Below are positions 1-64,000 of a DNA stretch of 64,000 bases, in pieces. The notes under the pieces are model-generated. The model was given only the letters and a program-made list of their open reading frames with translations, had not been told where the DNA came from and did not search any database. Source of the stretch: Neolewinella agarilytica (GTDB lineage: Bacteria > Bacteroidota > Bacteroidia > Chitinophagales > Saprospiraceae); contig NZ_FOFB01000008.1 in the NCBI RefSeq assembly GCF_900110645.1, forward strand, positions 62,001 to 126,000. The letters are read 5' to 3'. Both the position numbers and the translations under genes were made by a program. How positions within the stretch are numbered: the first letter of the stretch is position 1; each line of letters begins with the position of its first letter.

Positions 1-2
1 TA

Positions 3-812
3 CTCGAAACCATCGAGCCCGACGTCCATCTGATCGGCACCCTGCTGACGCTGAAAAATTTGCTGCCGGACCGGAGCCGGGAAACAGCGCGGGCGGTGGT
101 GAAGCGCGTAGTGGAGCAAATTGAAAAAGAGTTGAAACGGCCGGTGGAGCAAGCCATTAGCGGTCGCCGCCGGCAGCACAATCGCAACCGCCGCCCCCGG
201 CCCCAGGATATTGACTGGGATCAGACCATCCGCCGGAACATGAAACACTACCAGCCGGAGTATAAGACGGTGTTGCCCATCAACTTGCGGGGGCTCTCTC
301 GGTCTAAGGCCGGGCTTAAGCACGTTATTTTGCTCATTGACCAGTCGGGTTCCATGGCCGCCTCGGTGGTCTACGCCGGGGTGATCTCCTGTATTCTGGC
401 CAGTATTCCCAGTTTGAAAACCCAGGTTGTGGCCTTCGATACGAACGTGGTGGACCTGACGGATCAGCTCCCCGATCCACTGGAGTTGCTCTTCGCCCTG
501 CAACTCGGCGGCGGCACGGATATTGGTAAAGCCCTCCGTTACGGAGAGCAGCTTAACACCAACCCGAAGGATACGGTGATGATATTACTGAGCGATCTGT
601 TCGAAGGGGGATCTGTGGCGGGGATGCTGGCTACGGTCCGGCGCTTACAGCAGACAGGGCTGACCTTTTTGCCCATCCTGGCACTAAGCGATGAGGGGGC
701 ACCAGCTTACGACAAAGAAATCGCTGCAGAACTGACGGAGATGGGGGTGACACCCTTTGCGAGTACGCCGGGGGCGTTTGCGGAGGTGTTGTCGAAGGCT
801 TTGTATGGTTAA
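3..812 (+). CDS. VWA domain protein (CoxE-like), 5' truncated
   Basis: The reading frame is open from the first codon of the window, so the start lies upstream; a TTG at base 60 is only an internal codon. The visible 269 residues end in a von Willebrand A domain with the metal-ion site DxSxS (DQSGSMA), the GGGTDIGKAL threonine motif and a later Asp (LLSDLFEGG). The half before it is basic and rich in Arg. This order resembles CoxE/MadC-type VWA proteins, which in known systems work beside a MoxR-type AAA+ ATPase in metal-enzyme maturation; no such partner is visible here. Its stop codon overlaps the convergent next gene by four bases. Family is well supported, function is not. Confidence 0.8.
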   Translation, partial: LETIEPDVHLIGTLLTLKNLLPDRSRETARAVVKRVVEQIEKELKRPVEQAISGRRRQHNRNRRPRPQDIDWDQTIRRNMKHYQPEYKTVLPINLRGLSRSKAGLKHVILLIDQSGSMAASVVYAGVISCILASIPSLKTQVVAFDTNVVDLTDQLPDPLELLFALQLGGGTDIGKALRYGEQLNTNPKDTVMILLSDLFEGGSVAGMLATVRRLQQTGLTFLPILALSDEGAPAYDKEIAAELTEMGVTPFASTPGAFAEVLSKALYG

Positions 813-1321
813 AAACTAGTATCCACCACCCGCAGCCGTCGGTATTTATTCGGCTTGAATTTTCGCTGACCGAAAATCTTGTTAATCAGGAAGCCGGTGC
901 CAACGGAAGTGAGGGTGATCATCAGGTCCCGGCTTTCGTATTTTGTTAGCGGGTTGCCGTCGGTATAATTACCCGCCAGGCTCCAGAATGACCAGCCGAC
1001 GCCAAAGGTCATCAAACTGTAGCCCGCGGCGGCGCCGAAGGTCTTGCCCCGGTTGACCAGCTCGATTTCATCGAGCATCACGAAGCGATCGTTAATCACC
1101 AGCGCCTGGATATCGGGACGCATCTCCCGAATGGGGCCTTCCTGGTAAAAATTATCGCCCTTCAGCCGGAACTTCAGCCATTCGCCCTCATACATCCGGT
1201 CAGATTGAGAAGCCGTCAGTTTCTCGAATAAGAGCACACGTTGGGCACTGGCGTGGTTACTGAGCCAGCCGAACGTAGAAGTGCTAAAGGACAGGATAAG
1301 GAGCAGGGTGATGAGTCTCAT
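809..1321 (-). CDS. Hypothetical exported protein
   Basis: A 170-residue protein with an N-terminal hydrophobic signal peptide (RLITLLLILSFS) and a cleavage-like ASAQ site near residue 27. The middle has a short Gly/Trp-rich hydrophobic stretch (AAAGYSLMTFGVGWSFW) that may sit in or on a membrane, and the C-terminus is basic. I do not recognise the family. It is convergent with the VWA gene, sharing four bases at the stop codons. Coding is supported by the uninterrupted frame and the signal peptide. Confidence 0.7.
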   Translation of the reverse strand: MRLITLLLILSFSTSTFGWLSNHASAQRVLLFEKLTASQSDRMYEGEWLKFRLKGDNFYQEGPIREMRPDIQALVINDRFVMLDEIELVNRGKTFGAAAGYSLMTFGVGWSFWSLAGNYTDGNPLTKYESRDLMITLTSVGTGFLINKIFGQRKFKPNKYRRLRVVDTSF

Positions 1322-1456
1322 AACGGAAAGATAGGTTTACCAATTAAATAGTTGGTAGTATCAGACTTTACCTCACTATCAATGTAATTACCGGCTAGGC
1401 GAACACCTGCCAGTACTGACCGTTCGAGACTGTACCTCTTTAACTTATTTCATTCA

Positions 1457-2806
1457 TTGATGAAACATACTTACCGCCGTCTATCCATTGCTTACCGCCG
1501 GTTTCAAATTAGCAGTTCTCCCCAGCTAAACCTCGTGTGGGGCTTCTTCCTCTATTCGCTGGTCGGTTGGCTTTTGCTGTCGCTTCCCATTTTCCATAAG
1601 ACGGACATTTCTGTTTTGGATAATCTTTTTACGGCCACCTCTGCCGTTTCAACCACGGGGCTAGTTACGGCGGGAATGTCGGAGTACAATCTGGCCGGGC
1701 AAATAATCGTCGCGGGGCTGATTCAGCTCGGAGGCATCGGCTACATGACACTTACCACTTATTTTTTACTCTTCACTACCCGGCGTATGACCTCGTGGCA
1801 TCAAAAAATAATCGGTGCAGAGTTCACCATGCCCAGCTCCATTAAAATCGGAGACTTCATTAAAAGTGCCATTGTATTTACGCTCATAATGGAAACTTTG
1901 GGGAGCATCTGTTTTTACATTGCCTTTATCCAGTCGGGTATGGCCGGAGGCCAGGCAGTATGGTATAGCATCTTTCACAGCATTTCCGCATTCTGTACGG
2001 CTGGTTTCGGGCTGTTTGGGGATAGCTTTGAAAGCTATCAGGATGATGTATTTATGAATACGATCATTGCCGTGTTGGCCATTGCCGGATCGCTGGGTTT
2101 CATCGTGATTACGGATGTCTGGTACCGGCTCACGGGCCGGTCGAAGCGTATTTCCTTCACAACTAAAATCGTTGTTTACGGCTTCGCTCTTTTGCTCAGT
2201 TTGGGTACTCTGCTGATTTACCTAACCGAGCCCCTGATTCAGGAGACGAACAGCCCGGTGATGACTTCCTTTTTTCAGTCGATGACGGCTATGACCACCG
2301 TAGGTTTCAATACTATTCCCACGGCTTCGCTCACCCTGCCGATGCTGCTTTTCGTCACCTTCCTGATGTACATTGGTGCTTCTCCTTCCGGCACCGCCGG
2401 CGGAATGAAGATTACTACTCTGACGGCCATTCTTGCTATCATCAAAAGCCGCCTGACGGGAAATAAAAAGATTACCTTTTTTAAACGGCGGATCCCTTTT
2501 GAGCGCCTTTACGTGGCTACGTCTACGTTTATCCTTTATACTTCTCTCATCTTCCTGTTCACTTTCTTATTGTCTTTTTCAGAAGAGGCATCATTTGACC
2601 GTCTGCTGTTTGAAGTCGCCTCCGCTCTTGGTACGGTTGGCCTCAGTGCCGGCCTTACCAGTGAGCTTAGTACCATTGGGAAGCTCCTCTTTGTTCTTAT
2701 CATGTTCATTGGCCGGGTAGGGGTACTTACCTTCGGCTTTGCACTGCTGGAACGTAAAACTGACGGGCTGGAAGAAGTGTATTCTGAAGGGGATATCGCC
2801 GTGTAA
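1457..2806 (+). CDS. TrkH/KtrB-family potassium uptake protein
   Basis: A 449-residue integral membrane protein made of four repeated membrane-pore-membrane units. The pore segments can be read as ATSAVSTTGLVTA, ISAFCTAGFGLF, MTAMTTVGFNTI and ASALGTVGLSAG; the single Gly in each is the K+-selectivity Gly of the Trk/Ktr/HKT superfamily. The length fits KtrB (about 450) better than TrkH (about 480). The cytosolic RCK subunit (TrkA/KtrA) that normally gates it is not adjacent, so it must be encoded elsewhere or be absent. The coding stretch ends just before the dipeptidase gene, with which it may be co-transcribed. Confidence 0.9.
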   Translation: MMKHTYRRLSIAYRRFQISSSPQLNLVWGFFLYSLVGWLLLSLPIFHKTDISVLDNLFTATSAVSTTGLVTAGMSEYNLAGQIIVAGLIQLGGIGYMTLTTYFLLFTTRRMTSWHQKIIGAEFTMPSSIKIGDFIKSAIVFTLIMETLGSICFYIAFIQSGMAGGQAVWYSIFHSISAFCTAGFGLFGDSFESYQDDVFMNTIIAVLAIAGSLGFIVITDVWYRLTGRSKRISFTTKIVVYGFALLLSLGTLLIYLTEPLIQETNSPVMTSFFQSMTAMTTVGFNTIPTASLTLPMLLFVTFLMYIGASPSGTAGGMKITTLTAILAIIKSRLTGNKKITFFKRRIPFERLYVATSTFILYTSLIFLFTFLLSFSEEASFDRLLFEVASALGTVGLSAGLTSELSTIGKLLFVLIMFIGRVGVLTFGFALLERKTDGLEEVYSEGDIAV

Positions 2807-2868
2807 GCCCAATGGCGCTGCTTGGATTTTCACTACCTTGTGTAGGTCTAATCAACCACACTACCCAA

Positions 2869-4128
2869 ATGAAAACCATTCACTTTCCCCTCCTTGCTCT
2901 CCTCGGGTTCTTCCTCTGCACCTGCGGCCGCGCCCCGGAAAACACCTCTGAGACCGCCACGGAAATGACTGACGAGGAACTCCGCGACCACGCCGACGAC
3001 CTGGCGCAGGAATACCTCATCACCGACGGCCACGTTGACCTGCCCTACCGCCTGAAGGTCAAAAACTTCAAACTCGACAAAGAGTACCTCGGGATTCCCA
3101 TCGAAACGGACGCCGGTGACTTCGACTACGTTCGGGCCGTAGAAGGAGGCCTCGATGCGCCCTTCATGTCCATCTACATCCCCAGCGGACTGCAAAAAGA
3201 GCCCGGCGAAAGCCCCGCCCTGGCCGACAGCCTGATAAATATGGTCAAAGGAATTGCCGACGCACACCCCGACAAGTTCCGGGTTACCACCAGCACCGAG
3301 CAACTGCTGCAAAACTTCGAAGATGGCGTCATGAGCCTGCCCATGGGTATGGAAAACGGTAGCCCGATTGAAGACAAAATTGAGCGCGTGCAGGAGTACT
3401 ACGACAAGGGCATCCGCTACATCACCCTGACCCACGCCAAGGATAATCTGATCTGCGACAGCAGCTACGACACGACCGCCACTCACGGTGGCCTGAGTGA
3501 TTTCGGCCGCGACGTCGTCAAGGAAATGAACCGTGTCGGTATCATGGTTGACATCAGCCACGTAAGTGACAAAACCTTCTGGCAGGTAGTAGAGATGACC
3601 GACGTGCCCATGATCGCCAGTCACTCCAGCGTCCGCTACTTCACCCCTGACTTCGAGCGAAACATGGACGACGACATGATCAAGCGTCTCGGAGAAGAAG
3701 GCGGTGTGATTCAGATCAACTTCGGCTCCACTTTCCTCGACGGAGCATTACGCAGCCGGCAAGACAGTCTGCGCGGCGTGTTTATGGAACGCCTGGCGGC
3801 TAAAAACATGAAATACGGCGACGAGGGTACCGACGAAATGCAGGAAGCCTTCCGGGAAGAGTTCCCCACCCTCTATTCTGATGTCAACATGGTTGCTGAT
3901 CACATTGATCGCGTTGTAGAGCTGGCGGGCGTAGACCACGTAGGTTTTGGCTCCGACTTCGACGGCGTCGGCGACTCCCTGCCCACGGGCCTGAAGGACG
4001 TAGCCGATTACCCCAACCTCATCTACACTCTCCTCAAACGCGGTTACTCCGACGAAGACATCCAAAAAATGTGCTCCGGCAATGTGATCCGGGTCTGGAA
4101 GGCGGTGGAAGCTGCTGCGGCGAAGTAG
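2869..4128 (+). CDS. Membrane dipeptidase (peptidase M19), lipoprotein
   Basis: A 419-residue zinc dipeptidase of the renal dipeptidase family, predicted to cleave dipeptides in the periplasm or at the outer membrane. Metal-binding features are readable in order: DGHVDLPY (His/Asp), an acidic MGMENGSPI (bridging Glu), DISHVSD and ASHSSVR (His) and GFGSDFDGV (Asp). I chose the second in-frame ATG because it gives a clean lipoprotein signal (LLGFFLCTCG); the upstream start adds 19 residues that spoil it. The lipobox region is encoded by one copy of the dispersed GC-rich repeat described under findings. TACCTTGTG upstream is a weak promoter-like box. Confidence 0.9.
   Translation: MKTIHFPLLALLGFFLCTCGRAPENTSETATEMTDEELRDHADDLAQEYLITDGHVDLPYRLKVKNFKLDKEYLGIPIETDAGDFDYVRAVEGGLDAPFMSIYIPSGLQKEPGESPALADSLINMVKGIADAHPDKFRVTTSTEQLLQNFEDGVMSLPMGMENGSPIEDKIERVQEYYDKGIRYITLTHAKDNLICDSSYDTTATHGGLSDFGRDVVKEMNRVGIMVDISHVSDKTFWQVVEMTDVPMIASHSSVRYFTPDFERNMDDDMIKRLGEEGGVIQINFGSTFLDGALRSRQDSLRGVFMERLAAKNMKYGDEGTDEMQEAFREEFPTLYSDVNMVADHIDRVVELAGVDHVGFGSDFDGVGDSLPTGLKDVADYPNLIYTLLKRGYSDEDIQKMCSGNVIRVWKAVEAAAAK
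2914..2936 (-). repeat. Dispersed GC-rich element, copy in dipeptidase signal peptide
   Basis: Reverse complement reads GGGGCGCGGCCGCAGGTGCA, matching the family consensus GGGCGCGGCCGCAGGTGCA. It encodes the lipobox end of the dipeptidase (CTCGRAP), so the repeat may supply the cysteine that is lipidated. Confidence 0.7.
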
Positions 4129-4133
4129 GCGGT

Positions 4134-4194
4134 AGTGTTGTAGACGGTAGTGCTGTAGATATTTACCGACAACCGTTCTACCGTCTACAACACT
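4134..4194. repeat. Long perfect inverted repeat downstream of dipeptidase
   Basis: The 17-base arms AGTGTTGTAGACGGTAG and its exact complement face each other across a 27-base loop. The surrounding sequence repeats related oligomers (GTAGACGGTAG, CTACATTAC). There is no run of T after either arm, so it is not a typical intrinsic terminator, although it could stabilise the 3' ends of the two convergent transcripts. Confidence 0.7.
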
Positions 4195-4243
4195 GTCACA
4201 CATTGCCCCCTATTGCTTGCGGCAGCCACTACATTACTACCCC

Positions 4244-4663
4244 CTACATTACAATAATCCCCCGCTCCAGCAAGGACCCCCGTTCGGTCACCCGGGCATC
4301 GTCGTTGATGCCCATGATTTTCAGCGTGCCGTAGGCGATGCGCGACAGTGGTTTGATCAGGCCGGATTCCAGTAGTTCAAAATGATCCGCCCAGCGGTCC
4401 TGACGGGGATGATAAAGGCGGGTGAACTCGTCCCATTCGCCGGAATAGGCCACGATGCTGGCGCCTTTACTGATATTGCAGGGGCGGCAGGCCAGGGCCA
4501 GATTAGGGTAAGAAGTTGCTCCGCCCTGCTTTTCACTGATGATGTGATCGATGTGGAAGCTGGCAAAAGCGACGGCTTCTGGCACCAGGCAATACTCGCA
4601 GCATTCGCCGGCGGCGGCGCGGATTTGCCTTCTTAAAATCTGAGGTATGTAGGTCTTACTCAC
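4244..4663 (-). CDS. HNH endonuclease
   Basis: A 139-residue HNH nuclease. The zinc-finger type core can be read as CCEYC, then FHIDHIISEKQGG with the HxDH catalytic motif, then the Asn of NLALACRPCN and its CxxC. There is no added domain. The start codon overlaps the stop of the small upstream gene by four bases, so the two are translationally coupled. The same small-protein/HNH pairing is known to me from many cyanobacterial and some Bacteroidota genomes, where its role is undefined; homing, anti-phage defence or a selfish module are all possible. Confidence 0.88.
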   Translation of the reverse strand: MSKTYIPQILRRQIRAAAGECCEYCLVPEAVAFASFHIDHIISEKQGGATSYPNLALACRPCNISKGASIVAYSGEWDEFTRLYHPRQDRWADHFELLESGLIKPLSRIAYGTLKIMGINDDARVTERGSLLERGIIVM

Positions 4664-4905
4664 GCGCCCTTCAAACGGCTGAACGCATTGGTTTTGGCCA
4701 TCCGGACCATGTGCTCGGCGATAAGGTAATGCTCAAGCTCCAACCTTTCGGAAATGGTGAGCGTGCCGGCGGCGTTTTTGGCGGCTAATTCATCGAGACG
4801 AGACTCCTCTTCTTCTGTCGTACGCAAAGACATCACCTGCTCGGGAGAGGGGAAATCCGAGATCACATTGACGACGCGTTCGAGTAATTTACTGGTGGCT
4901 ACCAA
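4660..4905 (-). CDS. Small acidic helical partner of the HNH nuclease
   Basis: An 81-residue protein, mostly helical and acidic, of the type LDELxxKNxxGTLTxxERxELEHYLxxEHxV. This pattern (here LDELAAKNAAGTLTISERLE) recurs in small proteins encoded directly before HNH nucleases in other bacteria. It has no signal peptide or metal site. The four-base overlap with the nuclease start suggests that equal amounts of both are made, as expected for an antidote, a specificity factor or a DNA-binding helper. Which of these applies cannot be told from sequence. Confidence 0.75.
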   Translation of the reverse strand: MVATSKLLERVVNVISDFPSPEQVMSLRTTEEEESRLDELAAKNAAGTLTISERLELEHYLIAEHMVRMAKTNAFSRLKGA

Positions 4906-4996
4906 GGTAAGAGGACGTTAGTTGATACTAAATTAACGCTTTTTCGGGGGGAAATAGTTCTTTCGGGGCAAGATTTTCCTGTTTGGGGTGCTTTCA

Positions 4997-5022
4997 GGGG
5001 CGCTCACCGCAGGTGCAAGGGG
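4997..5022 (+). repeat. Dispersed GC-rich element, intergenic copy
   Basis: GGGGCGCTCACCGCAGGTGC followed by AAGGGG matches the dispersed family with changes only in the central CGnC part. It lies upstream of the propeller-like lipoprotein gene. Confidence 0.65.
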
Positions 5023-5070
5023 AGGTTGAAGGGCAGGAGGCAGGTCGGTCCGGACACTCGCAGCGAGTCC

Positions 5071-5078
5071 TACCTTTG
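5071..5078 (+). promoter_or_regulatory. TAnnTTTG promoter box, start codon 5 nt downstream
   Basis: TACCTTTG is a perfect match to the Bacteroidota -7 box TAnnTTTG. Only five bases separate it from the ATG of the next gene, so transcription would begin at or very near the start codon. The same box-to-ATG spacing is seen before tgt and scpA. Confidence 0.6.
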
Positions 5079-5083
5079 CGCTC

Positions 5084-5947
5084 ATGATCCATCGCCTCGC
5101 CTCCATCGCGCTGTTCTTTTCCCTGCTTTCCTGTGCCAGCTATCCGCCCAAAACCATCCGCCTGACGCCGGACCTGGCCGAGGCCTCGGGCCTGGCCATT
5201 CGCGGAGACCGCTTCGTTTGGCACAACGACAGCGGAGACGGCCCCTACCTGTACACGTCGGACGAAACCGGCACCATCATCCGGCGGGACACCCTCTCCG
5301 CCCCCGCCTTCGACTACGAAGACCTGACGGTGGACGGTGCCGGAAACTACTACCTCGGCGACTTTGGCAACAACGCCGGCCGGCAAAAAGAACACCAGAT
5401 CTACCGTTTTGACCCCACCACGGGCAAAACGGCCACCATCCGTTTCACCTATCCGGGGCAGGACGGTGGCGGCCTCAACCGCCCCGGCAACTACAACTGC
5501 GAAGCGATGGCCTTTCAGGGGGGCTACCTTCACCTGTTCACCAAAGACCAGCTCTTCGGCCGGGGCCGCTTCTATACTTACCACTACCGGCTGCCGGCGC
5601 AGCCCGGCAGCTACGAGGCGGAGCTCATCGACAGTCTTTACCTCCCCCGCCGCGTTGTTACCGCAGCGGCGCTGGACACTGCCCGCGGTCAGCTCGTGCT
5701 CACTGCCTACAACTTCAAAATGCTGGGCGGCTTCTGGCCCAGCGGCGCAGCCTCCCTCCTTACCCTCAGCGATTATCCCGAGGGGAAGTTCTTCCGTGGC
5801 CAGCTGCACCGCCGCAACCTCGCCTGGTTCTGGCCCACCCAGTTTGAAGCCGTTGACTTCTACGATGAGCGCTGGCTCTACGTCGCCAGCGAAGCGACGA
5901 AGCTCCGAAAGCACGGGGTGGCGAAGCGGAAGAGGCGACGGCGGTAG
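5084..5947 (+). CDS. Lipoprotein with beta-propeller-like repeats
   Basis: A 287-residue protein with a short lipoprotein signal (ALFFSLLSC, Cys 17). The body contains repeated strand-turn elements typical of a propeller: VWHNDSGDGPYLYTSD, YYLGDFGNNAG, QIYRFDPTTGK, GNYNCEAMAF. This pattern resembles the SdiA-regulated/esterase-like phytase class of secreted propellers, in which the SGLA and HNDSGDGP motifs occur, but I cannot assign an enzyme activity. The C-terminus is unusually basic (KRKRRRR). The start is fixed by the lipobox and by the promoter box just upstream. Confidence 0.75.
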   Translation: MIHRLASIALFFSLLSCASYPPKTIRLTPDLAEASGLAIRGDRFVWHNDSGDGPYLYTSDETGTIIRRDTLSAPAFDYEDLTVDGAGNYYLGDFGNNAGRQKEHQIYRFDPTTGKTATIRFTYPGQDGGGLNRPGNYNCEAMAFQGGYLHLFTKDQLFGRGRFYTYHYRLPAQPGSYEAELIDSLYLPRRVVTAAALDTARGQLVLTAYNFKMLGGFWPSGAASLLTLSDYPEGKFFRGQLHRRNLAWFWPTQFEAVDFYDERWLYVASEATKLRKHGVAKRKRRRR

Positions 5948-5969
5948 GCAACCGGTGGACTATCCCTTC

Positions 5970-6614
5970 CTACCGCTCATACTCCCTGATCTGCTCCAGT
6001 ATTTCGGCCGACTTAATGATCGGCTCCCAGTCCCGCCCCGACAGAAAGAAATCCCGGACCCGGGAGTCTTCGTTTGTATAATTCAAGCGCCGATAGAGCC
6101 AGTAGGCCAGGTAGCTCAGCAGGGCAAAGACCAGCAAGTTAACACCTCCGTAGAGGAAGGGGCTCTCCCTGAGCGCCTCCGCGCTCACCCAGCATACGGA
6201 CCAGAAGGGCAGCTGAAAAACCGCCAGATTTAAGCCCTGAAAACTCGATATCCGCAGTTTTGATAACTGCTCCTGGGTAGACAGCACTTCCTCATTGTTC
6301 TTTACCTGACCAATCAGGTACAACTGGTAAAAATGAATCCCCAGCAAAACGGCCATGATCCAGGCAATTATGCCAAAACCAAAGGCAACAAAGTATGCCT
6401 CCGCCAGCCACGCTATGATGGTGATGGCGATCAAAATTATTGTGTAGGGCAGGCCAATGGCCACTGTCGTCCACTTCGGCAAATAAAGCCGGCTGATCTG
6501 CTGGTTAAGCTTTTGCTTCGTCAGCATCATTGCTACCTCTTTATTGAGGCTCAGCATGCTGTCCATCTTTTGGTCGTAGGACTTCCAGATGCTTCGTAGT
6601 TCATCGTTTTCCAT
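5970..6614 (-). CDS. Four-helix membrane protein paired with ECF sigma factor
   Basis: A 214-residue protein with four predicted membrane segments: two after about residue 45 (IGLPYTIILIAITIIAWL, FGFGIIAWIMAVLLGIHF) and two later (LAVFQLPFWSVCW, LLVFALLSYLAYWL). The N-terminus (MENDELRSIWKSYDQKMD) and C-terminus are cytosolic-looking and charged. The longer open frame starts within the sigma gene and is rejected; this ATG lies four bases after the sigma factor stop. The context suggests a membrane partner, perhaps an anti-sigma factor, but no known anti-sigma motif is seen. Confidence 0.75.
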   Translation of the reverse strand: MENDELRSIWKSYDQKMDSMLSLNKEVAMMLTKQKLNQQISRLYLPKWTTVAIGLPYTIILIAITIIAWLAEAYFVAFGFGIIAWIMAVLLGIHFYQLYLIGQVKNNEEVLSTQEQLSKLRISSFQGLNLAVFQLPFWSVCWVSAEALRESPFLYGGVNLLVFALLSYLAYWLYRRLNYTNEDSRVRDFFLSGRDWEPIIKSAEILEQIREYER

Positions 6615-6618
6615 CTTC

Positions 6619-7119
6619 CTAGTTTTTATGTTGGTCAAATTTGAGTCGCAGCTTCTTTTTGATCCTAGATATCCGGGTGGTGACGTTTGTTTGGCTCGTT
6701 TCGATGATCTCGGCAATCTCCTTACTCTTCAGCCCTTCCAGATGCAGTAGGATCAGCGCCCGGTCTATCTCCCGCAGCTCCCGGACAAACTTTCTGAGCA
6801 GGACGAAATCGTTGTCCGCCGAAAACTCCTCCGGTGCATCGGGCACATCGATTATTGCGGAAAGCCCCACGGTTTTATCCTTCCGGGTCTTGTTTTTTCG
6901 GTAGAAAGAAATGGAGGTATTCAGCGCCACCCGGTATATCCAGGTCGACCATTTATAGTTGTCGTTGAAACGGTCCAGGCTCAGCCATACCTGCAGGATG
7001 ATCTCCTGCATCAGGTCCTCCCGGTCAGCGGCATCGTAACAGTAGGTATTGGCTACTTTGTAGATGATGCCTTTGTGGCACTCCAAAACGGATAAGAATA
7101 TGGTCTCCTTTTCGTGCAA
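6619..7119 (-). CDS. ECF-type RNA polymerase sigma factor
   Basis: A 166-residue sigma-70 family protein of the extracytoplasmic-function class. Region 2 is readable as the AADREDLMQEIILQVW and WSTWIYRVALN segments, and region 4 as LEGLKSKEIAEIIETSQTNV followed by a basic helix. There is no region 1 or 3, as expected for ECF factors. It is first in a two-gene unit with the membrane protein that follows after four bases, a common Bacteroidota arrangement. Target promoters cannot be inferred. Confidence 0.9.
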   Translation of the reverse strand: MHEKETIFLSVLECHKGIIYKVANTYCYDAADREDLMQEIILQVWLSLDRFNDNYKWSTWIYRVALNTSISFYRKNKTRKDKTVGLSAIIDVPDAPEEFSADNDFVLLRKFVRELREIDRALILLHLEGLKSKEIAEIIETSQTNVTTRISRIKKKLRLKFDQHKN

Positions 7120-7192
7120 GTGGCTGCTTGTTTATAGTATTATTCGCGGAAGCAACGTTTTTGTCACAGGGGGGAAGGAGGCCTCGGATAAC

Positions 7193-7240
7193 GCGGACGC
7201 TCGAAGGTCCCGCAATACTGCGGGACGCTTCGAGGTCCGC
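7193..7240. repeat. Strong hairpin, 21 paired bases, upstream of ECF sigma gene
   Basis: Three nested perfect arms GCGGAC/GTCCGC, CTCGAAG/CTTCGAG and GTCCCGCA/TGCGGGAC, interrupted by one or no unpaired base on each side, close on a four-base ATAC loop. No T run follows. It lies at the boundary between the sigma gene and the A+T-richer islet, so it may be a repeat element rather than a terminator. Confidence 0.65.
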
Positions 7241-7295
7241 TTAGCCTGGCTCAAGGGACCTGCGAGGTGCTATGTTTTTTGCCTCTTTTCCTGTT

Positions 7296-7727
7296 TCAAA
7301 TATCCTGAATTTCATCACTCACAAGAATGTCAACTACGCGATCACCTTTATGAAAATACTTGCCTACATCCCTATCTAATTTATAAACAAGTCTGTTTTT
7401 GATGCCCAGACTTCTTATGGCCATTTCTACTCGCCGTACATCTGATCGATCATTAAAGTCTTCCGTAAAAATACAGATCACTCTTGTTGAATTGTCCCCG
7501 GAATTTGGGTTGGCTTTAGATGTGGAAACCTTGGAGCTTGGTCCTAATACACCTTCTGCCGTAGCAGTTTTAATCAGTTTCCAGTACCGATCGACTTCGT
7601 CGATACTACCAAAGAGTAACCATTTTCCACTGTTTCTCTCTTCTTTTAGTTTGCTGAATCGGTACTGTTCATAAATGGAAACTAACCAGTAGCGGTCAGT
7701 TATTTTTGAAGGAATGCGTTTGTCCAT
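7296..7727 (-). CDS. DUF1917/Bles03-like protein
   Basis: A 143-residue cytosolic protein that resembles the DUF1917 (Bles03/C11orf68-like) family. The tell-tale stretches are GKWLLFGSIDEVDRYWKLIK, TAEGVLGPSSKVSTSK and VICIFTEDFNDRSDVRRVE. The family is also labelled 'putative phosphothreonine lyase domain', but a biochemical role is not established. It lies in an A+T-richer patch with the DTW gene and an IS fragment, so lateral acquisition is likely. The assignment rests on remembered family patterns, not on a search. Confidence 0.6.
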   Translation of the reverse strand: MDKRIPSKITDRYWLVSIYEQYRFSKLKEERNSGKWLLFGSIDEVDRYWKLIKTATAEGVLGPSSKVSTSKANPNSGDNSTRVICIFTEDFNDRSDVRRVEMAIRSLGIKNRLVYKLDRDVGKYFHKGDRVVDILVSDEIQDI

Positions 7728-7841
7728 TGTCCCTGCTTTTTAGCACGATTCTGGGTGAGGGGGAGAAATTCTAGTTCTGAGCTATCCATTGGTTTGCCCG
7801 AATAACCGTAAGGAGATGCACTCAAAAGCAATTGTACTTTC

Positions 7842-8561
7842 CTATTTGAGAATGACACTTCTTTGTGAACGTTGCTTATACATGTCCTTAGTAACAATCT
7901 CTCTTCGCGCAAATGAGCGATAGCTCTTATTGTCAGGGTTGAAGACACATTCGACCTGGTACTCCATCATTTTTTCAAAAGGGATAAGAAAATCCTTCGT
8001 CTCACATTGCTCCATGCCATCTTCCTTAAGCAAATTCAAGACGGTATGGACGGACTCAATCGTACTAAGGCAAAGAGACGTTGGTTGCTGCTTGAGGATA
8101 AATTTTGATTTTACCTTATTGTCAAAACTTACTCGTTTTAGCTTTTGTAAATTTTTACTCAGCTTAAGAATTTTGCGAGCGCAGGGCCACGTGCCGTCGA
8201 GGATGAAAAGGTGTGGCGCATTGCCCATAAATGAAATGGTTTCTGGGCTTCTTCTGGTTGACAAGTTGAAACTGTCTTTTCCCGGATAAAGTAAAAAAGA
8301 ACGGCTTCCTTCTTTATTCAGTATTTCATTTACGCGCTTATTGTGAGTGAAGTCAACACCAACTATTAGTTCCGAGTTTTCAAGTTGAAGCTTAGTCATA
8401 TGCCCCGTTCCGTTTTTCTCCTTTTTGTACTCCTTAGGGTGCATAAGAATAATAAAACGAGTCTTAGTGCGGATGGGACTAATGTGTTGGCAAAGACAGG
8501 AGCTTGCAGGCCGCATGCATTGGTAACATTTGATTCTTGGGTTTTCTACTTCTACGCGCAC
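7842..8561 (-). CDS. DTW-domain protein (tRNA acp3U transferase family)
   Basis: A 239-residue protein with the N-terminal Cys cluster CYQCMRPASSCLC and the family signature DGTW (LFILDGTWPCARKI). Characterised members of the TDD/DTW family (TapT/YfiP, TSR3 relatives) transfer the aminocarboxypropyl group of S-adenosylmethionine to uridine in tRNA. The central HPKEYKKEKNGTGHMTKLQL segment is the usual second motif. Codon use is A+T-rich compared with the neighbours. About 115 bases of apparently non-coding DNA separate it from the DUF1917 gene transcribed in the same direction. Confidence 0.82.
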   Translation of the reverse strand: MRVEVENPRIKCYQCMRPASSCLCQHISPIRTKTRFIILMHPKEYKKEKNGTGHMTKLQLENSELIVGVDFTHNKRVNEILNKEGSRSFLLYPGKDSFNLSTRRSPETISFMGNAPHLFILDGTWPCARKILKLSKNLQKLKRVSFDNKVKSKFILKQQPTSLCLSTIESVHTVLNLLKEDGMEQCETKDFLIPFEKMMEYQVECVFNPDNKSYRSFARREIVTKDMYKQRSQRSVILK

Positions 8562-8620
8562 GGTGGTTTTTTATTTTTAGGTGGGTGGAGCTGTCTCGTG
8601 TATGTGGCATTGCGAGCCTT

Positions 8621-8782
8621 GATTTAGACTGGTTCCAATCCTTGAAAGAGTTGAATCAACGTATTCAGGATTGGTCTGTGACTTATAATCAGATTCGGCC
8701 ACACAGCAGCATCGGTTATAAATCGCCCGTAAACTATGAAAATCTAAATCAGAATTTCTACTTTAGAGTGGTTGCGGCTTAG
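8621..8782 (+). pseudogene. IS3-family transposase, C-terminal remnant
   Basis: The last roughly 50 codons of an IS3-type DDE transposase survive: SLKELNQRIQDWSVTYNQIR continues into PHSSIGYKSPVNYE. The YNQIRPHSSxGYKSP pattern is the end of the integrase core of this family. Upstream no matching frame is found, so orfA and most of orfB are gone. The reading frame upstream of about 8621 is not transposase-like. It marks past transposition at the right edge of the DTW islet. Confidence 0.75.
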
Positions 8783-8803
8783 GGAAAGCGTACAATACCC
8801 CCT

Positions 8804-9766
8804 TCACTCCCATAACCGACTCCCCAGCCGGAATACCATCAGCCGCTGCCCGGGGAAACCGGGCACGTAGCGTTGGAGTAAGGCCCGCTGGGCGTCCATG
8901 GTGACGGGCGGGACGAGCTCCCGCCGGAGGAGGTCGTCTTCGTAGAGGTAGATCCCGTCGAGGTAGGTGGAGCGGCGGACGCGGTAGCGGAGGTCCGGGA
9001 GGGCTTCGAAGCGGGCGGTGTCGGCAAGATCCGGGAGGGAGGGCTCATTGATGAGGTAGGCGAGCTCGCCGCGGCGGTAGACCGCGGCCCAATCGTAGAC
9101 AGCAACGGCCAGGTCCAGATCAATGGGGTAAGCGGGCTGACCCGCGAGGTAGGCCTTGACGATGTTGCTGTCGAGGATGGAATTCTCCGTAGCCCAGTCG
9201 TTGAGATCGCCGGTGTTGTAAGCCATCAGGGTGGCGCGGAGGACGGGCGGGACGCCCTGCTGTTCGCGGTCCCGGTACTGGTGTAAGCGTACGGTGCAGC
9301 TGAGCGAAAGATCGGGGCGGAGGCTTTTCACGGCGCTTAAAAAATCAAAATATGGCACCTGCGTTTGCGCCGTCCAGTCACAATCAATCTGCAACTCACT
9401 GAATCCCGCCGGGAGGAGACTTTCTGCCAGCTCGAGGATGTCTCCGGCCAGCTCGTCGGGCGCTTGTGCTTCCTGGCGAAAGACTTCATTGGTGATAAAG
9501 ACCACGGGGACCAAAGGCGGCAAGCCTGCCGTATCGGCCAGTTCTATCCGGGCATTGGTCGCTACGCGCCCACCCGAAAGGCTGACGTCGAAGGCCTTAA
9601 CGAATAGCTCCTCACAGCCGTGCTGGACGAGTAAACTCCGCGCCGTTGAATCGGGGGCAAGTGTGGTTTGCCAGTGGTAGAAAGTGGTACTCAGGGTGTT
9701 CTCTGGCTTCGGCCCACAGGCTGCTAAGCAAAGAACAATTGCCAGTAAAATAAACAGATGCTTCAA
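8804..9766 (-). CDS. Lipoprotein, TIM-barrel glycosidase-like
   Basis: A 320-residue lipoprotein (signal LLAIVLCLAACG). Internal motifs suggest a degenerate glycoside-hydrolase-like barrel: FYHWQTTL near the N-terminus, ELFVKAFDV, LQIDCDWT, LSCTVRLHQYRD and LMAYNTGDL occur in the order of barrel strands. I associate this with DUF3142/GH18-like lipoproteins, but no catalytic acid pair is certain. One copy of the dispersed element is in frame (TAQTQVP). It follows crtB by 84 bases on the same strand; a functional link with carotenoids is not evident. Confidence 0.65.
   Translation of the reverse strand: MKHLFILLAIVLCLAACGPKPENTLSTTFYHWQTTLAPDSTARSLLVQHGCEELFVKAFDVSLSGGRVATNARIELADTAGLPPLVPVVFITNEVFRQEAQAPDELAGDILELAESLLPAGFSELQIDCDWTAQTQVPYFDFLSAVKSLRPDLSLSCTVRLHQYRDREQQGVPPVLRATLMAYNTGDLNDWATENSILDSNIVKAYLAGQPAYPIDLDLAVAVYDWAAVYRRGELAYLINEPSLPDLADTARFEALPDLRYRVRRSTYLDGIYLYEDDLLRRELVPPVTMDAQRALLQRYVPGFPGQRLMVFRLGSRLWE
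9354..9372 (-). repeat. Dispersed element, diverged copy in lipoprotein gene
   Basis: Reverse complement CGGCGCAAACGCAGGTGCC matches the family consensus in the CGCAGGTGC half and diverges in the first half. It encodes TAQTQVP between two predicted strands of the lipoprotein. As the weakest coding copy it may be chance. Confidence 0.4.
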
Positions 9767-9850
9767 CGGGAAACAAGTTTAGAATGGATAGCTCGAAGAG
9801 CTTCGTGCCACAGCACCGGCTTCAGCCGGCCGCACCTTGGCACAGGAGCC

Positions 9851-10687
9851 CTACAACAACCCAAACCTCGCCCGTACCGCCGAAGTTGCCAGCAGGTACA
9901 CCTTCCTTCCATCGGCTACCCGGATGCGCTCTTCGGCTACCCGCGTTGCCGGGGAATTTTTGATCTTCTGGAATAGCTTGGTGTAGTAAACGTAAGCAAG
10001 ATAAACCCCCAGTCGCGCGCTGCCGGGCAGCTGTTTAATTCCGGTTAGGGCAAAGTCGAAGTCCGCCTTGATGTCAGCCTCAATCTCCGCTTTTACCTCG
10101 GCGGTGAAGTTGTTGTAATCCACCCCGGGAAAATAGACCCGGCCGCGTTCTTCGTAGTCGGACTTAATGTCGCGCAGAAAGTTGATTTTCTGAAAGGCGG
10201 AGCCCAGGGCGCAGGCGGAATCTTTGAGGCGTTCGTATTCTGCTTCGTCGCCATCGACAAAGACCTTGAGGCACATGAGGCCCACTACCTCGGCGGAGCC
10301 GTAGATGTATTCTTTGTACAGATCATCGTGGTAACGGCTGAAGTCGAGGTCCATAGCCATGCTGTCGAGGAAAGGATCAATGAGGTCACGACCGATATTG
10401 TAGCGGTTGGCGACTTCCTGAAATGCCTGTAGCACGGGGTTCAGACTGATGCCTTCTTCCAGGGCGAGGTAGGTATCCTGGCGGAAGCGTTCGAGCAGGG
10501 TGGCTTTATCCTTGTCGTGAAAGGTGTCCACGATCTCATCCGCAAAACGCACGAAGCCATAAATGCCATAAATGGGCGCCCGCAGCGGTTTATCGAACAC
10601 GCGGATGCCGAGGCTGAAGCTGGTGCTGTAGCGACGGGTGATGAGGGAGGCACACTCCCGGCAAACTTCTTGGTAAAGGCTAAACAT
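9851..10687 (-). CDS. crtB: Phytoene synthase (squalene/phytoene synthase family)
   Basis: A 278-residue cytosolic prenyl transferase that condenses two geranylgeranyl diphosphates to phytoene. The two Mg2+/diphosphate-binding Asp motifs are present: FADEIVD at about residue 50 and NFLRDIKSD at about residue 170. YGFVRFADEI and EYIYGSAEVVGLM are family blocks. It follows the phytoene desaturase gene with an eight-base overlap, which strongly favours phytoene rather than squalene synthesis. Length is normal for the family. Confidence 0.92.
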   Translation of the reverse strand: MFSLYQEVCRECASLITRRYSTSFSLGIRVFDKPLRAPIYGIYGFVRFADEIVDTFHDKDKATLLERFRQDTYLALEEGISLNPVLQAFQEVANRYNIGRDLIDPFLDSMAMDLDFSRYHDDLYKEYIYGSAEVVGLMCLKVFVDGDEAEYERLKDSACALGSAFQKINFLRDIKSDYEERGRVYFPGVDYNNFTAEVKAEIEADIKADFDFALTGIKQLPGSARLGVYLAYVYYTKLFQKIKNSPATRVAEERIRVADGRKVYLLATSAVRARFGLL

Positions 10688-12206
10688 GATCGGTAACAGG
10701 CTGAGGTTTGGCGGTAGATAATTCTTTGGCTCCGGTAATACTCCGGTGAATGTCGCGGGCGGCGACTTCTCCGGAGATAATGCTCGGTGGCATGCCCGGG
10801 CCAGGAGTTGTTAGCTGGCCGGTATACCACAAGTTACGCAGTTTTTTACTGCGCAGTTTTGGTTTTAAAAATGCGGTCTGGGTCAGGGTGTTCGCCAGGC
10901 CGTAGGCATTGCCCCGGAAGGCATTGTAATCTTCCTTGAACTCTTTGTGCGCAAAAGCACGGCGGTAGACTACGTGCGGACGAATGTCCACCCCCGTCCG
11001 CTGCTCAAAGCGCTCACACATCAGTTCCCAGTAATGCTCGCGGCGCTCATCGGTGTCGTCGAGGTCGGGGGCAAGTGGTAGCAGGAAGAAGAGATTTTCG
11101 TGACCGGCGGGGGCGACGGAAGCATCCGTCACGGAAGGCGCACAGACGTAAAAGAGTGGATCTTCCGGCCAGGCAGGTTCTTCGTAGATGTCGTGGGCAT
11201 GCTGGTGGAAGTCCGCATCGAAGAAAAGTGTGTGGTGATGCAGGCCGGGGATTTTCCGGTCGATGCCCACGTAGAACAACAAGCTCGAAGGTGCCATCAC
11301 CCGCTTCTGCCAGTAGGCCTCGGAGTAGACACGGTCTTTAGGGCTCAGCACTTCCTGTTCGAAGTGGTGGTAATCTGCGCTGCAAACAAGGATGTCAGTA
11401 GCGAAGGAGGTGCCATCCGCCAATGTTACCTGGCTAACGATTCCCTTTTGGCTTTCCACGGATTTTACCGGTGAGCCCGCGTGAATCTCCACTCCCAGCC
11501 CTTTCGCTACCAGAACCATCCCTTCGATGATCTTGTGCATGCCGCCGAGCGGATACCAGGTGCCGAGTTTCAGGTCGGCGTAGTTCATCAGGCTGTAGAG
11601 CGCGGGAGTGTTTTCGGGCGTTGCGCCGAGGAAGAGTACGGGAAATTCCAGCAGCTGCCGCAACTGCGGGTGCTTGAATAGCTTGCGGACGTAGGTGCCC
11701 ATATCCGTCAGCATCTGCAGCTTCATGGCGGCTTTCACGACCCGAAAGTCAGCGAAGTCCATAATGCTATGGCCGGGCTTTTGCACGAATTCTCCCAGCC
11801 CGACGCGGTATTTGTATTCGGCTTCGTCGAGAAATTTCTGGAGGTTCGCCGAGCTGCCCGGCTCCAGTTTTTCGAAGAGGGCAAAGAGCTCTTTGGTGTC
11901 GGCCGGCACGTCCATCAGGTCGTCTTTACCGAAGCAAATTTCGTAGCTGGGGTCCAGGCGTACGAGTTCGTAGTGCTCGGCGGCCGAGGAGCCGAAGTCG
12001 TTGAAAAAATTCTCGAAGACTTCCGGCATCCAGTACCAGCTCGGCCCCATGTCGAACTGAAAACCGGCTTCCTGAAAAGTACGGGCACGGCCGCCCAGCC
12101 CCTCGTTTTTTTCGAGGATACGCACCTTATACCCTTCACGGGCGAGATAACAGGCGGAAGACAGGCCGGCGAAGCCGGCCCCGACGATGGTAATTTGCTT
12201 GCTCAT
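10680..12206 (-). CDS. crtI: Phytoene desaturase (CrtI type)
   Basis: A 508-residue FAD-dependent carotenoid desaturase. The N-terminal dinucleotide-binding motif ITIVGAGFAGLSSACYLA is followed by an ILEKNEGLGGRARTF stretch, and the C-terminus has the carotenoid desaturase signature NLWYTGQLTTPGPGMP. I chose the internal ATG that gives MSKQITIVGAG; the longer frame adds 21 unrelated residues. It leads an operon with crtB. Products could be lycopene or a shorter desaturation series; sequence does not tell. Membrane-associated in the cytosol. Confidence 0.93.
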   Translation of the reverse strand: MSKQITIVGAGFAGLSSACYLAREGYKVRILEKNEGLGGRARTFQEAGFQFDMGPSWYWMPEVFENFFNDFGSSAAEHYELVRLDPSYEICFGKDDLMDVPADTKELFALFEKLEPGSSANLQKFLDEAEYKYRVGLGEFVQKPGHSIMDFADFRVVKAAMKLQMLTDMGTYVRKLFKHPQLRQLLEFPVLFLGATPENTPALYSLMNYADLKLGTWYPLGGMHKIIEGMVLVAKGLGVEIHAGSPVKSVESQKGIVSQVTLADGTSFATDILVCSADYHHFEQEVLSPKDRVYSEAYWQKRVMAPSSLLFYVGIDRKIPGLHHHTLFFDADFHQHAHDIYEEPAWPEDPLFYVCAPSVTDASVAPAGHENLFFLLPLAPDLDDTDERREHYWELMCERFEQRTGVDIRPHVVYRRAFAHKEFKEDYNAFRGNAYGLANTLTQTAFLKPKLRSKKLRNLWYTGQLTTPGPGMPPSIISGEVAARDIHRSITGAKELSTAKPQPVTDHV

Positions 12207-12398
12207 TCCATGGCCTAACAGCGGAAAGGGCGAGTGGTTGCGAAATTTTGCCCCCAACAACCAGTGCACGTCAGAGTAATGTAGCTAAACGGAAATCGCC
12301 AGGCGATTAATCCCGCAGACGGATCGTTTGACGCACAGTCGTCCGACAAATCCTTTTTCACCTGATGAAGCCGGTGGGAAGTTTGCCTGACGACAATA

Positions 12399-13070
12399 TT
12401 ATTCCTTCTTCTTTTCTTCCTTCTCCGGTGCTTTTTCCTTCTTCTTTTTCTTCTTCCCCTGGTTAAATTTGTTCATGGTGTTCTGCAGTCCATGGGCACA
12501 GAAACTAAGCGACATCTCCGCCGCCGTTTTCAGCAATTCGGGCAGCCCTTCCCGCTCTTTACTGTTCCATTCGCCAAGTACGTAATCTGCCTGCTGGCCG
12601 GGGTGGAAGTCGCGGCCAATGCCGCAACGCAGGCGGGCATAATTGTTTCCACCGGTGAGTTGATCGATGGATTTCAGGCCATTATGGCCGGCGTCAGATC
12701 CCTTGCCGCGCAGGCGGAGCTGGGCAAAATCCAGGTGCAGATCATCCACAATTACCAGCACGCGCTCTTTGGGGATGTTCTCTTTTTGCATCCAGTAGCG
12801 TACGGCTTTGCCGCTCAGGTTCATAAAGGTGTCGGGCTTGAGCAGCAACAGTTGCTTGCCCCGGTGCTTGATCCGGGCCATGTGGCCATGGCTGCACGAA
12901 GACCAGTCTTCGCTCAGCTGTTCCAATACCCGGAAGCCGACATTGTGGCGGGTGTTTTCGTATTTCGGGCCGGGGTTGCCCAGGCCGACGAGGAGAAATT
13001 TCATAGCGGGATCAGTTGCTTCGGAGGAAACGGAGGAAGGGCTGAAGAGGTTGCGCAGGAAGGAGAGCAT
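12399..13070 (-). CDS. pth: Peptidyl-tRNA hydrolase
   Basis: A 223-residue enzyme that frees stalled peptides from tRNA. The core begins KFLLVGLGNPGPKYENTRHN with the catalytic His in RHNVGF, and continues with DTFMNLSGKAV, VIVDDLHLD and GSDAGHNGLKSI. A 22-residue leader before the usual start is common in this phylum, so the first ATG is kept, though Met 23 is a possible start. The C-terminal tail is almost all Lys and Glu (KKKKKKEKAPEKEEKKKE), an addition not found in typical Pth that could bind ribosome or RNA. Confidence 0.93.
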   Translation of the reverse strand: MLSFLRNLFSPSSVSSEATDPAMKFLLVGLGNPGPKYENTRHNVGFRVLEQLSEDWSSCSHGHMARIKHRGKQLLLLKPDTFMNLSGKAVRYWMQKENIPKERVLVIVDDLHLDFAQLRLRGKGSDAGHNGLKSIDQLTGGNNYARLRCGIGRDFHPGQQADYVLGEWNSKEREGLPELLKTAAEMSLSFCAHGLQNTMNKFNQGKKKKKKEKAPEKEEKKKE

Positions 13071-13202
13071 AGGGCGAAGGTAATGGGAAGTGCGCTAGGC
13101 CGCGCATCGTCTGACCAATTCTTTTGGCCTGACGTAGTCGGTTAAAAGTTGGTCCGGCGATTGCGGCACAATTACTGCCGTCACCTAATCAGGGTGCCGG
13201 AG

Positions 13203-13239
13203 CCCTTTGGCAAGCTCAGGCGCGGCCGCAGGTGCAGAG
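13203..13239 (+). repeat. Dispersed element, long intergenic copy
   Basis: This copy shows both parts of the extended element: GGCAAGCTCAG directly followed by GCGCGGCCGCAGGTGCAGAG. It sits between pth and the gene for the large T9SS protein, 30 bases from the latter's stop codon. Confidence 0.7.
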
Positions 13240-13268
13240 AAAGGTAAAGGGGCAATGTATGGCTACGC

Positions 13269-15701
13269 CTACCGCAGCAGCATAACGCTGCCACTCTGGG
13301 CCACCGTCTCCTGCCCGTTAAAGTAACGGAGCTCGAAGACGTATACCCCGTTCTCCGCCGGGCGCTCCCGGAAGGAACCGTCCCAGCCACTGAAGCGGTC
13401 TTCAGTGGCGAAGACTTCTGCGCCCCAGCGGTTGAAAATGTGGAAGGACCAATCGGTGATTGCCCGGCAGTCATCTGGTGAAGGAGCAGGCATAAAGCGA
13501 TCATTTACCCCGTCGCCGTTGGGGCTGAAGGCATTGGGGTAGTAGATGAGGCAGCAGTCCTGAAAGCGGACTTCGAGCGTCGTGGTCGCTTCGTAGCAGG
13601 CATTGGCCTTCAGCAGCGTGTAAATGCCCGCCTCGCGGAAGGTGCGGGCGGGGCCATCGGCCCCGTCTTCCCAGCGGTAGCTCACTGCCGGGTCTGTTGT
13701 CGGGTTGAAGTTCAGACTGTCCCCCAGGCAGATTATTTCCCGCAGCTCTTCATCGGGCAGGCTTCTGTTCTCTGCTTCACTAACGGTGACGACGGCCGAA
13801 TCCCGGCGGCAGGCGTTGGTGACCGTCAGTCCGTACGTTCCTGGCTGACTAACGGTCAGCATGGGGGTGGTTGCTCCGGTAGACCAGCGAAAATCCGTCG
13901 CTCTGACTGTGGCAGGATTGAGGGCTAAGGTGTCTTCGGGGCACAGAAGCGTGTCTTGCGGCAAATTGATGGTCTGTTCCTGGTTAGGAACAATAATGAA
14001 ATCAAACTCGATGGGAGGGGCCACCAGGCAGGCTTTGGCCGCTCCGATGCGAATGCTCCGCAGGCCGCCGTCTGTCAGCTCACCCATTATACCATATTCT
14101 AATTGAGAGAGTAGCGCCACCAGTTCATCCTGGCTCATTGATTCGCTGATGCGCAATTGAATTTCCGTAGTGCCATTACCCGTGATGATGGCGGAGCCCG
14201 GATCATTGATGCGGAGGAATTCCCCTGCACCTGCGGCCGCGCCCACCAACAAAATGCCGAGGGTCGTCACGCTTTCCGCTGCGGATAACACCCGGGCGCT
14301 TTCCAACAACCGGAAGGGAGACTCGTAGCAAATCGCGGAAGACAGGTCTTGTGGAACGACTTCTACCCGTGGGCAGATTTTGTCCTCAAACTCCGCCCCC
14401 ACCGCCATCAGGGGCGGCGGCGTAAAGCGGGGGTCATCCCGATCAAATAACTGACCGGTGCTGGCCGATCGGAAGTTCAGCTCCGTCTGGACGATGGTTC
14501 GATCTGTAACCTCACAGTTTTCGTCTGCCACCTCCAGGTTTTCATTAGTCCGCAGCAGCAAAAAATCGTCGTTTCCGCCACCAGGGCAAATAGCGCCGTG
14601 ACCGTAGAGCCAAAAGCCACCGCTGCCATCCGGGAAACCGCCCGTGATGGTGTTCTCTCCCGGAGACTCATAGAACTGCCAGTCCCGAAGCTCTGCTTCG
14701 GCCCCTAAGCGGATAGCAAAGCCGGTCTCATTTTCTTCGGAGAGCGAAGAGATGGCCCCAAACAGCAAAAAGCCACCATCTGCTAAAGCCCTGAGGCCCT
14801 GCGCGAAGCCGGGCCGGGAGGTGCCGCCTGAGGTAAGTATCACCAGATACCTGTTTGCTGACCGTAAGGTGCCGTCACTGTTTATCAATAATGCCAGGGG
14901 TGATTTTCTGCCCGTCGGCTGTACGTGCCGATCAGCCAGCACCACGTTCCCTCCGGGCAATACACAAAGGCTGGTCGCACCACTGGGTACCTGCTCCGGA
15001 TCATCCTCATCATTGTACTGCCGGCTCCAGATGAGCTCTCCCGCAGCGGATATTTTGGCCAGGAAGTAGCCCGAAAAACTGCTCTCACTACGGAATTGGC
15101 CGGCGGTGAGAAGGTCTCCGTCCGGTAGCAGTTCGACGTCCGTAAAAATGGTAAACAAATTGCCGGGGATGGAGAACCCTTTGCGAAACAGCTCGTTGCC
15201 GTCAGCATCGAGTCGGGAGATAATGGCTTCGTTGAGGTCCCCGGTGTTACCAACTACGGTAACCCCACCATCCGGCATGGCCTCCATGGCTCGGATTTGT
15301 TCGTCCACATTTTCTGCTCCCCAGCCGAAGCCCGTGGCCTCTCCGGTGTAGGCGTTGACGCGATAGACGACCCAGTCATCAACAATACCTATGGGGCTTC
15401 TCCAGGCGCCCATCCAGAAAGTAGAGTCAGACTGGCGGGCAATGGCCTCTCCCATTGTGCGGAGGGGATAATCAATGGTGGCAGAGGATACGAGTGCCCC
15501 CTCACCGTCAAGAACCAGTATGGCGCAATGGGTCAAACCGTTGCTGTCCTGAGAGCTACCCACCATTACCAGTCGGTCGGGCGAGAGCATCACCGCACTG
15601 CGGGTCACGTCGTTCCCGTCCAGCTCAAAGTAACGCTGAAAGGTGGCTTGCCCGATCAGTAGCGCCGGGCAGAATAAGAGGAGGTAAGTCAGGTGTCGCA
15701 T
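13269..15701 (-). CDS. T9SS surface protein with gliding-motility C-terminal domain
   Basis: An 810-residue exported protein. Signal peptide MRHLTYLLLFCPALLIG, then a region of repeated strand motifs with WMGAW, GGVTVVGNTGD and GGFWLYGHG that fits a beta-propeller, then Ig-like modules (SWSTGATTPMLTVSQPG type), and a C-terminal domain with YYPNAFSPNGDGVNDRF and IFNRWGAEVF. The last is the CHU_C/type B sorting domain recognised by the type IX secretion system. The start was moved 67 codons inside the longest frame to place the signal peptide first. One dispersed repeat copy lies in frame (GAAAGAGEF). Function beyond cell-surface localisation is unknown. Confidence 0.9.
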   Translation of the reverse strand: MRHLTYLLLFCPALLIGQATFQRYFELDGNDVTRSAVMLSPDRLVMVGSSQDSNGLTHCAILVLDGEGALVSSATIDYPLRTMGEAIARQSDSTFWMGAWRSPIGIVDDWVVYRVNAYTGEATGFGWGAENVDEQIRAMEAMPDGGVTVVGNTGDLNEAIISRLDADGNELFRKGFSIPGNLFTIFTDVELLPDGDLLTAGQFRSESSFSGYFLAKISAAGELIWSRQYNDEDDPEQVPSGATSLCVLPGGNVVLADRHVQPTGRKSPLALLINSDGTLRSANRYLVILTSGGTSRPGFAQGLRALADGGFLLFGAISSLSEENETGFAIRLGAEAELRDWQFYESPGENTITGGFPDGSGGFWLYGHGAICPGGGNDDFLLLRTNENLEVADENCEVTDRTIVQTELNFRSASTGQLFDRDDPRFTPPPLMAVGAEFEDKICPRVEVVPQDLSSAICYESPFRLLESARVLSAAESVTTLGILLVGAAAGAGEFLRINDPGSAIITGNGTTEIQLRISESMSQDELVALLSQLEYGIMGELTDGGLRSIRIGAAKACLVAPPIEFDFIIVPNQEQTINLPQDTLLCPEDTLALNPATVRATDFRWSTGATTPMLTVSQPGTYGLTVTNACRRDSAVVTVSEAENRSLPDEELREIICLGDSLNFNPTTDPAVSYRWEDGADGPARTFREAGIYTLLKANACYEATTTLEVRFQDCCLIYYPNAFSPNGDGVNDRFMPAPSPDDCRAITDWSFHIFNRWGAEVFATEDRFSGWDGSFRERPAENGVYVFELRYFNGQETVAQSGSVMLLR
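14225..14244 (-). repeat. Dispersed element, in-frame copy in T9SS protein
   Basis: Reverse complement GGGCGCGGCCGCAGGTGCAG is a perfect consensus copy. It encodes AAAGAG within a linker of the surface protein. Confidence 0.7.
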
Positions 15702-15757
15702 TTCTATCCGTAAGATACTTCTAAGGGGGATAACGTGGTTCATATCCGCGTCTGGAT

Positions 15758-15765
15758 TATCTTCG
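15758..15765 (+). promoter_or_regulatory. TAnnTTTG-like box 5 nt before tgt start
   Basis: TATCTTCG differs from TAnnTTTG at one base. GCGCCC separates it from the ATG in the same geometry as at scpA, giving a leaderless or nearly leaderless message. It also supports the chosen tgt start over the upstream GTG. Confidence 0.5.
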
Positions 15766-15770
15766 CGCCC

Positions 15771-16904
15771 ATGAAATTCACCCTTCACCAGACCGATACT
15801 TCCACCGCAGCCCGGGCCGGAACACTCACCACCGATCACGGAGAGATCCCGACACCGATCTTTATGCCCGTAGGCACGATTGGTACGGTCAAGGGCGTCC
15901 ATCAGTCAGAGCTAAAGGAACAGGTGAAAGCCAAAATCATTCTTGGTAACACTTACCACCTCTATCTCCGCCCCGGAATGGAAACCATGGAGGCCGCCGG
16001 CGGCCTCCACCAGTTTATGAACTGGAGTGGGCCGATCCTGACCGATAGCGGTGGCTATCAGGTCTTCAGCCTCGCCCACCGGCGCAAGATCAAAGAAGAG
16101 GGCGTCACCTTCGCCAGCCACATTGATGGCAGCAAGCACTTGTTTAGCCCCGAAAGTAGCCTCGGTATTCAACGCAGCATCGGTGCGGATATCGTGATGG
16201 CATTCGATGAGTGCCCGCCTTACCCCAGCGAGAGAAAGTATGCCGAGAACAGTATGCACCTGACGCACCGCTGGCTGGAACGCTGTGTAGCCTTTATGAA
16301 GGAGTCTCAGCCGAAATATGGCCACTCCCAGGCACTCTTTCCCATCGTGCAGGGGAGTAGCTACGATGATCTGCGTCGACAGAGCTGTGAGTTCATCGCC
16401 AGTCAGGATCAGCCCGGCAATGCCATCGGCGGACTCTCCGTCGGGGAGCCCATCGAAGATATGTACCGCATCGCGGCACTCTGTTGTGAGGTGTTGCCTA
16501 AAGACAAGCCCCGTTATCTGATGGGCGTCGGTACGCCGGCCAACATCCTGGAGTGCATTAGTCGGGGCGTTGATATGTTCGACTGTGTGCTGCCCAGCCG
16601 CAACGCCCGCCACGGGGTGATTTACACCCGCCAGGGCATCATCAACATCAAGAATGCCCGCTGGCGGAATGACTTTTCAGCCATCGATGATTCGGCTACG
16701 GCAGCGCCTACCTCTCAGGCCCATACCAAAGCTTATCTGCATCACCTCTTCCGGGTCAATGAATTGCTGGGGCCACAGATCGCTACCCTGCACAATCTTG
16801 CCTTCTACCTGGCGCTCGTCACCGAAGCCCGGGAACGGATTCTGGACGGGAGCTTTAGTAGCTGGAAAGAGGGTGCAATGGCCGGACTGGAGCGGAAGTT
16901 GTAG
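15771..16904 (+). CDS. tgt: tRNA-guanine transglycosylase, zinc-site Cys missing
   Basis: A 377-residue TGT that swaps guanine 34 for preQ1 in tRNAs with GUN anticodons. Active-site blocks are intact: TDSGGYQVFSL (catalytic Asp), MFDCVLPSRNARHG (nucleophile Asp), GGLSVGEP and LGNTYHL. The expected CxCxxC zinc ligands just before KAYLHHLF are replaced by a stretch without Cys (SATAAPTSQAHTKAY), while the distant ligand His (TLHNLAFY) remains. Cys loss here also occurs in some relatives in the phylum as I recall. tRNA-Asn and tRNA-Asp with GUN anticodons, its substrates, lie in this window. Confidence 0.93.
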   Translation: MKFTLHQTDTSTAARAGTLTTDHGEIPTPIFMPVGTIGTVKGVHQSELKEQVKAKIILGNTYHLYLRPGMETMEAAGGLHQFMNWSGPILTDSGGYQVFSLAHRRKIKEEGVTFASHIDGSKHLFSPESSLGIQRSIGADIVMAFDECPPYPSERKYAENSMHLTHRWLERCVAFMKESQPKYGHSQALFPIVQGSSYDDLRRQSCEFIASQDQPGNAIGGLSVGEPIEDMYRIAALCCEVLPKDKPRYLMGVGTPANILECISRGVDMFDCVLPSRNARHGVIYTRQGIINIKNARWRNDFSAIDDSATAAPTSQAHTKAYLHHLFRVNELLGPQIATLHNLAFYLALVTEARERILDGSFSSWKEGAMAGLERKL

Positions 16905-16973
16905 CGGAGATCTTTGCATCTTCCCATTGTTTTGTAATGATTCCTCCAGAATCACTGGTGGCCTGTTTTTTGC

Positions 16974-18086
16974 CTACCGGGATGGCGGAGGATCCTCCTT
17001 TTCCCCCATCAGTCGCTCTACCAGCTTGCGGTGATAGCCGAAATAAGTGGAAATCCTTCCCCGTTCATCAATCCCAACGTAATAAGGTAAGGCAGGGTGA
17101 CAATTGAGCCGTAAACAGGTTTTGGGGGTGTTCTGGTAAAGCGGCAGAGAGAAGCCAGAGGTATCCACAAATTGCTGTAGCGATTCCGACGTGTTGAACC
17201 GACTCACTACCGCAATGTCGATTTTATCGCGTTCCGCAGCGGGCATGGCTTTATACAGGCTGTCAATCTTGAGTATGCTCTGGTTCTGATGATTAAAGCC
17301 AATGGCGCAGAAATAAATCATTAACTCTTTCCCCCTGCTTCGCTTGAGGTAAGTTTCTTCTCCGTCCAGCGTTTTCACCTGTACTTGTTTATACGTCAGG
17401 TCGAGTTCGGCGGTCAGGGGTAAGTCTACGTCTCGCTCCAACTGGGTAATGATCATTTCCCCCTGCTCAGCGTCAAAGTATTTTAGCGCGTACTTGTTTC
17501 GCCCCACCCGAAAGACGGTCTGTCGGGTGATTGGTCCCAGGTTATCCTGATCAAGTGCGATCGGAAACCGTCGCTGACCGGGCAGTGTAATGAGTAAATA
17601 ATCGGGATAGTTCAGGGGGAATTGCTGCCAGTTGAAGGCCCGGTCCACTACCCGGATAATGCCAATGCGAACGGAGTCATTGCCCAGCAGAATATCCGCC
17701 GAAGGAATGTCAATAAGCACCCGCTCCCGGTCTTCGGTCAGCATCGCATTACTGCCTGGGGGCAAAGAATCGAAGGCACGCTCCCAACCCGGATAGGGTT
17801 GTTTGGCGCGCAGGCCGGTGCCGTCCTGCCAGAACTCGTACCAAATACGCTCTGACCTGATCTTGAGATACCCACCTTCCTCTACGATTGTATCCGCAAG
17901 GCTAACCGTTTGTTCCCAGCTGGCACTGTCCCTGAGTTTCCAGTATACCTGATAATATCCTCCTGCCTGATTAAAGGTGGTATCCTGCAAACGAATATGG
18001 TATTCCCCCGGAGGCAGGTCTGGCCCGCAGGAAAAAAAACAGCTCAGGAAAAAGCAGGAAAAACAAGAAAACAGGAAAAGGCGCAT
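16974..18086 (-). CDS. Lipoprotein with thioredoxin-like C-terminal domain
   Basis: A 370-residue protein with a Phe/Cys-rich lipoprotein signal (CFFLSCFFSCGPD). The last 130 residues look like a thioredoxin fold of the TlpA/AhpC type: LMIYFCAIGFNHQNQ, then IDIAVVSRFN, then LPYYVGIDERGRIS. The CxxC pair is missing, with only one Cys at the position of the active site (YFCAIG), so it is unlikely to act as a classic disulfide reductase. The N-terminal 240 residues are beta-rich and unrecognised. Similar lipoproteins are common in the phylum with unknown roles. Confidence 0.7.
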   Translation of the reverse strand: MRLFLFSCFSCFFLSCFFSCGPDLPPGEYHIRLQDTTFNQAGGYYQVYWKLRDSASWEQTVSLADTIVEEGGYLKIRSERIWYEFWQDGTGLRAKQPYPGWERAFDSLPPGSNAMLTEDRERVLIDIPSADILLGNDSVRIGIIRVVDRAFNWQQFPLNYPDYLLITLPGQRRFPIALDQDNLGPITRQTVFRVGRNKYALKYFDAEQGEMIITQLERDVDLPLTAELDLTYKQVQVKTLDGEETYLKRSRGKELMIYFCAIGFNHQNQSILKIDSLYKAMPAAERDKIDIAVVSRFNTSESLQQFVDTSGFSLPLYQNTPKTCLRLNCHPALPYYVGIDERGRISTYFGYHRKLVERLMGEKEDPPPSR

Positions 18087-18143
18087 ATCCGCAAGTTCGG
18101 TAGGGCGTTTGTACCGGGCAACGCCCGCTGTGTCAACGATTGG

Positions 18144-19457
18144 TTAACGCATCGATTCCACAAAAGCCCGCACGGCATGATGGCTCACCGTTTTTCCATT
18201 GAAATGGCATTCAGCCTGCGTGCGCTCTTCAGTGGTAGCGTTGAAGGAGGAGAGAATGTTTTGCAGGTGCATCTTCATGTGCCCTTTCTGGATGCCGGTA
18301 GTGACAAGACTACGCAGAGCGGCAAAGTTTTGGGCCAGACCGGCGGCGGCCATAACGCACATAAGCTCTTCGGCGGAGGGCTGGCCCAACAGCTGAAGTG
18401 AAAGATTGGCCAGGGGGTGAAGTTTCGTTAGCCCGCCCACGGTCCCCAGGGCAAGCGGTAGTGTAAGCTCGAAGTGGAAGGTGTCACTCGTCAGGCGGCA
18501 ACGGCTCAGAGAGCGGTAAGTACCGTCCTGGGCGGCGAAGGCATGGGCTGCGGCTTCGATGGCACGGAAGTCATTGCCGGTGGCCAGCACCACGGCGTCG
18601 ACGCCGTTCATGATGCCTTTGTTATGGGTTACGGCACGGTAAGTATCCTGGCGGGCAATGTCTACGGCCAGCTTGAACCGTCGCGCAAAATCGGCGGCAT
18701 CCACCCCGCTTCCGGGAACGTTCATTTGCTCGATGGGGCAACTGACCCAGGCGCGAACGACACAGTTGGGCGTGTGGTTGCTAAGGATGGCCATGATGAC
18801 TTCCAGGTCGCGTTCATCGTCGGTCAACTCAGGGCTGTCCGTTGCCCAGCGGCGCAGTTCCTGCCCGTAGGCTTCGAGGACGGTGTTGATGAAGTTGGCG
18901 CCCATACTGTCGGCGGTGCCAAAGCTGACGAGCAGCTGGTAGCAGTCGGGGGCAATTTCGGGAAGGTGCTTCCAGACGATGTTCCGGACCCCGCCGCCCC
19001 GGGCGTCCATCCGTTCGGTCAGGTGAGCGGTTTGGGCGCGGACGCGGGTGCAAAGGGAAGGTAAAAGAGCAGCGCGCCGCTCGGGGCTTCCGCTCCAGCG
19101 GAAGTGAACCTGGCCGAGCTTTTCGGCGGAGAGTACTTCGGCGCCGAAGCCACCGCGCGGCATCCAGTATTTCGCCGCCGCGCTGGCGGCGGCCACTACG
19201 CTGCTTTCTTCGATTACCATCGGTACGGCGTAGGTCTTGCCATTAACGATGAAATTCGGCGCTACTCCGAACGGCATCGGGAAGTTGGCCACCGTGTTTT
19301 CGCTGAAGTTATCGAGTACTTCCTGCAGAGCGCCGTCAACGTCGAACTGAGAGAGTACGGTAGCCGCTTCTGTATCCAGGAATTGCTCCCGGAGCCAGTT
19401 GCGGCGGCTGGCTTTGTCTAGTCGGCTAAAGCCATTGATGCGTTTGGGGTCGTTCAC
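18144..19457 (-). CDS. Hydroxymethylglutaryl-CoA reductase, class II
   Basis: A 437-residue enzyme for reduction of HMG-CoA to mevalonate. Catalytic residues of the class II type can be placed: Glu in IEESSVVAAAS, Lys in THNKGIMNG, Asp in ATGNDFRA and His in GHMKMHLQN. DSMGANFIN and GTVGGLTKL are further family blocks. Though class II enzymes are often called degradative, its place after the IPP isomerase gene (39 bases apart, same strand) and the presence of a mevalonate kinase gene at 33.1 kb argue for a biosynthetic role. Confidence 0.94.
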   Translation of the reverse strand: MNDPKRINGFSRLDKASRRNWLREQFLDTEAATVLSQFDVDGALQEVLDNFSENTVANFPMPFGVAPNFIVNGKTYAVPMVIEESSVVAAASAAAKYWMPRGGFGAEVLSAEKLGQVHFRWSGSPERRAALLPSLCTRVRAQTAHLTERMDARGGGVRNIVWKHLPEIAPDCYQLLVSFGTADSMGANFINTVLEAYGQELRRWATDSPELTDDERDLEVIMAILSNHTPNCVVRAWVSCPIEQMNVPGSGVDAADFARRFKLAVDIARQDTYRAVTHNKGIMNGVDAVVLATGNDFRAIEAAAHAFAAQDGTYRSLSRCRLTSDTFHFELTLPLALGTVGGLTKLHPLANLSLQLLGQPSAEELMCVMAAAGLAQNFAALRSLVTTGIQKGHMKMHLQNILSSFNATTEERTQAECHFNGKTVSHHAVRAFVESMR

Positions 19458-19496
19458 GTCTGGTGGGGAAAGTTCTTGATGGAGGAAGAGGAAAGC

Positions 19497-20573
19497 TTAA
19501 AAACGAGGCCGAAGATAAGCATGCGCGAGCTCCAGCCCGCGCAGTTGGGTTTCCACATAGCGCTGGAGGGTGGCGTAATCTTCCCGCGCGTAGCGCAGGA
19601 AGGCAGAGGCTTGCCCGTATACGGCTGGGAGCTGAGACTTTTGTGTAAGGTAGAAACCATCCAGAAAAGTCTGGATGCCACCACTAACGATGAGGTGCTC
19701 ACACTGCACCTGCGGCCCCGCGCCCTGCTGAGCTTGTCGAAGTGCCCGTACCTCCTGGTTAATCATGTCTACCATCTCTTCCGCCGAGTGGCCCAGCTGC
19801 ACCACCGGTGCGTAGGCCTGCGCGCGCAATTCATCACCCCGCAGCAATTCAAGCTTGCTGAAATTGGTGCCGCCGTTGGCTGCCGTATCAATGGCGAGCA
19901 AGGGCAACTTGAGTAAGGCGGACAGGCTGGCCGGTCCCATTCCCTGCCCCACAGCCTTCACGATGACGGGAAGCTCCGGAAGCTCCGCCAGTGTGTCTTT
20001 TACCGTTTGTAGCGGTGTTGCCGTGAAGCGGTCACCTTCGGGCTGCATCGCTTCCTGCAAGGGGTTCACGTGAATGATCAGGCCATCCACCCGCAGGGCA
20101 GTCACCATCTCGGAGATTTCCCCGATTCGTCCTTCGTCCAGCAATTCCTGTACCTGAGCAACGCCGAGGTTAGCATACAACGGCACCTCATCTCCCGTTA
20201 TGGGGCGGATGTCAAAATCTACCAGTCGGTCATCACCATACAAGAGCGGCCGGCAGGAGCCGAGGCCCATGCCCAGTCCGAATTCAGCGCAGGCCCTGCC
20301 CAGATTCTGATTGATCACGTAGGCCTTTTCCGTGCCCCCCGTCATACTGCTGACCCAGAGAGGAGCTTTCATAGTCTTATCTCCAAAAGGACTGGAGGGT
20401 AACGAGCCCGGCAAAGGGTGGGCCGCCAGCATCGGTTCATAATCGAAACGAGCATCCAGCTCGATACGATTTACCTGAGAGCGGAAGGCCAGCTCAATGT
20501 GGTCTTCTTTGCGGCTGGCTGCCGTAGGATCTCCTGGAGGTTTCTGCATACTTTGGGAAAGTAGTTCGGACAT
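19497..20573 (-). CDS. fni: Type 2 isopentenyl-diphosphate delta-isomerase
   Basis: A 358-residue FMN enzyme converting isopentenyl to dimethylallyl diphosphate. The N-terminal ASRKEDHIELAF, then SSMTGGTEKA, LPVIVKAVGQGMG, TAANGGTNFSKLE and SGGIQTFLDGFYLT define the family. The longest frame runs 72 codons upstream through a likely RNA element, so I use the ATG giving MSELLSQSMQK. Residues 278-291 (LRQAQQGAGPQVQC) are the translation of a dispersed repeat inserted before the VSGG strand. It is transcribed ahead of HMG-CoA reductase. Confidence 0.94.
   Translation of the reverse strand: MSELLSQSMQKPPGDPTAASRKEDHIELAFRSQVNRIELDARFDYEPMLAAHPLPGSLPSSPFGDKTMKAPLWVSSMTGGTEKAYVINQNLGRACAEFGLGMGLGSCRPLLYGDDRLVDFDIRPITGDEVPLYANLGVAQVQELLDEGRIGEISEMVTALRVDGLIIHVNPLQEAMQPEGDRFTATPLQTVKDTLAELPELPVIVKAVGQGMGPASLSALLKLPLLAIDTAANGGTNFSKLELLRGDELRAQAYAPVVQLGHSAEEMVDMINQEVRALRQAQQGAGPQVQCEHLIVSGGIQTFLDGFYLTQKSQLPAVYGQASAFLRYAREDYATLQRYVETQLRGLELAHAYLRPRF
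19702..19741 (-). repeat. Dispersed element, long in-frame copy in fni
   Basis: Reverse strand reads CTTCGACAAGCTCAGC, AGGGCGCGG and GGCCGCAGGTGCAGT in order, i.e. both halves of the extended element. It is translated as LRQAQQGAGPQVQ in a loop of fni without breaking the frame. Confidence 0.8.
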
Positions 20574-20631
20574 GACAACCGCAACGCAGGTTGAAAAGAA
20601 TGGTTCAGGAGTGCAAAGTAAGCACCCTTGA

Positions 20632-20666
20632 TAAAAAAAAACAGGGGCACCTAAACGGGCGCCCCT
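20632..20666 (-). terminator. Intrinsic terminator upstream of fni
   Basis: On the minus strand the stem AGGGGCGCC / GGTGCCCCT with a six-base loop is followed by a G and a run of nine T. No minus-strand protein gene precedes it, so it either ends a small RNA or acts as an attenuator for fni, whose start codon is about 60 bases further on. Confidence 0.75.
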
Positions 20667-20800
20667 AAAAACGGTCTTTCCAAAAAGCAAACACTTGAAC
20701 AATTCTTGCGTATAAACCAGGATAGCAACTGGCATTCCGTACTTTCGATGTGTCAAAACTTCGATGAGTACGTCTACACGCTTAGACAAAAATGCAAAAA
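20640..20800 (-). ncRNA. Candidate small RNA or attenuated leader of fni
   Basis: This intergenic stretch has no credible minus-strand gene but ends in a strong terminator. Within it small hairpins can be drawn (GTCTAAGCGTGTAGAC; CCAGTTGCTATCCTGG). The 5' boundary is a guess. A role as a 6S-like RNA, a trans-acting RNA or a leader regulating isoprenoid genes is possible; I do not recognise a known riboswitch core. Confidence 0.35.
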
Positions 20801-20857
20801 AATGGTTCAGTATTGCACATCTTGGGCTAAAAAATAGAATTTTAACTTAATTGACAT

Positions 20858-21499
20858 ATGAAGAATACCTCCATTCTGATCCCTATCATATTGATCGGCT
20901 GCCTGGCGGCCCTTATCTATCTGTTTTTTGCGGCCCTCCAGGCTACTGATGGTGAAGATTCCTCCGGAACAGATCGTATTGTGCTGAATCCCAGCGACTA
21001 TACGGACGAAGAGGCTCCTGCAGATATTGGTCAGGATACTGATTTTGAGCCTTATTTTCAGGAAGTTCCCGACAGTGAAAAGGTAACGGCCAGCCAGGAA
21101 GATGCTGCGTCACGGACGGGTTCTGCTACTGCGGGGAACGATGATCGTTACAACAGTGGCAATGGTGGCCAAACCAACGAAAGTGGCTCTTCAACGGCTG
21201 CCGGATCCACCACAACGGTCCCTCAAACCGCTCAGCAAAGTGGTGGTTCTTCCTCTTCCGTCAGCTCTGTTGGCCGTTATTTGGTGATCGCTGGCAGTTT
21301 TCGGCAATTAGAAAATGGAAAGGAACGGGTGGCAGCTTTGAAAGCTGCCGGTTTTCGGGATACCCGACTGGAAAAATTTAACCGGGGCACTTTCGCCGTC
21401 GCACTGGCCGGCCAGTCTGACCGCTACAGTGAAGCCAATCGCTTGGCGGAGCGGGTTAAGGCGGCAGGCTTTGAGGCAAGGGTGATGCGGAGACGGTAG
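20858..21499 (+). CDS. SPOR-domain membrane protein
   Basis: A 213-residue protein with one N-terminal membrane anchor (ILIPIILIGCLAALIYLFFA), a long low-complexity linker rich in Ser, Thr, Gly and acidic residues, and a C-terminal SPOR domain (RYLVIAGSFRQLENGKERVA to AGFEARVMRRR). SPOR domains bind septal peptidoglycan lacking stem peptides, so a place in cell division or wall remodelling at the septum is likely. It stands alone, in front of the scpA gene. Confidence 0.88.
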   Translation: MKNTSILIPIILIGCLAALIYLFFAALQATDGEDSSGTDRIVLNPSDYTDEEAPADIGQDTDFEPYFQEVPDSEKVTASQEDAASRTGSATAGNDDRYNSGNGGQTNESGSSTAAGSTTTVPQTAQQSGGSSSSVSSVGRYLVIAGSFRQLENGKERVAALKAAGFRDTRLEKFNRGTFAVALAGQSDRYSEANRLAERVKAAGFEARVMRRR

Positions 21500-21554
21500 A
21501 GTTCTGGGGCAAACGCAAGTTCGGAGAGCGCGGACGCCTTAGTAGTCTTCTCCG

Positions 21555-21731
21555 AACAGTAAGGTGTGGATAACAAATTGCCGGTGGCCCCCTTCGACTA
21601 CCATCTCGACTCCCTGCGGTCGCTCGATGTTCGCTCAGTGAACGGTCATACTTTGGCAGTCGGTCCCCGAGCGTAGTCGAGGGGCTTGTGGTCATTTATT
21701 CCTGCAATTTGTTATCTACCCAACAGTAAGG
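21555..21731. mobile_element. MITE-like element upstream of scpA
   Basis: A 157-base segment is bracketed by a perfect 10-base direct repeat AACAGTAAGG (a target-duplication candidate). Just inside are inverted terminal repeats with the 13-base core GATAACAAATTGC. The interior also holds CCCCTCGACTACGCTCGGGG-type palindromic sequence. There is no gene inside. This fits a miniature non-autonomous transposable element; the responsible transposase is unknown. Confidence 0.6.
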
Positions 21732-21750
21732 CACATAAGACCAAGTAACA

Positions 21751-21758
21751 TATCTTTG
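21751..21758 (+). promoter_or_regulatory. TAnnTTTG promoter box 5 nt before scpA start
   Basis: TATCTTTG is a perfect -7 box and is followed by GCGCCC-like sequence and the ATG after five bases, as upstream of tgt. It lies outside the MITE-like element, which therefore ends about 20 bases before the promoter box and could affect the -33 region. Confidence 0.6.
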
Positions 21759-21763
21759 CGCCC

Positions 21764-22531
21764 ATGGCCGGATATACCATTAAGCTTCCCCAATTTGAAG
21801 GGCCCTTTGACCTGCTGCTCTTCTTCATTGAGCGGGATGAGCTGGACATCTACGATATTCCGATCTCACAAGTGACGAACGACTTCCTGGCCTACATGCG
21901 GCAGGCGCAGGCAATGGATATTGACCTGGCCAGTGAGTTCGTGCTGGTGGCTGCTACCCTCTGCCGGATCAAAGCTAAAATGCTTATCCCCCGCAAGCCG
22001 GTGGATGAAGAAGGCAATGAGATTGACCCGCGTGAAGAATTGGTGAGCCGTTTGTTGGAGTACAAACGATACAAATCCGTTCTGGAAGAACTACGCGAGT
22101 TGGAAACAGCCCGTGGGATGCGGAACTATCGGGGTAACGTTACGGCTGAGTTGGCCCAGATTGCTACCCGCGCCCTCGTTGACGTTGAGCTGGAGAGCGT
22201 AACCTTATTCAAACTGCTGAAGGCTTATGAGCGATTACTCAGCCGGATGGAAGAAGAAAGCAATCGGCCAGCGGTGCATGAGATTGCTCAATTCAGTTAC
22301 ACCATCGAGGAGCAGCAGGTTAGGATAATGGACCTCGTCAGTGGAGTAACTTTTGGAAAGTCACGGCCCGGTTTTTCTGACATCTTCAGCGTGTGTGTCA
22401 CCCGCATCCATGCCATTGTCACCTTCCTCGGTTTGCTGGAATTGCTTAATGCCCGGGAGATCAAACTCATCGCTGGTGAAGGAGTCAATAACTTTTGGCT
22501 GGAACCGGCTTCCGCGACGGAGGAAGAGTAG
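21764..22531 (+). CDS. scpA: Segregation and condensation protein A
   Basis: A 255-residue kleisin that bridges the SMC heads in the bacterial condensin. The N-terminal domain starts YTIKLPQFEGPFDLLLFFIE, the usual ScpA opening, followed by DIYDIPISQVTNDFL and SEFVLVAATLCRIKAKMLIP. The C-terminal winged-helix part includes FSDIFSVCVTRIHAIVTFLG. scpB and smc are not in the window. Length is normal. Confidence 0.94.
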   Translation: MAGYTIKLPQFEGPFDLLLFFIERDELDIYDIPISQVTNDFLAYMRQAQAMDIDLASEFVLVAATLCRIKAKMLIPRKPVDEEGNEIDPREELVSRLLEYKRYKSVLEELRELETARGMRNYRGNVTAELAQIATRALVDVELESVTLFKLLKAYERLLSRMEEESNRPAVHEIAQFSYTIEEQQVRIMDLVSGVTFGKSRPGFSDIFSVCVTRIHAIVTFLGLLELLNAREIKLIAGEGVNNFWLEPASATEEE

Positions 22532-22538
22532 CCTCGCG

Positions 22539-24155
22539 CTACTGCCACAGGACCCGGCCGGTGAATACCTGTCCTTCCGCGGTTCTTGCCTGAACGATAT
22601 ACATCCCCGGTACTTGTTGACCAAGGTTAATTTGCTCTGCAGCCGATAAGCGATGCAGGCGCTTCAGCAGTTTTCCGGTCAGGTCGTATAATCTGAGTTC
22701 TTCTAATTGCTCGGTGGGCAGACCGCTTAGTTTCAGTATTCCCGAAGTAGGGTTAGGGGATAGCTGTAATGGTGTAAAAGAAAGAGCGGATTCGGTAGAG
22801 GTCAGGGTCTGAATCGCGCCATCCATCCAGTTCGTTCGCTCCGTCAACCAGTTTTTGAGGTAGACAACTTCCGCCTCGTAAGTGTCCCCTACGAAGACGT
22901 TGGGCCATATGGCTTCGCCAATAACCGGCCAACGATTAAAATTTCGGTCAACGGCGTTGCCCATCTCTGCCACAAGAGAATCGATGGTGCCATTGAGTCT
23001 TTCATCACTGAATAAATTTCTGCGCAGGCTCTTCCATCGGTCATTGAGCAGATCCAGAAAGATGGGGTCCTCCCGCAGCCGGTCCCACCAAAAGGGAAGT
23101 TGCCAGAAATCATCAGGGCAGTTGATGCCGAAGTCATATCCCCAGCCCCTCGCGGCGGCTCCTCCGCAGTAATTGGCGTTGCCGAAGGCCAGGTTAAAAT
23201 CCCACACGGGGCCCATCATTAGTTTTCCTCCCTTGCTGTCTTTGTCTTTGGAGAAGTAACTGCTCAGACGGTAGCCGTCTACGTTTCGGGAAATCTCGTT
23301 GATAATGAGGAAGTCTACAAAGGAAGGCAGGTCCACATATTGCCGGTAACCGTTCAATGAATCGAGAAACTGATCACCCGCCAGAGCGTCTTCAAAGCGA
23401 TTCATCCAGTTTTCGATGTATACCCGCTGGTTAGCGCTAATGTCTTCGGGTTTGGGGTAGTGGTAGAGGAACCGGATCGTTTGCTCCGATTCCGTGTCTG
23501 CATTAAAGCGGGAAGTGAATTGTACGGGGAAGTCATCCGTTTCCCCGGTAAACTTGTCCAGCTTCAAAATATAGCCTCCGGTAAGATCGTCTCCCGTGTT
23601 TTCATCTGGCGTTAGTTTACTGATGTCTACCCTGTTTTTATCCCGTTTGATTCGTTCCGTAAAAAGGTAAATACCCTGGTACTCTCCATCAATGATGAGT
23701 TCTGTCAGGCGAATTCTTGGCGCATAGTCCATGATTTGCCCCGCCAGATGATAGGCCAGTGCGTTTCGAATCAGGCTTTTATCGGAGTAAGGGCCGTGTA
23801 GTACCCAGTCTTCTTCTTCCGGAAAGCCCAGAAGGCTAACGTTCAGATCTTCGCCATCGGCGTCCCGGGTTTCAATGCCGTAACCAACTTTGGGGAATAC
23901 CGTCTGAGAGGTGGAGCCCCGCCGTTCAATCCCGATAAAGCCGTTGTAGCCAGCAGGGTCATCGATCGTTGCGTTGAGCTGGCCAGGTCCGTTATCAATG
24001 ATCTTCATGCTGGCCCTTACTTTGGGCTCGTCGGGAATGTTGTCGCCTTCCGTATCAATGATGATAATGGGAAGATTCGAGCTAAAGTCCGTCTGAGCAG
24101 AAAGCATCGATAATGTAGCCAGAAGGATAAACAGAAGGGGTAATCTTATTTGCAT
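22539..24155 (-). CDS. CotH-family protein with T9SS sorting domain
   Basis: A 538-residue exported protein. After the signal peptide (PLLFILLATLSMLSAQ) comes a CotH kinase-like domain: SDKSLIRNALAYHLAG, IDGEYQGIYLFTERIKRD, GGYILKLDK and MGPVWDFNLAFGN. CotH proteins of spores phosphorylate coat proteins; the roles of secreted Bacteroidota members are unproven. The last 75 residues (LSPNPTSGILKLSG to the end) form a type A T9SS sorting domain, so the protein is exported across the outer membrane and probably anchored. It converges on scpA with seven bases between the stop codons. Confidence 0.9.
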   Translation of the reverse strand: MQIRLPLLFILLATLSMLSAQTDFSSNLPIIIIDTEGDNIPDEPKVRASMKIIDNGPGQLNATIDDPAGYNGFIGIERRGSTSQTVFPKVGYGIETRDADGEDLNVSLLGFPEEEDWVLHGPYSDKSLIRNALAYHLAGQIMDYAPRIRLTELIIDGEYQGIYLFTERIKRDKNRVDISKLTPDENTGDDLTGGYILKLDKFTGETDDFPVQFTSRFNADTESEQTIRFLYHYPKPEDISANQRVYIENWMNRFEDALAGDQFLDSLNGYRQYVDLPSFVDFLIINEISRNVDGYRLSSYFSKDKDSKGGKLMMGPVWDFNLAFGNANYCGGAAARGWGYDFGINCPDDFWQLPFWWDRLREDPIFLDLLNDRWKSLRRNLFSDERLNGTIDSLVAEMGNAVDRNFNRWPVIGEAIWPNVFVGDTYEAEVVYLKNWLTERTNWMDGAIQTLTSTESALSFTPLQLSPNPTSGILKLSGLPTEQLEELRLYDLTGKLLKRLHRLSAAEQINLGQQVPGMYIVQARTAEGQVFTGRVLWQ

Positions 24156-24171
24156 GATCAGAGGCTTCAAC

Positions 24172-24221
24172 AAAAAAAGGAGCGCCAGTTTGACAAAGAT
24201 TCTTGTCAAACTGGCGCTCCT
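24172..24221 (-). terminator. Intrinsic terminator after apaG
   Basis: A perfect 19-base stem (AGGAGCGCCAGTTTGACAA and its complement) with a six-base loop is followed on the minus strand by seven T. It ends the DUF3127-apaG transcript and insulates the CotH gene. Confidence 0.9.
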
Positions 24222-24262
24222 AAAGGTACGAATGAAGCGTATGCGTCGCAGCGGTCAGCTGC

Positions 24263-24661
24263 TTAGTTTAACACTTCCGGAGATTCGTGTAAAAAGCGGG
24301 GAACCTCTACCTGAAAGTACTCTTCGTTGCCGCGGGAGTCCATTCTTACCATCAGGTAATTGCCTTGCATGGCCCCGATGGGCGTTTCGAACTGAACCCA
24401 GCTCGTGTATTCATGCGCGTGGCCGGGCAAAATTTCGGGCTGTTGACCCACCACGCCTTCTCCTTCAACCAGCCGCCGGTTACCGGCAGCATCAATAACT
24501 TCCCACGCCCGGCTGAGTAAGCGAACCATTCGGCTCCCTTTGTTCTCGATGCGAATCAGGTAAGAAAACACAAACTGCCCTTCGCCGGGCTTGCTGTAGC
24601 TTTCCTGGTAGTGACTCTCGGCGCTAACCGTTACGTCCTGGGTTGTTTGGCTGAAGATCAT
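24263..24661 (-). CDS. apaG: ApaG-like protein
   Basis: A 132-residue ApaG/DUF525 protein with a fibronectin-type fold. The family blocks FVFSYLIRIENKGS, VRLLSRAWEVIDAAGN, GEGVVGQQPEILPGHAHEYT and MQGNYLMV are all present. ApaG is named for a phenotype linked to Co2+/Mg2+ and diadenosine tetraphosphate in enterobacteria; its exact job is unclear. It follows the DUF3127 gene by 17 bases in a two-gene unit that ends at a strong terminator. Confidence 0.92.
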   Translation of the reverse strand: MIFSQTTQDVTVSAESHYQESYSKPGEGQFVFSYLIRIENKGSRMVRLLSRAWEVIDAAGNRRLVEGEGVVGQQPEILPGHAHEYTSWVQFETPIGAMQGNYLMVRMDSRGNEEYFQVEVPRFLHESPEVLN

Positions 24662-24678
24662 AGCGTGAGTAATTAATT

Positions 24679-25056
24679 CTAGAAGGGTAGGTCATCCGAT
24701 GCCTCGGCAGCGGGCTCCTCCCCGGCGGTCGGGAAATCGTTGAAGCTTTCTTCTGCTGCTCCGCCGGCAGGGGGAGTGGCAGCCTTGCTCAGGCTTTCTA
24801 CCCGCCAGGCATTCAAATTGGTAAAGTATTTTTCCTGCCACTGGCGGCCGCGAAGATCAAAGTGTACCTTGATTTCATCACCTTCGTTAAAATCGTCGAT
24901 GATGGCCGTACGGTCCTGGGTTGTCTGGAACTTCACGAAATTGTCGTACTGCCCACCGTCGTTGGCTTTGATCACGAAGTCACGGACACGAAAGGACTCT
25001 CCTTTTGTTTCCACTTCATATTTCTTAACGAGGGTACCAGTAATTTCGAAAGACAT
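24679..25056 (-). CDS. DUF3127 OB-fold protein with SSB-like acidic tail
   Basis: A 125-residue protein of the Bacteroidota family DUF3127 (MSFEITGTLVKKYEVETKGE start, FRVRDFVIKAND, DEIKVHFDLRGRQW). The N-terminal 90 residues look like a single OB-fold. The rest is a flexible Ala/Glu-rich tail ending DDLPF, which copies the tip used by single-stranded DNA-binding proteins to recruit repair and replication factors. An SSB-like role is therefore inferred. It precedes apaG. Confidence 0.85.
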   Translation of the reverse strand: MSFEITGTLVKKYEVETKGESFRVRDFVIKANDGGQYDNFVKFQTTQDRTAIIDDFNEGDEIKVHFDLRGRQWQEKYFTNLNAWRVESLSKAATPPAGGAAEESFNDFPTAGEEPAAEASDDLPF

Positions 25057-25136
25057 AGCTGTTGTTTTCTGTTGTTGTAAAGGCTGGCAAAAATAAGTAA
25101 TTTGTTTGTATTTGCCAACGAGTTGCCGGGCTGCGA

Positions 25137-25616
25137 TTAGTCCGGCGTATTATTTTTTCTGGTTTTTTCGCACCCCCCGGCACAATTTCCGTATAGATTA
25201 AGAGAATGAGAGGTTACTTCAAAGTTCAGAATTTCTCCCATCATGTTTTTAATCTGCTGCACCCTGGGATCACAAAATTCCAGCACTTTACCACAGTCAT
25301 TGCAGATCAGATGATCGTGCTGTTTGTAGCCATAGCTTTTTTCGTACTGAGCCAGATTTTTACCAAACTGGTGCTTCTTCACCAGGTCGCAGCTAACCAA
25401 TAGTTCCAGGGTGTTGTAAACCGTCGCCCGCGAAACCCGATAGTTGTTAGTCTTCATGTGGATGTAGAGAGACTCCGCGTCAAAATGATCATCCCGGCTG
25501 TAAATCTCTTCGAGAATAGCATAACGCTCCGGCGTGCGCCGGGCCTTGCGTTCCTTCAGGTGAGCGCTAAAGATGTCTTTAACAGACTGTATGTTGGTAG
25601 TAGGATTGGTTTGCAT
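25137..25616 (-). CDS. Fur-family transcriptional regulator
   Basis: A 159-residue metalloregulator. The winged helix with TPERYAILEEIYSRDDHFDA and VSRATVYNTLELLVSCDLV is typical of Fur/PerR/Zur. The dimerisation domain carries HDHLICNDCGKVLEF and a second Cys pair (CAGGC), the structural zinc site. Sensor ligands are not decisive for telling Fur from PerR. It is monocistronic, between DUF3127-apaG and the SpoT/Rel gene. Confidence 0.9.
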   Translation of the reverse strand: MQTNPTTNIQSVKDIFSAHLKERKARRTPERYAILEEIYSRDDHFDAESLYIHMKTNNYRVSRATVYNTLELLVSCDLVKKHQFGKNLAQYEKSYGYKQHDHLICNDCGKVLEFCDPRVQQIKNMMGEILNFEVTSHSLNLYGNCAGGCEKTRKNNTPD

Positions 25617-25763
25617 GCTATTTAGCTAAGACGGGTATTGGCCCTTAGGTCCTTTTTCGGATGGGGGCTTATTTGTTGGTTGTTCCTCTTCTGGCAGTTA
25701 ATAAGATCATCGACAATCTATTGCCCGTCGACATTTTCAGACGAAAAAGAGAACCATCAGATA

Positions 25764-27989
25764 TTACTCTACTCTGGAAACAGTAGATATGTGATCTAAG
25801 TTTTTAAGCCCTTGTATCGCCAGGTAAAGCTGGTCGGTGTTTTTCACTAACAGGCTGATGTTAGCCTCGAAGAAACCATCCGTTCCATTGATGCTGAAGC
25901 TACGGATGTTGAGGTTCATTTCCGTGATCTCCCGGCTGATGCGTTCAATTACTCCCTTGCCGCTGTCCAGACCGGTCATCCGCAGATTGACCACAAAACT
26001 GCTTTCGGTAGTGCTCACCCACTCCGCCTTCATTATGCGGTAGCCATAGTTGGCCATCAGGTTCTGGGCATTGGGGCATTTACTCCGGTGAATCTTCAGC
26101 CCGGCATTGGCCGTCAGGTAAGCAAATACCTGATCACCCTGTACGGGGTTACAGCAGGTAGCCATGGTGTATTCGAACTGGTTACCCGGCTCCCCGTTGA
26201 TGAGCAGTTTGGAGTGCCCCTTTTCTTTATTGGCACTGTTACGCCGGCGGGGGGCGGAGAGGTCCTTTGCGTCCGTTTCCGGCAATTCAACGGCTTTAGC
26301 AACCAGTTTGCCGTTTTCTACGATGAAGGGTTCCAGCACCTGCGCAATGGAGATGTTCTCCTGGGCGATGTTGTAGAACAGATCAATGTGGCTGTTTTCG
26401 TAGTGATACTTGGACAGTGCTTCCACTGCCGCCCGGGTATCATCAATACGCAGGTTTTTAAATTTCCGCATCAGGGCCTCCTTGCCGAGTTCTCCCTGTT
26501 CCCGGCGTTCTGCTTTCAGGGCCTGACGAATTTTAGCCTTCGCCTTTCCGGTCGTCACCAATTTCAGCCAACCTTCGTTTGGTTTCTGCTGCTTATTAGT
26601 GATCACCTTCATGCGGTCACCATTCTGCAGTTTGTAGCTCAGGGGGACAATACGCTCGTCTACCATCACACTCTGACAGTGGTAGCCTACCTCCGTATGT
26701 ACACTGAAGGCAAAGTCCAGCGCACTGGCGCCCTTTGGCATCGTCTTCATGTCACCGTCCGGGGTCCAGACGTAGACTTCCTCATTGAAGAAGTTGTTGG
26801 CCCGGAAGTCCCCCAAAAACTGAACGGTATCGCTGTTCGGGTCATCGAGAATATCCCGCACGCTATCGAACCACTGCTCATAAACATCGGGCTGATTACT
26901 CACACCCTTATATTTCCAGTGCGCAGCGAAGCCGCGCTCGGCGATCTCGTTCATCCGCTCACTCCGGATCTGAACTTCCACGAAGCGGGCATCCGGGCCC
27001 GCCACCGTGGTGTGCAGGCTTTCGTAACCGTTTGATTTCGGGATGGTCACCCAGTCCTTCAGGCGCTCAGGGACGCCCTGATAAACATCCGTCACCACGC
27101 TGTAAGCACCCCAACAGGCAAGTTTCTCCTTGCGGACGGGTACATCAACAATGATACGAACCGCAAAGAGGTCATAAATCTGCTCGAAGGGCACCTGCTT
27201 CTTCTTGATCTTGTTATAAATGCTGTAGATCGACTTGGGTCGGCCGAATATCCGGTAGGTGTAGCCCAGCTCGTCGAGCCCCGCCCTTAAGGGGGCGATG
27301 AAGCGGTCAATGTATTGCTCGCGGGAAGACTTTGTCTCCTGAAGCTTTTTGGCAACGGCCATGTATTCGTCCCGCTCTAATACCTTCATGCAAAGGTCCA
27401 GGAATTCAGAACGGAAGTTGTAAAGGCCCAGCCGGTGCGCCAGCGGTGCATAGATGTAACTGGTCTCGGCAGCAATTTTAAACTGCTTATGCTCCGGCAT
27501 GCTTTTGATCGTCCGCATATTATGCAGCCGGTCCGCCATCTTGATGAGTACGATGCGAACGTCGATAATGAGCGTGCTAAGCACTTTTTTGAAGTTGGCC
27601 GCCTGCTGACTTTCGTTGGTGTAGGCACTGTCGAGTTTCGTCAGGCCGCCCACCATTTGAGCGATCCGTTCCCCAAAGTCTGCCCGGATATCTTCCAGTG
27701 TGACGGGGGTGTCTTCCACTACATCGTGCAGCAGGGCGGCGCAGATGGCCGTTGGACCAAGGCCAATCTCCTCCGCGCAGATACGGGCTACGGCAATCGG
27801 GTGGTACATATAAGGCTCCCCGGATTTTCGCCGCTGGTAGCGATGGCTGTAGTTCGCGAGCTCATAGGCACGCAACATCTGTTCACTATCCTGCGCATTG
27901 GGCGGGTTAATGAGGCAGGCGATCATCGCCTCGTAAGCTTCCCGAAGTCCGGTTTGCTCTTCAACACTGGTTTCAATCACTTCGGCCAT
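25764..27989 (-). CDS. RelA/SpoT-family (p)ppGpp synthetase/hydrolase
   Basis: A 741-residue stringent-response enzyme. The N-terminal HD hydrolase domain is intact (YMYHPIAVA, LLHDVVEDT), followed by the synthetase domain (FGRPKSIYSIYNKIK, YDLFAVRIIVD, NGYESLHTTV), a TGS domain (VYVWTPDGDMKTMPKGASAL) and a C-terminal ACT domain. The intact HD motif indicates that it can degrade (p)ppGpp; as the phylum usually has one long Rel, it is probably bifunctional. It is transcribed alone. Confidence 0.94.
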   Translation of the reverse strand: MAEVIETSVEEQTGLREAYEAMIACLINPPNAQDSEQMLRAYELANYSHRYQRRKSGEPYMYHPIAVARICAEEIGLGPTAICAALLHDVVEDTPVTLEDIRADFGERIAQMVGGLTKLDSAYTNESQQAANFKKVLSTLIIDVRIVLIKMADRLHNMRTIKSMPEHKQFKIAAETSYIYAPLAHRLGLYNFRSEFLDLCMKVLERDEYMAVAKKLQETKSSREQYIDRFIAPLRAGLDELGYTYRIFGRPKSIYSIYNKIKKKQVPFEQIYDLFAVRIIVDVPVRKEKLACWGAYSVVTDVYQGVPERLKDWVTIPKSNGYESLHTTVAGPDARFVEVQIRSERMNEIAERGFAAHWKYKGVSNQPDVYEQWFDSVRDILDDPNSDTVQFLGDFRANNFFNEEVYVWTPDGDMKTMPKGASALDFAFSVHTEVGYHCQSVMVDERIVPLSYKLQNGDRMKVITNKQQKPNEGWLKLVTTGKAKAKIRQALKAERREQGELGKEALMRKFKNLRIDDTRAAVEALSKYHYENSHIDLFYNIAQENISIAQVLEPFIVENGKLVAKAVELPETDAKDLSAPRRRNSANKEKGHSKLLINGEPGNQFEYTMATCCNPVQGDQVFAYLTANAGLKIHRSKCPNAQNLMANYGYRIMKAEWVSTTESSFVVNLRMTGLDSGKGVIERISREITEMNLNIRSFSINGTDGFFEANISLLVKNTDQLYLAIQGLKNLDHISTVSRVE

Positions 27990-28417
27990 GCCGGTAAATC
28001 ATCATTTTGTTCGTAGCGGAAAGATAGTTCGTAATCAGAAGGCTTTCCTGGTTTAGAGCCGTCACTTTTCAGGTTTAAGGCTCTAATCACCACTGCAGGC
28101 AGTCTGATTCGCTCTGGTAAAAGAACAAGTTAATCAATGATTTGGGTGCGAATGCCCGAAAAACAGCTCCAAAGTATGATATTTAGTCATTCTGGGCGCG
28201 TTCGCAGGTGCAAGGGCGGTTGGAGGAGCAATGAATTAGCGTAAAAACAGCCTTTTGACTGAATTTCGTCAATTTGACACCTAATCCTACATTTTTGCAT
28301 AAAAAAGATAAACACTTTCGCACCTGGCCGTGAACAGGCAGTTGAGAGAGGCAGAAAGCACGCCGAACGAGGGTGCTGCCCAAACCTATTCATTCGCTAC
28401 TCTTTAAGCCTTTCATC
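27990..28417. other. 428-bp intergenic stretch without a gene
   Basis: Divergent promoter region between the SpoT/Rel gene and the small T9SS protein gene. It contains an inverted repeat with arms TTAGAGCC/GGCTCTAA, one dispersed-element copy and an A/T-rich promoter-like patch (TACATTTTTG) about 130 bases before the small T9SS gene. I see no coding potential. Confidence 0.6.
28194..28216 (+). repeat. Dispersed element, intergenic copy upstream of small T9SS gene
   Basis: GGGCGCGTTCGCAGGTGCAA then GGG, differing from consensus only in the central two bases. Confidence 0.65.
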
Positions 28418-28717
28418 ATGAAAAACACTCTACTCTCTTTATTTTTTGTTCTGTTCAGCTTTGGCCTCAGCGCCCAGTCCGCCACCGAAGACCTACGCGT
28501 TTTCCCCAATCCGGTTACCAGTTACTTTGAGATTGGTCATAGCGACCGGGTTACGAATGTTCGCGTCATCAACATGGCCGGCAAGGAGGTCAAGCAGTTT
28601 GATTTCCGCCCGAATGAGACCTACGACATCGCCGAACTACCCGCCGGCATGTACCTCGTTCAGCTACGGGACGCTGCTGAGAAGGTGATCCACACCCAAC
28701 GGGTAAAGAAAAATTAG
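28418..28717 (+). CDS. Miniature protein: signal peptide plus T9SS sorting domain
   Basis: A 99-residue protein made of a signal peptide (LLSLFFVLFSFGLSAQ) and an almost complete type A T9SS C-terminal domain (DLRVFPNPVTSYFEIG, VRVINMAGKEVKQF, LPAGMYLVQL). There is no cargo domain in between. I chose the inner ATG so that the signal peptide is N-terminal. A normal T9SS substrate carries a large functional domain, so this may be a decoy, a chaperone-like or regulatory peptide, or a remnant. A strong terminator follows, which argues that it is a functional transcript. Confidence 0.85.
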   Translation: MKNTLLSLFFVLFSFGLSAQSATEDLRVFPNPVTSYFEIGHSDRVTNVRVINMAGKEVKQFDFRPNETYDIAELPAGMYLVQLRDAAEKVIHTQRVKKN

Positions 28718-28822
28718 GCCACGGGCCATCCCAAAAACTAAAGTCTTACGATTTTCTGAGATTACGTTATCCTTTTTGATTTATACTCTCTAAACGGGTT
28801 CTCTAAGCAAATTTCTTTCTTC

Positions 28823-28862
28823 AAAGCTCACCGGTCAGTAGGATGACGGGTGAGCTTTTTTA
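28823..28862 (+). terminator. Intrinsic terminator after the miniature T9SS gene
   Basis: AAAGCTCACC and GGTGAGCTTT form the stem, with a 16-base loop region and a terminal run of T. It stands about 105 bases after the stop codon. Confidence 0.85.
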
Positions 28863-28887
28863 CTTCACACTGCTCTCAAAACACCTC

Positions 28888-28909
28888 CTTGCACCTGCGG
28901 CCCCGCGCC
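28888..28909 (-). repeat. Dispersed element, intergenic copy
   Basis: Reverse complement GGCGCGGGGCCGCAGGTGCA then AGG matches the family with one extra G in the centre, as in the fni copy. Confidence 0.65.
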
Positions 28910-28944
28910 ATAAAATTTATCATTCTGAAAAAATTCTTGCTTTC

Positions 28945-28975
28945 GCACAATAATTTTGTTATTTTGCCATTGTGC
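28945..28975 (+). promoter_or_regulatory. Promoter box overlapped by an inverted repeat before CBS gene
   Basis: TAATTTTG matches TAnnTTTG, and the 7-base arms GCACAAT/ATTGTGC overlap and follow it with a 17-base gap. This geometry suggests an operator over the promoter of the CBS-domain gene. The regulator is unknown. Confidence 0.45.
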
Positions 28976-29022
28976 AAGTCTTTAAATAAGTTTTTAATCC
29001 TCATGTAAAATTTTTGAGAGCT

Positions 29023-29442
29023 ATGATGAATGAAGAAGTAAGGACCATTATGTCCAAAAAAGTAACCACAGCATCACCCCGCCAAACCGTTGGCGATGTA
29101 CTGGCGCTGATGGAGCAGAAGCGGCTGCAGCAACTGCCCGTAGTGGAGGGAGGGAAACTCGTTGGCCTCATCACCACCTACGACCTTTGGCATAATTGCC
29201 GCCAGAATCCCGGTTGTCATGAAAAGCTCGTCAGTGACGTCATGACTTCTCACGTCGTTAAGCTTGCCCCGAAGGATAAAGTAGGAACCGCCGCAGAGTT
29301 GTTCATGGATCGCCGCTTTAAGACACTACCCGTCGTTAACCTGCAGGATGAACTAAAGGGGGTAGTGACGGCCTTTGACGTTATAAAGTACAGCTTCAAG
29401 AAGGAATACCCGGAGCCCATCCTGTACGCTGATCGCTTATAA
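29023..29442 (+). CDS. CBS-domain protein
   Basis: A 139-residue protein consisting of two CBS motifs (VTTASPRQTVGDVLALM to LVGLITTYDLW, and VVKLAPKDKVGTAAELFM to LKGVVTAFDVI) that pair as one Bateman module. Such stand-alone modules bind adenine nucleotides or similar ligands and act as energy sensors for partner proteins. The TTG nine bases upstream also opens the frame, but the ATG is preferred. Two Cys (CRQNPGC) lie in the linker between the motifs. It precedes the thioredoxin gene but each appears to have its own promoter. Confidence 0.88.
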   Translation: MMNEEVRTIMSKKVTTASPRQTVGDVLALMEQKRLQQLPVVEGGKLVGLITTYDLWHNCRQNPGCHEKLVSDVMTSHVVKLAPKDKVGTAAELFMDRRFKTLPVVNLQDELKGVVTAFDVIKYSFKKEYPEPILYADRL

Positions 29443-29523
29443 ACAGCGGGGTACACGCCGTCTAAAAGGAAAAATTGGTAATTCAACAGGAAGTATCGGT
29501 AATTGGAAGCTGCTGTCCGGCCC

Positions 29524-29531
29524 TAAATTTG
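29524..29531 (+). promoter_or_regulatory. TAnnTTTG promoter box of thioredoxin gene
   Basis: TAAATTTG with a TTGG element 18 bases upstream is a good match to the Bacteroidota promoter (-33 TTTG, -7 TAnnTTTG). It overlaps the upstream GTG of the longer open frame and so excludes that codon as a start. Confidence 0.65.
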
Positions 29532-29569
29532 TGGATGTAATTATTAACCATCACAAAATTTATACCATT

Positions 29570-29884
29570 ATGAAATCGATCACTTCCAATAAACAATTCA
29601 ATGCCATTGTTGCCAGTGGACGTCCTTTTGTTCTTGACTTCTACGCCGACTGGTGTGGCCCCTGTCAGGCACTGTTACCTACGGTAGAAAAACTAGCCGA
29701 TGAGTTCTCTGACTCCGTCGATGTTTACAAAATCAATATTGACGAGCAGCGCGACCTGGCGGCTAAATTTCAGGTGAGAAGCATTCCTTCTCTCTTCTTT
29801 ATGGAAAGTAACAAGATTAAAGACAGCCTGAAAGGAATGGCTTCTGAGCATCAGTTGCGTAAGAAGATTAAGGCACTGGCCTGA
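29570..29884 (+). CDS. trxA: Thioredoxin
   Basis: A 104-residue cytosolic thioredoxin with the classical active site DFYADWCGPCQALLP and the cis-Pro loop RSIPSLFFM. It reduces protein disulfides together with thioredoxin reductase (not in the window). There is no signal peptide. The promoter box and terminator frame it as a single-gene transcript. The symbol is a family label; the genome probably has several thioredoxins. Confidence 0.92.
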   Translation: MKSITSNKQFNAIVASGRPFVLDFYADWCGPCQALLPTVEKLADEFSDSVDVYKINIDEQRDLAAKFQVRSIPSLFFMESNKIKDSLKGMASEHQLRKKIKALA

Positions 29885-29903
29885 TAAACGATATTTTTTA
29901 GAG

Positions 29904-29936
29904 ACGGGCTATCCAGCAATGGGTAGCCCGTTTTTT
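29904..29936 (+). terminator. Intrinsic terminator after thioredoxin gene
   Basis: An 11-base stem (ACGGGCTATCC / GGGTAGCCCGT, one G-U pair) with a six-base loop and six T. Confidence 0.9.
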
Positions 29937-30087
29937 AGTTTCATCTCTTTCACCTCGAAGAATTTTAGCCAGTCGGGCGGAAGCCGACAACGATCACATT
30001 GAGCGGGAGTTTACCCGCCACTAAGCGGCACATCATCGAGGTGCACCATCATAGCTGTAAGGAGCGCGTGTACCGACTAAGCGCCGA

Positions 30088-31632
30088 TCAATAGCGCCCC
30101 ACCCGATCAATGATGCGCCCTTTAATCTCTTCGCGCCAGGCAGCGGCGGGGTCACTGCTGGGCTCCGTGTAATAATAGAAGTAGTGAGTTTCCCGGGCGA
30201 AGGGGCTATGTTGTACTAAAAGAGTATCGGTCCGCTGAAAAAACTCTGACGCAGGCTGGGGGTAATCTTCTACGGATATTTGCCGGTCAAAGGTCATCTC
30301 CCGCGGTACCCAGAGGATGAAACTGGCGTTATAACTGACCGGCTCGGGCAGGTCGTATTTTTTACGGTAGAAAGACAGCGCTCCGGCCTGGCCGTAGTTG
30401 CCGCCATAGATGAAGCAGTTGGCCTTGTCTTCGGGAGCCAGCTGATGATACTCTTTGGCAACGGCCTGCACCATTTCTTCCCAGCCGTGCATGTCGGCGT
30501 AGTCCTGGCTCAGATCGCGGTACTCTCCATCTTCCCAGCGGAGCGGAGCGGCGAGGCCCACCTCGTCGCGTATGAATACGCCGAAGGTTTGCATCTTGTC
30601 AATTGGTAAGACCGGTAAGCCAAAGGGGATGAACAGGAAGTTTACGGCAAAGACGGGTAGCAGCCATAAGCTTTTTTGCCCCACCTTTTCTTCCCAGAAC
30701 AAACCACCCGCTGCCATCAGGGAGGTGTAAGCCCCCATGGTATAGTAGGCCTTACCGCTGAGGGCGATCAATAAAAACATCAACAATAAATAGGCCCAGG
30801 CGAGGGAGCGATAGGGGTGTAGTCTTTCTGCGGTAAAGAGATAATACAAACCGGGAATCCAGACGAAAACCCCTGCGGTATGGAAGAGGAATTGCGGCAA
30901 CAGAAAATCGGCTAAAGACAAGTTCACCAGTTGGGTTTCGGCCAGTTCCTGCATATGGCTGACTACGGGAAAGTCATAGTAAAACTGCCAGGCCAGGTTA
31001 GGCAGCCACATCAGCAGCGCGATGGCTGCGGCGCGCCAGAGGTATTTGCCGGCGAGTAATTTCCGTTGCGGCGTAAGCAGTATGCCTACCAATAGTGCCA
31101 GCAGGTAAAACACGACGCTGTATTTGGTCATGAGCGCCAGCCCGGTTACCAGCCCGAGAATGTACCAGTCTTTCGCCCGTTCGTGATTCACCACCCGGAC
31201 CCAGGCCAGGCCGATGAGTAACCAGCAGAACTGGTTGAAACTCACCGGCTGAAAGAGCGCGTTAGACCCCAGGAAAACGGGAGACAGCAACCAGGCAACA
31301 CCGGCAATGAGTTGGCCGCGTTTACCGCCACCGAGCTCCGTCACCAACTTTAATAATAGGTAGAGACTAAGCATTCCGACGAGTAAGACCGGAAACTTCG
31401 CCGCCCAGACGGAGGTGCCGAACACCAGCCGGCTCAGGCCGGCTACCCAGCCGATGATGGGCGGCCCTTCCATGTAGCCCCACATGGGGTGGCTGCCTTC
31501 GGCGAGGTAGAGAAATTCGTCGCGGTGAAGGCCGTAGCCGTTGAGGACGGCGACTAGGTGCAACAGAAATTTGCTGACCAAAAGACCGATCAAGGTATTC
31601 CGGTGAATGGACGGCTGGGAGGAGGAGTTCAA
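30088..31632 (-). CDS. GT39-type glycosyltransferase, membrane
   Basis: A 514-residue integral membrane protein of the ArnT/PMT (GT-C, GT39) class with about ten membrane segments. The first loop after helix 1 has the catalytic acidic pair context YGLHRDEFLYLAEGSHP, and FQPVSFNQFCWLLI and MTKYSVVFYLLALLVG are typical. The family moves sugars from a polyprenyl phosphate donor to lipid A, proteins or glycans on the outer side of the inner membrane. The acceptor is unknown. No sugar operon surrounds it. Confidence 0.85.
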   Translation of the reverse strand: MNSSSQPSIHRNTLIGLLVSKFLLHLVAVLNGYGLHRDEFLYLAEGSHPMWGYMEGPPIIGWVAGLSRLVFGTSVWAAKFPVLLVGMLSLYLLLKLVTELGGGKRGQLIAGVAWLLSPVFLGSNALFQPVSFNQFCWLLIGLAWVRVVNHERAKDWYILGLVTGLALMTKYSVVFYLLALLVGILLTPQRKLLAGKYLWRAAAIALLMWLPNLAWQFYYDFPVVSHMQELAETQLVNLSLADFLLPQFLFHTAGVFVWIPGLYYLFTAERLHPYRSLAWAYLLLMFLLIALSGKAYYTMGAYTSLMAAGGLFWEEKVGQKSLWLLPVFAVNFLFIPFGLPVLPIDKMQTFGVFIRDEVGLAAPLRWEDGEYRDLSQDYADMHGWEEMVQAVAKEYHQLAPEDKANCFIYGGNYGQAGALSFYRKKYDLPEPVSYNASFILWVPREMTFDRQISVEDYPQPASEFFQRTDTLLVQHSPFARETHYFYYYTEPSSDPAAAWREEIKGRIIDRVGRY

Positions 31633-31757
31633 GAACAGGTGAAATTAGTGCCTGGCTAAAATAGGGAGTGGATCGATATGGAAACATTAAAACCGATGTG
31701 AACCCCGCTGGCTTCGACCACTAAAGGTTCTCAATCCATCAATCCTGTAGCTGGCCC

Positions 31758-31832
31758 GGTCGAGGAATTGTATTCCGAGCCCTGACGAAATAAGAAAATA
31801 GCGACCGGTACTCGGAGTGCAACTCCTCGACC
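31758..31832. repeat. REP-like long hairpin element, copy 1
   Basis: Arms of 22 bases (beginning GGTCGAGGAATTGTATTCCG, ending CGGAGTGCAACTCCTCGACC) match at 19 positions and flank a 31-base centre. On the minus strand the mismatches become G-U pairs, giving a full hairpin in RNA. A related copy with the same neighbours occurs 630 bases away. Confidence 0.75.
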
Positions 31833-31835
31833 ATT

Positions 31836-32237
31836 ACGGTTCTCGTGGGATTTGACCGCCGCAGGCAGCCACGAAGTGCACCCATCATTCCACGCCCCCC
31901 TTTCCCCTTTATTCTCGCGGTTCCCGCGGGATTCGACCGCCGCAGGCAGCCACGTAGTGCACCCATCAACCCACGCCTCCCTCCCCCCCTTTTTCTGCGG
32001 TTCCCGCAGGATTTGACCGCCGCAGGCAGCCACGTAGTGCACCCATCAACCCACGCCTCCCTTCCCCCCCTTTTTTACGGTTCCCGCGGGATTTGACCGC
32101 CGCAGGCAGCCACGTAGTGCACCCATCAACCCACGCCTCCCTTCCCCCCCTTTTTTGCGGTTCCCGCGGGATTTGACCGCCGCAGGCAGCCACGTAGTGC
32201 ACCCATCAACCCACGCCTCCCTTCCCCCCCCTTTTTT
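31836..32237 (-). repeat. Five tandem 80-81 bp units built on the tRNA-Asn 3' half
   Basis: Five units begin at 31836, 31917, 31997, 32077 and 32157. Read on the minus strand each contains the end of tRNA-Asn: GGCGTGGGTTG (anticodon stem and variable region), then an insert of about 25 bases (GTGCACTACGTGGCTGCC then TGCGGCGG) in the T arm, then TCAAATCCCGCGGGAACC (T loop to acceptor end), then a poly-A/poly-G spacer. The three units nearest the tRNA are nearly identical; the outermost is most diverged, as expected from repeated duplication next to the gene. Open frames here are an effect of the repeat. Confidence 0.85.
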
Positions 32238-32238
32238 G

Positions 32239-32310
32239 CGGTTCCCGCGGGATTTGAACCCACAACCCACGCCTTAACAAAGCGTCGCTCTACCATTGAG
32301 CCAGAGAACC
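32239..32310 (-). tRNA. tRNA-Asn (GTT)
   Basis: A full cloverleaf folds: acceptor GGTTCTC/GGGAACC, D stem GCTC/GAGC, anticodon stem ACGCT/GGCGT with loop TTGTTAA (anticodon GTT), T arm GTGGG TTCAAAT CCCGC, discriminator G. CCA is not encoded. Its 3' end directly abuts the tandem repeat array built from its own 3' half. Anticodon GUU makes it a substrate of the queuosine enzyme Tgt. Confidence 0.93.
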
Positions 32311-32387
32311 AAAATGACCCGTCACGGGCGGCGTGCCGGCGTTGTTCGCCGGGCCGCCCGTCGGGTTCCAGGATGATTTATCTTCGG

Positions 32388-32460
32388 ACGAGGAATTGCA
32401 TTCCAAGTCCAACCAGGCCAGTGCCGTAGGGTGAGATATTCGGAGTACAACTCCTCGACC
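32388..32460. repeat. REP-like long hairpin element, copy 2
   Basis: CGAGGAATTGCATTCCAAG and TCGGAGTACAACTCCTCG form arms like those of copy 1, around a different 33-base centre. As at copy 1, the right arm is joined within a few bases (ACCA then a CGGT acceptor end) to a partial tRNA 3' half, here of tRNA-Asp. Confidence 0.72.
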
Positions 32461-32463
32461 AAT

Positions 32464-32538
32464 GCGGTAACGACGGGGCTCGACCGCCGTAGGCAGCCGC
32501 GAAGCGCACCCGCAACCCAGCAAAAAACCTTAGTACGT
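32464..32538 (-). repeat. Partial tRNA-Asp 3' half with T-arm insert
   Basis: On the minus strand this reads GGGTTGCGGGT, an insert (GCGCTTCGCGGCTGCC then TACGGCGG), and TCGAGCCCCGTCGTTACCGCA. The outer parts equal the 3' half of the adjacent tRNA-Asp, and the insert is a relative of the one in the tRNA-Asn units (same GGCTGCCT core and spacing). It has lost the 5' half and cannot be a tRNA. Confidence 0.85.
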
Positions 32539-32539
32539 G

Positions 32540-32611
32540 CGGTAACGACGGGGCTTGAACCCGCAACCCCAGGATAGACAATCCCGAATTCTACCATTGA
32601 ACTACGTCACC
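32540..32611 (-). tRNA. tRNA-Asp (GTC)
   Basis: Cloverleaf: acceptor GGTGACG/CGTTACC (one G-U), D stem GTTC/GAAT, anticodon stem CGGGA/TCCTG with loop TTGTCTA (anticodon GTC), T arm GCGGG TTCAAGC CCCGT, discriminator G. CCA not encoded. Third in the Lys-Ile-Asp-Asn transcription order. Confidence 0.92.
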
Positions 32612-32618
32612 GAAAAAG

Positions 32619-32691
32619 TCCCGACGAATGGATTCGAACCAATAATCGCTCGCGTATCAGGCGAGTGCATTAACCGTTATGCTACGTCGGA
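32619..32691 (-). tRNA. tRNA-Ile (GAT), atypical acceptor end
   Basis: Cloverleaf: acceptor TCCGACG/CGTCGGG, D stem GCAT/ATGC with AACGGTTA loop, anticodon stem CTCGC/GCGAG with loop CTGATAC (anticodon GAT), T arm ATTGG TTCGAAT CCATT, discriminator A. Two oddities are a U1-G72 start pair, unlike the G1-C72 of normal tRNA-Ile, and a U-U mismatch in the T stem. Seven bases separate it from tRNA-Asp. Confidence 0.8.
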
Positions 32692-32694
32692 ATG

Positions 32695-32767
32695 TTGGTG
32701 TGGTGGGGCTCGAACCCACGACCCACGGTTTAAGAGACCGCTACTCTGCCAACTGAGCTACACACCA
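32695..32767 (-). tRNA. tRNA-Lys (CTT)
   Basis: Cloverleaf: acceptor TGGTGTG/CACACCA, D stem GCTC/GAGT, anticodon stem GCGGT/ACCGT with loop CTCTTAA (anticodon CTT), T arm GTGGG TTCGAGC CCCAC, discriminator A. CCA not encoded. First gene of the tRNA cluster; three bases separate it from tRNA-Ile. Confidence 0.9.
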
Positions 32768-33086
32768 AAATTTGAAGATTGGTCAGGCCAATAAGGCCCA
32801 CCAAAAAGAGCAGTTCTCTTACTGCTAAAGAATGGTCGAGGGGGGAGACAGACCGGGCTTAATTATTAAGCCCCGGTGAAGGGACTTAAGCATTAATGAC
32901 CCGGCGAATATCTCGCCGGTCGAACCGTTTAATTTTGATTGAATTAATCATGGTTGTTGCTTTGTCTGGACGGTAAATGCCTTAAGCGAATCGATTAGTT
33001 GCGACGAGGAAGAAAAATTTCAAAACTTTGCTCGTTAGCCATCTGACAACCGGCAACCTGTAACCTGTATCCTGCCCACTCCCTCC
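32768..33086. other. 319-bp non-coding stretch before the tRNA cluster
   Basis: Probable promoter side of the tRNA cluster (minus strand). It holds short palindromes (CCCGGGCTTAATTATTAAGC region, GGCGAATATCTCGCC) and, next to the mevalonate kinase stop codon, a low-complexity run of CAACCTGTAACCTG-type oligomers that is mirrored on the other side of that gene. No gene seen. Confidence 0.55.
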
Positions 33087-33935
33087 CTACAACCAAAAAA
33101 CCTTCCCCAGCGCCCGCTCCGTTACGCCCCGTTCCAAGGCGTAGCCCAGCAATACACCGCCTCCGCCGGCTCCGCAAATTTTCAACAGGTAACCTTTGCT
33201 GGCCCATCGTTCGTGGAAGGAGGTGGGAATAAAGCCGGGAAGCTCCCGGAGTTGAAATTGGCTGATGGTACGCCAGTTAGTCGTCAATGCGTCCTGATCG
33301 TTGTTCAACAGTGCCTCAATGCAGCGGTTAGCGGGTTCGAGCCAGCCCGCATCCGTGGCTGCTTTAAAGTTTGGTTCCTCATCGTATCGCTGGGTGAACT
33401 TCTGAATATAATCAGAAGCTTTACGCTCTATCCCCGTATCCACTAAGAAGAAGCGCTTGTTCCAGCCTTCCGGCAATTCCACCGGTTTTGGTGGCTGACC
33501 GCCGCCCAGGCTAACGGGCTGATTGAGATAACAGATCAGGGGATCCGTTCCCGAGCTGCTTCCGTGAAAGTGCTGTTCCATTCGGGCCAGTACATCGCGC
33601 AGAGCCTCTCCGCGAAGACCAAAACCACGGCTGGTGGCGAAGCGGCTCCAGATGGCGGCGCATACTGCACCGCTGCTGCCCAGCCCGTAGCCAACGGGTA
33701 TATTCCCTTCCAGCCGCCAGTCCGCCAACAGCTGATCTTCCAGTGCTCCGGCGTCGAGTAATTCCGGAGAGATGGCCACCTTTAGGTAATCCGCAAAAGC
33801 CAGGAGGCGTTCATCCGGTGTGCCTTTCGTCCACCGTAAAGAGAGCTTATCATAAGGCACTGCCAACCCCCGGCCGCCACGCAGCACGGTGTGCTCGCCG
33901 AAGAGTAGAATTTTTGCTGAGTAGGAACGGGACAT
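33087..33935 (-). CDS. Mevalonate kinase-like GHMP kinase
   Basis: A 282-residue GHMP kinase. AKILLFGEHTVL, the ATP loop PVGYGLGSSGAVCAA and the C-terminal LKICGAGGGGVLLGY are the three GHMP motifs, and the GEHTV context points to mevalonate kinase. It would phosphorylate mevalonate made by HMG-CoA reductase at 18.1 kb. It is shorter than many mevalonate kinases (about 300-330). Both flanks carry short repeats of a GTTGCAGGTT-type oligomer in opposite orientation. Phosphomevalonate kinase and the decarboxylase are not in the window. Confidence 0.85.
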   Translation of the reverse strand: MSRSYSAKILLFGEHTVLRGGRGLAVPYDKLSLRWTKGTPDERLLAFADYLKVAISPELLDAGALEDQLLADWRLEGNIPVGYGLGSSGAVCAAIWSRFATSRGFGLRGEALRDVLARMEQHFHGSSSGTDPLICYLNQPVSLGGGQPPKPVELPEGWNKRFFLVDTGIERKASDYIQKFTQRYDEEPNFKAATDAGWLEPANRCIEALLNNDQDALTTNWRTISQFQLRELPGFIPTSFHERWASKGYLLKICGAGGGGVLLGYALERGVTERALGKVFWL

Positions 33936-34123
33936 GAATTAGCAGGTTGCAGGTTGCAAGGTACAGGTAATGGGGATAATCAACTTGTCGTTACTGAATA
34001 CGTTAGTGTCAGTATTCAACCATCCGGCGGACGGCTCAGCCCAAAGCCGTCGGTCCGCTACCCAAGGAACGAGGGGGCGGTCCGCCGGCTGGGTTAACAT
34101 TTAAAAGCAAAGCTATCTATCCC

Positions 34124-35125
34124 ATGCGCCTAGATCACATTGGCATCGCCGTAGGAGACCTCGATGCAGCTGACGAACTCCTTGGCCGCCTCCTCGGCCG
34201 GCCGGCCTATAAGCGGGAAACCGTAGCCAGCCAACACGTCTCCACCAGCTTTTTTGACGCTGGCGCCGAAGGCGCCAAGATAGAGTTGGTCGCTCCCGAA
34301 GGAGCAACCGGCCCCATCCAAAAGTTTCTCGAAAAACGAGGCCCCGGCATTCACCACCTCGCCTTTGAGGTAGACGACATTGAGGCCGAAATGCGCCGGC
34401 TGGCGGAAGATGGCTTTGAACTCCTGCAGGAGAAACCTTCCCGTGGGGCAGACAACAAGCTCGTCTGTTTCCTGCACCCCCGCAGCACCAATGGCGTGTT
34501 GGTGGAAATATGCCAGAGTATCCCCGGAGGCATGACCAAAGAAGAAAACGCGCAGTTCTGGGCCCGGCGCTACGCCGAAGAAAAGACGGGCTGGGACATC
34601 GGCTACCCCTCTCCGCCCATCACCAACTACCTGGACAAACTCAAGGATAAGGACCTGAAAATCCTGATCCCCGGAGCCGGCAATGCCTACGAGGCAGAGT
34701 ATGCCTGGCAACAGGGCTTCCGTAACGTTTTTGTGCTCGATGTTGCCGCCGCTCCACTGGCGGGGCTGCAGCAGCGGGTACCTGATTTCCCGGCGGAGCA
34801 ATTAATTCAGGGCGACTTCTTTTCCCATGCCGGGCAGTATGACCTCATTCTGGAGCAGACCTTCTTCTGCTCTTTTGAGCCCGACCCGGCTACCCGGCAG
34901 GCTTACGCCAAACAGATGCATTCCCTGCTCAAACCCGGTGGCAAACTGGCGGGTCTTTGGTTTGACCTCCCAACGGGCACCTCCCGTCCTTTTGGCGGCA
35001 GCAGGGAGGAATACCTCTCTTATCTGGAACCTTACTTCAACCTCCTGGCCTTCGCTAAAGCTCCCGACTCCATAAAACCCCGCGCCGGGAATGAATTTTT
35101 CGGCGAATTTCAAAAACCTGCATGA
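34124..35125 (+). CDS. Fusion: methylmalonyl-CoA epimerase + TPMT-like methyltransferase
   Basis: A 333-residue protein. Residues 1-133 are a complete methylmalonyl-CoA epimerase (VOC fold: LDHIGIAVGDLDAA, GPGIHHLAFEVDDI, NGVLVEICQ with metal-binding His and Glu). After six residues a methionine (codon 137) starts a thiopurine-methyltransferase-like domain with FWARRYAEEKTGWDIG, ILIPGAGNAYEAEYAW, QGDFF and PGGKLAGLWF. Each part has the length of an independent protein. GGAGG lies four bases before the internal ATG, so the second domain could also be made alone. The stop codon overlaps the MFS transporter start (ATGA). Confidence 0.88.
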   Translation: MRLDHIGIAVGDLDAADELLGRLLGRPAYKRETVASQHVSTSFFDAGAEGAKIELVAPEGATGPIQKFLEKRGPGIHHLAFEVDDIEAEMRRLAEDGFELLQEKPSRGADNKLVCFLHPRSTNGVLVEICQSIPGGMTKEENAQFWARRYAEEKTGWDIGYPSPPITNYLDKLKDKDLKILIPGAGNAYEAEYAWQQGFRNVFVLDVAAAPLAGLQQRVPDFPAEQLIQGDFFSHAGQYDLILEQTFFCSFEPDPATRQAYAKQMHSLLKPGGKLAGLWFDLPTGTSRPFGGSREEYLSYLEPYFNLLAFAKAPDSIKPRAGNEFFGEFQKPA

Positions 35126-36396
35126 TCAACGAAAAGAGGTTACTCCTCATCCTGGCGGCCGTTCAGTTTTGCCACATCATTGATTTCATGATCATCATGC
35201 CACTGGGCAAAACGATCATGGAAGTATTTAGCATTACACCGGGGCAGTTTGCCTGGGTGGTGTCTGCTTACGCAGGAGCGGCCCTGACCGGCAATCTCAT
35301 CAGTACGGCATTTATTGATCGTTTTGACCGCCGGTCAGCACTCCTGTTTCTTTTCGTTGGGTTCACGATCGGCACGCTGGCCTGTGCCTTCGCACCAAGC
35401 TATCTGATGTTGCTGGTCTTCAGGTCCTGCACGGGTGTTTTCGGAGGTACCCTCGGTGCGCTGGTGCTGGCGATTGTGGGCGATGTCATCCCGCTGGAGC
35501 GGCGGGCCTCGGCTATGGGCTGGGTAATGACGGCCTTTAGTGCAGCCAGCGTGGTAGGCGTTCCTTCGGGTATATGGATTGCCTCGGAGTATGGCTGGCA
35601 GTCGCCCTTTTTAGTTACGGCAGGCATTTCCGCCCTCTTTGTAGGGATGGCCTGGCTCTTCGTGCCATCGTTGACCGGGCATCTGGTAGCAGAGAAGGAG
35701 GTGGCACTTCGGCAGGCTAAGCAAGGGGCGCACACGCCGGATGCAAAGATTGGTGAAGGTGCAATGGCTGCCGCACCGCTCAAGGGCCTTCGCAAAGTTA
35801 TTGATCCCTTTGTCCGCATTTTTTCCGACGGCAACCAACGGGCTGCCCTCCTTTTTACCCTGAGCCTGATGCTGGGCCACTTCACCATCATCCCCTTCAT
35901 CGCGCCGTATATGCAGATCAACATCGGCTTCGAAGACAAGCAGGTAAGCCTCATCTACTTTATCGGCGGACTCCTCACCGTGGTCCTTTTACCTTTTTTC
36001 GGTAAACTGGCGGATCGCTACGGGCGAATGCTCATTTTCATGACGGCCTCCTTTTTTGCCCTCGGCAGCATCTGGTGGCTCACTAATCTGGATACGGACT
36101 CCTTGCTCGTTGGCCTCCTGGCCACCTCCTCCTTTTTTGTCGTAGCCAGTGGTCGTAACGTGCCAGCCACAACAATGATCACCTCCGTCGTCCGCCCCGA
36201 AAACCGCGGCGGCTTCATGAGTATCCGCCAGTCTGTCAACGAAATGGCCCTTTTCGGCAGCACCCTAATCGCCGGTTTCATCATCACCGAAGGGCCGGAC
36301 GGAAAGCTGGAGCACTACGAATTACTGGGATATTTCACGATGATGATGAGTGTGGTGGCCGTGCTGGCGGCTAGTCGAGTAAGAGCTGTTTCATAA
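35122..36396 (+). CDS. MFS transporter (DHA1-like)
   Basis: A 424-residue 12-helix transporter. The helix 2-3 loop motif FIDRFDRRSALL, the motif GDVIPLERRASAMGW and the second-half loop GKLADRYGRM identify the drug:H+ antiporter branch of the major facilitator superfamily. The substrate is unknown. Residues 196-209 of the central cytosolic loop (LRQAKQGAHTPDAK) are a diverged copy of the dispersed repeat. It is translationally coupled to the epimerase/methyltransferase gene, so export of a methylated product is conceivable. Confidence 0.9.
   Translation: MINEKRLLLILAAVQFCHIIDFMIIMPLGKTIMEVFSITPGQFAWVVSAYAGAALTGNLISTAFIDRFDRRSALLFLFVGFTIGTLACAFAPSYLMLLVFRSCTGVFGGTLGALVLAIVGDVIPLERRASAMGWVMTAFSAASVVGVPSGIWIASEYGWQSPFLVTAGISALFVGMAWLFVPSLTGHLVAEKEVALRQAKQGAHTPDAKIGEGAMAAAPLKGLRKVIDPFVRIFSDGNQRAALLFTLSLMLGHFTIIPFIAPYMQINIGFEDKQVSLIYFIGGLLTVVLLPFFGKLADRYGRMLIFMTASFFALGSIWWLTNLDTDSLLVGLLATSSFFVVASGRNVPATTMITSVVRPENRGGFMSIRQSVNEMALFGSTLIAGFIITEGPDGKLEHYELLGYFTMMMSVVAVLAASRVRAVS
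35707..35748 (+). repeat. Dispersed element, diverged in-frame copy in MFS gene
   Basis: CTTCGGCAGGCTAAGC, then AAGGGGCGCACACGC, then CGGATGCAAAG follow the extended consensus with several changes. Its translation LRQAKQGAHTP closely resembles LRQAQQGAGPQ in fni, both in protein loops. Confidence 0.65.
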
Positions 36397-36535
36397 GGCT
36401 GCGAAGATTGAATCAGGGTTAACAATGAATCGCCAATTCAATGTTTCCGAAGAATCCGTTTATTTTTACGGACACAGTCAGCTTCTGACTTCCTCAACGT
36501 TGTCAAATTACTCCTTTCACACAAATCAGTACTCC

Positions 36536-37681
36536 ATGCGTTTAACGCTACTTTTTCTTTTTACACTCGCCCTAACTTTTTTGCACGCACAAACTACCCT
36601 AGCAGTAGGCGACCTTGCCGTAGTTGGCTACGCAGCTGACAGTCCTGATGAAGTATGCATCGTAGCTCTGGTCGAAATCGACGCTGGTACTATGGTAAAC
36701 CTGACGGATAAAGGCTGGCAGAGCGACGATACTTTTATTTCTTCCGAGGGAGCCGGCTCGGTCACCCTTCCCGCTATGACCTTCGGAGATGTCTTCTGCA
36801 TAGAAGGAAGTGACTTACCTACTTCTTTTAATCTATCAGGATCTGGAGATCAGATCATGCTTTACACCGGAACGGAGGCTTCGCCGACCTTTATCTATGC
36901 CTTTCAGTTGGAAAGGTCCTCTTGGACCACCTCAGGGACAATAACCACCAATACCAGTTACGTCCCTACGGGAACTATCGAGGGTACAACTGCGGTCAAC
37001 ATTGGCGCCATTGGAGGTAGTCAAAAGCAAAATGCTTATTATTCAGGACCTGACCTTGTCGATAAAGCTGCCGCTCTGGCGCTCATTGCTGACGGAGATA
37101 ACTGGACAGGAAACGATGCACGAGTTGATCCAAGCGATAACCTGCCGGTTAACTTAAGCGTATTACTTCCCGTTTCTCTCAGCAATCTTAGTGCCAGTCT
37201 TACGGACAAATCCGTCCTGGTGAAATGGTCAACCGCCACGGAGTCTGAGAACGATTTCTTCGCCGTTGAGCGTAGCCTTGACGGACAGACCTTCTCTGAG
37301 ATTGGCCGCGTAGCCAGCGAAGGCACGACCACCGAAGTAAGCAACTACAGCTTCATGGACGAGAACCCCGCCAACGGCACCAGCTACTACCGCCTGCGGC
37401 AGGTAGACCTGGGCGGCACGCAGGCTATCTACGGCCCTGTTGCCGTTTCCCTCACGGGCCTGAGCGTAACGGCTTACCCCAACCCCGCCAGCCAGGAACT
37501 ATTCCTCGCGGGCCTGAAGGAGAACACGACGGCTACGGTACTGGACATCAATGGTCGGGTACTACAAACAGCTCAGGTTTCGGGCAACAGCCTCAACGTA
37601 AGCCAGCTTAAGACCGGTACCTACCTCCTCCGCCTCGAGAGTGAGACGGGCACCGAAACGCTGCGTTTCGTACGGAAGTAA
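36536..37681 (+). CDS. T9SS-exported cell-surface protein
   Basis: A 381-residue protein with signal peptide (LTLLFLFTLALTFLHAQ), an N-terminal beta-rich domain (VGDLAVVGYAADSPDE, AGTMVNLTDKGWQ), a domain with VKWSTATESENDFFAVERS and YYRLRQVDLGG, frequent in surface proteins of the phylum, and a type A sorting domain (VTAYPNPASQELFLAG to the end). The start was set 37 codons inside the longest frame to place the signal peptide first. No enzyme motif is visible. It is preceded by an A/T-rich promoter-like region and transcribed alone. Confidence 0.87.
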   Translation: MRLTLLFLFTLALTFLHAQTTLAVGDLAVVGYAADSPDEVCIVALVEIDAGTMVNLTDKGWQSDDTFISSEGAGSVTLPAMTFGDVFCIEGSDLPTSFNLSGSGDQIMLYTGTEASPTFIYAFQLERSSWTTSGTITTNTSYVPTGTIEGTTAVNIGAIGGSQKQNAYYSGPDLVDKAAALALIADGDNWTGNDARVDPSDNLPVNLSVLLPVSLSNLSASLTDKSVLVKWSTATESENDFFAVERSLDGQTFSEIGRVASEGTTTEVSNYSFMDENPANGTSYYRLRQVDLGGTQAIYGPVAVSLTGLSVTAYPNPASQELFLAGLKENTTATVLDINGRVLQTAQVSGNSLNVSQLKTGTYLLRLESETGTETLRFVRK

Positions 37682-37773
37682 TTCCCGCTACGCTCTGTTC
37701 AAGGCAACGACGGCCGGCTTCTCCACCAAAGGAAAAGCCGGCCGTTTTGGTTTCCCTTGCTCCAAATAGCTTT

Positions 37774-37794
37774 CTTTGCACCTGCGTTCGCGCA
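37774..37794 (-). repeat. Dispersed element, intergenic copy
   Basis: Reverse complement TGCGCGAACGCAGGTGCAAA and G fits the family in its second half; the first base pairs are less conserved. It lies between the T9SS gene and purN. Confidence 0.6.
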
Positions 37795-37812
37795 GTATTA
37801 GTCAAGCAGTCA

Positions 37813-37864
37813 GAGAGTCAGGCAGTCAAATAGTACTGACCTGCTCTTTGACTGCCTGACTCTC
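37813..37864. repeat. Perfect 18-bp inverted repeat before purN
   Basis: GAGAGTCAGGCAGTCAAA and its exact complement flank a 16-base loop. The surroundings repeat a CAGTCAGAGAGTCAGG-like oligomer. It sits 29 bases before the purN start and could hide or modulate its 5' leader. It resembles the oligomer arrays around mevalonate kinase and behind the dipeptidase. Confidence 0.7.
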
Positions 37865-37892
37865 AGACTATCTGACCACTTGACTCTCCCCC

Positions 37893-38489
37893 ATGAAACT
37901 CGCCCTCTTCGTTTCCGGCACCGGCTCCAACGCCCGCACCATCATTGATCGCTTTCAGGCACACCCTGAAGACGGCGTTGAGGTGGTATTACTGGTCAGT
38001 AATAAATCCACCGCAGGCGCACTCACCATGGCCGCTGAGCGGAACATTCCAACGCTGGTATTGAACCGCCAGGAATTCCGGGAATCGGAAGTATTGCTGA
38101 CGGACCTCGCCCGTTTCCAGGTAGACTTCATCGCCCTGGCTGGTTTTTTATGGCTTGTTCCCGCTTACCTGGTCGAGGCTTTCCCGGATAAAATCCTGAA
38201 CATCCACCCCGCCCTATTGCCTGATTATGGTGGAAAAGGGATGTACGGCGCGAACGTCCACCGCGCCGTCAAAGCCGCCGGAGAAACCGAAAGTGGCATC
38301 ACGATCCACTACGTAAATGAGCGTTACGACGAAGGCAATACGGTTTTTCAGGCCGCCGTCCGCCTGGATGCTGAAGACAGTCCGGAGAAGATAGCCGAGC
38401 GTGTTCTTCGCCTGGAACACGCCAACTACTGGCGGGTAATTCGACGCTTAGCGCTTGCGGCGCATCAGGAGGAAGGGGGCCAGGATTAA
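37893..38489 (+). CDS. purN: Phosphoribosylglycinamide formyltransferase
   Basis: A 198-residue enzyme of purine synthesis that formylates GAR with 10-formyl-tetrahydrofolate. LALFVSGTGSNARTII, the folate-site AGFLWLVPAYLV, the catalytic NIHPALLPDYGGKGMYG (Asn/His) and SGITIHYVNERYDEG (Asp region) are present. The last 42 bases overlap the end of the convergent CHAT gene, and the C-terminal residues (HQEEGGQD) may be an extension due to this. Function is certain from the motifs. Confidence 0.95.
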   Translation: MKLALFVSGTGSNARTIIDRFQAHPEDGVEVVLLVSNKSTAGALTMAAERNIPTLVLNRQEFRESEVLLTDLARFQVDFIALAGFLWLVPAYLVEAFPDKILNIHPALLPDYGGKGMYGANVHRAVKAAGETESGITIHYVNERYDEGNTVFQAAVRLDAEDSPEKIAERVLRLEHANYWRVIRRLALAAHQEEGGQD

Positions 38490-41120
38490 AGCGATCAGGC
38501 AAAAAATCCAGGCCAGCCAGTTGATCGATTCATTTCCCATCTTCAGCGGAGCGTTGCTGCCGTAATTAACGAGGCCAGCCCAGTAGTAAGGGTGGCCAAA
38601 ACCGGGATTTGTGACGGCCTGCCGGTAGTTAACTCCGGCAAGGTGTAATGCCGTTGCGGGCCCCATTTGCTCACTAAGCCCGTCGTAGGTAGAGTTAAGC
38701 AGTTCCGCCGTGGTTGCATCATCAATGGACCAGAGACTCATCACCAGCCCCGGCGCTCCGCGCCGGGCAAATCCCCGTCCCAGGCTGGCTACTCCCTCTC
38801 CGGGCAATGCTTTTCCTATGCCGGTTTCGCAGGCTCCGATCACTACGAGGTCTGCCCGCAATTGATGGTCAAGCAAATTCGCCATGGAATAGCGGGCGGG
38901 CTCCGGGTCGTGAAGCAGAAAGCTGCCTCCATCGGCCAGGTAAGCATGTGTTCCCAGGTGGAGCAAACTGTAAGCATCTGCTTTCTCCCGAAATGCCCTT
39001 CGGTTGGCAGCGGCGTTGACTAAGGTGTCCGCTGGAAAGAGCGTCGCTAGATGGCGGACCGTTCGTAGTGTAGCGGGCAGCTCCAGCTCAGCGGGCAGCT
39101 GCCCGTCGGCCCTCAGGCGGGCAACGGGCGCCAGTGCCAGCGCCCGGCCGTTACCGCGGCCCCGCCGCTGGCGGGCGAGATCCAGGAGTTGTACGGAAAA
39201 GGCATAGTTGATCTCCCGCTCATCATCCAGCCAGGGCCAGTTTTGGTAAGCAGCGTTGCTGGAAGGCTCCGTGCTTAACAGCGCCCCGAAGGGCAACAGG
39301 TATAAGTCTCCGTCCGGAACGATCGTCAGAGGTGTCCCTTCCGCAAGGTCCAGCGGAGCGATGAGCTGCTCGTACAACTGGCGGGCATTCTCTTTGCCGA
39401 AGGGCTGTCCGGGGCGCTGCAGGTCATCCCGCAGGGCGCGCAGGCTTTTCCCCCAGACAGAAAGCGGCGCTAATTCGGTAAGCCCAAGCCCTCCGTCAGG
39501 AGAGTAAGTAAGCGCAATGGTCATATCTTCTCCTACATAATACTCCACCAGGGTTCGGCCGTTCAGCAGTTGACCAATGGTGGCGGGGTCCGGAGGTGGT
39601 GCCCCGATGCTGGCATCCCGGTAGGCGGGAAAGGCGGAGAAGATACTGTCTTGCAGCTGTCGGAAGCGTTGGGTAGCAGCGGGAGTGTTTCCGCTAAGCC
39701 GGGTCATTCTGGCGACTTCAGCAAGGCGTAGGTTGACGTCGATGGGGAGTTGCTCACTAGCCATCGTTGTACTTAGCTCATCCAGTAAGAGCCGGCTTCG
39801 GGCTTTCTCCATGAAGTAGAAAGCTGAGTTCGGGTCATCCGTTTTCATGGCTACGTTTAGCGCCTGGTCATAAAGGCTACGTGCATCCGCTCTCCAGTAA
39901 TTACGGGTTTCATCCAGCAGCTGATCCCGTCGCATAGCGTCCAGCAATTCATCCGTACGCCGATAGGTACTGAGTGCCTGTTTATAGTGGGCTGGTTGGC
40001 CGGTATCTCCCATCAGATGGTGCACCTTGGCGAGGTCCAGAAGGATGGTCAGTAGTCTTGGCCGATCGGTCATCATTTGATCCAGACCGGGCAAGACTTC
40101 CGTTCCGGAAAACTTAAAATCGGGAGTCGCTATCTCCAGAGCCCGTTGCGCATAGTAGAGGGCACTGTCTAACTGTCCGGAGAAGAGATGAGCGGTAGAC
40201 AGATTATCGAGCGTACCCGCAACATCCATGTTCGGGCGTTGATCTGCATCAGAGAAAGAACGGGCCAGTCGCAGAGCTTTATGGTACTGCCGCAGGGCAG
40301 CCTCCGGCTGCCCCGAGCGCCGGTAGGCCATGCCGAGATTGCCGTAGATAGCCGTTAAGTCTTCGTCTTCGATTTCCATCTCATGGGCGAGCGCTTCGGC
40401 TTTGAGGAGGTGGCCGATGGCCACCTCTTGCTGGCCGGCATCACTCTGGGCCCAGCCCAGTAGGTTGAGCGTTTCCATCTCCCCGTAGGTGTATTCATCC
40501 GCCCGAAAGCTGGCCAGTGCGCGCGCCAATGGTTCCCGGGCAGCTTCCCCTCCACTGGCGTTGGATTTGTTCACGTGCATCAGCCCCAACTGCTGATCCA
40601 GATAAGCCCGTTGGTAATCATTACCCGCAAAGGGAGGCAGCGAGGCAGCCCGGGCAAAGGCTCGTTCACTGGCTTCAAATTCTCCCGTTCTCCCGTATAC
40701 AATACCACACTGGTAATGCGCCACCCCTTCTTTCCGGTTCGGTGCCCGATTGAGGATAACGGACAAATGATCGAGCGCCTCTCCGTATTCTCCTACCTCA
40801 GAATAATAGGTTCCAAGGTTGAAGGCGGAGACCAGTACTTCATCCGCGAAGTCATCTTCGTGGGAAAGGCGAATGTCCAGGGCTTCTCCGGTAGCCCTAA
40901 TGGCGGAGCGGTAGGCACCAAAGGAATAGGCCGTCCGCCCGGCCTGATGCAGCAACCATGACCTTCGCCCAAGAGAATCTTCTGGTAACTCCCGGGCAAG
41001 ACTGATCAGGGAATCATATTCCATCCGGTCTTCCGGATATTCCCAATCATCTTGTGCCTGGAGAGACCCCAGCAGTAAAAGCAATACACCAATCGTTAGT
41101 CTTATGCCTGATTTCCTCAT
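38448..41120 (-). CDS. TPR-CHAT protease, exported and membrane anchored
   Basis: An 890-residue protein with a signal peptide (IGVLLLLLGSLQAQ), about ten TPR-like repeats (for example AIYGNLGMAYRRSGQPEAAL, ALYYAQRALEIA), a C-terminal CHAT domain of the caspase clan with the His (LLHLGTHAYLADGG) and Cys (VVIGACETGIGK) dyad, then a membrane helix and a basic tail (FCLIALILAPFLLMRRKR). The layout implies that both TPR and protease face the periplasm. CHAT proteases in other bacteria are switched on by partner proteins that bind the TPR. A hairpin with a T run lies directly before the ATG, suggesting attenuation. It ends the sigma/TPR/S8/CHAT unit. Confidence 0.9.
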   Translation of the reverse strand: MRKSGIRLTIGVLLLLLGSLQAQDDWEYPEDRMEYDSLISLARELPEDSLGRRSWLLHQAGRTAYSFGAYRSAIRATGEALDIRLSHEDDFADEVLVSAFNLGTYYSEVGEYGEALDHLSVILNRAPNRKEGVAHYQCGIVYGRTGEFEASERAFARAASLPPFAGNDYQRAYLDQQLGLMHVNKSNASGGEAAREPLARALASFRADEYTYGEMETLNLLGWAQSDAGQQEVAIGHLLKAEALAHEMEIEDEDLTAIYGNLGMAYRRSGQPEAALRQYHKALRLARSFSDADQRPNMDVAGTLDNLSTAHLFSGQLDSALYYAQRALEIATPDFKFSGTEVLPGLDQMMTDRPRLLTILLDLAKVHHLMGDTGQPAHYKQALSTYRRTDELLDAMRRDQLLDETRNYWRADARSLYDQALNVAMKTDDPNSAFYFMEKARSRLLLDELSTTMASEQLPIDVNLRLAEVARMTRLSGNTPAATQRFRQLQDSIFSAFPAYRDASIGAPPPDPATIGQLLNGRTLVEYYVGEDMTIALTYSPDGGLGLTELAPLSVWGKSLRALRDDLQRPGQPFGKENARQLYEQLIAPLDLAEGTPLTIVPDGDLYLLPFGALLSTEPSSNAAYQNWPWLDDEREINYAFSVQLLDLARQRRGRGNGRALALAPVARLRADGQLPAELELPATLRTVRHLATLFPADTLVNAAANRRAFREKADAYSLLHLGTHAYLADGGSFLLHDPEPARYSMANLLDHQLRADLVVIGACETGIGKALPGEGVASLGRGFARRGAPGLVMSLWSIDDATTAELLNSTYDGLSEQMGPATALHLAGVNYRQAVTNPGFGHPYYWAGLVNYGSNAPLKMGNESINWLAWIFCLIALILAPFLLMRRKR

Positions 41121-41157
41121 AAAAAATGCCTTACCCTTCGGTTAGGAAAGGTAAGGC
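41121..41157 (-). terminator. Terminator/attenuator between S8 and CHAT genes
   Basis: On the minus strand the stem GCCTTACC/GGTAAGGC with a 14-base loop is followed by ATTTTTTATG, where the last three bases are the CHAT start codon. Transcription past the protease gene must read through the stem to express CHAT. Confidence 0.7.
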
Positions 41158-41182
41158 ACGATGAGCAAATGCTGGTATCTGG

Positions 41183-42583
41183 CTACGGAAGAGTAACCCA
41201 GTTAAACACCTTATAAGGTAATACCTGCCCGCCGTAGTTCACCGTTGCGCCAGTTCCCTGAGCTTCGATGGTGGCCAGTAACATGTTACGGAGCGTAACG
41301 GGTCCGTCATTGGGGTGCAGGTGGCGGTAGTGAGCCGCCAGGGCTGAAGCAAAGGGAACCGCAATCGAAGTCCCTCGCTTACGGGCAAGGTTATTATTAT
41401 AGCCCATGTGATGAGGCATCAACCCGAGTAAGTTGCCGCCGGGAGCTGCCATGAAGTCACTCCCCGGAACGCCAGGGTTAGACCGGAAATTCGTCAATGG
41501 CCAAAGTAAAGTCCCCGTCCGCGTAGCCGAAACGAAGAAGATGCTCTGAATGGGATTAGCCTCCAGCGCAAATTCAGAAGGGTAGTGACGGGTACTGCTG
41601 AGGTCGCGGCGGTAATTACCGGCGGAGTTCATGGTGGCGACTCCACGAGACTCAGCATATTCAAAAGCTCCCCTGAGGATATTGTCCGATTCGCCATAAA
41701 AACCCCAGCTGGCGTTGATGACGTCCGCCTGATGATGGGCGGCGTAGAGTACGGCACAACTGGCGTGGAAGGTGGTTCCCACACCATCATGGTCCAGCAT
41801 TTTGAGGGACATAAAGCGGTAGTTCACGTCCGGTGCGTTGTTCTTGAGTTGTTGAGCAATGCGACTGGCGATGTGCGTACCGTGGGAGTGATCATCAAGC
41901 GGAGCGTTGTCATCATTGATGAAGTCCCAGCCAAAAATATCGTCATCGAAGCAGAAGGGATCGTCCTGCTCGTCTTCCTCGTTTTCCCAGAGGTAAAGCG
42001 GGGCCATACCATTGGTGGTTTGTGGATGCTGGAAGTAGGGGTCAATACCACTGTCCAGAACGGCAATAGTAACGGGGGCGTTTCTATTCGTGCTGGGAAT
42101 GACCTTGAAGTTAGGTGGCAGCTGGTTGAAGTCCAGGTTGTTTTTCAGCTGGTCCAGTTCCGGAATAACGTAGAAGTTCGGTTCTACTTCTTCCTGGCCA
42201 ATAGCCTGAGCCACTTTGTTTTTTCCGGCTTTGCCTCTTTCTTCTCCTCCTACGTTTTTCAGGTGGATGTTGTAGAGCTGGAACTCGTCGGAGCAACCAC
42301 ACTCCCCGATCAGGGAAACGTTACGGGCACCGAAACGGCGTTTCAGCTTAATAAAGTCTGCCTGAAAATCAGCCGCGGCATTTGCCCCGGTGTATTTGAG
42401 GACGTACTGACCCGGCACGTAGGCGGCGTTGCCCGCACGGCCAACGGGGTAGCCGAGTTCTTCGAGCTTTTCTTCGTAGTCCTGAAAGATGGGGATGTAA
42501 CGATTCTCGATGGGATCGGTTTCCTGGGCGGAGAGGAAGAGCGAAAAACAGCTCAACAGAGAAAGGAGAATAAAACGTTTCAT
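41183..42583 (-). CDS. Subtilisin-like serine protease (S8), exported
   Basis: A 466-residue protease with signal peptide (FILLSLLSCFSLFLSAQ), an N-terminal prodomain-like part of about 150 residues and an S8 catalytic domain: Asp in IAVLDSGID, His in DHSHGTHIAS, oxyanion Asn in NSAGN, Ser in RGTSIAVPFA. A hydrophilic acidic insert (EDEQDDPFCFDDD) follows the first motif. No T9SS domain is seen, so periplasm or outer membrane surface is likely. It lies between the membrane TPR gene (17 bases) and the CHAT gene (62 bases), which suggests a proteolytic pair. Confidence 0.92.
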   Translation of the reverse strand: MKRFILLSLLSCFSLFLSAQETDPIENRYIPIFQDYEEKLEELGYPVGRAGNAAYVPGQYVLKYTGANAAADFQADFIKLKRRFGARNVSLIGECGCSDEFQLYNIHLKNVGGEERGKAGKNKVAQAIGQEEVEPNFYVIPELDQLKNNLDFNQLPPNFKVIPSTNRNAPVTIAVLDSGIDPYFQHPQTTNGMAPLYLWENEEDEQDDPFCFDDDIFGWDFINDDNAPLDDHSHGTHIASRIAQQLKNNAPDVNYRFMSLKMLDHDGVGTTFHASCAVLYAAHHQADVINASWGFYGESDNILRGAFEYAESRGVATMNSAGNYRRDLSSTRHYPSEFALEANPIQSIFFVSATRTGTLLWPLTNFRSNPGVPGSDFMAAPGGNLLGLMPHHMGYNNNLARKRGTSIAVPFASALAAHYRHLHPNDGPVTLRNMLLATIEAQGTGATVNYGGQVLPYKVFNWVTLP

Positions 42584-42600
42584 AGCATTAGTAATTTTGG

Positions 42601-43404
42601 CTACTGCATGGCCTTAAGAAGAGTATTCGCGCGTTGGGCGAAGGGGGATGACGGAGAAGAAGAAATATCAGTAAGTATTTGCCTGGCAGCATCTGGCTGT
42701 TGACTGCGCAGTAAGGCAAGTGCCTGGTACCAGCGTGCAGTGTCGCGGTAGCTGGCGTTGTTATTAGCGAGTTCGTCAAAGACCGGGATAGCTTCCCCGG
42801 CTTTGTTGGCACCGAGGAGACTGATGCCGTAGTAAAGACGGGCAGAAGCAGGCGCGGCCGCAGGTGCAGAGGCGAGGTAATCGGCAAAGGCAGTTGCCGC
42901 CGCCGCGTAGTCGCGGCGATCGTAGGCGAGGCTGGCAGCCGCCAGCTTTTCATCCAGCGATGCCGGGCTGTCTTCGCCGCCCATGGTCCGGCTATCGAGC
43001 TCATTGGCGTAAGGAGTAAAAGCCTCGGCGTAGAGCGCTTCATAGTCCATTGCCGGCTGGTGAGTAAGCCACCAGGAGCCAGCAGCAATCAGTAAAAGGA
43101 TTGCAGCAGCGATGGCATACAGCCGGCTGAGCCGGCGAACGGTGGCCCCTTCATGGCTCTTCGGATCTTTCTCTGCACCTGCGGTAGCGCCCCCTACTGA
43201 GCTAGTCGAGGAACCCTCTTTTTTATCGAGGTCACCAAACTTAGCCGCAAAGGCCAGGTCGAGTTCTTTCATCAGCTCCGCTGCCTCGACATCCGCTGAT
43301 AATTCTTTACGCCCACGATCTGCGGACCGCCCGAAGTCATCCATATCGGGAGATTCTTCTCCCCGGATCCATCGTTGCCGGTCTTGCCTGTTAGGATTGC
43401 TCAT
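42601..43404 (-). CDS. Membrane TPR protein, putative anti-sigma partner
   Basis: A 267-residue protein with a charged cytosolic N-terminus (about 110 residues), one membrane helix (LYAIAAAILLLIAAGSWWL) and a periplasmic TPR-like part (LAAASLAYDRRDYAAAATAF, PVFDELANNN, WYQALALLRS). The start overlaps the sigma gene by 14 bases. One transmembrane helix, a cytosolic domain next to an ECF gene and a sensor-like outside domain fit an anti-sigma role, but no zinc anti-sigma motif is seen. Two dispersed repeat copies are translated within it. Confidence 0.78.
   Translation of the reverse strand: MSNPNRQDRQRWIRGEESPDMDDFGRSADRGRKELSADVEAAELMKELDLAFAAKFGDLDKKEGSSTSSVGGATAGAEKDPKSHEGATVRRLSRLYAIAAAILLLIAAGSWWLTHQPAMDYEALYAEAFTPYANELDSRTMGGEDSPASLDEKLAAASLAYDRRDYAAAATAFADYLASAPAAAPASARLYYGISLLGANKAGEAIPVFDELANNNASYRDTARWYQALALLRSQQPDAARQILTDISSSPSSPFAQRANTLLKAMQ
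42850..42872 (+). repeat. Dispersed element, copy 1 in TPR gene
   Basis: AGGCGCGGCCGCAGGTGCAG then AGG, a perfect core, antisense to the gene. Translated from the gene strand as SAPAAAPAS between two TPR helices. Confidence 0.7.
43171..43210 (-). repeat. Dispersed element, long copy 2 in TPR gene
   Basis: On the minus strand: CTCGACTAGCTCAGTAGG, then GGGCGCTACCGCAGGTGCAG. Both halves of the extended element are recognisable. It encodes SSVGGATAGAE in the cytosolic linker of the TPR protein. Confidence 0.65.
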
Positions 43405-43945
43405 GCGCCATTTTTTCGAGATTAATACGAAGGTTACGCCGGCCGTTCTGCAAGTAGCTCTTTACCTTCTTGAGGTCATACCCCGTGGCTTCGGCCACGT
43501 CATTATAGGATTTCCCCTGGAGGTAAAACAACTTCACGCACCGTGCCTGCTCCGCGGGCAGTTTCGCCAGCGCATCGGGCAACATGGTTAGCCGTTCTTC
43601 ACTTAAGGGACGGTCAGCATCAATGGATTCCACAACCAGCTCCGACGAAATTTTACTTTCCCGCTCCCGAAGCCTGATTTTTTTGCGCAGGAGATCAATA
43701 CAGTGGTTCCTGCTGGTATAGAATAGCCAGGCCCGAAAAGTCTCAATGGGTTGGTTACAGACCTTTAAAGTTACTTTCTCAAAGACGTCCATGGTAGCGT
43801 CTTTGGCCGCTTCGCGGTCCTTCAGGTAGTCCAGGCAAAGACCTACCACCAAATGCCCGTACCGTTGATACAGGATGCCTAATGCCTGCCTTTCGTCTTG
43901 TTTACAGAAGGCTGCCACCAGCTCCAGGTCCGTGGCTGATTGCAT
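43391..43945 (-). CDS. ECF-type sigma factor heading the CHAT/S8 module
   Basis: A 184-residue sigma-70 family protein. Region 2 (LYQRYGHLVVGLCLDYLKDR, AAKDATMDVFEKV, WLFYTSRNHCIDLLRKK) and region 4 (LPAEQARCVKLFYLQGKSYN, DVAEATGYDLKKVKSYLQNG) are clear. It is transcribed first in the unit with the membrane TPR protein, S8 protease and CHAT protease, so self-regulation of the module is likely. Divergent from the three small secreted genes, which may be its targets. Confidence 0.92.
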   Translation of the reverse strand: MQSATDLELVAAFCKQDERQALGILYQRYGHLVVGLCLDYLKDREAAKDATMDVFEKVTLKVCNQPIETFRAWLFYTSRNHCIDLLRKKIRLRERESKISSELVVESIDADRPLSEERLTMLPDALAKLPAEQARCVKLFYLQGKSYNDVAEATGYDLKKVKSYLQNGRRNLRINLEKMAHEQS

Positions 43946-44142
43946 ATCAAAAAGAGTGTCTTAATAAAGAAGGGATGCCGGCTTGCACCAAGCCAATTGT
44001 TAGCGTTTTATTCCTTGTTGTCACTGACGAATTTAAGGAAAAATCCCTTGGGGTTATGGATTCCCTCAGCATTCCTCGTCCCTAGAGCGAATTTTCAATC
44101 ACCCTGTCTTTATGAAAAAAGGCAATAACCCAATCATCCGTT

Positions 44143-44544
44143 ATGATTTTCCGACTATTATTCTCCTGCCTGATTGTTTGTGGCCTGGCCGTTTCTGTTG
44201 CTGCTCAGGCGGGCTCCAATCCTTGTGCCACCATCGCCAAAAAACATCTGGGAACCCTGGACCAGCACCTCGACCTGGACTACAACCAGATGAAGTGCCT
44301 CAAGGAAAAAGCGGTACAGTTCTGTACGGCCAACAGTAATAACCCTGCCAGCAGCAAGGCCCAGCAAAAAAAGCGATTAGCCGCCTTCCAGAAGGCGCTA
44401 CTTGAGTGTCTTAACCCTCGTCAGCAAACCAAAGTAAAAACTCACTTCCGTAACAAGCGGGATGAGAAAGAACGCAGAAGTATCCTGCAAGCCTTTCTTG
44501 AAGAGTTTGGCGACGAGGTAATCGTGATCAAAAAGCGAAACTAA
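44143..44544 (+). CDS. Small secreted helical protein
   Basis: A 133-residue protein with a signal peptide (LLFSCLIVCGLAVSVAAQ) and a helical, Lys/Gln-rich mature part with four Cys (NPCATIAKKHLG, KCLKEKAVQFC, ECLNPRQQTKVKTHF). The LNPRQQ stretch resembles the LTxxQ motif of Spy/CpxP periplasmic chaperones. It is followed after 11 bases by a gene for a similar protein. The longer frame starting upstream is rejected because it lacks the signal peptide at the N-terminus. Confidence 0.72.
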   Translation: MIFRLLFSCLIVCGLAVSVAAQAGSNPCATIAKKHLGTLDQHLDLDYNQMKCLKEKAVQFCTANSNNPASSKAQQKKRLAAFQKALLECLNPRQQTKVKTHFRNKRDEKERRSILQAFLEEFGDEVIVIKKRN

Positions 44545-44555
44545 AAAAGACCAGC

Positions 44556-45005
44556 ATGCGCTTACTATTGATTAGCCTGCTCTTCATCGGTAGCCTTCCT
44601 CTTCTGCTTGCGCAGGAAGAGGAAGGTTACGGGGAGGAGGAAATGACCATTACCGCTCCGGCTTCTTCCCCCGTGGGGAACACGCTGGCCAAAATTGCCA
44701 CAAAACTTCAACTGACCGACGAGCAACTACCGCAGGTAGAAGCTATCCTACGCGAGTTTCAGTCCACTCCAAAAGCAGATTCGCCTCAGGCGAAAAAAGC
44801 CCGCCGCCGGGCCCTCCGTGCCCGGATCTCTACCGTCCTCACTCCCGAACAACAAACACTGATGCGCCAGAACAGTCGTCCTTCCAGCACCGGAAATGCA
44901 CGTCCGCAAACTGCGGCAAAACGAAACTGGCTGGATGTTTTGATCGACGACATTGCCGCACCACTGATTGATAAACGGCGAAGGAAAGGCCGGCAAAAAA
45001 ATTAG
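44556..45005 (+). CDS. Spy/LTxxQ-like periplasmic protein
   Basis: A 149-residue secreted protein (signal LLISLLFIGSLPLLLAQ). The mature part is acidic first (EEEGYGEEE), then helical with two LTxxQ-like elements (LQLTDEQLPQVEAILREF; VLTPEQQTLMRQN) and a strongly basic end (DKRRRKGRQKN). Such features occur in Spy/CpxP family members, which bind unfolded proteins or metals in the periplasm. It is probably in one operon with the neighbours on both sides. Confidence 0.72.
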   Translation: MRLLLISLLFIGSLPLLLAQEEEGYGEEEMTITAPASSPVGNTLAKIATKLQLTDEQLPQVEAILREFQSTPKADSPQAKKARRRALRARISTVLTPEQQTLMRQNSRPSSTGNARPQTAAKRNWLDVLIDDIAAPLIDKRRRKGRQKN

Positions 45006-45035
45006 TGCTTCCACATTCATTCAAATTCAACAACT

Positions 45036-45623
45036 ATGAGAATCTCTTTTTCCGCACTACTCCTTTTCTTTTGCTTTGGGTTAGCACATACCCAAAGTTG
45101 TAAATCAGCCCCGAGCGTGGTGTCTGACCTCAATGGTGAAATATCCCGGATACTTAAGGCTAAAGGCTGTACTCCTAACAATTTCCCGCAGTGTTTATCC
45201 AACCCCAGCACATATTTATACCTGACTGACCAAATGGTTAAGTTCTGGAACCGTAAATCTTCCTCCTGGGCAACCATCGGTCCGCGCCGTCTCAACTTTG
45301 GCAAATGGGAGCAAGGCCGGATAGTCTCCAGCGGAGGCCGGATGTACATCAGTTCGGTGCCGTCCAATAAGAGCAAACTCACCGTTAATATCCGGGAACT
45401 TGACGGCAAGGGAAAAACCAGCTACGTTATCTGTAAAGTAAACCGTAATGGAACCTACACTAAGCTGAAAACAGGGTGGTTCAACGAAGTGAATTCTCAA
45501 AAAAGCAATAAGCGGGAAACCCGCAGCCATACTCTTTCAGGCGTGAAGGGCCATTTGATCAGTATACATTTCGACGGCAAGTCAGTGGGAAATACCTTTC
45601 AATATAAGGTTAAGGTCGAGTAG
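45036..45623 (+). CDS. Small secreted protein, unknown
   Basis: A 195-residue protein with signal peptide (ISFSALLLFFCFGLAHTQ). The mature part is basic and beta-rich (MYISSVPSNKSKLTVNIREL, SYVICKVNRNGTYTKLK). I do not recognise a family. It ends about 65 bases before a bidirectional terminator. Being third in a row of small secreted genes divergent from the sigma factor, it may belong to the same response. Confidence 0.65.
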   Translation: MRISFSALLLFFCFGLAHTQSCKSAPSVVSDLNGEISRILKAKGCTPNNFPQCLSNPSTYLYLTDQMVKFWNRKSSSWATIGPRRLNFGKWEQGRIVSSGGRMYISSVPSNKSKLTVNIRELDGKGKTSYVICKVNRNGTYTKLKTGWFNEVNSQKSNKRETRSHTLSGVKGHLISIHFDGKSVGNTFQYKVKVE

Positions 45624-45688
45624 TCAACTTTTCAGGCTTAGGAATGCTGCTGAAAGCAGGTAAGCCAGAGACTACTCCCCATAAAGGA

Positions 45689-45724
45689 GAAAGCCTCAAC
45701 AGTACGGATACTGTTGAGGCTTTC
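45689..45724. terminator. Bidirectional terminator
   Basis: A perfect 16-base stem (GAAAGCCTCAACAGTA and complement) with a four-base CGGA loop. It lies between convergent genes and ends in a T-rich stretch on the plus strand and an A/T-poor one on the minus strand, so it works best for the plus-strand small secreted genes. Confidence 0.8.
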
Positions 45725-45747
45725 TCTTATTTGGAAACCAGGATTGG

Positions 45748-46503
45748 CTATTGGGCCATTTCCAGCATCGTGATGTACTTGTCAGCGGAAGCAGCTTCCG
45801 GGCTCTGACCGAAGTCGGTCTTAAGGCGGCGGAAAGCAGCCAGTGCTTCGTCCGTACGGCCCTGGCTCCGTAGCAGCAGGCCAAGCTTGTTGAGGTAGTA
45901 ACCACCCGTGACGAAGTTTTCGCCAGCAGCACTGATGGCACTTTCGTAGGCGCTGATGGCAGCGTCCGTATTGCCCAGTTCACTTTCAGCATCACCGATG
46001 ATGCCGTATTTCATGGCGGGGAGCAATTGCCCTTCCGCACTGAATGCTTTAGCGAAGTCAAGTGCTGCTTCGTACTGACCGAGGTTGAGGTAGCTAACGG
46101 CTGCGTAGTAGTTGGCCAGGTTACCAGCTTCCGTACTTCCGTAATCATCAATGATATCGAGGAAACCGAGGCCGCCCTGACCGGGGTTAGCCAGTGCCAG
46201 ACTGAAGCTGTCCCGTTCGAACTGTACCTGTGCCTGCTCCATAGCAGCAGCGGCATTGCGTTCAGCGGGTTGCTTAACGAAAGTCTGGTAAATGAAGTAA
46301 GCGGCAATTAGTGCACCAATCAGGAGCGCGCCGTAAATGATCGTGTTACGGTTACGCTCAAAAAAGTCGAGGCCCTGATCACGAACTTCAACAATGTCTA
46401 CCAGGGTATCATCACCCTCAATAGTGGGGCTAGCAGTTCCGCGAGTCCGACCTGTGCTTGGTGTTCCCGTAGGACGACGACCAATGTTATTCTTTTTTGC
46501 CAT
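45748..46503 (-). CDS. Membrane TPR protein (YfgM-like)
   Basis: A 251-residue protein with a basic cytosolic N-terminus, one membrane helix (TIIYGALLIGALIAAYFIY) and a periplasmic TPR domain (AGNLANYYAAVSYLNLGQYE, ALDFAKAF, AISAYESAISAAG, ALAAFRRLKTDFG). This is the layout of the YfgM/tetratricopeptide family involved in envelope protein transit in enterobacteria. The likely TSS region lies upstream of 46503. There is no close partner gene. Confidence 0.82.
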   Translation of the reverse strand: MAKKNNIGRRPTGTPSTGRTRGTASPTIEGDDTLVDIVEVRDQGLDFFERNRNTIIYGALLIGALIAAYFIYQTFVKQPAERNAAAAMEQAQVQFERDSFSLALANPGQGGLGFLDIIDDYGSTEAGNLANYYAAVSYLNLGQYEAALDFAKAFSAEGQLLPAMKYGIIGDAESELGNTDAAISAYESAISAAGENFVTGGYYLNKLGLLLRSQGRTDEALAAFRRLKTDFGQSPEAASADKYITMLEMAQ

Positions 46504-46614
46504 TATCTCAATAATTTGAAAGGCCCCGTATCAGCGGAGCCCCGAAAGCGAGCGCAAAGATAAGGAATGTCGGGATATTGTTGAGTTGATGGGGATAAAC
46601 AAACCTACGGGCAC

Positions 46615-46662
46615 AAAAAAAGCGATCAGCAGGGGAACATTTCGGTGCTCTTGCTGATCGCT
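46615..46662 (-). terminator. Intrinsic terminator after pdhA
   Basis: On the minus strand AGCGATCAGC/GCTGATCGCT pair around a 22-base loop and are followed by seven T. Confidence 0.85.
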
Positions 46663-46702
46663 CTGGGTCCTGTAAAAAAAGGACTATCTCCTTATTTTCT
46701 GA

Positions 46703-47761
46703 CTACGTCAGGAAGGGGTAAGGCTCGGAGTAGTTATCCGTGTAAAGCTCGGAGGCGTCCGGCCAGGGGCTTTCTTCAGCAAACTTGGCTGCCTCGGCAA
46801 CTTCTTCCTTAACGCTGTTCTTGATGGCTTTGATTTCATCTTCCGTAGCGAGGCCGTTATCGAGGATCAGTTTTTCGGTCACCTTGATGGGATCCCGATC
46901 CTGGTATTCTTTAACTTCTGACTTTTCGCGGTACTTGGCGGGGTCAGAAACGGAGTGTCCTTTATAGCGGTAGGTCTTAATTTCCAGGTAGTAAGGACCT
47001 TTGCCGGAGCGGATGTGCTTTGAAGCACGGGTAATGGCCTCATGGACGGCTGCGGGGTCCATACCATCAACACTCTCTGAAGGCATCTCGAAGCTGGCAC
47101 CGAGTTTAGACATATCGGTGACGTTACTCGTCCGCTCTACGCTTGTTCCCATCGCGTAGCCGTTGTTCTCACAGATGTAGAGGGCGGGGATTTTCCAGGT
47201 CATGGCCATATTCCAGCTTTCCCAAAGGGCGCCCTGGCGGGAAGCACCGTCGCCAAACATGACGACACAGAGGTTCTTTGTGCCATTGTACTTTTCAGCG
47301 AAGGCGATACCGGTGCCGATCGGAATCTGAGCACCAACGATGCCGTTGCCTCCGAAATACTTGTTCTCTTTGCTAAAGAAGTGCATAGAGCCTCCCTTGC
47401 CCTTCACAATACCGGTGGCTTTGCCATAAAGCTCAGCCATCGCCTCCTTCATGGTAACGCCACGGCCAAGGGCCGTTCCGTGCTGGCGGTAGGCCGTCAC
47501 AATACCGTCATCTTTAGTAATTACACTTTCCATGCCCGCCGCAACGGCCTCCTGACCAATGTAGACGTGGCAAAAACCGCGGATCTTCTGCTGACCATAA
47601 GACATTAAGGCCCGCTCTTCAAAACGGCGGATACGCAGCATCAGCGTATACCATTCCAGATATTGCTCTTTGCTGTATTTCAGGCCTTTGGCCGTGCCAT
47701 TCTTTTTGGCGGTGGAAGTCTTTTTGGTCCGCGAAGCGGGCTTTTTAGTTGCTGTTGCCAT
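46703..47761 (-). CDS. pdhA: Pyruvate dehydrogenase E1 component, alpha subunit
   Basis: A 352-residue thiamine diphosphate enzyme subunit. The TPP motif is GDGASRQGALWESWNMA to CENNGYAM, and GKGGSMHFFS, RYKGHSVSDPAKYR (phospho-loop-like region) are typical of the alpha subunit of the pyruvate dehydrogenase E1. It converts pyruvate to acetyl on lipoyl E2; the beta subunit and E2 are not adjacent. The N-terminus carries a Lys/Ala/Thr-rich extension (TKKPASRTKKTSTAKK) of about 25 residues. A palindrome AGCGAAATTTCGCT precedes the start codon. Confidence 0.93.
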   Translation of the reverse strand: MATATKKPASRTKKTSTAKKNGTAKGLKYSKEQYLEWYTLMLRIRRFEERALMSYGQQKIRGFCHVYIGQEAVAAGMESVITKDDGIVTAYRQHGTALGRGVTMKEAMAELYGKATGIVKGKGGSMHFFSKENKYFGGNGIVGAQIPIGTGIAFAEKYNGTKNLCVVMFGDGASRQGALWESWNMAMTWKIPALYICENNGYAMGTSVERTSNVTDMSKLGASFEMPSESVDGMDPAAVHEAITRASKHIRSGKGPYYLEIKTYRYKGHSVSDPAKYREKSEVKEYQDRDPIKVTEKLILDNGLATEDEIKAIKNSVKEEVAEAAKFAEESPWPDASELYTDNYSEPYPFLT

Positions 47762-47769
47762 ATCGATGT

Positions 47770-47783
47770 AGCGAAATTTCGCT
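47770..47783. promoter_or_regulatory. Palindrome AGCGAAATTTCGCT upstream of pdhA
   Basis: A 14-base perfect palindrome nine bases before the pdhA start. Related AGCGAATTTTCGCT sequences occur near 56.94 kb and 62.20 kb. Could be an operator or a chance A/T-centred repeat. Confidence 0.35.
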
Positions 47784-47972
47784 CGTTTTAGGAAAGTTAC
47801 TGGCTAAATATAAGCCACGGTGGAGAAATGCCGGGGTTCAAACCTACGCTTCTCTATGAGAACCGTGAGAAAGAGCCATGGTTCAGGAGGAACAAAAAAT
47901 ATTAGATCTCTTCCGGAATACGTTATGCCACCAAAGATTTTTCCTCTCTTTCCGGGTGAGTACGAGAGTCTT

Positions 47973-47980
47973 TATTTTTG
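47973..47980 (+). promoter_or_regulatory. TAnnTTTG promoter box before Pro/Ala-rich gene
   Basis: TATTTTTG matches the -7 consensus. TTTC lies 20 bases upstream as a weak -33 element. The gene start follows 67 bases later. Confidence 0.5.
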
Positions 47981-48046
47981 CAAAAGTGATCAAGCCACTT
48001 TCTGGCCTTACTTTTAGCCTTCCCCAAACAACAACTTTACGGATCC

Positions 48047-48745
48047 ATGCCTCAGTCACCAGCCGACCGCCTCATCAGCCGAATTACCGCCTTGCACAAA
48101 AGCCTGCAACTAGGCGAAGGACACAAGATCTCCGCCATGGAGCGAGACCTGATGCTCGGTTATCTGCGAGAGCTGTATGAAATTTATGCTGGCCACCAGG
48201 ACCAACCGGCTCCACCCCGGGCGGCAGCGCCCGCAGCGCCTAAAGTGACGCCTGCCCCTGCTCCGGTACCTCCCCCGGCACCTGCGCCCGCGCCCGCGCC
48301 CGCACCACCTCCACCCGCTCCGGCTCCGGTTGCCGCTACCCCGGCGCCTCCACCCGTGCCCGTACCGGCGCCTGCGCCTGCGCCACGCGTGACCCCCACA
48401 CCTCCTCCGGCGCCGCCTCCCCCGCCCGCCCCCACTCCGGCCAGCAGCGTTGATGCCGCAGCGCTGTTCGCTGATGAAGGTCCGGCCAGCCCCTTTGGCC
48501 GCCAGCCGCTGGCTGACCTGACCCGCGCCCTGACGATCAACAATCGCGTACTCTTTAGCCGGGACCTCTTCGGAGATGACAACGAACTACTCAATACCAC
48601 CCTCCGGACGCTCAACACTTCCGGCTCCTTTGCCGCAGCCCGGCCTGTGCTGGAAAGCATCGCCCGCCGCTTTGACTGGAGTGAAGAAACGAAAGTGGAA
48701 ACCGCCCGTGAATTCATCGAACTCGTCCGTCGTCGCTATGCTTAA
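48047..48745 (+). CDS. Pro/Ala-rich linker protein, conserved ends
   Basis: A 232-residue cytosolic protein with a helical N-terminus (DRLISRITALHKSLQLGEGH), a central linker of about 80 residues almost purely Pro, Ala and Val, and a C-terminal domain (PLADLTRALTINNRVLFSRD, LFGDDNELLNTTLRTL) that occurs at the end of other uncharacterised Bacteroidota proteins as I recall. It lacks a signal peptide. The stop overlaps the next start by eight bases. The linker is a coding tandem repeat and open frames on the other strand are its shadows. Function unknown. Confidence 0.78.
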   Translation: MPQSPADRLISRITALHKSLQLGEGHKISAMERDLMLGYLRELYEIYAGHQDQPAPPRAAAPAAPKVTPAPAPVPPPAPAPAPAPAPPPPAPAPVAATPAPPPVPVPAPAPAPRVTPTPPPAPPPPPAPTPASSVDAAALFADEGPASPFGRQPLADLTRALTINNRVLFSRDLFGDDNELLNTTLRTLNTSGSFAAARPVLESIARRFDWSEETKVETAREFIELVRRRYA

Positions 48746-50216
48746 AACCATCCTGAAAGTTATTGCTGCCCTTGTGCTCGCCATCATTGGTGGCGCCTTT
48801 TATCTGGCCGGCGCTTCTGAAAACGTGGAACCTGACACCCTGGAGGTGGCCGACCTGTCGCCCCCTGAAGGTCTGATGACAATCGCTTTTGGCAGCTGCA
48901 ACCGGGAGGACAAACCCCAGGACTTCTGGCCCGTTATTGCTAAAAACAAACCCGAAACCTGGCTGTGGCTGGGCGACAACGTCTACGCTGATACCGGAGA
49001 CCGGGACCAGCTCCAGGCCGAGTTCGATCGCCAAAAAAATGCCCCCGAATATGCCGCTTTTTTGGCCTCCGTAAAGCAGGTATATGGCATCTATGACGAT
49101 CACGATTATGGTCTGAACGACGGCGGAAAAGAGTGGGAACATAAAGAAATGGCCCAGGAGCTGTTACTTGACTTTCTAGATGTCCCGGCGGATGCGGCCG
49201 TGCGTAGTCAGGCTGGCGTTTACCAAAGCTATACCGTAGGAGAAGGAAATAATTCGGTCAAAATCATCCTGCTGGACACCCGGTATTTCCGGGATGCCGT
49301 TGTCCCCCCCACCAAAAAGGGTCATCGCTACGGGCAGAATGCTAATGGAGACATACTGGGAGAGGCCCAGTGGGCCTGGTTGGAAAAAGAATTAACGAAC
49401 AGCCCCGCTGCGGCTCACGTCATTGGCAGCAGTATTCAGGTACTTCCCCAGGAGCATGGGTACGAAAAATGGGATCTCTTCCCGGCTGCCCGGGAGCGCC
49501 TGCTGGCATTATTGTCAGCCACGCGGCCAGCCCTTCCCATTCTGCTGAGCGGTGACCGCCATCTGGCGGAAATCAGCCGGGTAGCTATTGAAGACCAATT
49601 CCTCTACGAAATCACGGCCAGCGGCCTGACGCACTCGTACGAAGCTGCGGACGAGCCCAACGCCCATCGGGTAAGCCCACTGATCGGAGAGAAAAATTTT
49701 GGACTGCTGCATTTTTTGGCCGGGGCCTCCGGCTTACAGCTGCTGGCTGAGGTAAGAGCCATTGATAACAACGAAGTTTTAGCCAGCCTGGCCATCGGCT
49801 CAGATACTAAGCCGGTGAACAAAGCGGCTCTTTCCGCAATTATTCATCCAAAAGATGATATGCTCAGCCAGCTAAAAGAATGCCCTGAAAGCCCCAATTG
49901 TGTCAGTACGCAAACCGCTCAGGCGGACAAAAAGCGGGAGGCAATACCCTACACCGGAACGTTTGAGGAAGCTAAGGAAAAGCTGAAACGAGCCATCAAC
50001 TCCATGCCCCGTACAACGCTCAAAAGTGAATCCGGTAATTACCTGCATTACACCTTTAAGACCTTCCTGATTCCCTTCACGGACGATGTGGAATTTCTTT
50101 TTGACGAGGAGGCGAAGCTGATCCATTATCGCAGTGCCAGCCGGGTAGGCCACAGTGATCTGGGGGCCAACTCCCGCCGGATGAACAAAGTCGTAAAGGC
50201 CTTCCATGAGCAATAA
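48738..50216 (+). CDS. PhoD-like phosphatase fused to DUF1499
   Basis: A 492-residue protein. After a membrane anchor or signal (VIAALVLAIIGGAFYLAGA) comes a PhoD-type metallophosphatase: IAFGSCN, LWLGDNVYAD, GIYDDHDYGLND and LLSGDRHLAEIS supply the metal ligands. Residues about 381-492 are a DUF1499 domain (CPESPNCVST, FIPFTDDVEFLFD, HYRSASRVGHSDLGANSRRM). The two domains normally occur in separate proteins; no stop separates them. The start is the ATG just before the anchor; the preceding gene overlaps by eight bases and rnpA by eleven. Confidence 0.88.
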   Translation: MLKTILKVIAALVLAIIGGAFYLAGASENVEPDTLEVADLSPPEGLMTIAFGSCNREDKPQDFWPVIAKNKPETWLWLGDNVYADTGDRDQLQAEFDRQKNAPEYAAFLASVKQVYGIYDDHDYGLNDGGKEWEHKEMAQELLLDFLDVPADAAVRSQAGVYQSYTVGEGNNSVKIILLDTRYFRDAVVPPTKKGHRYGQNANGDILGEAQWAWLEKELTNSPAAAHVIGSSIQVLPQEHGYEKWDLFPAARERLLALLSATRPALPILLSGDRHLAEISRVAIEDQFLYEITASGLTHSYEAADEPNAHRVSPLIGEKNFGLLHFLAGASGLQLLAEVRAIDNNEVLASLAIGSDTKPVNKAALSAIIHPKDDMLSQLKECPESPNCVSTQTAQADKKREAIPYTGTFEEAKEKLKRAINSMPRTTLKSESGNYLHYTFKTFLIPFTDDVEFLFDEEAKLIHYRSASRVGHSDLGANSRRMNKVVKAFHEQ

Positions 50217-50631
50217 GTTTCACCGCAATGAGCGGTTGAAATCCCGTAAAGAGATTGGCCGGCTTTTTGGCAAGTCCGGCCGCTCCCTTAGTTCTTATCC
50301 ACTACGGTTGGTATACGCTGAGGCAGAAGAAGTCCGGGGGACCTTTCCGTATCAGGTGGCCTTCGTGGTACCCAAGCGCAGGTTCAAAAAAGCGGTAGAC
50401 CGAAACCTGATCAAGCGTCGCGTGCAGGAAGCCTATCGACTACAAAAGCGGCTCATTGGGGCGCACACGCAGGTGCAGGGGAATACTCCGAGAAAGCAAT
50501 GGGCACCGCCGGCGAAGCAACTGGCCCTGATGTTCATTTATACCGGCAAGGAGGCAATGCCCCAAGCCTACATCGAGCGAAAAATGAAGAAGCTGCTTGG
50601 GCAACTTGCCGAGCGGGAAAGCTTAACTTAG
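50206..50631 (+). CDS. rnpA: Ribonuclease P protein component
   Basis: A 141-residue basic protein, the protein subunit of RNase P. FHRNERLKSRKEIGRLF, the RNR-type motif in KKAVDRNLIKRRVQEAYRL, and QLALMFIYTGKE are the family blocks. Residues 85-92 (GAHTQVQG) and nearby lie in a loop between helix 2 and the last strand and come from a dispersed repeat copy; normal RnpA proteins are about 120 residues. rpmH, the usual neighbour, is absent, and the gene overlaps the phosphatase gene. Confidence 0.93.
   Translation: MSNKFHRNERLKSRKEIGRLFGKSGRSLSSYPLRLVYAEAEEVRGTFPYQVAFVVPKRRFKKAVDRNLIKRRVQEAYRLQKRLIGAHTQVQGNTPRKQWAPPAKQLALMFIYTGKEAMPQAYIERKMKKLLGQLAERESLT
50458..50481 (+). repeat. Dispersed element, in-frame copy in rnpA
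   Basis: GGGGCGCACACGCAGGTGCA then GGGG. In phase with rnpA it reads GAHTQVQG, similar to GAHTP in the MFS copy. Confidence 0.75.
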
Positions 50632-50643
50632 TATCCGAATAAA

Positions 50644-50690
50644 ATACGTGGGCCGGTCACGGGGTTTTCACCCCGGACCGGCCCACATGT
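50644..50690. terminator. Strong GC hairpin between rnpA and S8 gene
   Basis: GTGGGCCGGTC/GACCGGCCCAC with an inner GGGG/CCCC stem. No T run follows, so termination efficiency is uncertain, but the position between convergent genes supports this role. Confidence 0.55.
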
Positions 50691-50751
50691 GTAATTTCAG
50701 GCTGGTGGACAAAATTTGAACATCTCCACCCGATGGTTTATTTCCAGACCG

Positions 50752-52560
50752 TTAGAAGTCGTCGAACGTCGGACAGATGGGCTGCCAGCGGCCCAGCACA
50801 AAGTCATCAATCAGGTTACCGGACTGTTGTTGGTTGAAGAGGTAAGTGGCCACGTCTTCTCCTCTTCCAAGCGACTTCGCGATCCGGCTGGAGACCAGCG
50901 GAGCAGAGATCGACGTTCCCGCCAGAAAGTTGAAGTCCGTACCACCATACGTTGGCGTTTTAGCGGATAGGTAGCCACCCAACGTTACGGAGCCAGGACT
51001 GAAGTTTGAGAATTCCTCCACGCGATCTACTTCCAGCGCATCACTGCCCGGAATGTAGAGATAAGAGCCTACCGTAACCACATTGTCGAACTCCAAGGAG
51101 AAAACAGCGGGGTACTGCGGACGGAAGTCCAGATTCTCCTGGTCATTACCGGCTGCAGCAACGACAATACATCCCTGGGACCTTGCGAAACCAATGGCGC
51201 AGGCCAGCGCATCGGGTCGTTCGTCGGGGTAAGCTCCCCAGCTCATATTGATGACATCGCTTTTCATTTTTGCGGCTTCCCAGGTAGCCACTACGGCACC
51301 AAAGTAGGTGGAGTTTCCGTCGGGGCCGAAAATCTTATGGTGAACCACCGTCAGTGGTAGATCTCCCGTATAGGTACCAATAAGCGCGCCAGCAGTGTTG
51401 GTGCCATGGCCCGTTTCATCATCCGGCACATTTTTGGCGTTGAAGAAATCGTAGCCGTACAGTCCTGTGTCCAGGTAAGGGGCAAACTTCAGGAACTTAT
51501 TGACGTGGTTCCCCCATACTTCGTCCCAGTTACCTCCCAGTTCAATTCCACTGTCAATCATCGTCACGACCAGCTGGTCTCCTTCATCAGCTGTGGAACC
51601 TTCTCCCAGTTGGAAAACCAGGCACTCCAGGAATTCAGTTTGTTTTCGCTGCTCCAGGAAATCAATATCCTGCAGGCCGTTAGTCCCCGGAGCCGGAATA
51701 GAAATGATGAAGTCTTCGTCCACGTAGTAGTCATCCGTGTTCTGGCGGGGGCGTTTTTTGGCCAGTGCGTTACCCGTTAAATCCGGGTCAAGGCCAGGGG
51801 GTACATCCATTGCGCAAACCATACCCTCCGGGCTGTCATAACACTCACTTTCTTCGAGGCCAATTTCCTGTTTCCAGGAATTGAGGTCAAGATTAGGGTT
51901 GCAAGTACCAATGATGACGCGCTGGGTAGAACCTCCATCACAGGAAAAGTCTAAGCGTTCCAGTTCATTCTGGGGGCTGATGCCACGGTAACTGAAAGAG
52001 TTGTTATGGCCCGGGCTTTCGTTAAAAGCTCCAAAAGCAATGTACTCACCACCTTGCTGAGGGTCATCCGGGAAGTAAGGTTCCAGGTTAGTGCCGGGCC
52101 CCGAGGTAACCAGATCAACCGTGACGTAAATATCCGTAAAGCCGGTAGCGCCGGTAATCGGGATGATTTGTGCAGCAGCGTTTGTGAAAATACAGGAGGT
52201 TAAGGCTTCTACGAAGTCCGTTGTGCAGCCTTCCACCCCAAACACCTGAATGTTCGCCCAGGCACGGGTGCCATTGTAGAAGTGAATGTCAATGTCTCCA
52301 TTATTTGTGGGCTCGATCCGGAAGGTCCGGCCCCAGGGAGATGCGGAAGGGCAGTCTTTGGGCAGGTCAGGAATGACGCCCTGTTGCTCTTCGTTGATTT
52401 TGAAAAACTCCAGCAATTGCGGAGAACAGTTTCCGTCGCTAAGAGCAATATCGGGAACCGTATAGTCGCATTGCGGAGTAGGCATATCATCATCTTCGCA
52501 GGCAGCCCAGGTGAGGACCACACATACCAATGACAGGTAAAACAGTTTCGTAATTCGCAT
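50752..52560 (-). CDS. Subtilisin-like serine protease lipoprotein
   Basis: A 602-residue lipoprotein (signal FYLSLVCVVLTWAAC). After about 280 residues comes the S8 domain: Asp in VTMIDSGIE, His in TGHGTNTAGA, Asn in AAAGNDQEN, Ser in AGTSISAPLV. The N-terminal half is acidic and contains several Cys (CSPQLLEF, CDGGSTQRV, CAMDVPPG). It differs from the protease in the CHAT unit in length, lipid anchor and N-terminal part. The start was set at the ATG before the signal. Transcribed alone. Confidence 0.9.
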   Translation of the reverse strand: MRITKLFYLSLVCVVLTWAACEDDDMPTPQCDYTVPDIALSDGNCSPQLLEFFKINEEQQGVIPDLPKDCPSASPWGRTFRIEPTNNGDIDIHFYNGTRAWANIQVFGVEGCTTDFVEALTSCIFTNAAAQIIPITGATGFTDIYVTVDLVTSGPGTNLEPYFPDDPQQGGEYIAFGAFNESPGHNNSFSYRGISPQNELERLDFSCDGGSTQRVIIGTCNPNLDLNSWKQEIGLEESECYDSPEGMVCAMDVPPGLDPDLTGNALAKKRPRQNTDDYYVDEDFIISIPAPGTNGLQDIDFLEQRKQTEFLECLVFQLGEGSTADEGDQLVVTMIDSGIELGGNWDEVWGNHVNKFLKFAPYLDTGLYGYDFFNAKNVPDDETGHGTNTAGALIGTYTGDLPLTVVHHKIFGPDGNSTYFGAVVATWEAAKMKSDVINMSWGAYPDERPDALACAIGFARSQGCIVVAAAGNDQENLDFRPQYPAVFSLEFDNVVTVGSYLYIPGSDALEVDRVEEFSNFSPGSVTLGGYLSAKTPTYGGTDFNFLAGTSISAPLVSSRIAKSLGRGEDVATYLFNQQQSGNLIDDFVLGRWQPICPTFDDF

Positions 52561-52725
52561 CGTGTTGTAATTGAGAACAATAAAGAGGTGTGCCAAACCA
52601 AGCAGGATTTGACCGTTTCACCGCTTTATGGGATGAATAGCGTTATCGTTACTAAAGATAGGGACTTTTTTTCGCCACCCTCTATAACCATAGTCATAAG
52701 CACTTCGCAGTTCAATTTGAAAGCT

Positions 52726-52733
52726 TAGTTTTG
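52726..52733 (+). promoter_or_regulatory. TAnnTTTG promoter box before esterase gene
   Basis: TAGTTTTG matches the -7 consensus 25 bases before the ATG. Divergent from the S8 lipoprotein gene. Confidence 0.5.
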
Positions 52734-52758
52734 CCCACCAACTTTATCCATCATTCGA

Positions 52759-53841
52759 ATGCCCCAACGTACCCTCCGTCTGATTACCGATACAACTACT
52801 GATGACCGGCCCATCTACGTGGCCGGAAACTTTAATAATTGGGCAATAGGGAAAGAAGAATTCCGGCTTGAGGAGACTGCCGAGTCCGGTCAGTTCGAAA
52901 TCAGTCTAGATCTACCTGACAGCCTGACACACATCGAATACAAATACGCCCGGGGAGGCTGGGAAGGCGTAGAGTTGGGGCAACACGGCGAAAATGCCTT
53001 AAACCACAGTCGCTACGTCGATAAAGACTGGTCCGTGCCTGATCAGGTAAAAGTATGGGCTGGCGCAGGGCTTCACTACCGGGAGGAGCATCTTCCCAAG
53101 ATCGTGGTGCTCAATGAATCTTTTGAGATTCCCGAGCTCATTCGCACCCGACGGGTAGCAGCCCTGTTACCTCATGACTACTACGAAACGGATAAGCACT
53201 ATCCGGTTTTATACTTACAGGACGGTCAAAACCTTTTTGATGAGCACGCTCCCTACGGCAGCTGGGGAGTAGACAAACAACTGGCCAGCATGGCTGGCCG
53301 GGGAAAAGGAGATGTGATCATCATTGCCATCGATCACGCTGCCGAAGAACGCATCAGCGAGTTTACGCCCTCCTTCAAAACCAAGCTGGGGCGCGGAGAG
53401 GGGCGGCAATACATCCGTTTCCTTGCCGAAACGCTCAAGCCATACATCGACGGGCATTTCCGCACCCTGCCGGGAGCAGAGCATACGGGCATCGGGGGCA
53501 GCTCCCTCGGCGGACTGATCAGTATCTATGCGGGAATCATTTACCCTACGATTTACGACCGGCTGATGATCTTCAGCCCTTCGCTTTGGGTAATCCCAAA
53601 GATCCCTTACCACATTATGCGGCTGACGCACAAGTTCAGGGGCAAAATTTATCTCTACGGCGGAGAGGCGGAAAGCAAGTCGATGGTATCAGACATGCTC
53701 CGCTTTGAAGAAGAATTAAAACAGGCAACAAAGTCTCAACTGGTGGAATTCAAGGTCGTCATTGATCCCGTTGGCCAACATAATGAAGCCCGCTGGGGAG
53801 AGGAATTTCCGCGGGCGATGGAGTGGTTGTTTTTTGGATAG
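52759..53841 (+). CDS. Esterase (D-like) with N-terminal CBM48-like domain
   Basis: A 360-residue cytosolic protein. The first 90 residues look like a glycogen-binding-type (CBM48/E-set) module (IYVAGNFNNWAIGKEEFRLE, EYKYARGGWEGVE). The rest is an alpha/beta hydrolase of the esterase D/Fes type: YPVLYLQDGQNLFDEH, IIIAIDH, the nucleophile elbow GIGGSSLGGLIS and a C-terminal His (PVGQHNEARWGEE). Substrates may be short acyl or siderophore/glycan esters. There is no signal peptide. It stands alone behind its own promoter box. Confidence 0.85.
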   Translation: MPQRTLRLITDTTTDDRPIYVAGNFNNWAIGKEEFRLEETAESGQFEISLDLPDSLTHIEYKYARGGWEGVELGQHGENALNHSRYVDKDWSVPDQVKVWAGAGLHYREEHLPKIVVLNESFEIPELIRTRRVAALLPHDYYETDKHYPVLYLQDGQNLFDEHAPYGSWGVDKQLASMAGRGKGDVIIIAIDHAAEERISEFTPSFKTKLGRGEGRQYIRFLAETLKPYIDGHFRTLPGAEHTGIGGSSLGGLISIYAGIIYPTIYDRLMIFSPSLWVIPKIPYHIMRLTHKFRGKIYLYGGEAESKSMVSDMLRFEEELKQATKSQLVEFKVVIDPVGQHNEARWGEEFPRAMEWLFFG

Positions 53842-53853
53842 TGCAGCCAGTCC

Positions 53854-54153
53854 CTATTTGATCACCACCTCCTCTAAATACTCTTCTCCAAACTCCTCAT
53901 TCAGCCGTTTCCGGATGCCTTCCCGCACCATCATCAGTTGATTGCGCAGCGGCGCATTATTGACGTAGACGTAGAGTTTGCGGTTCCGGACCATCATGTC
54001 CCGGGTATTATCCGCCACGTGCTTGCCAAAGAATTTTTCCCAGACCAATTTCGTCCGCGCCTTAAAGTACCCCGCCTCATTGCGCTTATTGCGCAAAAGC
54101 TTCATGAAGGCATCCTTCAGGGCAGTAGGGTCATTCTTCGGAGGCTTGCTCAT
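53854..54153 (-). CDS. DUF721 protein (DciA-like)
   Basis: A 99-residue basic protein of the DUF721 family (LVWEKFFGKHVADNTRDMMV, RKLYVYVNNAPLRNQLMMVR). DciA proteins of this family load or hold the replicative helicase DnaB in bacteria without DnaC. The short form here is typical of Bacteroidota. It is next to the metal ABC ATPase gene without a functional link. The stretch behind it (54,154-54,224) holds CTACCGCCTACAG-type oligomers. Confidence 0.85.
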   Translation of the reverse strand: MSKPPKNDPTALKDAFMKLLRNKRNEAGYFKARTKLVWEKFFGKHVADNTRDMMVRNRKLYVYVNNAPLRNQLMMVREGIRKRLNEEFGEEYLEEVVIK

Positions 54154-54224
54154 GGGGCACTTTGTAGTCGGCAGTTCTGGTAATTGCCTACAAATTTACA
54201 ATCTACCGCCTACAGTTCTACCCT

Positions 54225-54965
54225 CTACATCTGCCCTGCCTGTTGCAAGAGCGCCAGCTGACCGCCAAAGGCGCGCTTTAGCACCTCAGGGGTAAAGACC
54301 TCCTCCGTGGGGCCGTAAGCAATGAGCCGTTGATTGAGCAGGATGACGTGGTCAAAGTATTCAGGGACTGCCTGCAGGTCGTGGTGAACGACCATCAGGG
54401 TTTTGCCCTCTGCAGAGAGCTTCCGCAATACTTCAATAATTTTTTCTTCGGTGGGAATATCGACGCCAACGAAAGGCTCATCCAGCAATAGAATGTCCGC
54501 TCCCTGCGCCAGCGCCCGGGCCAGAAAGGTCCTTTGCTGCTGGCCGCCGGATAATTCTCCGATCTGACGATCCTGCAGGTTCAGGATGTCCAACTCCCGC
54601 ATGGCCGCTTCGGCCATGGTATTGTCTGCCGCATTGAGGCGTTGAAAGACCCGTTTGTGAGGGTAACGGCCCATCAAGACAACGTCGCGTACTGTTGCCG
54701 GAAAAGTGAAGTCAATCTCACTCCGTTGAGGTACGTAGACGACCCGCTTGCGCACCTGCTGAACGTCTTGCCCCAGGACCTGAATGGTGCCGGTATAATC
54801 ATCGATCAGCCCCAACATTGCTTTTAACAAGGTCGACTTTCCGGATCCGTTGGGCCCCAGAATACCGTAACGGTGCCCTTCCTCAATTTCCAGAAAAATG
54901 TTATTCAGCACCCGCTTACGGTCGTAAGAAACGGACAGGTCATTAACGGTGATGGCGTGTGGCAT
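54225..54965 (-). CDS. Metal ABC transporter ATP-binding protein
   Basis: A 246-residue ATPase with Walker A (GILGPNGSGKSTLL), signature (GELSGGQQQRTFLARALAQG), Walker B (ADILLLDEPFVGVD) and His switch (LMVVHHDLQAV). The short loop GQDVQQVRKRVVYVPQRSEI and the family position with GRYPHKRVFQRL point to the zinc/manganese group (ZnuC/MntB/SitB). No permease or binding protein is adjacent; the next gene is a small membrane protein without similarity to a permease. Confidence 0.9.
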   Translation of the reverse strand: MPHAITVNDLSVSYDRKRVLNNIFLEIEEGHRYGILGPNGSGKSTLLKAMLGLIDDYTGTIQVLGQDVQQVRKRVVYVPQRSEIDFTFPATVRDVVLMGRYPHKRVFQRLNAADNTMAEAAMRELDILNLQDRQIGELSGGQQQRTFLARALAQGADILLLDEPFVGVDIPTEEKIIEVLRKLSAEGKTLMVVHHDLQAVPEYFDHVILLNQRLIAYGPTEEVFTPEVLKRAFGGQLALLQQAGQM

Positions 54966-55076
54966 GGGAGAAGGGGAGAATGAGGGAAGGAGTGAATGTA
55001 GGAGGGAAGAATGATAGAGAAACGTTACAGCCGCTTAGCCGGTTGTATCTGTATAGAGCCCTATCCCTAGCCATTT

Positions 55077-55460
55077 TCAGGCAACTTCCAATTCTCCTTT
55101 CCGATAAACCCGGGCTTCATAGGCCACCACTCCGAAGAGCACGATTATTTCCAGAATGAAGTAGGTGATCCCCAGACCCGTCAGCTGCTGAAAGTGGTAA
55201 AAGATCAGCCCTACAGAAACAAGTATGTAGATAGAATTCGCCAGGATAACCGTTTTCAAAAAGGGGAGCCACTTTTCCCGGGCGAAGAAGTAACAAACCG
55301 AAGAATAAAGAAGAAAAACGCAGGCTATACCCGCCAGGAAGTGGAGAATACTGACTGGCATACCGATATACTCCTGCATCGCAGGCAATACCAGGCCTAG
55401 CAGCAGCGCCGATAAAAGCGCGCCGAGGGCGTCAAATAAAAAAACGAAGTGCCTGGACAT
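55077..55460 (-). CDS. Four-helix membrane protein, unknown
   Basis: A 127-residue protein of four membrane segments (ALLSALLLGLVLPAM, LHFLAGIACVFLLYSSVCYF, TVILANSIYILVSVGLIFY, GITYFILEIIVLFGVVAYEA). I recognise no family. It begins three bases before the SDR stop codon region and is likely co-transcribed with the SDR gene. No charged residues inside the helices suggest a channel. Confidence 0.7.
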   Translation of the reverse strand: MSRHFVFLFDALGALLSALLLGLVLPAMQEYIGMPVSILHFLAGIACVFLLYSSVCYFFAREKWLPFLKTVILANSIYILVSVGLIFYHFQQLTGLGITYFILEIIVLFGVVAYEARVYRKGELEVA

Positions 55461-55463
55461 TGC

Positions 55464-56300
55464 TTACTGCTTACGGTTTCCCCTGGACAGAAATTTGGCC
55501 CGATCCAGGCTTTTCGCCAGCACCCGTTCATAGCTCTCGGGCATTAAGCGGGTGATTTTATCGATGAAGCTGGCGTCGGAGCCAATCGTTACCCGGTTCT
55601 TACCCCGCAGGATACCGGAGATGATGACTTTTGCAGCTTGATCGGCGGTAGTAGGAGAGTTTTTCTCAAAGTTTTTGACGAAGCGGTCGTGTGCTGCCTG
55701 ATCAGTGGCCACTGCGTTTTTAGCGATGTTCGTCCGGATGCCACCGGGGTGTACACAGACGACCTGCAGCCCGGTTCCCCGCATCTCCACCCGCAGGGTT
55801 TCGGTAAAGCCCCGTACGCCGAATTTACTCACGTTATAGGGTGCCTGCCCCGGGAAGCCCATCAGGCCAAAGACACTGCTGATATTGACGAGACAGCTCT
55901 CCTTTTGCTCGCGCAGCAGGGGCAGGAAGGCCAGGGAGCCATAAATGACGCCCCAGAGGTTAACCTGGAGCACTTTTTCGTAGTCTTCGACTTCGCTGTA
56001 GATAACGGGGCGAATTTCCAGCGTCATCCCTGCATTGTTGATCACCACGTCAATCCGGCCCAGCGCTTTACGCGCGCTGGCGGCGAATTCTTCGACCTTT
56101 TTGCGGTCTCCCACGTCAAAGGCTTCCATGTAGCCGCGGGACTCTTCCGGAAGGATCTCCCAGGTTTCGTTCAGGGCCTCTTCGTTCCAGTCGTTGAGGG
56201 CCAGAATGGCGCCTTTAGCGGCAAATTGCATGGCTAGCTCCTGACCGATGCCGGAACCAGCTCCGGTGATGACAACTACTTTTTGGGAGAAATTTTTCAT
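55464..56300 (-). CDS. SDR-family oxidoreductase
   Basis: A 278-residue Rossmann-fold dehydrogenase. VVITGAGSGIGQELA is the cofactor motif; Asn, Ser and the YxxxK pair (APYNVSKFGVRGF) form the active site with NISSVFGLMGF. The Asp at ALNDWN hints at NAD(H). The longer frame begins in a dispersed repeat copy and is not used. Substrate unknown. Upstream of the next small membrane gene. Confidence 0.9.
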   Translation of the reverse strand: MKNFSQKVVVITGAGSGIGQELAMQFAAKGAILALNDWNEEALNETWEILPEESRGYMEAFDVGDRKKVEEFAASARKALGRIDVVINNAGMTLEIRPVIYSEVEDYEKVLQVNLWGVIYGSLAFLPLLREQKESCLVNISSVFGLMGFPGQAPYNVSKFGVRGFTETLRVEMRGTGLQVVCVHPGGIRTNIAKNAVATDQAAHDRFVKNFEKNSPTTADQAAKVIISGILRGKNRVTIGSDASFIDKITRLMPESYERVLAKSLDRAKFLSRGNRKQ

Positions 56301-56346
56301 GTATGATCGACTTTGGCCGTAAGGTAAGGGCTGGCGAAAGAAAAGG

Positions 56347-56430
56347 AGGCGCGGACGCAGGTGCAAGGGAATGTTTCTTTGAAAGCCATGCTGTTAAAAG
56401 ACTTCCCCCCTGCACCTGCGTGTGCGCCCT
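56347..56430. repeat. Two dispersed elements facing each other (doublet)
   Basis: AGGCGCGGACGCAGGTGCAA GGG and, after 37 bases, CCCCTGCACCTGCGTGTGCG CCCT are inverted copies of the dispersed family. Together they could form a long hairpin, as in REPIN pairs. They lie between the SDR and YiaA-like genes. Confidence 0.75.
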
Positions 56431-56466
56431 GATCTCTTAGTGGTCGGCTCCGTAAATACTCGACCA

Positions 56467-56757
56467 CTAGAAACTCCCTCCGGGATTCTCCTTCTCACTC
56501 AGGAACTGCTCCGTCTTGGCCCGTTCCACTTTGTTGTAGAGACGCTCTGATTCGTGCCGGTCTCGCATCACCTTGGCCAGTGTAAAGCAGGCACTGATGG
56601 TGAACACGAAGCCCATCGCCAGAAAGCCCTTGGCGGCCAGCGTAGCCTCCAGCAGGATGATGCCCGCAATGGTGCCAAGGGTGGCACATACGAAGGCTAT
56701 CCAGGCCATATTGAAAAATGACTTACTGTTGGAATGGTCGATAATAGTATGACTCAT
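56467..56757 (-). CDS. YiaA/YiaB-like inner membrane protein
   Basis: A 96-residue protein of the YiaAB two-helix family. Two membrane segments (AWIAFVCATLGTIAGIILLEA and LAMGFVFTISACFTLAKVMR) are followed by a helix with RDRHESERLYNKVERAK, a common end of the family. Function unknown. It is small and monocistronic. Confidence 0.8.
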   Translation of the reverse strand: MSHTIIDHSNSKSFFNMAWIAFVCATLGTIAGIILLEATLAAKGFLAMGFVFTISACFTLAKVMRDRHESERLYNKVERAKTEQFLSEKENPGGSF

Positions 56758-56935
56758 ATCAATGAAATTTGCGTGATCTGAATAGTCGTCCGCCGAATTC
56801 TTTTCCTGACGAAGTCGGAAAAGTTCGTCGGCCGATTAGTCAAGATTGACCACTGGTTCGGGGGTAAAACTCTGATCGGATTCTGTTAAAACCTACCCCA
56901 TGTCGATGAATCGGGATGGATTATCGACGAGTGTT

Positions 56936-56949
56936 AGCGAATTTTCGCT
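56936..56949. promoter_or_regulatory. Palindrome AGCGAATTTTCGCT, copy 2
   Basis: Perfect 14-base palindrome in the 270-base gap between the YiaA-like gene and the lyase gene. The gap otherwise has no gene. The same motif sits near 62.2 kb and, with one change, before pdhA. Confidence 0.35.
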
Positions 56950-57029
56950 GGAGTGATTAACAGGATTGGACATAAAAGCCTTATTCCGGCCCGCAGATAA
57001 AGCTCCAAACCTTAAAAACCGGGGCAAAA

Positions 57030-59342
57030 TCAGTAAAGTATCTCCAACTTTTGCTGCTCTTCCACCTTAATCTCTCCAGAATTAACCATAGTGTTATCCC
57101 GGTGGTGATTGTTCTTCTCGCCCCATAGCAGCGCTACCAGCTTCACGGGGTTTTGCCTGAAGGTGTTGCCGGTAATAAATACATTGATAATACCCCGGGT
57201 TTTAAGCAGGACACTGCTCTCTTCTTTTGCGCCGCAGTTCATAAAGTTGTTATTCGTAATGCTAAGAAAGCCGCCGATGGTTGACTCATCGTATCCACCC
57301 CGATAGAAATGGACGACATTGCGCTGTACGTTGATGAAGGAGCACTTATCAATGGAAACCATCTCTGCATTATAGTCGCCTTTTTCATCAGCGGCGAGTA
57401 CAAAGCCATTTTCACAGTTTTGAATGAGGGTATTACTGACCGTAATGGAATCAGCAAAAGAGCCCTTAGAAGCCTTAAGCAGGTAAGAGAAGCCTTCAAT
57501 TTCACAGTCATCAACCAACAGCTTGTAGGCAGAAGACATGTTTTCCTTCAGCGGCGCAAAAGCTAATTGCCCGGCCTTACCCTTAATACGAATGTTCTTC
57601 AGCCGGAGACTTCCTTTGGGGTTCATTTCAAAGGCAGGGGTGCTTTCTCCTCCCGAAAAAAGGAGTTGCGCTTTGTCTTCTCCGGCTGAGCGAATGATGA
57701 TTTCCTTATCGATTTTGAGCGAGCCATTGAGCGTATATTCTTTATCGGTTAGCTCAATAATATCCCCGGCCTCGGCCTGGTCAAGTAGACGGGCCAGCTC
57801 ACCCGCTTTGGAGGATGCCGTCAATACGGCTGGTTCAGCCGTAGCCCTATTCGTCGAAAACCACGAAGGGCCGTACCGACTCTGGTCCAGTTGATAATTT
57901 TCCGCTTTAGCCAACTGGCTTATGGCGCCGACGAGGTTTTTATCCGCCCGGGAACTTCCAAACAGGTCCTGCTCTATTTTATCAAAATCAAAGCCATTGT
58001 AGAGGCTGTCGAGAAAGCCGGACAGCCCTTCTTCAGGGGCGAAGAGCCATTCATTAATCTGCGTCATTTTCACGTCCTGCAGCTGTAGTGCATCGTACTT
58101 CGTAAAGGTAAGACCATCATTATGGAGCACATTATTCCGGAAAAGAACACCGTCAATACTGGAGTGATTCACCACTGGAGAATCGTCGGCCTGATCATTG
58201 TAGATGAGGTTATTCGCAATGATGGATCGGATGGGCGGAGCAGAGCGTATTTCGACTTCCGGCAACACATCAGCACTGGCAATATTCTGCCCCACACCAA
58301 CCTGCCAGGGCGATTTACAATTAACCCAGGTGTTGTGGGCCACGACAACGTCAGTCACCTGCCGGTAGCGGTTCAACTGGGATTTAGGGATACCATTCAT
58401 CATCGCCAGTGGGCTTCTGAATACCTCCCCATTTATTTTGTAGAAGTAGTTGTTGGTAATCCAGTGCCCGGTGTTAATGACCCGGACACCGCCATAAAAC
58501 CCGGACTCGTCTCCTCCAATGAAGATATTGCCGTCCACTTTAGCAAAGCTCCCGTGGCGCAACACCAGTGAGCCTTCGCATTTATAGAAGATATTATTCC
58601 TGAAGGTGTTGAAATTGGTTTTATCGGAGATAACTTCAACTTCTCCGTTACAGGCTTCAAAATAATTGTCGGCAACGTTTACGTAGCCGGGGGTCATGTG
58701 CGTTTTGCTATCCCCGATACGGATTGTCTCGGCTCTGGGGCCTCCTTTTCTCGGCCTTGGGCCAAAGTAGTTGTTGACAATCTGATGGTAGTTACTCGTA
58801 TTCTGGTTTCCGGTATGGAACACCCGCAAGGTTTCCCCATCGTTCGATTTACCAGCGATGTAGCAATGGTCCAGCTGATTATGTTGGCCGTAGAATTCAA
58901 TCCAGTGATCATTAATCAGGCGGCTGGGCTTGGTAAAGCCTTCAATCACACAATTGCTTATCCTGCTGTGGAAGGCCGTGGAGTCTTGCCCGATTTTAAA
59001 GGCTACAATACTGCTTCTGGGGGAGTAGCCATTCCTGAAATATAAACCTTCAACCACTAAATACTCACCCCCCAGATAGAGGGAAGATTTTCCTTCCAGA
59101 AACACCTTGCCGGGGTTCTCAGCGCGCAAAATTATCGGTTGGGAGGCTGTTCCCTTTCCGTAAAAGTCAATTTGTACGTCCTTCCAGCTTCCGTTTGCGA
59201 GCACAATCTCATCTCCGGGAGTTGCCTGTTCAATGGCCTTTTCCAGCGCTGTTAAATCCTGAACAAAAGAGGTGTTCGTTCCTGAATTTTTGTTGCAGGA
59301 GAATAGCAGAAAGGTGACTGCCAGAAAAACGGTGTACTTCAT
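57030..59342 (-). CDS. PL6 polysaccharide lyase (alginate lyase-like), lipoprotein
   Basis: A 770-residue lipoprotein (signal FLAVTFLLFSC). The N-terminal half is a right-handed beta-helix of family PL6: ALEKAIEQATPGDEIVLANG, IEFYGQHNQLDHC, GEVEVISDKTNFNTFRNN with the Glu pair and Lys, and LVLRHG with Arg, which match the Ca2+ ligands and Lys/Arg catalytic pair known from chondroitinase B. The C-terminal half is a second beta-helix. The enzyme probably depolymerises alginate or a related uronate glycan at the cell surface. It stands alone without a SusC/D pair. Confidence 0.9.
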   Translation of the reverse strand: MKYTVFLAVTFLLFSCNKNSGTNTSFVQDLTALEKAIEQATPGDEIVLANGSWKDVQIDFYGKGTASQPIILRAENPGKVFLEGKSSLYLGGEYLVVEGLYFRNGYSPRSSIVAFKIGQDSTAFHSRISNCVIEGFTKPSRLINDHWIEFYGQHNQLDHCYIAGKSNDGETLRVFHTGNQNTSNYHQIVNNYFGPRPRKGGPRAETIRIGDSKTHMTPGYVNVADNYFEACNGEVEVISDKTNFNTFRNNIFYKCEGSLVLRHGSFAKVDGNIFIGGDESGFYGGVRVINTGHWITNNYFYKINGEVFRSPLAMMNGIPKSQLNRYRQVTDVVVAHNTWVNCKSPWQVGVGQNIASADVLPEVEIRSAPPIRSIIANNLIYNDQADDSPVVNHSSIDGVLFRNNVLHNDGLTFTKYDALQLQDVKMTQINEWLFAPEEGLSGFLDSLYNGFDFDKIEQDLFGSSRADKNLVGAISQLAKAENYQLDQSRYGPSWFSTNRATAEPAVLTASSKAGELARLLDQAEAGDIIELTDKEYTLNGSLKIDKEIIIRSAGEDKAQLLFSGGESTPAFEMNPKGSLRLKNIRIKGKAGQLAFAPLKENMSSAYKLLVDDCEIEGFSYLLKASKGSFADSITVSNTLIQNCENGFVLAADEKGDYNAEMVSIDKCSFINVQRNVVHFYRGGYDESTIGGFLSITNNNFMNCGAKEESSVLLKTRGIINVFITGNTFRQNPVKLVALLWGEKNNHHRDNTMVNSGEIKVEEQQKLEILY

Positions 59343-59423
59343 CTTAGCGCGTTAAAAGCTTACCCCCAAGGTAAGTTTTATTGTAGAGCTAAGAGCGGGC
59401 GACAATCAGGAAGGGCTACCACG

Positions 59424-59509
59424 ACCTCAATCCACAATCATCCCTTCCCCCACCAGCTCCTGCTGCACCATATGCTCCGGCAGGTCCCGGTATTCGTACT
59501 GCTGGGTGC
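59424..59509 (-). repeat. 86-bp direct repeat, left copy: duplicated mqnC 3' end
   Basis: Identical to the right copy at 60158 except for one base. Read on the minus strand it is the end of mqnC, with codons for QQYEYRDLP and KHMVQQELVGEGMIVD and the stop, but here it has no gene body in front. It flanks the toxin-antitoxin pair. Confidence 0.9.
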
Positions 59510-59539
59510 ACCTTTTAAGTGAAGTGTTCACGAATTAAA

Positions 59540-59896
59540 TTATTCTTCTTCAGCCCTGATCTCCTCAATCATAGCTTTTACAAATTCAGAAGAGATTGAT
59601 TCTGCCTGAGCTTTATCGTAAATGGTCAAAACGTTTATGCCTATTTCTTGCTCTTCATCAATGACTTCTATGTCAAGATAAGTAATTACCCGTGCACCTC
59701 CACTTTTTCCCTTTCCCTTACTTTTAATCGCTAATCTCACTTTGTAGAGGTTCTCTCCAATCTTATCTCCTTGGTAAGGATTCTCGATAAGTGAGTTAAA
59801 AAGCGCCTGAAGATCATTACTTAGCGATCTGTGTTTTTTAGCAAGTTTCTTTGCTTGCCTCCTGAACTCGTCAGTAAGTACAATTCTAGAGTTCAT
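59540..59896 (-). CDS. RelE/ParE-family toxin
   Basis: A 118-residue protein with the RelE fold pattern: FRRQAKKLAKKHRSL, NPYQGDKIGENLYKVRLAIK and VLTIYDKAQAESIS. Members of the HigB/RelE branch cut mRNA on the ribosome. Overlaps the antitoxin gene by 11 bases (start in frame -). It is part of the segment bracketed by the duplicated mqnC 3' end, so it arrived there as a unit. Confidence 0.8.
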   Translation of the reverse strand: MNSRIVLTDEFRRQAKKLAKKHRSLSNDLQALFNSLIENPYQGDKIGENLYKVRLAIKSKGKGKSGGARVITYLDIEVIDEEQEIGINVLTIYDKAQAESISSEFVKAMIEEIRAEEE

Positions 59897-60104
59897 CTAA
59901 AAAGGATTCTACTGATTGAGGTACGATTTTACCCGCTTTAATGTCTTGTACTTCCTGTAAGCCTCTACGAATACTGTTCTTTATAGAAGTGTATTGCTCG
60001 ACAAACCGAGAATACTCAAGCCATTCATCAATGGGGATAACTGCCGCTGTTTTCTGGCCGTCTTCATCGGTGAGATACTGGATGGATAGCTTGGAAGTCA
60101 TCAT
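59886..60104 (-). CDS. Antitoxin of RelE-type pair
   Basis: A 72-residue protein encoded directly upstream of the toxin, the usual order. LSIQYLTDEDGQKTAAVIPI is a beta-rich dimerisation start, and the rest (DEWLEYSRFVEQYTSIKNSI, GKIVPQSVESFLDEL) is an acidic helix that can wrap the toxin. It probably represses its own promoter. It does not match Phd or RelB closely, but the context is strong. Confidence 0.78.
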   Translation of the reverse strand: MMTSKLSIQYLTDEDGQKTAAVIPIDEWLEYSRFVEQYTSIKNSIRRGLQEVQDIKAGKIVPQSVESFLDEL

Positions 60105-60157
60105 CTTTTGATTTGATTACTACTGAAACATTCGGGAACTATGTATGGTTGCACGCC

Positions 60158-60243
60158 ACCTCAATCCACAATCATCCCTTCCCCCACCAGCTCCTGCTGC
60201 ACCATATGCTTCGGCAGGTCCCGGTATTCGTACTGCTGGGTGC
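60158..60243 (-). repeat. 86-bp direct repeat, right copy: native mqnC 3' end
   Basis: The last 27 codons and stop of mqnC. The 648-base segment between the copies holds only the toxin-antitoxin pair. Confidence 0.9.
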
Positions 60244-61303
60244 GTAGCTGCGGGCGGAAGCCCGCTTCTTTGATGGCTTCCTGAATACCATCGGCGGTAA
60301 AGCGCCAGCGGGCGCCGGCGGCGGATACCACGTTCTCCTCGATCATGATGGAGCCGAAGTCGTTAGCACCGGCATGCAGACAGATCTGGGCCACCTTCTT
60401 ACCTACCGTCAGCCAGCTGGCCTGGATGTTCGTCACATTGGGCAGCATGATGCGGCTCAGGGCGATCATCCGGATGTATTCATCGCCGGTAACGGTGTTG
60501 CGGGCGCGCTTGATTTTTTTCAGGATGGTGTCCTCATCCTGGAAGGGCCAGGGGATGAAGGCAAGGAAGCCTTTAGCATGGTCTGGCTTCTCGCTCTGGA
60601 CCTGGCGCATGCGCACCAGGTGATCCATCCGCTCCCAGTTGGTTTCGATGTGGCCGAACATCATGGTGGCGGAGGTGGTGACGTCTAGCTGATGCGCAGC
60701 GCGCATCACGTCCAGCCACTCCTCACCGCCACACTTTCCTTTGGAGATCAAACGGCGAACGCGATCGCTGAGAATCTCCGCTCCGGCGCCGGGCAGGCTA
60801 TCCAGGCCGGCTTCTTTCAGGGCTTTGAGCACGTCGTAGTGGCTCATGCCTTCCAGCTTCGCCACGTGAGCGATCTCCGGAGGGCCAAGGGCGTGGAGCT
60901 TGAGGTTGGGGTAGAGTTCTTTGAGTTCACTGAAGAGCTTACAGTAATACTCCAGGCCAAGGTCAGGGTGGTGGCCACCCTGCAAGAGCAGTTGCTCTCC
61001 GCCAAAGGCGAAGGTCTCCTCGATCTTGGTTTTATACTCCTCGATGGTCGTGATGTAAGCTTCCTCGTGCCCCGGCCGCCGGTAAAAATTACAGAACTTA
61101 CAGTTGGCAATACAGACGTTGGTCGTGTTCGAGTTCCGGTCGATGATCCAGGTGACATCCTTTTTAGGTACCGCCTGAAAGCGGAGCTGGTTAGCGACGT
61201 ACATCAGGTCAGCCGTGTCCGCATTTTCCAACAGGAAAACGCCTTCTTCGGCGGTGAGCCATTCTTTCTTTAGTCCTTTTTCAAGCAGATCAGCAACGTT
61301 CAT
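60161..61303 (-). CDS. mqnC: Cyclic dehypoxanthinyl futalosine synthase
   Basis: A 380-residue radical-SAM enzyme of the futalosine pathway to menaquinone. The [4Fe-4S] cluster Cys are in CIANCKFCNFYRRPG; QGGHHPDLGLEYYCK, SLPGAGAEIL and TSATMMFGHIET are family blocks, and SAAGARW near the C-terminus is typical of MqnC. I used the ATG giving MNVADLLEKGL; nine further codons upstream also lie in frame. Other mqn genes are not adjacent. The 3' end is duplicated at 59.4 kb around a toxin-antitoxin pair. Confidence 0.92.
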   Translation of the reverse strand: MNVADLLEKGLKKEWLTAEEGVFLLENADTADLMYVANQLRFQAVPKKDVTWIIDRNSNTTNVCIANCKFCNFYRRPGHEEAYITTIEEYKTKIEETFAFGGEQLLLQGGHHPDLGLEYYCKLFSELKELYPNLKLHALGPPEIAHVAKLEGMSHYDVLKALKEAGLDSLPGAGAEILSDRVRRLISKGKCGGEEWLDVMRAAHQLDVTTSATMMFGHIETNWERMDHLVRMRQVQSEKPDHAKGFLAFIPWPFQDEDTILKKIKRARNTVTGDEYIRMIALSRIMLPNVTNIQASWLTVGKKVAQICLHAGANDFGSIMIEENVVSAAGARWRFTADGIQEAIKEAGFRPQLRTQQYEYRDLPKHMVQQELVGEGMIVD

Positions 61304-61383
61304 ATCGGAGAGTTGTGGGTAATTCAACAAGAAGCAGGCAGGGAGGTTGTGGAAGTTTCAGAAAAAAATGAAAGTTTTATACC

Positions 61384-62082
61384 TCACCCCAGCAACAAAA
61401 ACATCGCCGGCCGTTTCTGCAGTTCGGCTCCAACGTCTTTCTTCCAGTTTTTCACCTTAGCGGTAAAGATAAACTCGGTCTCCAGCGTCAGGTCGCAGGC
61501 AACGGAGAAGAGGGTGTCCGGGTGAAGGCTTTGCAGCGCAACCTCCACGGTGGCCTGGTTGCGATAGGGAGCTTCGATCCAGAGCTGGGTGGTTTTGCCC
61601 TTCCGGCTGCTGGCCTCCAGGCGGCGCAGGTCTTTCGCCAGTTGTTGCCGTTTGGGGCTCAGGTAGCCGTTGAAGGTGAAAGATTGTCCGTTCAGGCCAG
61701 CGGCCATGACGCTCATCAGGATGGCCGAAGGGCCAACCAGCGGAACGACCCGTACGCCACGCTCGTGGGCGAGTAATACCAGTTTTGCGCCGGGATCCGC
61801 CACGCCGGGGGCTCCCGCATCGCTCATCACCCCAACATTGAACCCGCGCTCCGCCGCCCCGATCATGTCCTGCAGGTCTTCCCGTTCCGTCCGCTTATTG
61901 AGGTCGTAATACTCGCATTCCTGCAGGGGAACGCCGACTTCCTTCAGAAATTTTCGCGCCACTTTTCCGGTTTCCACCACGAAGTGACGAAGTGGAAGAA
62001 TAATATCCAGCGTTGACTGCGGAATAGTGTGCAGCGCGTTGTCGCCAAGAGGAGTGGGAATGAGATAAAGTATACCTGCCAT
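61384..62082 (-). CDS. RsmI-like SAM-dependent methyltransferase
   Basis: A 232-residue tetrapyrrole-methylase-fold protein like the Bacteroidota relatives of RsmI (16S rRNA 2'-O-methyltransferase). ILYLIPTPLGDNALHTIP, GVMSDAGAPGVADPG and VPLVGPSAILMSVMAAGL are the SAM-binding blocks. It lacks the C-terminal part of long RsmI. The start is the ATG after which MAGILYLIPT begins; the longer frame runs back through a G/A-rich array. Upstream DNA has GGGAGAATG-type oligomers also seen near 55.0 kb and before the SDR gene. Confidence 0.88.
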   Translation of the reverse strand: MAGILYLIPTPLGDNALHTIPQSTLDIILPLRHFVVETGKVARKFLKEVGVPLQECEYYDLNKRTEREDLQDMIGAAERGFNVGVMSDAGAPGVADPGAKLVLLAHERGVRVVPLVGPSAILMSVMAAGLNGQSFTFNGYLSPKRQQLAKDLRRLEASSRKGKTTQLWIEAPYRNQATVEVALQSLHPDTLFSVACDLTLETEFIFTAKVKNWKKDVGAELQKRPAMFLLLG

Positions 62083-62148
62083 AGAGAATGGGAGAATGTA
62101 AAATGGGTGACTAGGAGAATGCGGAAATAGGGGCAAAGGTAAAGAAGT

Positions 62149-62170
62149 AGGGCGCGGACGCAGGTGCCGG
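62149..62170 (+). repeat. Dispersed element, intergenic copy
   Basis: AGGGCGCGGACGCAGGTGCC then GG, matching the family with a terminal change. It lies in the gap between divergent RsmI-like and SDR genes. Confidence 0.65.
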
Positions 62171-62201
62171 AGAAGGTTTTTAGAGCAACGCATAAATGAG
62201 T

Positions 62202-62215
62202 AGCGAATTTTCGCT
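62202..62215. promoter_or_regulatory. Palindrome AGCGAATTTTCGCT, copy 3
   Basis: Perfect 14-base palindrome, 70 bases before the SDR start. Confidence 0.35.
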
Positions 62216-62285
62216 AAATTTTTCCGACTTTGCGATGCGGGATAATTCTTCCATTCTCTCATTCCTGTATTCACTCATTCAATCC

Positions 62286-63059
62286 ATGCCCAACATCAAA
62301 GACAAATTCGACCTCAGCGGTCGCGTAGCCATCATCAGCGGAGCTTCCAAAGGTATCGGTAAGGCCATTGCCCGCGGGCTGGCCGAATGCGGTGCCAGCG
62401 TCGTCGTCAGCAGCCGCAAACAAGACGCCGTGGATGCCGTTGCGGCGGAGTTCACCGCCGACGGACTTACCGCCACCGGCATCGCCTGTCACGTAGGCGA
62501 CGAGGCGCAGCTACAAAACCTGGTCGAGCAGACCATCGCCACCTACGGCGGCATCGATATTCTGATCAACAACGCCGCGACGAACCCGGTCTTTGGTCCG
62601 CTCGACCAGATGACCGGCGAAGTCTTCGACAAGGTGATGAACGTCAACGTTCGCGCCTGCATGTTGCTGGCTAACCTATGCAAACCCAGCATGGAAAAAC
62701 GGGGCAAAGGCTCCGTGATCAACATTGCCTCCGTGGAAGGCCTCAAGCCTTCGCCGATGATGAGTATCTACTCCGTCAGCAAAGCCGCCCTGGTCATGCT
62801 CACCCAGAGCCAGGCGCGGGAGTGGGGAAGTGACAATATCAGAGCCAACGCCATTTGCCCGGGGCTGATCCAAACCAAGTTCAGCGCCGCGCTCTGGCAG
62901 AATGAGCAAATTCTCGACCACTTCGTCAGTCAACTTCCCCTGCAGCGTATGGCACAGCCGGAGGAGATGGTTGGCCTGGCGCTCTACCTGGCCAGCGACC
63001 TGGGGAGCTACTCAACGGGTGGTGTCTTTACGGCGGATGGGGGGCATTTGATCGGGTAA
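62286..63059 (+). CDS. SDR-family oxidoreductase (DHRS4-like)
   Basis: A 257-residue short-chain dehydrogenase. AIISGASKGIGKAIA is the cofactor site with Arg in SSRKQDAV favouring NADP(H); NIASVEGLKPS and IYSVSKAALVMLT form the catalytic Ser-Tyr-Lys. The C-terminus (GGVFTADGGHLIG) is normal. I chose the ATG giving MPNIKDKFDLSGR; the longer frame adds 30 residues encoded by the repeat-rich leader. With the GMC oxidoreductase gene downstream it could share a role in alcohol oxidation. Confidence 0.9.
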   Translation: MPNIKDKFDLSGRVAIISGASKGIGKAIARGLAECGASVVVSSRKQDAVDAVAAEFTADGLTATGIACHVGDEAQLQNLVEQTIATYGGIDILINNAATNPVFGPLDQMTGEVFDKVMNVNVRACMLLANLCKPSMEKRGKGSVINIASVEGLKPSPMMSIYSVSKAALVMLTQSQAREWGSDNIRANAICPGLIQTKFSAALWQNEQILDHFVSQLPLQRMAQPEEMVGLALYLASDLGSYSTGGVFTADGGHLIG

Positions 63060-63374
63060 TGAGTGTCCGAACCCCGACCACGGAGTGGTCCAACATCCTT
63101 AGCCCCGGGTGCAGTCGCAAAGCGACGAAATCCGTGACAAGGATGCTCCTCCTCCTTGACCACGGAGTGGTCTAACATCCTTAGCCCCGGATGTAGTCGC
63201 AAAGCGATGAAATCCGGGGTAAGGATGCAAATGTGTTTGCGCGGCGCTTAGCGCCGCCATCCCAAGACATACTCTCCTTGCGTGGGGTAAAGTCCACTTC
63301 GTGTCCTTCACCCCACGCTAAGGATATTAGACCACTCCGTGGTCGTCAGTTGATTAGCCCAACAACAAAAATTA
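63060..63374. repeat. Repeat-rich intergenic region with GACCACGGAGTGGTC palindromes
   Basis: Two direct units of about 72 bases start with the palindrome GACCACGGAGTGGTC at 63076 and 63158 and continue with CATCCTTAGCCCCGG and GAAATCCG hairpin sequence. A third copy is inverted (63317-63344). Between them lie hairpins GCGGCGCTTAGCGCCGC and GCGTGGGGT/ACCCCACGC. No gene is seen. This is a REP-type cluster different from those near the tRNAs. Confidence 0.8.
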
Positions 63375-64000
63375 ATGACTTCTCAGCCTCCCCACTACCT
63401 CATCATCGGCGCCGGCTCCGCCGGCTGTCTGCTGGCCAACCGCCTCTCGGCGAACCCCGCCCATCAGGTATTGCTGATCGAGGCCGGAGGGCCGGTACGT
63501 AACCCCAACATCATTATCCCGGCCGGCTATCCGAAGCTGCACCGGACGTCAGTGGACTGGGGTTACTGGTCGGAACCACAGGAGCAACTCCTGAATCGAA
63601 AAATTTATCTGCCCCGTGGCAAAGTACTGGGCGGCAGCAGCTCCACTAACGCTATGGCCTACGTGCGCGGTAACCGCGCTGACTACGACGACTGGGCCGC
63701 CCTCGGCAACGCCGGCTGGGGCTATGAAGACGTACTTCCCTACTTCTGCCGCCACGAACACAACGTTGATATCGACAATGACTATCACGGCAGGGAAGGA
63801 GAGCTCAACGTCGAATTTCCTAGCCGTTACCGCTCGCCCTTCGCGGCGGCTTTCGTAGACGCTTGCACGGAGACGGGCTTCGAGCGGAACAACGATTACA
63901 ACGGTGCGCAGCAGGCAGGCGCCGGCCTCTTTCAGTTTACGATCAAAGACGGCAAACGCCACTCCGCCTACAGCGCCTTCCTGAAGCCGGTAATGGGTCG
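63375..64000 (+). CDS. GMC-family oxidoreductase, 3' truncated
   Basis: The first 208 residues of a GMC flavoprotein of the choline dehydrogenase/alcohol oxidase type. The FAD motif YLIIGAGSAGCLLANRL, the GMC signature PRGKVLGGSSSTNAMAYVRG and the NPNIIIPAGYPKL segment are complete. The frame is open to the window end. No signal peptide. Follows the SDR gene over the repeat region. Confidence 0.92.
   Translation, partial: MTSQPPHYLIIGAGSAGCLLANRLSANPAHQVLLIEAGGPVRNPNIIIPAGYPKLHRTSVDWGYWSEPQEQLLNRKIYLPRGKVLGGSSSTNAMAYVRGNRADYDDWAALGNAGWGYEDVLPYFCRHEHNVDIDNDYHGREGELNVEFPSRYRSPFAAAFVDACTETGFERNNDYNGAQQAGAGLFQFTIKDGKRHSAYSAFLKPVMG

Follow-up and report, generated by a model that had tools for sequence, protein, structure and literature searches.

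Partial tRNA copies in Neolewinella agarilytica are interrupted by a 24-nt insert that is a very small, structured, dispersed repeat found only in the genus among the genomes searched. We consider it probable (roughly 0.6, on sequence evidence) that this insert is a putatively mobile element resembling the small dispersed repeats (SDRs) of cyanobacteria, which would insert at T^T and be kept in tRNA arms where a tandem duplication spares the real tRNA. At 24 nt, the insert is about as short as a potentially mobile sequence can be, and insertions of this kind would show one route by which tRNA pseudo-copies arise and persist. Neolewinella would provide a second SDR-like case in another phylum, with exact sites, pairs of empty and filled sites, counts of 1 to 69 per genome and capture in tRNA loops, and the family makes the mechanism testable by strain comparison and by a co-occurrence search for the enzyme.

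Interrupted tRNA copies in the window

The window, i.e. the whole 64,000-nt stretch of N. agarilytica DNA that was analysed, carries genes for tRNA-Lys, tRNA-Ile, tRNA-Asp and tRNA-Asn in this order on the minus strand (ARAGORN), and comparison of the window with Rfam at gathering score returned nothing beyond these four tRNAs. A preliminary description of the window had proposed five tandem units of 80-81 bp, each consisting of the 3' half of tRNA-Asn with an insert in the T arm, and one unit of the same build downstream of tRNA-Asp. Both sets were borne out (Table 1), and the insert in each of the six units is exactly 24 nt at GGGT^TC within the T loop. The units do contain the 3' part of the tRNA; they start at the 3' side of the anticodon stem, so that the T arm is the one complete arm. 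Spacings between the Asn units are 81, 80, 80 and 80 bp, within a repeat span of 31834-32257. Judged against the intact gene, the insert reads GCACTACGTGGCTGCCTGCGGCGG in four Asn units and GCACTTCGTG... in the distal one, and comparison with intact tRNA-Asp gave GCGCTTCGCGGCTGCCTACGGCGG for the insert of the Asp copy. The T-stem halves and the acceptor 3' strand of the Asn and Asp copies are otherwise a near match to the intact genes. A generic scan of the window for tandem hairpins identified six on the minus strand, which were precisely the six units, and one on the plus strand, compared to two to three in shuffled sequences.

Table 1. Positions of intact tRNA genes, partial copies, 24-nt elements and REPIN-like pairs in the window
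Feature	Position	Strand	Source
REPIN-like inverted pair of GGTCGAGGARTTGYAYTCCGA, a distinct dispersed repeat, following the Asn array	31758..31832	.	
Five tandem units of 80-81 bp, each with the tRNA-Asn 3' part (GGCGTGGGTTG... to CCGC), downstream flank and a 24-nt T-loop insert	31834..32237	-	
24-nt element, Asn unit 5 (distal), CACTTCGTG variant	31856..31879	-	
24-nt element, Asn unit 4	31937..31960	-	
24-nt element, Asn unit 3	32017..32040	-	
24-nt element, Asn unit 2	32097..32120	-	
24-nt element, Asn unit 1 (closest to the tRNA), at GGGT^TCAAAT	32177..32200	-	
Intact tRNA-Asn (GTT)	32238..32310	-	ARAGORN; Rfam
Second REPIN-like inverted pair, following the Asp copy	32386..32460	.	
Lone partial tRNA-Asp copy running from the T arm to the 3' end of the acceptor, T loop with the element	32464..32521	-	
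24-nt element of the Asp copy, at GGGT^TC	32484..32507	-	
Intact tRNA-Asp (GTC)	32539..32611	-	ARAGORN; Rfam

RNA folding of complete Asn and Asp units predicts a minimum in which the insert pairs with tRNA parts, and a T arm bearing two hairpins differs from this predicted minimum. None of the five other genus genomes having a Lys-Asp-Asn cluster contained partial Asn or Asp copies; these genomes shared words of only 12-13 nt, at the distances of neighbouring tRNAs. The Asn and Asp arrays are lineage-specific. The tRNA cluster was absent from orthologues of the relA neighbourhood (17 of 53 loci scanned); the closest relA relatives belong to Neolewinella (87-75% identity). In a separate observation, the window ORF at 34124-35125 fuses a glyoxalase-type domain (Glyoxalase_4) and a TPMT-type methyltransferase domain (Pfam).

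A structured repeat with precise insertion sites

The consensus of the insert is [G/T]CGCTTCGCG[G/T]CTGCCTNCGGCGG, which forms two tandem mini-hairpins. A 17-mer of the insert had 29 matches with up to two mismatches in the 6.22-Mb genome, compared to eight for the control, while a 23-nt core had 51 matches with up to three mismatches and none when the pattern was reversed, ruling out chance similarity. A covariance model (R1) yielded 52 matches in N. agarilytica at E<=0.01 and 77 at E<=10. Across 30 genomes, N. agarilytica included, R1 matched all 19 from the genus, with 1 to 69 matches per genome, and none of the 11 from other families. Under stricter filters two of 296 genomes of the phylum matched, both within the genus, and a search for plasmid homologues gave a lowest E of 0.1 among the 40 records listed out of 82. 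The three genome-wide matches in one genome (G003; G, C and L numbers are our handles for genomes, contigs and loci) appear to be its three tRNA-Trp copies, a pattern that inheritance fits better than active spread.

The fold was examined with 38 distinct 27-nt sequences, picked from the fetched matches by sequence only (up to four mismatches). Two hairpins, CGC-TTC-GCG and CTGCC-TNC-GGCGG, were paired in 97.0% of cells. Double-sided changes were present in five of the eight pairs, with 18 double-change cells versus 2.0 in shuffles (0/500), and sliding the partner positions lowered every pairing measure. One hairpin pair was retained as U-G in 35 of the 38 sequences. We conclude that the element has a conserved secondary structure with compensatory changes; in isolation, its two-hairpin fold is predicted at -11.0 kcal/mol.

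At 154 distinct junctions the base to the left of the 24-mer was T in 153 and the base to its right T in 152, with C following in 99. After grouping by context (51 groups of 152), T was found on the left in 50 of 51 groups and on the right in 50 of 51. We also joined the flanks of 162 elements after deleting 16-33 nt and searched all fetched DNA for the resulting empty sites. Deletion of 24 nt gave matches for 23 of the 162 elements, whereas every other length from 16 to 30 nt, as well as 33 nt, gave none. One match at 31 nt and seven at 32 nt may reflect short tandem repeats of about 8 nt. Of the 18 distinct empty/filled pairs listed, eight fall within short tandem repeats in a single genome (G005), a setting that makes an empty match easier to obtain. 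Elsewhere, the empty copy of a G004 site lies on another contig and is identical over 32/32 positions, the anticodon loops of tRNA-Arg and tRNA-Trp gave pairs with two mismatches of 32 and four mismatches, respectively, and repeats of G017 include filled and empty copies within one 3-kb stretch (one mismatch). Judged from these paralogous sites, insertion of the 24-nt element is precise; the empty sites could equally well be explained by precise excision. A search for nested insertions with a loose pattern picked up ordinary element copies.

Stem scores of at least 12 were obtained for 11 of 55 context groups, compared to 7.6% of the T|T sites that served as controls (P=0.010 over all groups). 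The corresponding values were P=0.004 in N. agarilytica (n=18) and P=0.14 in the other genomes (n=37). An earlier, over-permissive control placed 33 of the 55 groups in hairpin loops versus 49%, and the TT/AA sites of tRNA-Trp sit in loops anyway (by eye). A preference of the element for hairpin loops is modestly supported.

Two further settings were seen. At L183 (G017:C6:3216-3529) four copies with about 96-bp spacing occupy a repeated stretch that includes filled and empty repeats within 3 kb; a length of 24 nt would preserve a reading frame. At L225-L244 (G005) many elements lie inside tandemly repeated units about 8 nt long (CATTCACG type), a setting that recalls the short tandem repeats known as hosts of cyanobacterial SDRs.

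tRNA-derived targets

Of the 52 matches in N. agarilytica, 43 are over 1 kb away from the nearest of its 49 tRNA genes. Copies of the insert without linkage to tRNA sequence were the refuting observation named in the preliminary description, and exclusive linkage to tRNAs is rejected. Its proposal that one element captures or duplicates the 3' ends of tRNAs is not supported: the repeated unit is the 24-nt insert alone. The nine remaining matches are all inside tRNA-derived copies. These targets account for five of 48 independent events, where the share of tRNA genes would predict 0.03 (P ~2e-10; P = 1.5e-5 with a ten-times-larger target). We conclude that tRNA-derived targets are strongly over-represented among the insertions.

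Flanks of the 49 tRNA genes, up to 1.4 kb per side, were surveyed for partial copies by shared 12-mers. Such copies adjoin 11 of the 49: Asn, Asp, Trp, Arg-CCG, Thr-GGT, Gly-GCC, Ser-GCT, Ser-GGA, a second Asp, Ala-GGC and Val-TAC. The 24-nt family is present in the Asn, Asp, Arg and Trp copies; by eye, the others hold different small hairpins, and the Val copy holds none. Upstream of the intact tRNA-Arg gene is a full-length pseudo-copy with two 24-nt inserts, one in the anticodon loop and one in the T loop; Arg copies were found in two of the 19 genomes with a match (G000 and G005). The same insert in the same loop of Asn and Asp copies had been taken to imply a single element, and to this extent the proposal stands, as the Arg and Trp copies also point to one recurrent element.

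Among the other copies, those at tRNA-Ser (GGA), tRNA-Gly (GCC), tRNA-Thr (GGT) and tRNA-Ser (GCT) (L302, L276, L270 and L277) share a motif close to GAGCGNAGCGAYCACGAC, in reverse GTCGTGRTCGCTNCGCTC (by eye), which is possibly a second element family. Next to the second tRNA-Asp (L275) and tRNA-Ala GGC (L294), TCCCGC..GCGGGA palindromes replace parts of tRNA arms in the copies, and ORF fragments between these copies resemble a small GIY-YIG endonuclease (by eye).

An intact tRNA-Trp gene was found in 21 genomes of the genus, and in 13 of them partial copies flank it on one or both sides within tuf-trpT-secE (L371-L391). One genome (G014) retains a remnant and seven have no copies; in G009 and G018 the flank is truncated by a contig end. 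The 5' part is copied upstream and the 3' part downstream, with one to six copies on one side. By eye, a structured anticodon-loop insert, which is antisense and shows pair-preserving variants, is present in one or more copies in all 13 genomes, and several also have copies with inserts in the D loop (AAT^TGG) and T loop. The upstream copies of G030 contain a TCCCGATAGCTATCGGGA palindrome. The presence of Trp copies was patchy on a tree of tuf and nusG DNA from the 21 genomes (G009 without tuf, G018 without nusG).

In the model that we favor, part of a tRNA gene and its flank would be tandemly duplicated, such that a 3' part yields a downstream copy, a 5' part yields an upstream copy and one gene stays intact. 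That 3' copies lie downstream and 5' copies upstream would follow because tandem duplication of one tRNA end leaves an intact gene. The element would then insert precisely between two T residues, usually at T^TC, into a loop of the spare copy without target duplication, and slippage or unequal crossing-over could amplify the filled unit into an array such as the 80-bp one of tRNA-Asn. An insert in the sole copy of a tRNA would be lethal, and inserts would therefore be seen in spare copies. The element may tend to occupy palindromes and stem-loops generally. It probably moves in trans, through an enzyme acting on folded single strands; a single-strand DNA route would fit the lack of target duplication, the occurrence of both orientations relative to the tRNA and the two hairpins.

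Several other explanations were considered. The partial copies and their structured inserts might instead be selected functional RNA elements, serving as processing, termination or regulatory domains of tRNA operons, with the dispersed copies being secondary. Trp copies in 13 of 21 genomes, with a pair-preserving anticodon-loop insert in all 13 and D- or T-loop inserts in some, would be expected if this were so; the seven genomes without copies, the single remnant, the patchy distribution on the tree and a one-sided copy number ranging from 1 to 6 would not. Moreover, Arg copies occur in two of 19 genomes, Asn/Asp copies occur in N. agarilytica and in none of five relatives, and the tRNA parts track each species' own tRNA, as repeated duplication predicts. 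We judge a functional origin unlikely on this evidence. In a similarly doubtful variant, tRNA stem-loops of this genus would be where a family of tiny hairpin elements prefers to land, opening folded single strands at T^T and loading the D, anticodon and T loops of spare tRNA arms; the flanking tRNA-like domains formed in this way at tuf-trpT-secE would have been retained because they contribute to expression of the operon or the tRNA. If true, this would represent a new class of tRNA-derived, insert-stabilised RNA elements made by one of the smallest mobile DNAs.

It is also conceivable that nothing is mobile, and that replication slippage and template switching at hairpins duplicated and copied an abundant hairpin motif. 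In its favor, the arms of tRNAs form strong hairpins and tandem duplication is a common event. Against it, slippage would yield ragged lengths, and the unit is exactly 24 nt, with T on both sides in 152-153 of 154 junctions in unrelated contexts. This explanation seems to us improbable.

REP-like pairs and known systems

The REP-like hairpins reported at the end of both copy sets are real, with four occurrences of TCGAGGARTTGYAYTCCGA in the window versus 0.08 expected. However, each set ends in an inverted pair of GGTCGAGGARTTGYAYTCCGA rather than in a single hairpin, and this pair lies 3 nt past both the Asn and the Asp copies. The REP-like repeat had 23 genome-wide matches with up to three mismatches (two for the control), of which 16 are in inverted pairs and only the four in the window have a tRNA within 1.5 kb. 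We rejected the hairpin as a part of the 24-nt element, since it is dispersed independently and occurs elsewhere without tRNAs.

The preliminary description had found no related transposase in the window and had pointed to an IS200-like REP transposase or a tyrosine recombinase as the enzyme to look for. Among the eight neighbouring ORFs (of 32 ORFs listed) no recombinase or transposase family was identified in Pfam. Y1 transposase genes are present elsewhere, with five in the N. agarilytica genome and 70 in the genus, distributed over 20 of 21 genus genomes. At the 15 of these 70 loci that were examined, including all five of N. agarilytica, there was neither an R1 match nor a REP-like hairpin beside the gene, and a core pattern with six mismatches gave weak matches only, in two loci.

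These results bear on the original model, in which a composite element, e.g. a REP/RAYT system or an integrative element that carries the 3' ends of tRNAs, captures tRNA ends. The common layout of the Asn and Asp copies and the inverted pair 3 nt beyond both are what one would expect from it. The model is nevertheless largely refuted, as inserts and REP-like repeats occur separately: the 43 distant inserts have no tRNA within 1 kb, the REP-like repeats elsewhere have none within 1.5 kb, tRNA 5' parts are duplicated too (Trp and Arg), as ordinary tandem duplication predicts, and the eight ORFs nearby match no recombinase or transposase family in Pfam. We now consider it very improbable. That each insert is a tiny intron, excised from the tRNA at the RNA level, is more improbable still, for although the Arg copy minus its two inserts is an almost complete tRNA (by eye), an intact tRNA adjoins the interrupted copies examined (ARAGORN), such that the interrupted gene is not the functional one, the Arg copy has two anticodon-stem mismatches, most copies are tRNA halves and the Trp anticodon insert is antisense.

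By analogy, the closest known kind of element appears to be the cyanobacterial SDR, and the SDR-like mobile element that we favor would work in a similar manner. SDRs of heterocystous cyanobacteria are reportedly 21-27 nt long, are said to have a predicted structure with compensatory changes, and reportedly occur in one clade only, with copies in other repeats and in heptamer tandem repeats. The 24-nt element falls within this size range and is likewise dispersed (52 matches). GCGAT-GCCTACGGCGGGCTACGCCTA-CGC, which we take to be a Nostoc SDR motif, also consists of two tandem mini-hairpins with TNC loops; it had matches in 55 plasmid records from Nostoc and relatives, 34 of them from Nostoc. 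No homology between the two was found, as R1 gave no significant match on 80 kb of two Nostoc plasmids (best E 0.28), a comparison limited to one motif among the SDR families. To our knowledge, tRNA-derived targets are not a feature of SDRs. SDR5 is described as inserted precisely in HIP1 (PMC4390886). The Neolewinella element differs in its phylum, its length of 24 nt and its T^TC site.

REPINs are described as inverted REP doublets tied to a RAYT gene (PMC3116915). The 24-nt element resembles the REPIN/RAYT system in being short, non-autonomous, palindromic and without its own transposase (PMC3116915). Unlike a REPIN, it consists of one unit with two hairpins in tandem instead of an inverted doublet, and no R1 match was found at the 15 Y1 loci examined. 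It is the GGTCGAGG pair of the window, not the insert, that is REPIN-like, 16 of the 23 GGTCGAGG matches being inverted doublets.

The tandem units of the window, with a tRNA 3' end and a position downstream of the tRNA, share these features with the rtT repeats of E. coli tyrT, which are not known to have a loop insert, whereas the window units do. Elements integrated in tRNA genes through att sites of tyrosine recombinases also leave partial 3' tRNA copies near an intact tRNA, as seen in the window; unlike these, the window copies are immediate neighbours, tandem and without cargo, and other tRNAs have 5' copies. An integrase-type element was rejected because there is no cargo between tRNA and copy and no recombinase family in the eight nearby ORFs. 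The literature covered, with few of the subscription journals, yielded no description of insert-bearing tRNA copies like these in this group.

Apart from these comparisons, one Y1 transposase gene (L424 1327-2157, G000:C58) lies between long inverted repeats (CCGGGGCTAAGGATGTTGG...), and a repeat related to CCGGGGCTAAGGATGTTGG... in L024 contains the 24-nt element (by eye).
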